A stretch of 20,521 nt of DNA from a virus. The position numbers were made by a program, and so were the translations under genes. Position 1 is the first letter of the stretch. Each line of letters opens with the position of its first letter. Positions 1-20,521 of the stretch are shown here, piece after piece. The stretch lies in the IMG/VR virus record IMGVR_UViG_3300033149_006503, positions 1 through 20,521 of that record; one strand, 5' to 3'. The notes under the pieces are model-generated. The model ran no database searches. It was not told the DNA's origin and saw only the letters and a program-made list of their open reading frames with translations.

Positions 1-33
1 CGCGGAAAAAAGCGAAAGTCCAAAGGCCAATCG

Positions 34-510
34 GTGAGAGCGAGCCACATTGATCGCGCGGTGCTCATGATCGTCAGTGGGCTTCAAAGCGATCAGGCGC
101 GGACGGCTGTCGTCACGAGGCTGGGGCTCGCGCCCGCGGATGCGGAGAAAGTCGTCGCCGAGGCGCGGCGCCGCCTCGCAGTCGCAGCGGGCTATCAGCG
201 GGATGAAGAAACAGGCAAAGCCCTGCTGCGTCTGAACAACCTCTTCGCGCGGTGCATTGAAAACGGTGAGCGCGATAATGCGCTCAAGGTCCAGAAGGAG
301 ATCAACCGTCTCTTGGCCCTTTACGAGACACCGTTTGGTCAAGTCGGCGGCGAGGGCAGCGCCGCGGCGGTCACGGACGCGCAAGCTCAGGTCGCCGCCG
401 CCCTCCAATATCTCCGGCCGCTTGGTCTCTCGCCTCGGCCTGATGCAGCCCTCCCTGAGCTATGTCGCCTCGCCGCCGCCAAGATCATCACGTATGAGGA
501 GACCAAGTGA
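34..510 (+). CDS. Probable terminase small subunit-like protein (5' end uncertain)
   Basis: This 158-residue, largely helical and charged protein lies directly upstream of the large terminase and overlaps it by GTGA. That is the usual place of the small terminase subunit, which recognises viral DNA and loads the large subunit. The segment around residues 19-100 is rich in Ala, Arg and Glu, with the look of a DNA-binding and oligomerising helical bundle (RLGLAPADAEKVVAEARRR, then a Leu-rich KEINRLLALYE helix). The assignment rests on position and composition; no diagnostic motif was found. The GTG at 34 has no good ribosome binding site, and the frame is open back to base 1 with a Lys/Arg-rich stretch (RGKKRKSKGQS). 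The true start may therefore lie before the window, making this a partial gene. Confidence 0.55.
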   Translation: MRASHIDRAVLMIVSGLQSDQARTAVVTRLGLAPADAEKVVAEARRRLAVAAGYQRDEETGKALLRLNNLFARCIENGERDNALKVQKEINRLLALYETPFGQVGGEGSAAAVTDAQAQVAAALQYLRPLGLSPRPDAALPELCRLAAAKIITYEETK

Positions 511-2609
511 CGCTCATCATGTCCGTTCGACGTACAAAGAGAAACCGGGGCGATGCCTACCGCAGGCATCGCGAACGCGAGGCCCGCAAGCAGGCGGAGA
601 TGGTGCGTGCCGGGCAGGACATCGCGCCGATCCCGCCCGTCGTCAATCCGCGACGTCGTGGCCGCTGCGCCAAGAGCCTCAAAAAATTCTGCGAGACCTA
701 CTTTCCGCACATCTTTTACGTCCCCTGGTCCCCCGATCACCGCCGCGTCCTCAAGAAGGCCGAACGCGCGGTCATCGCCGGTGGTCTTTTCGCGATTGCG
801 ATGCCTCGGGGTTACGGCAAGACCAGCATCTGCGAGGCCGCCATCATCTTCGCCGTTGCTTACGGATACCGCCGCTTCGTTTTTTTCGTCGGGGCCGAAC
901 GTCGCCACGCACTGAAATCACTGGCCACGATCAAGATCGAGATCGAGACGAATGACCTGCTGCTTGACGACTTCCCGGAGTTGTGCTATCCGTTTCGCGC
1001 GCTGGAAAACATCGCCAACCGCGCAGCGGGGCAACGCTATCTCGGCGAGTCGACGCACATCGCGTGGCGTGAGGATGAAATTATCGCCGCGATGATCCCA
1101 GGGGCAAAGTCCAGCGGGGCGGTCATGCGCGTGGCGGGTATCACCGGTTCGATCCGCGGTCAAAAGCACAATTCGCCCGGCGGCGCCGAACCGGTCCGCC
1201 CGGACCTTGTTCTCATCGACGACCCTCAGACCCGCGAATCGGCCCGCTCGCCCGCGCAGGTCGCGCAGCGTCTCGACATCATCCGAGGCGACATCCTCAA
1301 GCTGGCCGGACCTGGAAAGAAGATCGCCGCGCTCATGCCCTGCACGGTCATCGAGCCCGAAGACCTCGCCGACCAGATCGTCGACCCCGACAAGAATCCC
1401 GAATGGCAAGGTGAGCGTATTCCTATGCTCAAGAGCCTGCCGAGAGACATGACCCGTTGGGCGGAATACGCCCGGCTCCGGGAGCAGGGCCTGAAGGACG
1501 CCGGGAACATCTCGGTCGCAACGAGCTATTATCGAAAGCACCGGAGGGTCATGGACGCCGGAGCCGTCGAGACCTGGAAGCATTACTACGAACCGGACGA
1601 AATCTCCAATATCCAGCACGCAATGAACTGGTATTTCACCCCCGGAGAGGCATTCTGGAGCGAATGCCAGAACCAGCCGAAGCCTGCTCTCAAGGAGCCC
1701 GAGGGCGGGCTCACCGTCGACGAGGTCGCGCGGCGCTTCAACAACCGGCCGCGCGGGGAGGTTCCGATCAGCGCGGTGCGGCTTACCGCCTTCATCGATG
1801 TACAGGATCGTCTGCTTCCATGGCTCGTCTGCGCTTGGGAAGAGGACTTCACTGGCTACGTCATCGATTACGGGACTTTTCCGGACCAGCACGCGCGGCG
1901 GTGGACCGCCGAAAATGCAAGGTGGACCTTGGCCCAGCAATTTCGTGGAGCCGGATTCGAGGGGAAGATCTATCAGGGCCTCACCGCGGTGGCTGCCGCG
2001 ATCTGCGGCCGTGCGTGGAAATCCGAGGAGGGAGGAGAACTCCACATCGAGCGCTGTCTCATCGATGCGAACTGGGGCAAATCCACCGGCATCGTCTACC
2101 AGTTCTGCCGCGAGAGCCGGTTCGCCAGCGTGCTGATGCCGTCCCACGGCCAGGCCATCGGGCCCCACAACCGGCCGTGGCACGAATATACCAGAAAGCC
2201 GGGCGAGCGTCTGGGAGCCCATTGGAGAATTCCTACCTCTCGGGGCCGCCGTGCCGTGCGCTACGTTTTAATCGATACAAACTACTGGAAGACGTTCGTC
2301 CAGGATCGGCTGCGCACGGGGGTGGGAGACAGGGGTGCGCTGACGCTGTTCGGCAAGAGTCCCGACCGGCACATGTTGTTTGCCGAGCACCTCACCGCTG
2401 AGTTTTCGACGCGCGTCTCCGGCCGCGGGCGAGAACTGGACGTCTGGCAGATCAAACCGCATCATCCCGACAACCACTACCTCGACTGCCTCGTCGGCTG
2501 CGCGGTTGCCGCCTCCATCCAGGGCACCGCCATGACCGGGCAGGAAATCGTTCGCAAGAAACGGCCGACCTACAGGCTCAGTGATCTTCAGAGGAAGAAA
2601 AGACGCTGA
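507..2609 (+). CDS. Terminase large subunit (GpA type)
   Basis: This is the 700-residue DNA-packaging motor, which combines an N-terminal ATPase with a C-terminal nuclease that cuts concatemers at the portal. The Walker A motif PRGYGKTS is at about residues 100-107 and the Walker B motif VLIDDP at about 235-240. A GITGSIRGQ loop lies at about 211-219. The nuclease half carries acidic residues in FIDVQD (D431), CLIDANWGK (D520) and the C-terminal DNHYLDCLVG (D655, D660), matching the GpA family (lambda type). I chose GTG 507, overlapping the upstream TGA, because AGGAG lies about 5 bases before it. The alternative ATG at 519 is about 17 bases from that site. The C-terminus is basic and contains KRPTYRLSD, which recurs at the start of the next protein. 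The protein is full length for the family. Confidence 0.96.
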   Translation: MTLIMSVRRTKRNRGDAYRRHREREARKQAEMVRAGQDIAPIPPVVNPRRRGRCAKSLKKFCETYFPHIFYVPWSPDHRRVLKKAERAVIAGGLFAIAMPRGYGKTSICEAAIIFAVAYGYRRFVFFVGAERRHALKSLATIKIEIETNDLLLDDFPELCYPFRALENIANRAAGQRYLGESTHIAWREDEIIAAMIPGAKSSGAVMRVAGITGSIRGQKHNSPGGAEPVRPDLVLIDDPQTRESARSPAQVAQRLDIIRGDILKLAGPGKKIAALMPCTVIEPEDLADQIVDPDKNPEWQGERIPMLKSLPRDMTRWAEYARLREQGLKDAGNISVATSYYRKHRRVMDAGAVETWKHYYEPDEISNIQHAMNWYFTPGEAFWSECQNQPKPALKEPEGGLTVDEVARRFNNRPRGEVPISAVRLTAFIDVQDRLLPWLVCAWEEDFTGYVIDYGTFPDQHARRWTAENARWTLAQQFRGAGFEGKIYQGLTAVAAAICGRAWKSEEGGELHIERCLIDANWGKSTGIVYQFCRESRFASVLMPSHGQAIGPHNRPWHEYTRKPGERLGAHWRIPTSRGRRAVRYVLIDTNYWKTFVQDRLRTGVGDRGALTLFGKSPDRHMLFAEHLTAEFSTRVSGRGRELDVWQIKPHHPDNHYLDCLVGCAVAASIQGTAMTGQEIVRKKRPTYRLSDLQRKKRR

Positions 2610-2654
2610 CGGATCTCCTCAATGCCCAAACGGCCCACCTACCGGCTTTCGGAT
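2559..2654 (+). repeat. Imperfect tandem repeat coding KRPTYRLSD at both sides of the terminase stop
   Basis: Bases 2559-2585 (end of the large terminase) and 2628-2654 (start of the zinc-ribbon gene) both encode the nine residues KRPTYRLSD. They agree at 21 of 27 bases by my count, and most differences are synonymous. The copies are 69 bases apart, which is an exact number of codons, so both are read in the same frame. Confidence 0.85.
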
Positions 2655-2828
2655 TACGCACACGCTCGGCATGCAGATGAGCACGGGCTCGTCTGCAGCA
2701 GGTGCGGCTGCCGACATTTCCGGGTCATCGACACACGCCCGGGCCCGGGTGATAAAATCACACGCCGCCGTGAATGCCGCAACTGTGGTCTTCGAATGAC
2801 CACTCAGGAGCGGCGGGTGGGGCCGTAA
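2622..2828 (+). CDS. Small NrdR-like zinc-ribbon protein
   Basis: This 68-residue protein consists mostly of one zinc ribbon: CSRC at 25-28, a central RVIDTRP...ITRRRECRNCG with CRNC at 52-55, then TTQER. The spacing and the words VIDTRP, RRRECRNCG and TTQE closely follow the N-terminal zinc ribbon of NrdR, the repressor of ribonucleotide reductase genes. The ATP-cone domain of real NrdR is missing, so nucleotide-sensing repression is unlikely; DNA binding or packaging help is an inference. The gene is in the same reading frame as the large terminase, only four codons after its TGA, and no strong ribosome binding site precedes ATG 2622. Its residues 3-11 (KRPTYRLSD) repeat a segment near the terminase C-terminus. 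Translation may depend on coupling to, or readthrough from, the terminase. Confidence 0.8.
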   Translation: MPKRPTYRLSDYAHARHADEHGLVCSRCGCRHFRVIDTRPGPGDKITRRRECRNCGLRMTTQERRVGP

Positions 2829-2982
2829 CTTTTCAGTTAACCCCTATATCTAGTGGTGATTTTGCACGCCGCCCGGATTTTCATTTGCGCGACGGCGGTT
2901 GATGAGCAAAACTCTCGATGACATCTCCCTATGGGTTTTCCCGCGACGGCGGGTCAACCCACCACGCTTCGCCGGAGAAAAC
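2829..2982. other. Non-coding gap between packaging and head genes
   Basis: This is part of the only stretch over 200 bases without a convincing gene (2829-3038). It begins with an AT-richer pocket (about 2829-2865) that could suggest a promoter, but I find no -35/-10 pair with proper spacing. Overlapping frames of 60-90 codons exist here but lack plausible start sites or composition. The segment contains an 11-base direct repeat and leads into the terminator hairpin. Confidence 0.6.
2888..2952. repeat. Direct repeat CGCGACGGCGG, two copies 54 bases apart
   Basis: The 11-mer CGCGACGGCGG occurs at 2888-2898 and 2942-2952, upstream of the intrinsic terminator. The second copy runs into GGGTCAACCC, which can fold as a tiny hairpin. 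The repeat could be a protein or antitermination site, or chance in GC-rich DNA; no function is claimed. Confidence 0.45.
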
Positions 2983-3022
2983 GGCCGCGTCGGGGCCGAC
3001 GCCCCTGACGCGGCCTTTTTTT
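2983..3022 (+). terminator. Strong intrinsic (rho-independent) terminator
   Basis: GGCCGCGTC (2983-2991) pairs perfectly with GACGCGGCC (3007-3015). An inner GGGGC/GCCCC stem closes a four-base loop with a single bulged T. Seven T residues follow at once (3016-3022). This is a textbook intrinsic terminator reading left to right. It separates the terminase and zinc-ribbon genes from the pre-portal gene, whose start is only 16 bases beyond the T tract. The short A run before the stem could give weak termination in the other direction. Confidence 0.88.
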
Positions 3023-3038
3023 CGGCGGGAGGAAAATC

Positions 3039-3236
3039 ATGTCGCCCGATCTCAGCAACATTATCAAGACGAATGCAGAGGGCCCGCGCAGGGCTGCGGG
3101 TGATTCCGGTTCGATGGAGCAGCATTCTCTGCCCGATCAGATCGCCGCCCAGCGATTTCTGAATCAGAGCGAGAATGCCGACAAGACCCCCTTTGGCCTG
3201 CGTTTCCGCAAACTCAAACCACCGGGGGCGACATGA
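3039..3236 (+). CDS. Small pre-portal head protein (gpW-position)
   Basis: This 65-residue protein sits in the slot between the large terminase and a GpB-type portal, which lambda gpW occupies in lambda-like phages. Its sequence (DSGSMEQHSLPDQIAAQRFL, then GLRFRKLKPPGAT) resembles, from memory, small proteins often found immediately upstream of lambda-type portals. I cannot show structural homology to gpW, so a head-completion role is inferred from position. A clear ribosome binding site (GGGAGG, about 3027-3032) precedes ATG 3039. The stop overlaps the portal start by ATGA, so the two are translationally coupled. A strong terminator lies just upstream. Confidence 0.7.
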   Translation: MSPDLSNIIKTNAEGPRRAAGDSGSMEQHSLPDQIAAQRFLNQSENADKTPFGLRFRKLKPPGAT

Positions 3237-4774
3237 AGCACGCGGCGTCTAACGCGACCAAGCGGCCGGTCGTCGTCCTGAGCGAAAAGCAGGGACGGCC
3301 CTTCCGGCAGAACCGCCAACTGCGCGCCCGCTATGATGCGGCGCAGACGACGGTCGATAATGCGAACTGGTGGGCTGCCGCTGATCTGAAGTCCGCCGAT
3401 GCCAGTGCATCGGCCGGCGTCCGGAAGACGCTGCGTTCGCGTGCGCGATACGAGATCGCCAATAGCCCCTACGCGCGGCGGATCATCAACGTCCTCGCAC
3501 GGGACGTCATCGGCACCGGGCCGCGCCTCCAGATGCATCTCGACGATACCGAGGCCAATCGCATCGTCGAACGCGAATTCCGGATCTGGTCGGCGACGAT
3601 CAATCTCGCCCGCAAGCTGAACCTCGCCCGCAAGGCAAAGGCAGGCGACGGCGAGGCCTTTCTCTTTTTAGCAGAAAATCTGGGTCTGCCCGACGACGTA
3701 GTGCCCCTCGACGTCGTGCCCATCGAGTGCGACCGAATCACCACGCCGGTCTTCAAGCGGGGCAGGCCAGGAAAATCCACGGTCGACGGAATTGAGTTCG
3801 ACGCCTACGGCAACCCGGCCTTCTATCACGTCTTGAAGAGTCACCCAGGGGATAGTTTGACGTCCCTCATGCTCGATTACGAATCCCGGCCCGCGCGCGA
3901 CGTTATCCACTGGTTCGCCGCGGACCGCCCGGGGCAGCATCGGGGCATCCCCGAGATCACGGCCGCCCTTCCGCGCCTCGTTGAGTTCCGCCGATGGACC
4001 AATGCAGTCATCGATGCTGCGCAGAACGCGGCACACCTGAGCCCCGTGTTTTACACCGAGCAGACGCTCGCAGACGACGAAGAGATTCCCGCGCCGCTTG
4101 ATGTCATCGAGCTCGAGCGCGACGTCGCGACCGTCGCGCCTTATGGTTACAAGATCGGCGGCGTCAAGGCTGAACATCCCGCGACGACGCATCGCGATTT
4201 CGCGCGCGTGATTCTTACCGAGATCGGCGCGTGCTTTGAAATGCCGTATAACATCGCCGTCGGCGATAGCTCCGATTACAACTATGCCTCGGGTCGGCTC
4301 GACCACCAAGCCTATTTCAAGAAGATCCGCGATGACCGACACGAGTGCGAGATCACCGTGCTTGATCGTATTCTAAAAGCCTTCATTGAGACCGGCCGCT
4401 ACCGCTTCGCGGGCGTCCGGCCCGATCTGCTTCTGCAGCAGTGGCGCGCGCATACGTGGGAATGGGACGGCGACGAGCACGTTGATCCCGACAAGGAATC
4501 GAGGGGCCAGGAACGTCGCCTGCGGATGAAGACGACGAGCCCGCAGCGCGAATGCGCGAAGGCGGGCGGGAACTGGGAGGAAATCCAGGACGAGAACGTG
4601 GAGGCGGAGATGCGGGAGCGCAGGAAACGTCTGGAGCTTCAGAAGAAATACGGGCTCTCCGATGAGGACATGGCGAAAACAGATCAGGCGATGCGCCGTG
4701 ACCAGCGGGGAGCCTCCGCCAGGGCCCAGCTCAGTGGTCTTGATCTCATGGACCTCGCGGACGAATGGTCGTAA
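3233..4774 (+). CDS. Portal protein (lambda GpB family)
   Basis: This 513-residue protein forms the dodecameric ring at the capsid vertex through which DNA enters and leaves. Family hallmarks are the early RYEIANSPYARRIINVLARD segment, DVIGTGPRLQM, VIHWFAADRPGQHRGIPEI, and the helix RWTNAVIDAAQNAAHLSPVF. A charged C-terminal arm (EEIQDENVEAEMRERRKRLE) follows, typical of the phage_portal_2 group. Length is normal for the family. The start overlaps the pre-portal stop by ATGA, and a G-rich site lies about 7 bases upstream. The partner terminase is also GpA type, so this is a coherent lambda-like packaging pair. Confidence 0.96.
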   Translation: MKHAASNATKRPVVVLSEKQGRPFRQNRQLRARYDAAQTTVDNANWWAAADLKSADASASAGVRKTLRSRARYEIANSPYARRIINVLARDVIGTGPRLQMHLDDTEANRIVEREFRIWSATINLARKLNLARKAKAGDGEAFLFLAENLGLPDDVVPLDVVPIECDRITTPVFKRGRPGKSTVDGIEFDAYGNPAFYHVLKSHPGDSLTSLMLDYESRPARDVIHWFAADRPGQHRGIPEITAALPRLVEFRRWTNAVIDAAQNAAHLSPVFYTEQTLADDEEIPAPLDVIELERDVATVAPYGYKIGGVKAEHPATTHRDFARVILTEIGACFEMPYNIAVGDSSDYNYASGRLDHQAYFKKIRDDRHECEITVLDRILKAFIETGRYRFAGVRPDLLLQQWRAHTWEWDGDEHVDPDKESRGQERRLRMKTTSPQRECAKAGGNWEEIQDENVEAEMRERRKRLELQKKYGLSDEDMAKTDQAMRRDQRGASARAQLSGLDLMDLADEWS

Positions 4775-4792
4775 AGAAGAAAGGGAGAGACG

Positions 4793-7270
4793 ATGCCTTA
4801 TCCGGGAGAGCATTCGGCCCGAATAAGAGACCCGAAGCAATATGATAGTCTTCGACGGCGCAACAATGCTTTCGGATCCGGCATCCACGTGATCTACGGT
4901 ATCAAGAACAAACCGAAGCGTCGTGCGGAAGTTCAGGCGATTCGTTTTGATGCCAGCAAGTTCACGGTGGCTCAGGCAAAGGCATGGCTCAAAAAACACA
5001 AGTATAAACCCATTCGATTTGAGCCGGCAACCCGCGAGAAGAAGGCCGCCGCGCAGACCTCTTATCGATGCGAATGCCTGAAGTGTGGCCACCAACTGAC
5101 GACGACGAAACACTGTCGGGACCTCAGGTGCCCCAAGTGCGGCGGGCCGATGCGCCGGGTCGAACGGCCGGGCCCGGGGCAGGCCTCGGCACCGGCCGAT
5201 TGGCTTGCGTCGGCCCCGACCGAATTTCTTCTGCCCCGTGCGCCCGTCATCATCGAGGCGGCAGCCGATGACCAGGGGAAGCTGCCGACTTTTCAGGTCA
5301 CCGCCTATACCGGGGGGCGCCTGCGCGTTGCAGGCTTCTACCAGCCCGTGGTCATCGATCTCAGCGGCATGAGCGTCCCGGATGGCGCGGTGCCGATTCT
5401 TCTGAACCACGATGAGAACCGTATCGTCGGTCATGCGCCCGAGGTCCAACGGCTCAGCTCGCGCCTGAAACTCTCCGGCGTCGTCTCAGGTTCGGGTGAT
5501 GCCGCGCGCGAGGTCGTGGAGAACGCACGCAATGGTTTTCCGTGGCAGGCCTCCGTCGCGGTCCGAGTCGAGAGCTTGGAGGAGGTCAAGGAACGGGCTA
5601 ATGCTCAGGCCAATGGGCGGTCATTCAGCGGCCCGTTGGTCATCGCGCGCCGGAGTTGGTTGGCCGAGGTGTCCTTCGTTCCGCGCGGGGCGGATGCGAA
5701 AACGAACGTGAAAATCGCGGCGACGGCCGCAATTTCAGAAGGAGGGACAGCCATGGAATTTCAGGAATGGCTCGAAGGCCGCGAGAAGACGGCCGAGGAG
5801 CTCAGCGCCGACGAACTCGCCATGCTCCGGGCCGAATTCGACGCCGAGATGAAGGCGGCCGGCGAGAAGGGCCAGGCCGAGGAGAAAGCCGAAGGATCAG
5901 GCACCACCTCAGTTGATGACCCGCCCGCCCAACTGCCCGCCAGCGCCGATGTGGCCGGAAGGGCAATCGAGGAGATCCGCGCGTCGGCCTCCGCCGAGAC
6001 GAAGCGGATCGCCGAAATCCGCAGACTTTTCGCCGGGAAGCACGCGGAGATCGAGGCTGAAGCAATTGCGGAGGGATGGTCGACGGAGAAGGCCGAACTC
6101 GAGCTGCTGCGTGCCGAGCGCCCGAAGGCCCCAGCCTTTCACGACGGCCACAAGCCCGAGGGGCCCCGCGTGCTCGAAGCCGCCCTGCGGATGGGCGCGC
6201 ATGCCGATGATGAGCGAATGGCCAAGGAATATGATGGGCCGACGCTCGAAGCGGCTCACCGCATGCGCCACATCGGCCTGCGCGAACTCGTCGCCACCTG
6301 CTGCACGCTCGACGGCCATGACGCACCCCGGCCGGGGGCGAGCCGCGCGGAGTGGGAACGGGCCGTGGAGGCGGCGTTCAGCACGGTCAGCCTGCCAGGG
6401 ATTCTCGGCGCGACTGCCAACAAGACGCTGCTCGACGCCTACAAGATGTTCCCCTCCGCCGCCCGAAGGATCGCGAAGAAGCTGTCGGCCAACGACTTCA
6501 AGACGCATACGGGCTATCGGATGACCGGCAACTCGATCTTCGAAGAGGTGGGAGCCGACGGTGAACTGAAGCACCTCACGCTCGGCGAGGAGTCGTTCAC
6601 GTTCTCGGTCGCGACCTACGGGAAGATCATCGGGATCACCCGTCAGTCACTGATCAACGACGATCTGGGGGCGTTTACGCAGCTGCCTGCGGTTCTGGGC
6701 CGAGGTGCTGCCGTCGCGCTCGAGGAGGTGTTCTTCACGCTGGTGCTCGCGAACACGGGCTCGTTCTTCAGCGCCGCGAACGGGAACTACGTGACGGGCG
6801 CCGCCTATGTTCTCGGAATCGCCGGCCTCAACAAGGCGGTCCAGACACTGGCCGAGATCACGGACGCGAACGGCAAACCCGTGCTCATCATGCCGAAGTT
6901 CCTGCTCGTGCCCCCCGCACTCAAGGGCACCGCCGATGCGCTCTACAAGTCGACGAAGATCGTCACCGGTGACACCGATCAGATTCCCGATGCGAACGTC
7001 CACGCAGGGATGTACGAGCCCATCATGTCGTCGTATCTCGGGAACACCAGCTTCCACGCAAATGCATCGAGCACGGCATACTACCTGCTCGGCGACCCTG
7101 CCGACGTCGCCTGCTTCGGCATCGCCTTTCTCAAGGGCGACGACCAGCCGGTGGTGGAGGAGGGCACTGTCGATTCGCGGTTCCTCGGCAAGTCCTGGCG
7201 GGCCTACCTCGATTTCGGCGTCTGCCAGATCGACGAACGCGGCGGGGTGATGATGACCGGAGCAGCTTAA
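4793..7270 (+). CDS. Prohead protease / major capsid protein fusion
   Basis: This 825-residue polyprotein has four parts. Residues 1-80 are a small basic domain (HVIYGIKNKPKRR, FTVAQAKAWLKKHKYKP) seen at the front of phage proteases. Residues 91-121 form a cysteine-rich zinc ribbon (C93, C95, C98, C108, C113, C116). Residues about 145-310 are an S78-like prohead protease: LLNHDENRIVGHA with candidate catalytic H206, FPWQASVAV with candidate S254, and the typical WLAEVSFVPRGAD end. Residues 321-430 are charged and helical like a scaffold or delta region. From about 440 the protein is a Mu-gpT-like major capsid protein (RIAKKLSANDFKTH, GIAFLKGDDQPVVEEG). Fused protease/capsid genes are known. 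The start follows GGGAG at 4783-4787. A strong internal start at 5753 should make the capsid part separately. Confidence 0.93.
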   Translation: MPYPGEHSARIRDPKQYDSLRRRNNAFGSGIHVIYGIKNKPKRRAEVQAIRFDASKFTVAQAKAWLKKHKYKPIRFEPATREKKAAAQTSYRCECLKCGHQLTTTKHCRDLRCPKCGGPMRRVERPGPGQASAPADWLASAPTEFLLPRAPVIIEAAADDQGKLPTFQVTAYTGGRLRVAGFYQPVVIDLSGMSVPDGAVPILLNHDENRIVGHAPEVQRLSSRLKLSGVVSGSGDAAREVVENARNGFPWQASVAVRVESLEEVKERANAQANGRSFSGPLVIARRSWLAEVSFVPRGADAKTNVKIAATAAISEGGTAMEFQEWLEGREKTAEELSADELAMLRAEFDAEMKAAGEKGQAEEKAEGSGTTSVDDPPAQLPASADVAGRAIEEIRASASAETKRIAEIRRLFAGKHAEIEAEAIAEGWSTEKAELELLRAERPKAPAFHDGHKPEGPRVLEAALRMGAHADDERMAKEYDGPTLEAAHRMRHIGLRELVATCCTLDGHDAPRPGASRAEWERAVEAAFSTVSLPGILGATANKTLLDAYKMFPSAARRIAKKLSANDFKTHTGYRMTGNSIFEEVGADGELKHLTLGEESFTFSVATYGKIIGITRQSLINDDLGAFTQLPAVLGRGAAVALEEVFFTLVLANTGSFFSAANGNYVTGAAYVLGIAGLNKAVQTLAEITDANGKPVLIMPKFLLVPPALKGTADALYKSTKIVTGDTDQIPDANVHAGMYEPIMSSYLGNTSFHANASSTAYYLLGDPADVACFGIAFLKGDDQPVVEEGTVDSRFLGKSWRAYLDFGVCQIDERGGVMMTGAA
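5737..5755 (+). promoter_or_regulatory. Internal ribosome binding site and in-frame ATG inside the protease/capsid fusion
   Basis: AGAAGGAGGG at 5737-5746, six bases before ATG 5753, is a near-ideal ribosome binding site and stronger than the one at the gene's own start. ATG 5753 is in frame (codon 321) and falls exactly at the joint between the protease domain and the scaffold-like region. Confidence 0.8.
5753..7270 (+). CDS. Nested in-frame scaffold/major capsid protein
   Basis: This is the predicted product of initiation at the internal ATG: 505 residues that begin MEFQEWLEGREK. It comprises the helical delta/scaffold segment plus the capsid domain, without the protease. A capsid needs hundreds of shell subunits but few protease copies, so separate and stronger initiation gives the right ratio. 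This recalls the nested lambda C/Nu3 arrangement. Mature capsid protein would then arise when the protease removes the N-terminal helical part; the cleavage point cannot be read from sequence. The ribosome binding site is seen directly; use of this start in vivo is inferred. Confidence 0.7.
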   Translation: MEFQEWLEGREKTAEELSADELAMLRAEFDAEMKAAGEKGQAEEKAEGSGTTSVDDPPAQLPASADVAGRAIEEIRASASAETKRIAEIRRLFAGKHAEIEAEAIAEGWSTEKAELELLRAERPKAPAFHDGHKPEGPRVLEAALRMGAHADDERMAKEYDGPTLEAAHRMRHIGLRELVATCCTLDGHDAPRPGASRAEWERAVEAAFSTVSLPGILGATANKTLLDAYKMFPSAARRIAKKLSANDFKTHTGYRMTGNSIFEEVGADGELKHLTLGEESFTFSVATYGKIIGITRQSLINDDLGAFTQLPAVLGRGAAVALEEVFFTLVLANTGSFFSAANGNYVTGAAYVLGIAGLNKAVQTLAEITDANGKPVLIMPKFLLVPPALKGTADALYKSTKIVTGDTDQIPDANVHAGMYEPIMSSYLGNTSFHANASSTAYYLLGDPADVACFGIAFLKGDDQPVVEEGTVDSRFLGKSWRAYLDFGVCQIDERGGVMMTGAA

Positions 7271-7333
7271 TCGCTGTGGAGCCGGAAAGAGTCCAAAATT
7301 GAGAGAAACAAGTTCGTAAGGGGAGGAGAAGAC

Positions 7334-7675
7334 ATGAGCGGCGAATCAGCGGATTTCGTCCATCACGGTGACAGCATCGACTACACGCCCGACTCGGACG
7401 TCACCGCCGGGGACGTGATCGTCCAGGATCAGCTCTTCTGCGTCGCGCGCAACGACATCGACGCAAATGACAAGGGTGCCATCTGGCCGACCGGTATCTA
7501 CAAGCTGCCCAAGTCGACCGATTCCGGCTCCGCGCTGACTGTCGGAAACAAGGTCTACTGGGATGCCAGCAATGGCGTCGTTACGACGACCGTGGGCTCG
7601 AACGTCTATATCGGCAAGGTCGTGAAGGCGGCGGCTGACAGCGACAGCGACGTCTCGGTGCGGCTCGATCAGTAA
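7334..7675 (+). CDS. Capsid decoration protein (DUF2190 family)
   Basis: This 113-residue, beta-rich protein has the DUF2190 layout: an early HHGDSIDYTPDSDVTAGDVIV segment, VGNKVYWDASNGVVTT in the middle, and YIGKVVKAAADSDSDVSVRLDQ at the end. These proteins sit directly after the major capsid gene and bind the outside of the mature shell as decoration or head-fibre bases. The start has a very strong ribosome binding site (GGGGAGGAG, about 7321-7329), as expected for a high-copy virion protein. The 63 bases before it hold nothing else recognisable. Confidence 0.87.
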   Translation: MSGESADFVHHGDSIDYTPDSDVTAGDVIVQDQLFCVARNDIDANDKGAIWPTGIYKLPKSTDSGSALTVGNKVYWDASNGVVTTTVGSNVYIGKVVKAAADSDSDVSVRLDQ

Positions 7676-7710
7676 CGCCGGTGAAATCCGGGGCCGAAGG
7701 AGGACTTCGC

Positions 7711-8100
7711 GTGCCCGATCTGCACAAAATCGGGTCCGATTGGCTCCAAGACCGCCAGAAAACCTGGGCGAGCCGGCGCGTGGTCTATTCGCGCGGCGCG
7801 CATCAGGTAGAGCTTTCAGCCACGATCGGTCGGACGGACTTCGAGATCGACAGCGGCGATGGCTTCCCGATTCGAACGAGCACGCGTGATTTCCTGATCC
7901 ACGCGGCAGACCTGGTCCTCGACGGGGTGACTGTCAAGCCGGAACGCCATGATCGCATCCAAGAAACTGACGTTGACGGCAGCACGATCCTTTACGAGGT
8001 GATGACTCCCGCTGAGAACGAGCCCGTCTGGTCCTACAGCGATGCGTATCGACGCCGGCTGCGGGTTCATACGAAAAAATTGGAGGAGAAGGCCGAATGA
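7711..8100 (+). CDS. Head-tail joining protein (FII / gp16-like stopper)
   Basis: This protein of about 129 residues has the pattern of the head-completion stopper group, which seals the portal channel and docks the tail. It has a beta-rich core (DFEIDSGDGFPIRTSTRDFL, then an AADLVLDGVTVKPERHDRI loop), followed by ILYEV and the terminal PVWSYSDAYRRRLRVHTK. That last segment is characteristic. I chose GTG 7711 because AAGGAGG (7697-7703) lies seven bases upstream. An upstream GTG at 7681 would add ten residues but has no comparable site. The stop overlaps the next gene by ATGA. Confidence 0.75.
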   Translation: MPDLHKIGSDWLQDRQKTWASRRVVYSRGAHQVELSATIGRTDFEIDSGDGFPIRTSTRDFLIHAADLVLDGVTVKPERHDRIQETDVDGSTILYEVMTPAENEPVWSYSDAYRRRLRVHTKKLEEKAE

Positions 8101-8321
8101 CGCCTGCCAACGCGAATTGTGGATGGCGGCACCTCAAGCTCGTTGGGCTGATCACCATGATCGTCCTCGTCGTTGTAGGCGCTTCATTCAAATGGACGGA
8201 TGCGAGGCTCAACGGATATGACGCGCGGCTGCGCGAAGTCGAACGGGCAAACGCACGCATCGAGGAACGGCTCGAGGCGATCCAAGAAACCTGCCGTCGG
8301 ATCGAAGGCAAGCTGCCGTAG
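8097..8321 (+). CDS. Small single-span membrane protein with coiled coil
   Basis: This 74-residue protein has one hydrophobic segment (about residues 13-30, LKLVGLITMIVLVVVGAS). A charged heptad-like helix follows (about 36-72, NGYDARLREVERANARIEER and onward), so it looks like a membrane anchor with a coiled coil outside or inside the cell. This layout resembles XhlA-type holin accessory proteins and Rz-like proteins in general shape only; no family motif is seen. It is translationally coupled to the head-tail joining gene (ATGA overlap). Its place inside the connector gene run is odd for a lysis protein. Function unknown. Confidence 0.65.
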   Translation: MTPANANCGWRHLKLVGLITMIVLVVVGASFKWTDARLNGYDARLREVERANARIEERLEAIQETCRRIEGKLP

Positions 8322-8338
8322 AAGGACGAGATGATTCG

Positions 8339-8779
8339 ATGTCTATCGCTGCCGATATTGCCGACGCAGTGGTCGCCGTTCTCAACGGGGCTGACCTGTC
8401 GATGCCGTTCGAGGCTGAACGGAAATTCCAGGTCGAAGACGTTACGCTCGAAGATCTCAAGGTTCTGCGCGTCGAGGCCTATCCAGGCCCCTTCATCAGT
8501 GCGCTCAAGACGCGCGGCGGCGGTACGCACGATGAGTATCCGATCGTGATCGGCATCCAGAAGAAACTCGATAACGTGACGGGGAACGCCGAAATCGACG
8601 CGTGCCTCGATCTCGTTGAGGAAATTCACGATCTCTTCCGAGGGCAGGGCGCGCTCGAGGGGTACAGCAGCGCAAGATGGACCCGGACGGAGTTCACCGT
8701 GCCCTACTCGCCGGAAGATCTCAGGGAGAAGCACGCGTTCAGCTCGGTGCTGACGCTGACCTTCGAGGTTTTCCGCTGA
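8339..8779 (+). CDS. Probable tail terminator / minor tail connector protein
   Basis: This 146-residue soluble alpha/beta protein begins with a helix (MSIAADIADAVVAVLNGADL). Mixed strands follow, then an acidic helix (LDLVEEIHDLFRG), and it ends with the strand segment SSVLTLTFEVFR. This layout and its place between the stopper and the tail tube suit a gpU/gp9-like tail terminator, which caps the tube and binds the head connector. The ribosome binding site GAAGGACGAG at 8321-8330 supports ATG 8339 over the out-of-frame ATG at 8331. Assignment is by position, size and predicted secondary structure; no signature motif was recognised. Confidence 0.55.
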   Translation: MSIAADIADAVVAVLNGADLSMPFEAERKFQVEDVTLEDLKVLRVEAYPGPFISALKTRGGGTHDEYPIVIGIQKKLDNVTGNAEIDACLDLVEEIHDLFRGQGALEGYSSARWTRTEFTVPYSPEDLREKHAFSSVLTLTFEVFR

Positions 8780-8793
8780 GGAGCGCGCAAGCG

Positions 8794-9042
8794 ATGGCGC
8801 TTAAACGGTTTCTCGAAGGCGATCTCAAACACGAGCTGGTCGCCGGGATGCGCGAGATGCGCAATCAGGTTGAAGAGCTCAAACAGGCGCTCGTTGCCGA
8901 GCAGCGCCGGGTCGAAGCCATCTTGGGCGTGCCCCGGATTCTCGCAGAGCTGACTGCCGAGGACTGCGATGAGATTACCGCCTACCGCGTGACGCTCGAG
9001 AGCCTGATTCGCACGATTGCCCACGGCAAATGGCCGATCTGA
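8794..9042 (+). CDS. Small coiled-coil protein of unknown function
   Basis: This 82-residue protein is mostly helical, with a clear heptad-rich central region (about residues 10-45, GMREMRNQVEELKQALVAEQ onward), then LTAEDCDEITAYRVTLESLI. I chose ATG 8794 because GAGGAG at 8778-8783 precedes it and the previous gene stops at 8779. An upstream in-frame start at 8677 would run through the preceding gene. I do not recognise a family. Its place suggests a small scaffold, chaperone or connector helper. Confidence 0.65.
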   Translation: MALKRFLEGDLKHELVAGMREMRNQVEELKQALVAEQRRVEAILGVPRILAELTAEDCDEITAYRVTLESLIRTIAHGKWPI

Positions 9043-9075
9043 CGGCGGCGATGATCAGAACGGGAGAGTTGAAAG

Positions 9076-9432
9076 ATGGCGATCAAACAACAGTGGATTC
9101 AGGGACCGACGATCGGCGTGGACGACCAGACCGGTGCTCTGCTGATCCTACCGGCCGGATTGAGTAAGGCCGACCGGGTGGAAAAGAAGGTCGCGCTTCC
9201 GGACTCGGGAGCGCTGGAAATCGACCTGGGGAAGGTCTGCCATACGCTGGTCTTGAGCGTCCCCTCGGGGGCGAGCTGCACCTATTCGCTCAAGGGCGCA
9301 GCGACGGCGAACAGTCCCGACCTCGACGGGTCAATGCTGATGCGTGAGCACTCGCCTGAGGGGGTCGACAAGCTCTACGTCTTCACCGAAAGCGACATGT
9401 CTAGTCACAAAATCAGCATCCGCGGGTGGTAG
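9076..9432 (+). CDS. Unknown beta-rich probable structural protein
   Basis: This 118-residue protein has alternating short hydrophobic strands and Gly/Asp turns (PTIGVDDQTGALLILPAGL, LEIDLGKVCHTLVLSVPSGA, KLYVFTESDMSSHKISIRGW). It looks like a small beta-sandwich or barrel of the sort found in virion decoration, tail or fibre-base proteins. It has no signal peptide or membrane span. A purine-rich site (GGGAGAG) precedes ATG 9076. Family not recognised. Confidence 0.65.
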   Translation: MAIKQQWIQGPTIGVDDQTGALLILPAGLSKADRVEKKVALPDSGALEIDLGKVCHTLVLSVPSGASCTYSLKGAATANSPDLDGSMLMREHSPEGVDKLYVFTESDMSSHKISIRGW

Positions 9433-9454
9433 GTGTTCTGAGGGAGATGGAGGC

Positions 9455-9610
9455 ATGAGGCTTGAGAGGGAACAGGTCAAGGAAGCAATCGCGCGGGGCA
9501 GAGAGGTCATAGCCGCCTATCGCCGGCACCTCCAAGACGAACTCAAGAGACTTCCCGAACGGGAGGCCGCCTTGGACCGCTGGGAAGCGGCCAACGAGCG
9601 GAGGGCTTAA
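9455..9610 (+). CDS. Very small helical protein
   Basis: This 51-residue, highly charged single-helix protein (MRLEREQVKEAIARGREVIA, then RRHLQDELKRLPEREAALDR) is probably a coiled coil. ATG 9455 is supported by AGGGAG at 9441-9446 with good spacing, and by the previous stop at 9430-9432. The longer frame that starts at 9344 lies inside the previous gene and is less likely. The next gene starts three bases after its stop. Function unknown; coding status is likely rather than certain because of size. Confidence 0.5.
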   Translation: MRLEREQVKEAIARGREVIAAYRRHLQDELKRLPEREAALDRWEAANERRA

Positions 9611-9613
9611 GCG

Positions 9614-10063
9614 ATGCCGGACGCCAGACCTGGAATCACCATCAGCTTCGACGCGGAGACGCAGCCGCACTGCACTATCGTGAAGGGCGCCTCCATCCGC
9701 TTGTGGGACGACGGTGAGGGGAGCGGTCCGGGGGGGGACAACACTATCAGCCTGACGGACTACCACGAGGTGACCGGCTCCCTGACGCTCATCCAGCTCT
9801 GTCACGCTATCGAGAACGACTGCCCCGCCTTCAGCGCCGAGGTGCACGGCGACGCGGCAAACTACTGCCTGGCGGTGTGGCTTGAGAGCGTGACGGACGT
9901 GCAGTGGTCGCCCGGCGGCAGCCACGACTTCGAGATGACGACGGAGTTCGTCGCAAAGAACCCGACGCTGCCCAGCGCGGCCGATGTTAAGAACGGCACC
10001 GATTACGGTGATGGCGGCGACGAGTTGACTGGGACGCTGGTGCTGCCGCGGCGCTCCTGTTGA
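9614..10063 (+). CDS. Unknown beta-rich protein with C-terminal ADVxxGxxYG...TGTL motif
   Basis: This 149-residue protein is rich in beta-strand and turn residues (ITISFDAETQPHCTIVKGAS, VTGSLTLIQLCHAIENDCPA, CLAVWLESVTDVQWSPGGSH). It ends with PSAADVKNGTDYGDGGDEL and TGTLVLP. From memory, the ADV-G-YG-TGTL module occurs in phage tail-fibre and other extracellular repeat proteins, usually in a surface or virion context. A role as a minor virion or connector-associated protein is inferred. Only six bases after the stop of the preceding small gene separate it from the upstream run, so it belongs to the same transcript. Confidence 0.62.
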   Translation: MPDARPGITISFDAETQPHCTIVKGASIRLWDDGEGSGPGGDNTISLTDYHEVTGSLTLIQLCHAIENDCPAFSAEVHGDAANYCLAVWLESVTDVQWSPGGSHDFEMTTEFVAKNPTLPSAADVKNGTDYGDGGDELTGTLVLPRRSC

Positions 10064-10125
10064 CGCCCAAACCGCACCGCGCCCAATGACGTGCCGTCGC
10101 GTATTCGCCGGGGCCACGGGGGAAA

Positions 10126-10716
10126 ATGAAACGTTTCAGTTTCAACTCGCCGACTTTGCGCACGTTGATCTGGTTCAACGACGACCGGATTGAGCGGCTG
10201 ATGGAGCGCGCTGACCGGCGGAACCTCTCGAAGGCGGGCGCCTACGTGCGGTCCGACGCGCGCAAGTCGATTCGCAAGGGAAAGAAACCCTCGGCGCCCG
10301 GGCGCCCGCCGCACAGCCACGTCGGCACGCTCAAACGCCTTGTCTTTTTCGCCTTTGATCCCGTCCGCCGTAGCGTTGTCATTGGCCCGTTCGCGACTCC
10401 GCCAAGAGCCTCGGGACCTCGCCGCCGACGGACCTATTACGTCGATCGGAAAACTGGAGCCGAGACGCTCGAAAAGGGCGGACGGATCATCCGTTTCGTC
10501 CCGCGTCATCAGCGCAAACGCAAGCCTCGAGCCGGACGACGATATACGACTGCTCAAGTCAGACGCATCCGCGAGGAATACGCGCGGCGGAGCGGATATG
10601 AGGAGTTGGTGCAAAGAACCATCAAGATCGAGCCCCGGCCCTTCATGCGGCCGGCACTTGCCAAGAATATGCCGAAATTCCCGAAACTGTGGGCCGACTC
10701 GATGCGGGTCGGCTGA
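10126..10716 (+). CDS. Neck / tail completion protein (HK97 gp10-like)
   Basis: This 196-residue basic protein has the neck-protein pattern. It begins with an N-terminal region leading to LSKAGAYVRSDARKSIRKGK, followed by PSAPGRPPHSHVGTLKRLVF and SVVIGPFATP. The KAGAYVR...AR.SIRK...SAPG.PPHSH.G.LK...GP series marks the HK97 gp10 / tail-completion group, which joins the connector to the tail. The C-terminus (IKIEPRPFMRPALAKNMPKF) carries the family's RPFMRPA segment. It is longer than a typical gp10 because of an Arg-rich insert around residues 95-150. The site upstream of ATG 10126 is a G-run at about 10117-10122. Confidence 0.8.
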   Translation: MKRFSFNSPTLRTLIWFNDDRIERLMERADRRNLSKAGAYVRSDARKSIRKGKKPSAPGRPPHSHVGTLKRLVFFAFDPVRRSVVIGPFATPPRASGPRRRRTYYVDRKTGAETLEKGGRIIRFVPRHQRKRKPRAGRRYTTAQVRRIREEYARRSGYEELVQRTIKIEPRPFMRPALAKNMPKFPKLWADSMRVG

Positions 10717-10734
10717 AAAGAGGAGGACCAGAGT

Positions 10735-11181
10735 ATGGCCACTGAACGAAAACCGGGCCGCGAGGCAAAGCTCTACCGCAATACCACAACGTGGGATTCG
10801 CCGACGTGGAGCGAGATCACCTGCGTCAAGGACGTAACCTTCAATGCCCCCGACGGTGAGATCGCCGCGCCCAGCCGAGCCAGCGTCTTTCAGCTGACGC
10901 TCCTCAGTCTGACCGACGCCTCGATCAATTTGGAACTGGTGCATGCGCCCTCGGATGACAACTTCAGCGCGCTCCGCAGCGCGAAGACGGGACGAACGTC
11001 CGTTGAGCTCGCGATCATGGACGGGGATATCGAGACCGTCGGCAGCCACGGCCTGCGTGCCAATTTCGTCGTCACCGAGTTCGCACGGAACGAACCCGTC
11101 GAAGATGAGCTGACTTATACCGTTACCCTCAAGCCGACGCCTTCGGACAACGCCCCCGAGTGGTACACCGTGTCGAGCTGA
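10735..11181 (+). CDS. Major tail tube protein
   Basis: This 148-residue tail tube subunit stacks as hexameric rings around the tape measure. The N-terminal GREAKLYRNTTTWDSPTWSE, the middle VELAIMDGDIETVGSHGLRA and the end FARNEPVEDELTYTVTLKPT match, from memory, a phage tail-tube group common in environmental phages and prophages. It has a strong ribosome binding site (AAGAGGAGG, 10718-10726), as expected for an abundant virion protein. It follows the neck gene and comes before the enzyme cassette, whose first gene starts two bases beyond its stop. The tail chaperone gene that would normally come next is displaced by about 4.5 kb. Confidence 0.82.
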   Translation: MATERKPGREAKLYRNTTTWDSPTWSEITCVKDVTFNAPDGEIAAPSRASVFQLTLLSLTDASINLELVHAPSDDNFSALRSAKTGRTSVELAIMDGDIETVGSHGLRANFVVTEFARNEPVEDELTYTVTLKPTPSDNAPEWYTVSS

Positions 11182-11183
11182 GT

Positions 11184-11867
11184 ATGATGGTCGACAGCAA
11201 AATCGCCCTCGAATTCGTCGGCACCGAGTGTCTCCGGCCCGAGGTCTGCGAGCGCTCGTGGGAATCGTTTCACTCGCGGCTCAAGGGTGTGGATTGGCCG
11301 GAGACAACGCTCTTTCTCAACATCGACCCGGTGCCTCCGAATCGCAGGGCTGAGGCGGGCAGGTTGATAAAGGCTGCGCGACGTTTCTTCGGCCGAGTCG
11401 AGGTAAATCAACCCGACCAGCCGAACTTCGCGCGGGCGGTGAAGTGGGGCTGGGCACAGCCGCAGCGGGCCGCTTTCTTCTATCTCCAGGCGGATTGGAT
11501 CCTGCAAATCGACGTTGACGTTCCATCTCTCATGCCCTTTCTCGAAAACTGGGATGCCGTCAATCTGAGGGCATATCGCAGCGACTGGGGCCCAAAGCAT
11601 TTATGTCTCTCGCCCGTGCTGATCAGGACCGATGTTGCGCGCCAACTCGCAGGCCGCCTCACCGACGAGGCGGGCCCCGAAGCACAGCTCAGGGCCCCAT
11701 ATGTGCGCGAGGGAGGCCGCTCCCTGGGCCTTGATATTTGGTCGCTGCATTGGCCAACCGACCGCGACAGGTGCATCATCGAGGATATCGGCAGGCCCTG
11801 GATGACCGCACATGGTCTGAAGAAGAAGGGCGGCAAGTCCTTCGTGACCTGGGAGTTTTCGGGATGA
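11184..11867 (+). CDS. Glycosyltransferase-like protein (GT-A-like fold)
   Basis: This 227-residue protein looks like a compact GT-A-type transferase: an N-terminal nucleotide-binding-like region (TTLFLNIDPVP), then FFYLQADWILQIDVDV at about residues 98-112. Similar phage and bacterial proteins carry LEDDW there. Here the motif reads QADW, so only one of the usual two acidic residues before the Trp remains, and metal-dependent activity is uncertain. No signal peptide or membrane span. ATG 11184 (or 11187) is two bases after the tail tube stop, so translation is coupled. The end overlaps the next gene by ATGA. Likely function: sugar transfer in the modification cassette; donor and acceptor unknown. 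Confidence 0.62.
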   Translation: MMVDSKIALEFVGTECLRPEVCERSWESFHSRLKGVDWPETTLFLNIDPVPPNRRAEAGRLIKAARRFFGRVEVNQPDQPNFARAVKWGWAQPQRAAFFYLQADWILQIDVDVPSLMPFLENWDAVNLRAYRSDWGPKHLCLSPVLIRTDVARQLAGRLTDEAGPEAQLRAPYVREGGRSLGLDIWSLHWPTDRDRCIIEDIGRPWMTAHGLKKKGGKSFVTWEFSG

Positions 11868-12865
11868 TTCGATGCATACAATTCGGGGTGAGGGCATTCC
11901 GAAATTATGCGAGCGACACGGCCTACCTCATTCAGCGGGGGCTCGAGCTCCAGGGCTTCACGGTCTTCGGTCGAGGCTTTCCGGGGCGGCGCGACTGCAC
12001 CGACATGCGCGTGGTCTGCGAACGCGAGAAACCGGACGTCGTCTTCTGCGAGGAGTGGAACACCTGGAACCCCGACATGCCGCAGCCGCCGGCCAAGGAC
12101 GTCGGATTCACGAACTATGATTGGCTCGGCCGGCAGCCGCACATCTTCCGTGCCACGAAACACGCCGATCCGTGGGGCCATCCGGAAAAGCACGCCGAGT
12201 GGCATCGGCGGTTCAACCCGGACGTCATCCTGGTCCGATACGAGGTGCCGCGTGTGCTCCAGATTGCGCCCTACCTCGACGAAAAGCGCCTGCTGCGAAT
12301 CCATCACAGCGTGACGCGCGAATACTGCCCGGAGATCACGTCGGCGAGCCGCGACCGCGTGTGTCTCCTGTCGGGCGCTGTGAACCCGCGCATCTACCCG
12401 ATGCGTGCCCGTCTCTGGCGGGAGGTGCGGGAACTGCCCCGCTGGGAGGATGTCTTCAGCATCCGACCCCATCACCGGTGGTCGCGCACCGGAGGTTCGG
12501 CAGTGCCCGCTTACATGCGCGACCTGGCCCGGCACAAGGTGATGTTCGTCGGGACCTCGCGCTGGCACGTCGCTTTCAAGAAGCACTACGAGGGGACTGC
12601 TGCGGGCTGCATCGTGGTGACGAACCTTCCCACGTCCGATCGGGTGCCGATCATCGATGAGAACCTGGTCCGGGTGCCGGATACGATTTCGGCCGCCGAA
12701 CTCCGCGACCTCTGCCTCGGGCTCGCCGATGCCTGGGACGAGGAGCGCCAGCGCGAGCTGGCCCGGCGCACCATCGGGCGTTACGACTATCGGCAGGAGG
12801 CCTGGCGCATCCGCCGCGGCCTCCTGAAACGTGCGGGACTCAGCGAGGGGAGTGCGGTTCCATGA
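11864..12865 (+). CDS. GT-B-like glycosyltransferase (CgeB/YkvP-like)
   Basis: This 333-residue soluble protein has a two-domain outline. The N-terminal half shows FGVRAFRNYASDTAYLIQRG and DVVFCEEWNTWNPD. The C-terminal half has the donor-site region at about residues 225-256, KVMFVGTSRWHVAFKKHYEG followed by TAAGCIVVTNLP, then IIDENLVRV. The E-G-x-A-x-G-C-ivvT series recalls family-1-like and CgeB-type glycosyltransferases, in which a conserved Glu and the small-residue run bind the nucleotide sugar. ATG 11864 was chosen because it overlaps the previous stop by ATGA; an upstream in-frame start at 11738 would run through that gene. It overlaps the radical SAM gene by ATGA. Confidence 0.68.
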   Translation: MIRCIQFGVRAFRNYASDTAYLIQRGLELQGFTVFGRGFPGRRDCTDMRVVCEREKPDVVFCEEWNTWNPDMPQPPAKDVGFTNYDWLGRQPHIFRATKHADPWGHPEKHAEWHRRFNPDVILVRYEVPRVLQIAPYLDEKRLLRIHHSVTREYCPEITSASRDRVCLLSGAVNPRIYPMRARLWREVRELPRWEDVFSIRPHHRWSRTGGSAVPAYMRDLARHKVMFVGTSRWHVAFKKHYEGTAAGCIVVTNLPTSDRVPIIDENLVRVPDTISAAELRDLCLGLADAWDEERQRELARRTIGRYDYRQEAWRIRRGLLKRAGLSEGSAVP

Positions 12866-13719
12866 AAGCCGTGACGCAGCAGTGGGTCATCCAGATCGAC
12901 GTGACGAATGCATGCCGACTGCGGTGCTCCAACTGCACCCGCCTCTGCGCACACGCGCGGAAGCCGTTCTTCATGCCCCCGGTCCAGTTCCGCAAGGCGG
13001 TCGAATCGGTCCGGACCTTTCCGAGCGACAGCGCGCCTGACCTCGAAGGGCGGCGCAAGGTCATCGGGATGATCGGCGGCGAGCCGACGCTGCACCCCCA
13101 GTTTCCCGAACTCTGCCGCATCATGGCCGAGGTCCTGCCCGACCGCCGGACGCGCGGGCTCTGGTCGTCGCTGGGCCCACGGTATGAGGAACATCGGGAG
13201 CTGATCGAGACGACTTTCGGGTATCAGAACAAGCACCCACACCTCCGGCCCGCCCGGCATCAGCCCGTGCTTGTCGCTTCGGTCGAGGCCGTCCCTGACG
13301 AGCGGCGTCGGCTGGATTACGTCTGGAAGTGCTGGCTTCAGAGGTCGTGGGGCGCGTCAATCACGCCGAAAGGCGTCTTCTTCTGTGAGGTTGCGGGGGC
13401 GCTCGATATGATCTTCGAGGGTCCCGGCGGGCTGCCCGTCGAGCCGATGTGGTGGAATCGCAGCCTCCTCGACTTCCATGACCAGGCGAAGAGGTGGTGT
13501 CGCCAGTGCGGCATCTGCATACCGATGCCGGGCAGATTCGACTGCGACGAAATCGATGACGTGAGCCGGGGCAACTTCGAGGCCCTGCGGGCGCTTGAGA
13601 GTCCAGGACTGAAACGATGCAAAATCTTCGACTGCACCGGTTTCGACCCGGCGGTTCACGAGGCCGCCTGGTCGCCGCGTCGATACCGACATCTCGATGA
13701 AGGCGAGGTTATGAAGTGA
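12862..13719 (+). CDS. Radical SAM protein with SPASM-like auxiliary cysteines
   Basis: This 285-residue enzyme has the radical SAM iron-sulfur motif C18-x3-C22-x2-C25 in IDVTNACRLRCSNCTRLCAH, and the SAM-binding GGEP motif at 72-75 (MIGGEPTLHPQF). Its C-terminal half has C157-x13-G-x3-C175 and CRQCGIC (C213, C216, C219) plus C228, C253 and C258. This resembles the SPASM/twitch layout that holds one or two auxiliary clusters in peptide- and sugar-modifying radical SAM enzymes. Its reaction cannot be read from sequence: peptide side-chain chemistry and sugar epimerisation or dehydration are both possible. It overlaps both neighbours by four bases (ATGA, GTGA) and sits between glycosyltransferase and methyltransferase genes. 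Confidence 0.88.
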   Translation: MKAVTQQWVIQIDVTNACRLRCSNCTRLCAHARKPFFMPPVQFRKAVESVRTFPSDSAPDLEGRRKVIGMIGGEPTLHPQFPELCRIMAEVLPDRRTRGLWSSLGPRYEEHRELIETTFGYQNKHPHLRPARHQPVLVASVEAVPDERRRLDYVWKCWLQRSWGASITPKGVFFCEVAGALDMIFEGPGGLPVEPMWWNRSLLDFHDQAKRWCRQCGICIPMPGRFDCDEIDDVSRGNFEALRALESPGLKRCKIFDCTGFDPAVHEAAWSPRRYRHLDEGEVMK

Positions 13720-14348
13720 GGCGGTTGGATTTCGAGACGTTCGTGAAGGATATCAGCGTGGATGCCGTCCGCGGCCGACGCGGTATCGCCAGCCCCACGT
13801 GGAACGATCTTCGGGTGCTGCTGAGGCTCCTGGGGATGTGGAAGCCGAAACGGTGTCTCGAAATCGGAGTCGCTCAGGGTCATACGGCCTCGCTGCTGCT
13901 GGACCATGGGCCCTTCATCGAAGGCTACGTCGGCGTGGACCGGAGAGAGGCCAACGCACCATCCGATGCGGGGAGGCTCATCAAGGACGACGCGCGGGTG
14001 ATGCTGGTAGTCCGGGGCAAGGGCACGCGAACCATCCCGTCTGACGAAATTCCAGACGCACCATTTGATTGGATTTTCATCGACAGCGATCATTCTTACA
14101 ACGGCGTGAAGTTCGACACGGCCTACGTTCAACCGCTCCTGGCGAAGGGCGGAGTGCTCATCTGGCACGATTTCGGCGTGCCGAGTCAGTTCCGCCCCGG
14201 CGGCGCTCGCTTTGGCGTCTACCGGGCGCTGAGCGAGATAAGTGTCGGCCCACCGATCTTTTGCTTCGCCGATGCGCTGCACACGAGCAGCATCGCTTTC
14301 CGGTCGGAGGCGTACGAACGGCATGGAGTGCTTGATTACGTCCGTTAA
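13716..14348 (+). CDS. Class I SAM-dependent methyltransferase (Methyltransf_24-like)
   Basis: This 210-residue protein has a Rossmann methyltransferase core. Motif I is CLEIGVAQGHTASLLL at about residues 47-62. The acidic strand segment FDWIFIDSDHSYNGV at about 117-131 is typical of the Methyltransf_24 / cephalosporin-hydroxylase-like group, and GGVLIWHDFG follows at about 145-154. Such enzymes often methylate sugars or small metabolites in glycan clusters, so O-methylation of the cassette's product is a reasonable inference. GTG 13716 overlaps the radical SAM stop by GTGA. The 3' end overlaps the next gene by 26 bases. Confidence 0.85.
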   Translation: MRRLDFETFVKDISVDAVRGRRGIASPTWNDLRVLLRLLGMWKPKRCLEIGVAQGHTASLLLDHGPFIEGYVGVDRREANAPSDAGRLIKDDARVMLVVRGKGTRTIPSDEIPDAPFDWIFIDSDHSYNGVKFDTAYVQPLLAKGGVLIWHDFGVPSQFRPGGARFGVYRALSEISVGPPIFCFADALHTSSIAFRSEAYERHGVLDYVR

Positions 14349-15075
14349 CTACGACGATCTGCTCGCGATCACGCTGCCGACTGTAATGCGTGAGATAGGG
14401 GGGGCTGTCATCATCACGACTCGGGAAGACAGCGCCACGGTCGACGTCGCGCGCCGTCACGGCGCACGCGTCTACCGTACACGGGCGTTTCACCGGAACG
14501 GCGCCGCCTTCAACAAGGCCGCTGCGCTCAATGAGCTGGTGAGCGATGAGAGGGAGTGGGATTATCCAGACGTAGACTTGGATGGCTGGGTGATGACGCT
14601 CGATGCTGATATCTATCTGCCCGAAGGGTTCGGTGGGGTGATGCAACGTGAGTTGGAGCGCGGGTGTCTCCATGGCGCACATCGGCTGATGTGTCCCGAT
14701 CTCGCGACCTGGAGGGCAGGCGGCCCTTTTCCGCCGATTCCGTCGCCGCCCCAACTGCCCGGGTTCCTGCATGTCTTCTGGGCACCTCCCGTCGAGGAAC
14801 CATGGTATGACGATTCGTTCGAGCATGCCGGCGCGTACGATACGGCATTTCAGAACCGCTGGCCAAAGGAGCGCAGGCGGCGGTTCAGCATGCCGGTGAT
14901 TCATCTGGGGCGTTTGGGTCAAAACTGGTTCGGCCGACGCACCGCCCGGTGGAGCGGTGAATCCACCGGGGGGCCGGACGCCGAGGCCGTCGAACGCGTC
15001 TGGCGGCAGCACCAGGCCCTGAAAGCCGCTGGCGTTCCCGGCCGAGAGCGCCGGCGGGCGCAGCTGCTCAAGTGA
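14323..15075 (+). CDS. Glycosyltransferase (GT-A fold, DXD motif)
   Basis: This 250-residue GT-A-type transferase has an N-terminal strand (CLITSVNYDDLLAITLP), an N-rich donor loop (RNGAAFNKAAALNELV, about 58-73), and the metal-binding DXD in WVMTLDADIYLP (D94-A-D96). The C-terminus has RFSMPVIHLGRLGQNWFGR, a segment I associate with this type of phage transferase. Unlike the first transferase of the cassette, its metal motif is intact. ATG 14323 lies inside the end of the methyltransferase gene (26-base overlap), with GGAGG at 14306-14310. The longer frame from 14242 would extend further into that gene. The C-terminal tail is Arg-rich. Confidence 0.8.
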   Translation: MECLITSVNYDDLLAITLPTVMREIGGAVIITTREDSATVDVARRHGARVYRTRAFHRNGAAFNKAAALNELVSDEREWDYPDVDLDGWVMTLDADIYLPEGFGGVMQRELERGCLHGAHRLMCPDLATWRAGGPFPPIPSPPQLPGFLHVFWAPPVEEPWYDDSFEHAGAYDTAFQNRWPKERRRRFSMPVIHLGRLGQNWFGRRTARWSGESTGGPDAEAVERVWRQHQALKAAGVPGRERRRAQLLK

Positions 15076-15092
15076 ACGACGGAAGGAGCACC

Positions 15093-15740
15093 ATGAAGCT
15101 CGCTGATCTCATGGATGCGCACAGCGGCACGCGTATATGGATATTCGGCACCGGCCCGTCGCTTGATCTGGTGAATTACGACGACGTCACCGGCCCGCGC
15201 ATCCTGCTTCACCGCGCCGCGTTTCTCAATGAGCTGATCGCGCCCGGGCAGACCTACTGGCTGGTGCTTGACGACTGTTGGGGCATGAAGACCCCGGGCC
15301 CCTGGGATGAGATGCTCGCCCGCGTCCGCGACGGCTCCGCGGGCATCTTCCTGGTCTGCCGCGATCCGCTCGGGGCGATCAAGCGGCCGGTGCCGGCGCC
15401 CAGGGACGTACGTATCATCCGTTTCAACGGCCGTCGGCCGCAGAACGAAGAGGCGCTCACGTATACCAGGCAGGAGGTGGCCGACCGCAATGTCCTCTGG
15501 ACGTGGTCGGGCTCCGCAGGCCCCGCCGTGCACCTCGCGTGGTTCATGGGGGCGGCCGAGATCATGCTCGTCGGATGCGACGGCACCGACGGCCACGCCG
15601 AACGCCTTGCCCGCTATTATGAGACGGGAGCGCGCTCTCGAGGCGGGTTTGGATACCGGCCCGCCTATGACTGCATGATGAAGGCCATCCGGGCCGTGAA
15701 CATACCCTGTCGAACCCTTACCGAGGAGATCTGCGTATGA
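15093..15740 (+). CDS. DUF115/GT42-like protein (possible sialyltransferase-like)
   Basis: This 215-residue protein begins with IWIFGTGPSLD at about residues 15-25. It later carries AAEIMLVGCDGTDGHAERL at about 154-172. The G-x-GPSLD nucleotide-binding loop plus a late LVGxDG segment is the pattern of DUF115 proteins and of GT42 sialyltransferases, which use CMP-activated nonulosonic acids. This suggests transfer of a CMP-linked sugar, but no CMP-sugar synthesis gene lies in the window. ATG 15093 was chosen for AAGGAG at 15083-15088; GTG 15072 is possible. It ends in an ATGA overlap with the tail chaperone gene, so the cassette is coupled to the tail genes downstream. Confidence 0.65.
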   Translation: MKLADLMDAHSGTRIWIFGTGPSLDLVNYDDVTGPRILLHRAAFLNELIAPGQTYWLVLDDCWGMKTPGPWDEMLARVRDGSAGIFLVCRDPLGAIKRPVPAPRDVRIIRFNGRRPQNEEALTYTRQEVADRNVLWTWSGSAGPAVHLAWFMGAAEIMLVGCDGTDGHAERLARYYETGARSRGGFGYRPAYDCMMKAIRAVNIPCRTLTEEICV

Positions 15741-16198
15741 AGACCTTCAAAGATCGGGAAGGAATGAGTTGGGATGTCGACCTGAATGTCGCAGCCGTCA
15801 AGCGGGTTCGCGACCTGGCGGGCGTCGATCTTCTATCCGCGGCCCAAGAGGGGTTTGAGCGGTTGTTCAACGACCCCATCGCCATGGTGGACGCGATCTA
15901 CGCGATCTGCAAACCGCAGGCAGAGGAGCGCAAAATCAGCGACGAGGAGTTCGGCCGACGTATGGCCGGTGACAGCATCGATGATGCCTACACCGCGTTC
16001 TTGGAGGAATTTCCAAATTTTTTCCAGAACCCCCTGCGCCGCAAGCTCATGAGGCAGACGGTCGAGAAGGTGCAGGCGGTCGAGCGGCGGGCGCTGAAGA
16101 TGTCCGAGAAGATATTGGGCAGCGCGGCGCTCGAGGACAAGATCAACGAGGTCCTGGAGGAGGCGAGGCGGCGGGCGCTCGGGGAATCTGGAGGCTGA
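15737..16198 (+). CDS. Tail assembly chaperone (GpG-like)
   Basis: This 153-residue acidic helical protein is typical of the first tail assembly chaperone, which coats the tape measure protein before tube polymerisation and is not part of the virion. Its pattern is clear: FKDREGMSWDVDLNVAAVKR, then LFNDPIAMVDAIYAICKPQ, EEFGRRMAGDSIDDAYTAFL and EFPNFFQNPLRRK. It starts by ATGA overlap with the cassette's last gene. The gene directly before the tape measure normally makes a second, frameshifted product, and the -1 frame here does hold a matching T-like segment. Two possible slippery sites lie at 16015-16024. Confidence 0.85.
   Translation: MKTFKDREGMSWDVDLNVAAVKRVRDLAGVDLLSAAQEGFERLFNDPIAMVDAIYAICKPQAEERKISDEEFGRRMAGDSIDDAYTAFLEEFPNFFQNPLRRKLMRQTVEKVQAVERRALKMSEKILGSAALEDKINEVLEEARRRALGESGG
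16015..16024 (+). other. Candidate -1 slippery sequence in the tail chaperone gene
   Basis: In the chaperone frame this reads cca-aat-ttt-ttc. It contains both A-AAT-TTT and T-TTT-TTC, each fitting the X-XXY-YYZ rule for -1 slippage. The -1 frame is open from 15985 to the T-like stop at 16479. Against it, the site is about 170 bases before the chaperone stop, and the -1 translation up to 16180 looks like out-of-frame sequence. A site nearer the stop would fit known phages better, but none of canonical form is seen there. Confidence 0.35.
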
Positions 16199-16479
16199 TC
16201 TACGAACTCGCCGGCATCGTCGGGCTGAATCCGGATCCCTTCACGCTCAGAGAACTTGTATGGATGAGCGAGGGGCGGCGGCGCGATGCATTCGACCGCT
16301 CGGCGCCGATCACGGCAATCGTGGCCAACGTCTACCGAGATGCGAAAGCGCGTCCAAGTCCCTTTCGCTTGAGGGATTTTCATCCGCTGCTGCCTGAGAG
16401 CGACACCGAGAGCATCCTGCCGGGCACCCGCGTGCGGGCCGAGAACATCGAAGATCTTAAGGTCTTTCTGGACAGATGA
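16186..16479 (+). CDS. GpT-like tail assembly chaperone extension (probable -1 frameshift product)
   Basis: Read in the -1 frame relative to the chaperone, this stretch codes IWRLIYELAGIVGLNPDPFT, then LRELVWMSEGRRRDAFDRSA and further to a TGA at 16477-16479. That string is the pattern of the second tail chaperone segment seen in many siphophages. No ATG, GTG or TTG occurs in this frame between 15985 and 16264. Starting at ATG 16264 would remove the YELAGIVGLNPDPF core and leave a 71-residue product with a poor ribosome binding site. It is therefore probably joined to the chaperone by programmed frameshifting. The start given is where the conserved sequence begins, not a start codon. Confidence 0.7.
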   Translation: MWRLIYELAGIVGLNPDPFTLRELVWMSEGRRRDAFDRSAPITAIVANVYRDAKARPSPFRLRDFHPLLPESDTESILPGTRVRAENIEDLKVFLDR

Positions 16480-16492
16480 GGGAAATTGAATT

Positions 16493-18883
16493 ATGGCCGT
16501 ATCCGGAGCCGTTCGAGCTGGGCGTGCTTTCGTCGAGCTCTTCGTTGATGATAGCCGGTTCATTCGAGGCCTCCGGCGGGCCAGCGGCCGGCTGAAGGCC
16601 TTCGGCGCGGGCCTCCGCACCGTCGGCTTCGGCATGGCCAAGGCCGCGGCCGGCGTTCTGATTCCGCTCGGCTACGCCGGCAAGGCGTTTGCCGACTTTG
16701 AGCAGCAGATGGCCAACGTCGCCACTATGCTTGACGAGCCTGAAAAACACATGCCCCGCTTGAGGCACGCCGTGCGGGAGATGTCGGTCGAGTTCGGGGA
16801 ATCCACGGAGGCCCTTGCGGGCGGGCTTTACGACATCCTGTCTGCCTCTGTTCCTGCGGAGAAAGCCATCGACGTCCTGCGGGCCTCTGTGAAGGCCGCG
16901 AAGGCGGGGATGACGGACACGAAGACCGCTGCCGACGCGCTCACCACCATCCTCAACAGTTACGGGCTCTCCGGGGAGAAGGCAGCCGACGTCTCGGACC
17001 TGCTGTTCGCCGTCGTCAAGCGCGGCAAGACCACGTTCGCGGAATTGGCCCCCAGTATCGGGATGGTCGCTTCGACCGCAGCCTCAGCGGGCGTCAGCCT
17101 CGAGGAGCTCGGCGCGATGATCGCCACGCTCACGCGGAACGGCGTCCGCACCGAGAACGCCATCACCGCCGTCAACCGCACTATCGCGACCTTCCTGAAA
17201 TCCACGGATGAGTCGCAGGCCTATGCCCGTGAGCTCGGTTTCGAGTTGAATACCACCACGCTCCAAGCGGAGGGTCTGTTCGGGGTCTTCCAGCGCATCA
17301 GCAAACTGCCGCCGGAGGCGATTGCGAAGCTTTTCCCGAACATCCGGGCGCTGCGCGGTGTGATCCCCGCCCTCAAGAACCTGAGGGGATTCGAGAACGA
17401 TCTCGGCATCATGACGAAGCGTGCGGGATTGACCGAAAAGGCGTATAGGAAGATGACCGACACGATAACGCATAAATTCAACCAGATGAAACAGGCGGTG
17501 GCCAGGGCTCTCTCAGACATCGGCGAGGCATTCAAGCCGGTCTTTACAGATATTTTCCAAACGATTCGCGATGCCCTCAAAAAGGTTGGCGAATGGATTG
17601 CCGCCAACGAAGAGATGGTTCTGAGGGCTGCGAAGGTCGCCGCGGCCGTCGGTGCGATCGGCGCCGCCCTGATCGCCTTGGGCGCGGTGATCAAAATTGT
17701 CGGCATCGCTCTCGGAGCCTTCATCGGACTGTTGAAGCTCGCCACCATTGCCATCAAGGGCGTCGGGGCTGCCCTGATTTTTCTAGCGAAAAATCCCATC
17801 GTCCTTCTCGGTGCTGCGATTGCTGCGATCGTTGCTGCCTTTCTCCCCTGGAAACGCATGATGGGCAGTCTTTGTTCGGCCATCTCCGGGCTCATGCCCA
17901 AAGTCCGATCACTTACAAGCGGTATCCGGGAGGCCGCCGATGCTGCGAAAAATGCCACAGGCGAAATCAACAAGATGACCAGCTCGATGACCGGAAAAGA
18001 GTTGAGCAGGCGGAGGCATGCGCTTCGACAGGAGCTTGCTCTCCAACAAAAGAGAAACCAGCAGGCAAAAAAAGCAATAATGCTTGTGTCGAAAGAATTA
18101 GAACCGACACTCTGGCGAAGACAATGGCGATACTTCCATGAGAGCTACGTCGAGATCGACCGATTAGAAAAAAAGCTGGCTGCCTTGCCAAAACCGAAGT
18201 TCTTTGCCATTCCGAGCCTCGCCCAGATGGTGGGAGGCGTCAGAGCTGCACCTGGAAGAGCGATCGGTGTCATGCAGAGGGCGATCGGGAGTTATGCGAA
18301 GAAGAACGCCGAACTCTTCCGCCAGCTCCGACGCCTCGAAGCAGAAGGTATTGCCGAGCCGATGAAAAGAGAGATCGCGCTTACCCGGCTCAATTACGAG
18401 GAGCAAATCCGGCGGGCCAAGAAGGCGGGGCTGGATGTCAGTTTGGTTGAGAAAGCGCGCGAGATGAAGATCGCGCAGATCCGCAAGCGCTATGCGGATG
18501 AGGCGAACGCTGAGAGGCTGCGCGGTGAGAAGGACCTCGCCTATAATATCGCCCGGCTTCGGATCGAGGCGACCAAGACGGGCATCCAGCGCGAATTGGC
18601 GCTTCTCGATCTGGAACGCAGACGGGAACTCGAGCAGGCTAGGGAACTCGGCATGAAGACCGCTCTTATCGAGAAGAAATACGAGCTCCGCCGCAAACTC
18701 GTCGCACAGCCTCAGATCACGACGATGGTGCGCGGAGTCTTCAACCTGAGCAGACTTCAGAGTCTTCAGGCCAGCAGCTTCGGGTTCGAAAAACGCATCG
18801 CCATGGCGACGGAGAAGACAGAGGAGCATACCAGAAAACTTCTAAAAGCGGCTGGCGCCGCCGCCTTGATCTTCGCCAGGTAA
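16493..18883 (+). CDS. Tail tape measure protein
   Basis: This 796-residue protein sets tail length and leaves with the DNA. Residues about 65-320 are the TP901/PhageMin-type conserved region (FADFEQQMANVATMLDEPEK, EMSVEFGESTEALAGGLYDI, TLTRNGVRTENAITAVNRTI). Residues 380-450 are strongly hydrophobic helices (IGAALIALGAVIKIVGIALG onward) that can insert into the host membrane. From about 500 the protein is coiled coil rich in Arg, Glu and Lys. With the usual rule of about 0.15 nm per residue, this length predicts a tail near 120 nm. The start follows GAGGG at 16479-16484. The coiled-coil half contains an A/T-richer patch (about 18040-18190). Confidence 0.93.
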   Translation: MAVSGAVRAGRAFVELFVDDSRFIRGLRRASGRLKAFGAGLRTVGFGMAKAAAGVLIPLGYAGKAFADFEQQMANVATMLDEPEKHMPRLRHAVREMSVEFGESTEALAGGLYDILSASVPAEKAIDVLRASVKAAKAGMTDTKTAADALTTILNSYGLSGEKAADVSDLLFAVVKRGKTTFAELAPSIGMVASTAASAGVSLEELGAMIATLTRNGVRTENAITAVNRTIATFLKSTDESQAYARELGFELNTTTLQAEGLFGVFQRISKLPPEAIAKLFPNIRALRGVIPALKNLRGFENDLGIMTKRAGLTEKAYRKMTDTITHKFNQMKQAVARALSDIGEAFKPVFTDIFQTIRDALKKVGEWIAANEEMVLRAAKVAAAVGAIGAALIALGAVIKIVGIALGAFIGLLKLATIAIKGVGAALIFLAKNPIVLLGAAIAAIVAAFLPWKRMMGSLCSAISGLMPKVRSLTSGIREAADAAKNATGEINKMTSSMTGKELSRRRHALRQELALQQKRNQQAKKAIMLVSKELEPTLWRRQWRYFHESYVEIDRLEKKLAALPKPKFFAIPSLAQMVGGVRAAPGRAIGVMQRAIGSYAKKNAELFRQLRRLEAEGIAEPMKREIALTRLNYEEQIRRAKKAGLDVSLVEKAREMKIAQIRKRYADEANAERLRGEKDLAYNIARLRIEATKTGIQRELALLDLERRRELEQARELGMKTALIEKKYELRRKLVAQPQITTMVRGVFNLSRLQSLQASSFGFEKRIAMATEKTEEHTRKLLKAAGAAALIFAR

Positions 18884-18899
18884 TCGGAGCGACGATAGC

Positions 18900-19745
18900 A
18901 TGGCCATTTCCATCCACGAGGGCTTCAAGAGCCGGGAGCTGACCGACGGCGAATCGCATGAACGTATCTACGTCATTCTCGGAACCGATGATGAGGGCGC
19001 GGCGCTCGCCGCGCTCAAGACCGAGGCACCGAGCACGTCCCACGGCCTTACGCGCGGTGACTGCTCGGTCGAACCTCTGGCTCCCTATGGCGGTCTGATC
19101 CCCGGTGCCTGGCTCGGCACTGCACCGTACCAAAAGGGCGGTAGCGCGAGCGTCGATCAACTGGCCCTCGGCGAAATCGCCATCAGATACGACACCGGCG
19201 GCGGTCAGCAGCACATCACGCAGAGCATCCTGACCGTGAGCACGCATGCACCGCAGGGGAAGACCGCAACGGATCACAAAGGGGCGATCGGGGTTACAAA
19301 GGATTCCGTTGAGGGCTGCGACATCGGCGCGGCGCAATTCCGGTTTACCGCCACCAAGGTCTTTGAGGTTGGGGACCTTCCTGACCCGAATACGCTTGCC
19401 GCCCTCACGTACCGCGTAAACGATGATACCTTTGCGATCACCGACTCGCGGACCGGGCAGACGCTGACGTTCAGCTACGGCGAATGCCTGCTAACGGGCG
19501 TCTCCGGGCCCACGATGCGCGAAGACGGCTACGCTGAACTGGCCTATTCGTTCGCTGCGAGCGGGAATCAAACCGATATAACGATAGGCGATATTACGGG
19601 TATCGCCAAACAGGGATGGCATTATCTTTGGGCCCAGTACGAAGAGACCAAGGACGACAGCGCGAAGCGTCTGGCGACCCGGCCCATCGCGGCCTACGTC
19701 GAAAAGGTCTACCACGAAGGGGATTTCTCAAATCTCGGACTTTGA
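18900..19745 (+). CDS. Tail-tip region structural protein (after tape measure)
   Basis: This 281-residue protein in the slot after the tape measure normally encodes distal tail or baseplate hub parts. It is beta-rich: KSRELTDGESHERIYVILGT at the start, DYDTGGGQQHITQSILTVS-like strands in the middle, and a C-terminal module with GPTMREDGYAELAYSFAASG, GDITGIAKQGWHYLWAQYEE and RPIAAYVEKVYHEGDFSNLG. I recall this last series from hypothetical proteins in similar phage regions, but no named family. Role as a distal tail or tip protein is inferred from position. The start is ATG 18900 with GGAG about ten bases upstream. Confidence 0.72.
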   Translation: MAISIHEGFKSRELTDGESHERIYVILGTDDEGAALAALKTEAPSTSHGLTRGDCSVEPLAPYGGLIPGAWLGTAPYQKGGSASVDQLALGEIAIRYDTGGGQQHITQSILTVSTHAPQGKTATDHKGAIGVTKDSVEGCDIGAAQFRFTATKVFEVGDLPDPNTLAALTYRVNDDTFAITDSRTGQTLTFSYGECLLTGVSGPTMREDGYAELAYSFAASGNQTDITIGDITGIAKQGWHYLWAQYEETKDDSAKRLATRPIAAYVEKVYHEGDFSNLGL

Positions 19746-19748
19746 GTG

Positions 19749-20521
19749 ATGGCGGAGGGGAGAAAAGTCCGGCCGGGTGACGCCTTGTCAATCCGGGCGG
19801 CCGAGTTCAATTCATGGCAGGATGCAGCCCGAGCGATCAATGAACTTGGTCGGTCTCTGAGCGCAGCCGAGCTGCGATCCATCCGGGCGACGGACGTCGT
19901 CTCCATCAGGAATGCCTCCGGCGCCGATCGCGATCGGTTCGAGGTGCTCGGCATCGACGGACCGATCTTCGGGCCGAGCGAAAACGAAGATGAGTTTCAG
20001 AATGCCCCCGCGCTCGATGGCGTCACCCCCACTGCCGATGATCATACGAACAAATTCGTGATTCTGCTGGAGCCGATCCGGGACGCTGAGATCGGGAAGG
20101 CCCTGCTGTCGGGCTACGTCGTCTGCCACCTCAACCTCACCGACGATACGCATTCTTTCGCGGACGTCAGCGACGGGGACCCGACGAAACTGACCAGCGC
20201 CGAGACGGGCGCTGCGCAGATACTCTGGTATGACTCCACGTCGGGCTCCGACTGGGCGATCGTGCGGCTCGGGGTGCCGCCGAGCCCTTTTAGAATATGC
20301 CTCATCGCTCAGAGCGCAGCTAACTACTGCTGGCTCGACGAGGCCGGTGTGGACGATAACCACGAAAGCGAGTTCAGGTTGCACTACGTGGATGACAACG
20401 GCGTTTCGGACGGGACCGAAAGCAGAGGGCTCATCCACTCGGACACCGTGCTGGGTTCGGGGCTGAACCTGGCGCAGATTATCTTCGACCTCATGCCCGA
20501 TGAAACCCTATCGGGCGGACG
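19749..20521 (+). CDS. Partial probable tail/fibre-region protein, runs off the window end
   Basis: An open frame of at least 257 codons starts at ATG 19749 (or GTG 19746, directly after the upstream stop) and is still open at base 20521. The N-terminus reads MAEGRKVRPGDALSIRAAEF, then NSWQDAARAINELGRSL and VVSIRNASGADRDRFEVLGI. Later parts are beta-rich (FVILLEPIRDAEIGKALLSG, WAIVRLGVPPSPF, FRLHYVDDNGVSDG). The RPGD-AAEFNSW-DAA opening and the RNxSGxDRDRFEVLGI segment recall large hypothetical proteins next to tail genes in environmental phage regions. No Shine-Dalgarno is visible, so translation is probably coupled to the previous gene. Function unknown; a tail-tip or fibre role is inferred from position. 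Confidence 0.8.
   Translation, partial: MAEGRKVRPGDALSIRAAEFNSWQDAARAINELGRSLSAAELRSIRATDVVSIRNASGADRDRFEVLGIDGPIFGPSENEDEFQNAPALDGVTPTADDHTNKFVILLEPIRDAEIGKALLSGYVVCHLNLTDDTHSFADVSDGDPTKLTSAETGAAQILWYDSTSGSDWAIVRLGVPPSPFRICLIAQSAANYCWLDEAGVDDNHESEFRLHYVDDNGVSDGTESRGLIHSDTVLGSGLNLAQIIFDLMPDETLSGG

Follow-up and report, generated by a model that had tools for sequence, protein, structure and literature searches.

The window analysed here, a virus fragment of 20,521 nucleotides from IMG/VR (IMGVR_UViG_3300033149_006503), carries six genes (c1-c6) on one strand at positions 11184-15740, between the genes of the tail tube and the tail chaperone. Their core, built around a radical SAM enzyme, recurs at varied sites among the particle genes of many unrelated phages, which suggests that phages put an unusual sugar on their own particles. 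On balance, if narrowly, we consider it probable that the cassette is mobile, is expressed late and serves to glycosylate virions, with a tailoring step by the radical SAM enzyme. That the radical SAM enzyme is a dehydrogenase tailoring a virion-protein glycan in diverse uncultured phages, giving an oxidised (keto- or other) and methylated sugar of a kind not known from viruses, is a narrower proposal, which we put forward tentatively and with more doubt than confidence.

The cassette and its insertion

The window further encodes terminase, portal, a fused protease-capsid protein, decoration, neck and tape-measure proteins. The six cassette genes, their coordinates and their joints (Table 1) are exactly as an earlier note on this DNA, made from the letters alone, had described them. 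The tube protein has a homologue of 36% identity in a related record (L044), in the same place before the chaperone, and at the 3' end of the chaperone gene the -1 frame is open and runs into the second chaperone frame. A scan for sigma-70-like promoters found none and terminator-like sites stayed at the chance level, in agreement with the earlier claim that the cassette has no promoter or terminator of its own. As to the further claim that it is wired into virion expression, the joints show co-expression, but they are not special, and tight joints alone are weak evidence because the structural genes of the window are mostly packed as well (their joints run from -4 to 63 bases, apart from three wider gaps of 181, 296 and 404). 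Codon usage of the cassette did not differ from that of the structural genes (p 0.25) and thus gives no sign of recent acquisition.

Table 1. Genes of the cassette and its neighbours, in positions of the window
Feature	Coordinates	Strand	Remarks
Tail tube protein, left neighbour	10735..11181	+	PHROG 1407 major tail protein, 1.5e-4
c1, probable GT-A-type glycosyltransferase	11184..11867	+	2-base gap after tube (ends 11181)
c2, probable GT-B glycosyltransferase (CgeB/Glyco_trans_1_2-like)	11864..12865	+	4-base overlap with c1
c3, twitch-type radical SAM enzyme, probable sugar dehydrogenase	12862..13719	+	4-base overlap with c2
c4, class I SAM methyltransferase (Methyltransf_24)	13716..14348	+	GTG start; 4-base overlap with c3
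c5, GT-A-type glycosyltransferase	14323..15075	+	26-base overlap with c4
c6, DUF115/GT42-like, window-specific	15093..15740	+	17-base gap after c5
Tail assembly chaperone, right neighbour	15737..16198	+	4-base overlap with c6
Second chaperone frame	16264..16479	+	Phage_tail_T 0.13 (weak); homologues in relatives

The cassette is an accessory insert between tube and chaperone, since related loci join these two genes directly and only one (L057) of the 80 relatives found with the capsid protein carries module genes. That scan gave 353 relatives, of which the 80 were kept; capsid, tube and chaperone occur jointly in 39 loci. There, where tube and chaperone are not direct neighbours, the distance between them does not exceed 654 bases, negative distances reflecting over-extended ORF starts or overlaps; in the window it is 4,555 bases. 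With chaperone homologues directly 3' of the tube in about 40 related loci, the insertion proposed earlier is supported.

Glycosyltransferase-like proteins and methyltransferase

The enzyme identities first given to the six proteins proved to be of unequal strength. The radical SAM enzyme c3 and the methyltransferase c4 (Pfam PF13578, Methyltransf_24, 3.6e-14) are solid. For c5 the assignment comes from homologues and from a DxD motif: D94 and D96, together with H194, are invariant in 11 of 11 family members, and the homologue in record L136 matches Glycos_transf_2 (1.5e-4) and Glyco_tranf_2_3 (1e-4), both just below the cut-off. The remaining three gave no significant match of their own, and we infer that c1 and c2 are glycosyltransferases from their relatives. 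The c2 family comprises more than ten phage proteins, and relatives match PF13524 at 0.0087 to 9.1e-6; the window's c2 itself matched no family, and its probable GT-B-like nature rests on these homologues. For c1, searches of Pfam, PHROG and NCBIfam gave no match, and a model of c1 alone by AlphaFold2 reached a pLDDT of 38. A homologue 50% identical to c1 heads the L136 block, and c1 also aligns (27.6% over 96%) to one portion of a 453-aa ORF product of huge phage LR756508 that has a methyltransferase-like N-terminus. The glycan cluster of LR756508 holds fucosyltransferase, GDP-sugar, sialyltransferase-family and NeuB genes. c6 weakly resembles DUF115/GT42 proteins, with weak matches to the MptE-like Pfam family (0.0067), to the alpha-2,3-sialyltransferases of PHROG 4603 (0.38) and to the PHROG-4603 protein of L136 (24% over 161 positions).

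The radical SAM enzyme

The 285-aa c3 matches the radical SAM family of Pfam (1.9e-4), its core starting near residue 8. Its CX3CX2C motif (C18/C22/C25) is invariant in 16 of 16 aligned sequences, as are four auxiliary cysteines (C157/C175/C213/C216), which are predicted to ligate a four-ligand cluster. The AlphaFold2 model (pLDDT 81.7) came closest to SpeY (Foldseek 9.7e-9; Z 16.4 over 246 residues, 3.5 A), followed by BtrN (Foldseek 2.7e-4; Z 12.0 over 185 residues), and BtrN also ranked first by sequence profile (6.7e-5). The next-best fold was PqqE (Z 10.5), with several RiPP maturases at lower Z, and a fold search of a viral library returned generic radical SAM proteins only. Since the modelled fold is SpeY/BtrN-like, all seven cysteines are invariant and the chain has no space for a leader-binding domain, c3 is probably a twitch radical-SAM dehydrogenase, for which oxidation of a sugar is predicted. 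It shares with BtrN and SpeY the fold over most of the chain, the CX3CX2C motif and the four auxiliary cysteines, but is only 14-15% identical to them, and both serve antibiotic biosynthesis. BtrN is a twitch enzyme whose auxiliary cluster, ligated by cysteines throughout, is thought to be the electron acceptor in a two-electron alcohol oxidation (PMC9012708, PMC6231123).

Viperin (pVip) was considered as a further identity for c3 and rejected: the profile matches only residues 9-89, at 20 bits, and viperin chains align at Z of about 7.9. Nor is the family confined to viruses, as cellular members were found by profile searches in genomes of Verrucomicrobiota and Desulfobacterota. Pattern scans of genome contigs, as well as a profile search of 396 genomes from the phylum of the Acidobacteriaceae MAG, detected no family member. 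Both cellular and viral relatives of c3 adjoin glycosyltransferase genes, some of them nonulosonic-acid genes as well, and this neighbourhood of the cellular relatives supports a glycan as the substrate of c3.

Recurrence and position of the module

Searching IMG/VR with c3, c2 and their alignments yielded 34 distinct c3 clusters. The recurring core consists of the c3 radical SAM enzyme, the GT-B-like c2, the Methyltransf_24 protein c4 and the GT-A-like c5. Within 9 kb of c3, at least one partner of the c2, c4 or c5 families was present in 25 of the 34 clusters, at least two in 19 and all three in 13, many of the records being cut by contig ends. The fullest match is found in records L136/L137, a phage with head genes unrelated to those of the window, where c1-c2-c3-c4-c5 lie in the window's order and strand, with identities of 50, 62, 60, 52 and 51%, between portal and minor head protein. 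c6 is absent from that block; the PHROG-4603 sialyltransferase protein lies further downstream there. The proposal that the genes travel together is thus borne out for c1-c5, in order in L136/L137 and as a core in many records, but not for c6. The families of c3, c2 and c5 diverge in step: their pairwise identities correlate with r of 0.83-0.87 (permutation P 8e-4 to 5e-5), to which shared phage ancestry may contribute. Variation is seen as well: in L146, L150 and L003 a lone radical SAM gene was recognised, and in L007 a c3-family radical SAM enzyme is fused to a methyltransferase domain.

The idea that the tube/chaperone joint is a special home of the block is not supported: relatives of the window's own lineage carry it in the terminase/portal position (L138, L143), after the terminase (L148, a cut record), before the portal (L057 and L140, also cut) or between neck and tube (L044), and in L146 c3 stands alone, flanked by the late tail-region genes g25 and g26. 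Because relatives have the block at these other joints, its location says nothing about the tube as a target. L044 shares with the window the terminase (44%), portal, capsid, tube and chaperone; its c3 falls in another clade of the c3 tree than those of the window and L057, from which we conclude that this lineage probably acquired the module on several occasions. In other lineages, the block lies between connector and tube (L010, L034/L050), after the connector (L009, L017), between portal and minor head protein (L136) or beside the portal (L151). One more record, L090, has a group II intron between neck and tube. A structural gene on the same strand was found within 9 kb in 18 of the 34 c3 clusters, as judged by profiles that cover two structural lineages only, the rest not counting as negatives. 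Every block with recognised structural neighbours lies among them and on their strand, which strengthens the link between the block and the virion gene cluster.

Proposed function and alternative readings

From the genes themselves, their co-travel, their place among the structural genes and, for c3, the cysteine set and the fold class predicted by the model, we infer the following course, in which acceptor, sugar, oxidation and methylation site are putative. Standing as a cassette with a mobile core in the virion structural operon, the enzymes would be made alongside head and tail proteins. c1, c2, c5 and perhaps c6 would attach sugars, the donors most likely being nucleotide sugars of the host, to an acceptor of the late phase, for which a virion protein is the most probable candidate; c3 would then oxidise a sugar hydroxyl in the manner of BtrN and SpeY, and c4 may cap a hydroxyl by methylation. 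We counted against this reading the relatives in which the radical SAM gene alone was recognised nearby, the fusion in L007, the lack of significant own matches for c1, c2 and c6, the low pLDDT of the c1 model, and the Corndogvirus glycosyltransferases, which are not clear homologues. Also against it, the tube, decoration and capsid proteins of the carriers showed no extra Ser/Thr-rich tails.

The main rival, though unlikely, is that the cassette alters a glycan of the host surface late in infection, for instance against phage binding debris or for superinfection exclusion. The glycosyltransferases of pelagiphages are usually interpreted in this way (PMC7029224), and the c3 relatives of Verrucomicrobiota and Desulfobacterota stand beside glycosyltransferases, some of them also near genes for nonulosonic acids or CDP-glycerol transferases, as is typical of surface polysaccharides. 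However, Pfam and NCBIfam searches of c1-c6, in a record that is a fragment, found no flippase, polyprenol-phosphate or other polyprenol glycosyltransferase or membrane gene, and thus none of the gtr-type genes of serotype conversion looked for, and the block is repeatedly found in the structural operon rather than in a lysis or lysogeny region.

Selfish or neutral cargo, settling at permissive joints of the structural operon with no role tied to the virion, would account for the patchy distribution, the many different joints and the variable content, and other inserts, such as the intron of L090, occur at the same joints. We nevertheless hold this improbable, since intact frames, catalytic residues that are invariant over deep divergence and the correlated divergence of the partner genes argue for selection on a joint function.

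Less likely than host-surface modification, and in our view very improbable, is DNA hypermodification, in which the cassette would glycosylate and tailor the bases of the phage DNA. Phage glycosyltransferases are well known in this role, and the GT2 protein of L010 matched the TET-associated glycosyltransferase family at 0.00068, weakly and under the cut-off. Against it stand the late structural placement and searches of 13 records, which may be fragments: no base hydroxymethylase of the thymidylate-synthase type was found, with the positive control detected, and no TET/JBP either, but there the control was undetected too. A RiPP-like role, with c3 acting on a small peptide or on the backbone of a structural protein, has equally little to recommend it: some SPASM/twitch radical SAM enzymes are peptide maturases and several of these appear in the fold list, but a chain whose core begins so early could not accommodate an RRE domain for leader binding, the small-molecule dehydrogenases are clearly closer than PqqE, and a precursor peptide gene was not recognised, which makes the 'modified peptide' of the earlier note less likely.

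Significance

To our knowledge, the evidence for glycosylation of phage virions comes mainly from mycobacteriophages. That the module recurs in unrelated phages, close to structural genes and with a radical SAM enzyme, suggests that this modification extends further, and has a richer chemistry, than has been recognised, and the module gives specific genes with which to probe what virion sugars do for adsorption, stability and the avoidance of surface traps. The c3 family would be a new radical SAM group with a narrow predicted reaction. Culture-based work has apparently missed the module, since among 50,697 sequenced phages c2, c5, c6 and two further family members had no match and c3 had one weak match to a generic radical SAM protein only; c1 had one relative among named phages, that of the huge phage. 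A literature search found no description of the module.

Comparison with known systems

Clusters of the nonulosonic-acid type, in a bacterium (L170) and in a phage record (L051), likewise combine a c3-family enzyme with glycosyltransferases. They also carry NeuB, Epimerase_2 and either cytidylyltransferase or aminotransferase genes, whereas the cassette of the window has no genes for precursor synthesis.

The Corndogvirus phages (mycobacteriophage cluster O) have, between portal and protease, an O-methyltransferase, a hypothetical protein and two glycosyltransferases joined by short overlaps (Firecracker gp33-gp36), a cassette whose reported targets are the capsid and the tail tube (PMC11600133) and which serves as a precedent for the reading proposed above. 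Both systems place a methyltransferase and tandem glycosyltransferases, c1 and c2 being probable ones, within the virion operon. The c4 family profile matches the gp33 O-methyltransferase at 9e-7, within a common Pfam family, and c5 has a weak local match to gp35 (0.001 overall, domain 0.005). In contrast to the window, the Corndogvirus cassette lacks a radical SAM enzyme, sits at the portal/protease instead of the tube/chaperone joint, and shows no recognisable homology between its glycosyltransferases and c1, c2 or c6. Virion cassettes of glycosyltransferases and a methyltransferase in structural operons are already known; a position-mobile, recurrent cassette built on a twitch radical SAM enzyme did not appear in the literature searched.

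Base composition and the chaperone pair

Across the six-gene cassette the AT skew is about zero, whereas it is mostly positive in the structural genes; codon usage showed no difference between the cassette and the structural genes of the window. Past the end of the chaperone gene the -1 frame continues uninterrupted into the second chaperone frame, and a GGGGAAT run lies close to the chaperone stop. This region probably encodes a tail assembly chaperone pair with a programmed frameshift.

Related genes in other phage records

The c3 family of radical SAM enzymes was also found in arrangements other than that of the window. In L146, of the window's own lineage, and in L152, a single family member is flanked by the late tail-region genes g25 and g26, and no module glycosyltransferases were recognised near it in either record. 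In L007 the c3-type radical SAM domain is joined to a methyltransferase domain in one protein of 512 aa, and in the cassettes of L138, L140, L143, and L144 the c3-family gene has next to it another radical SAM gene that is more distant (rSAM2). The relative L090 carries a different insert, located between its neck and tube genes.

Sugar gene sets were seen in two phage records, namely L053, an uncultured phage of 484 kb that carries a large glycan cluster, and L051, whose genes suggest that a nonulosonic acid pathway may be phage-encoded.

Coordinates of the features discussed
Feature	Record	Position	Content
AT skew span	window	11000-15500	
Chaperone -1 frame	window	15985-16479	
Second chaperone frame	window	16264-16479	
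Lone c3-family gene	L146	10001-10888	
Fusion protein	L007	9917-11455	
Neck/tube insert	L090	7897-9837	group II intron reverse transcriptase/maturase
Glycan cluster	L053 (LR756508.1)	308229-326885	GT25, fucosyltransferase, GDP-mannose dehydratase, sialyltransferase GT29, NeuB
Possible nonulosonic acid pathway	L051	11422-17652	NeuB, UDP-GlcNAc 2-epimerase, cytidylyltransferase, two radical SAM genes
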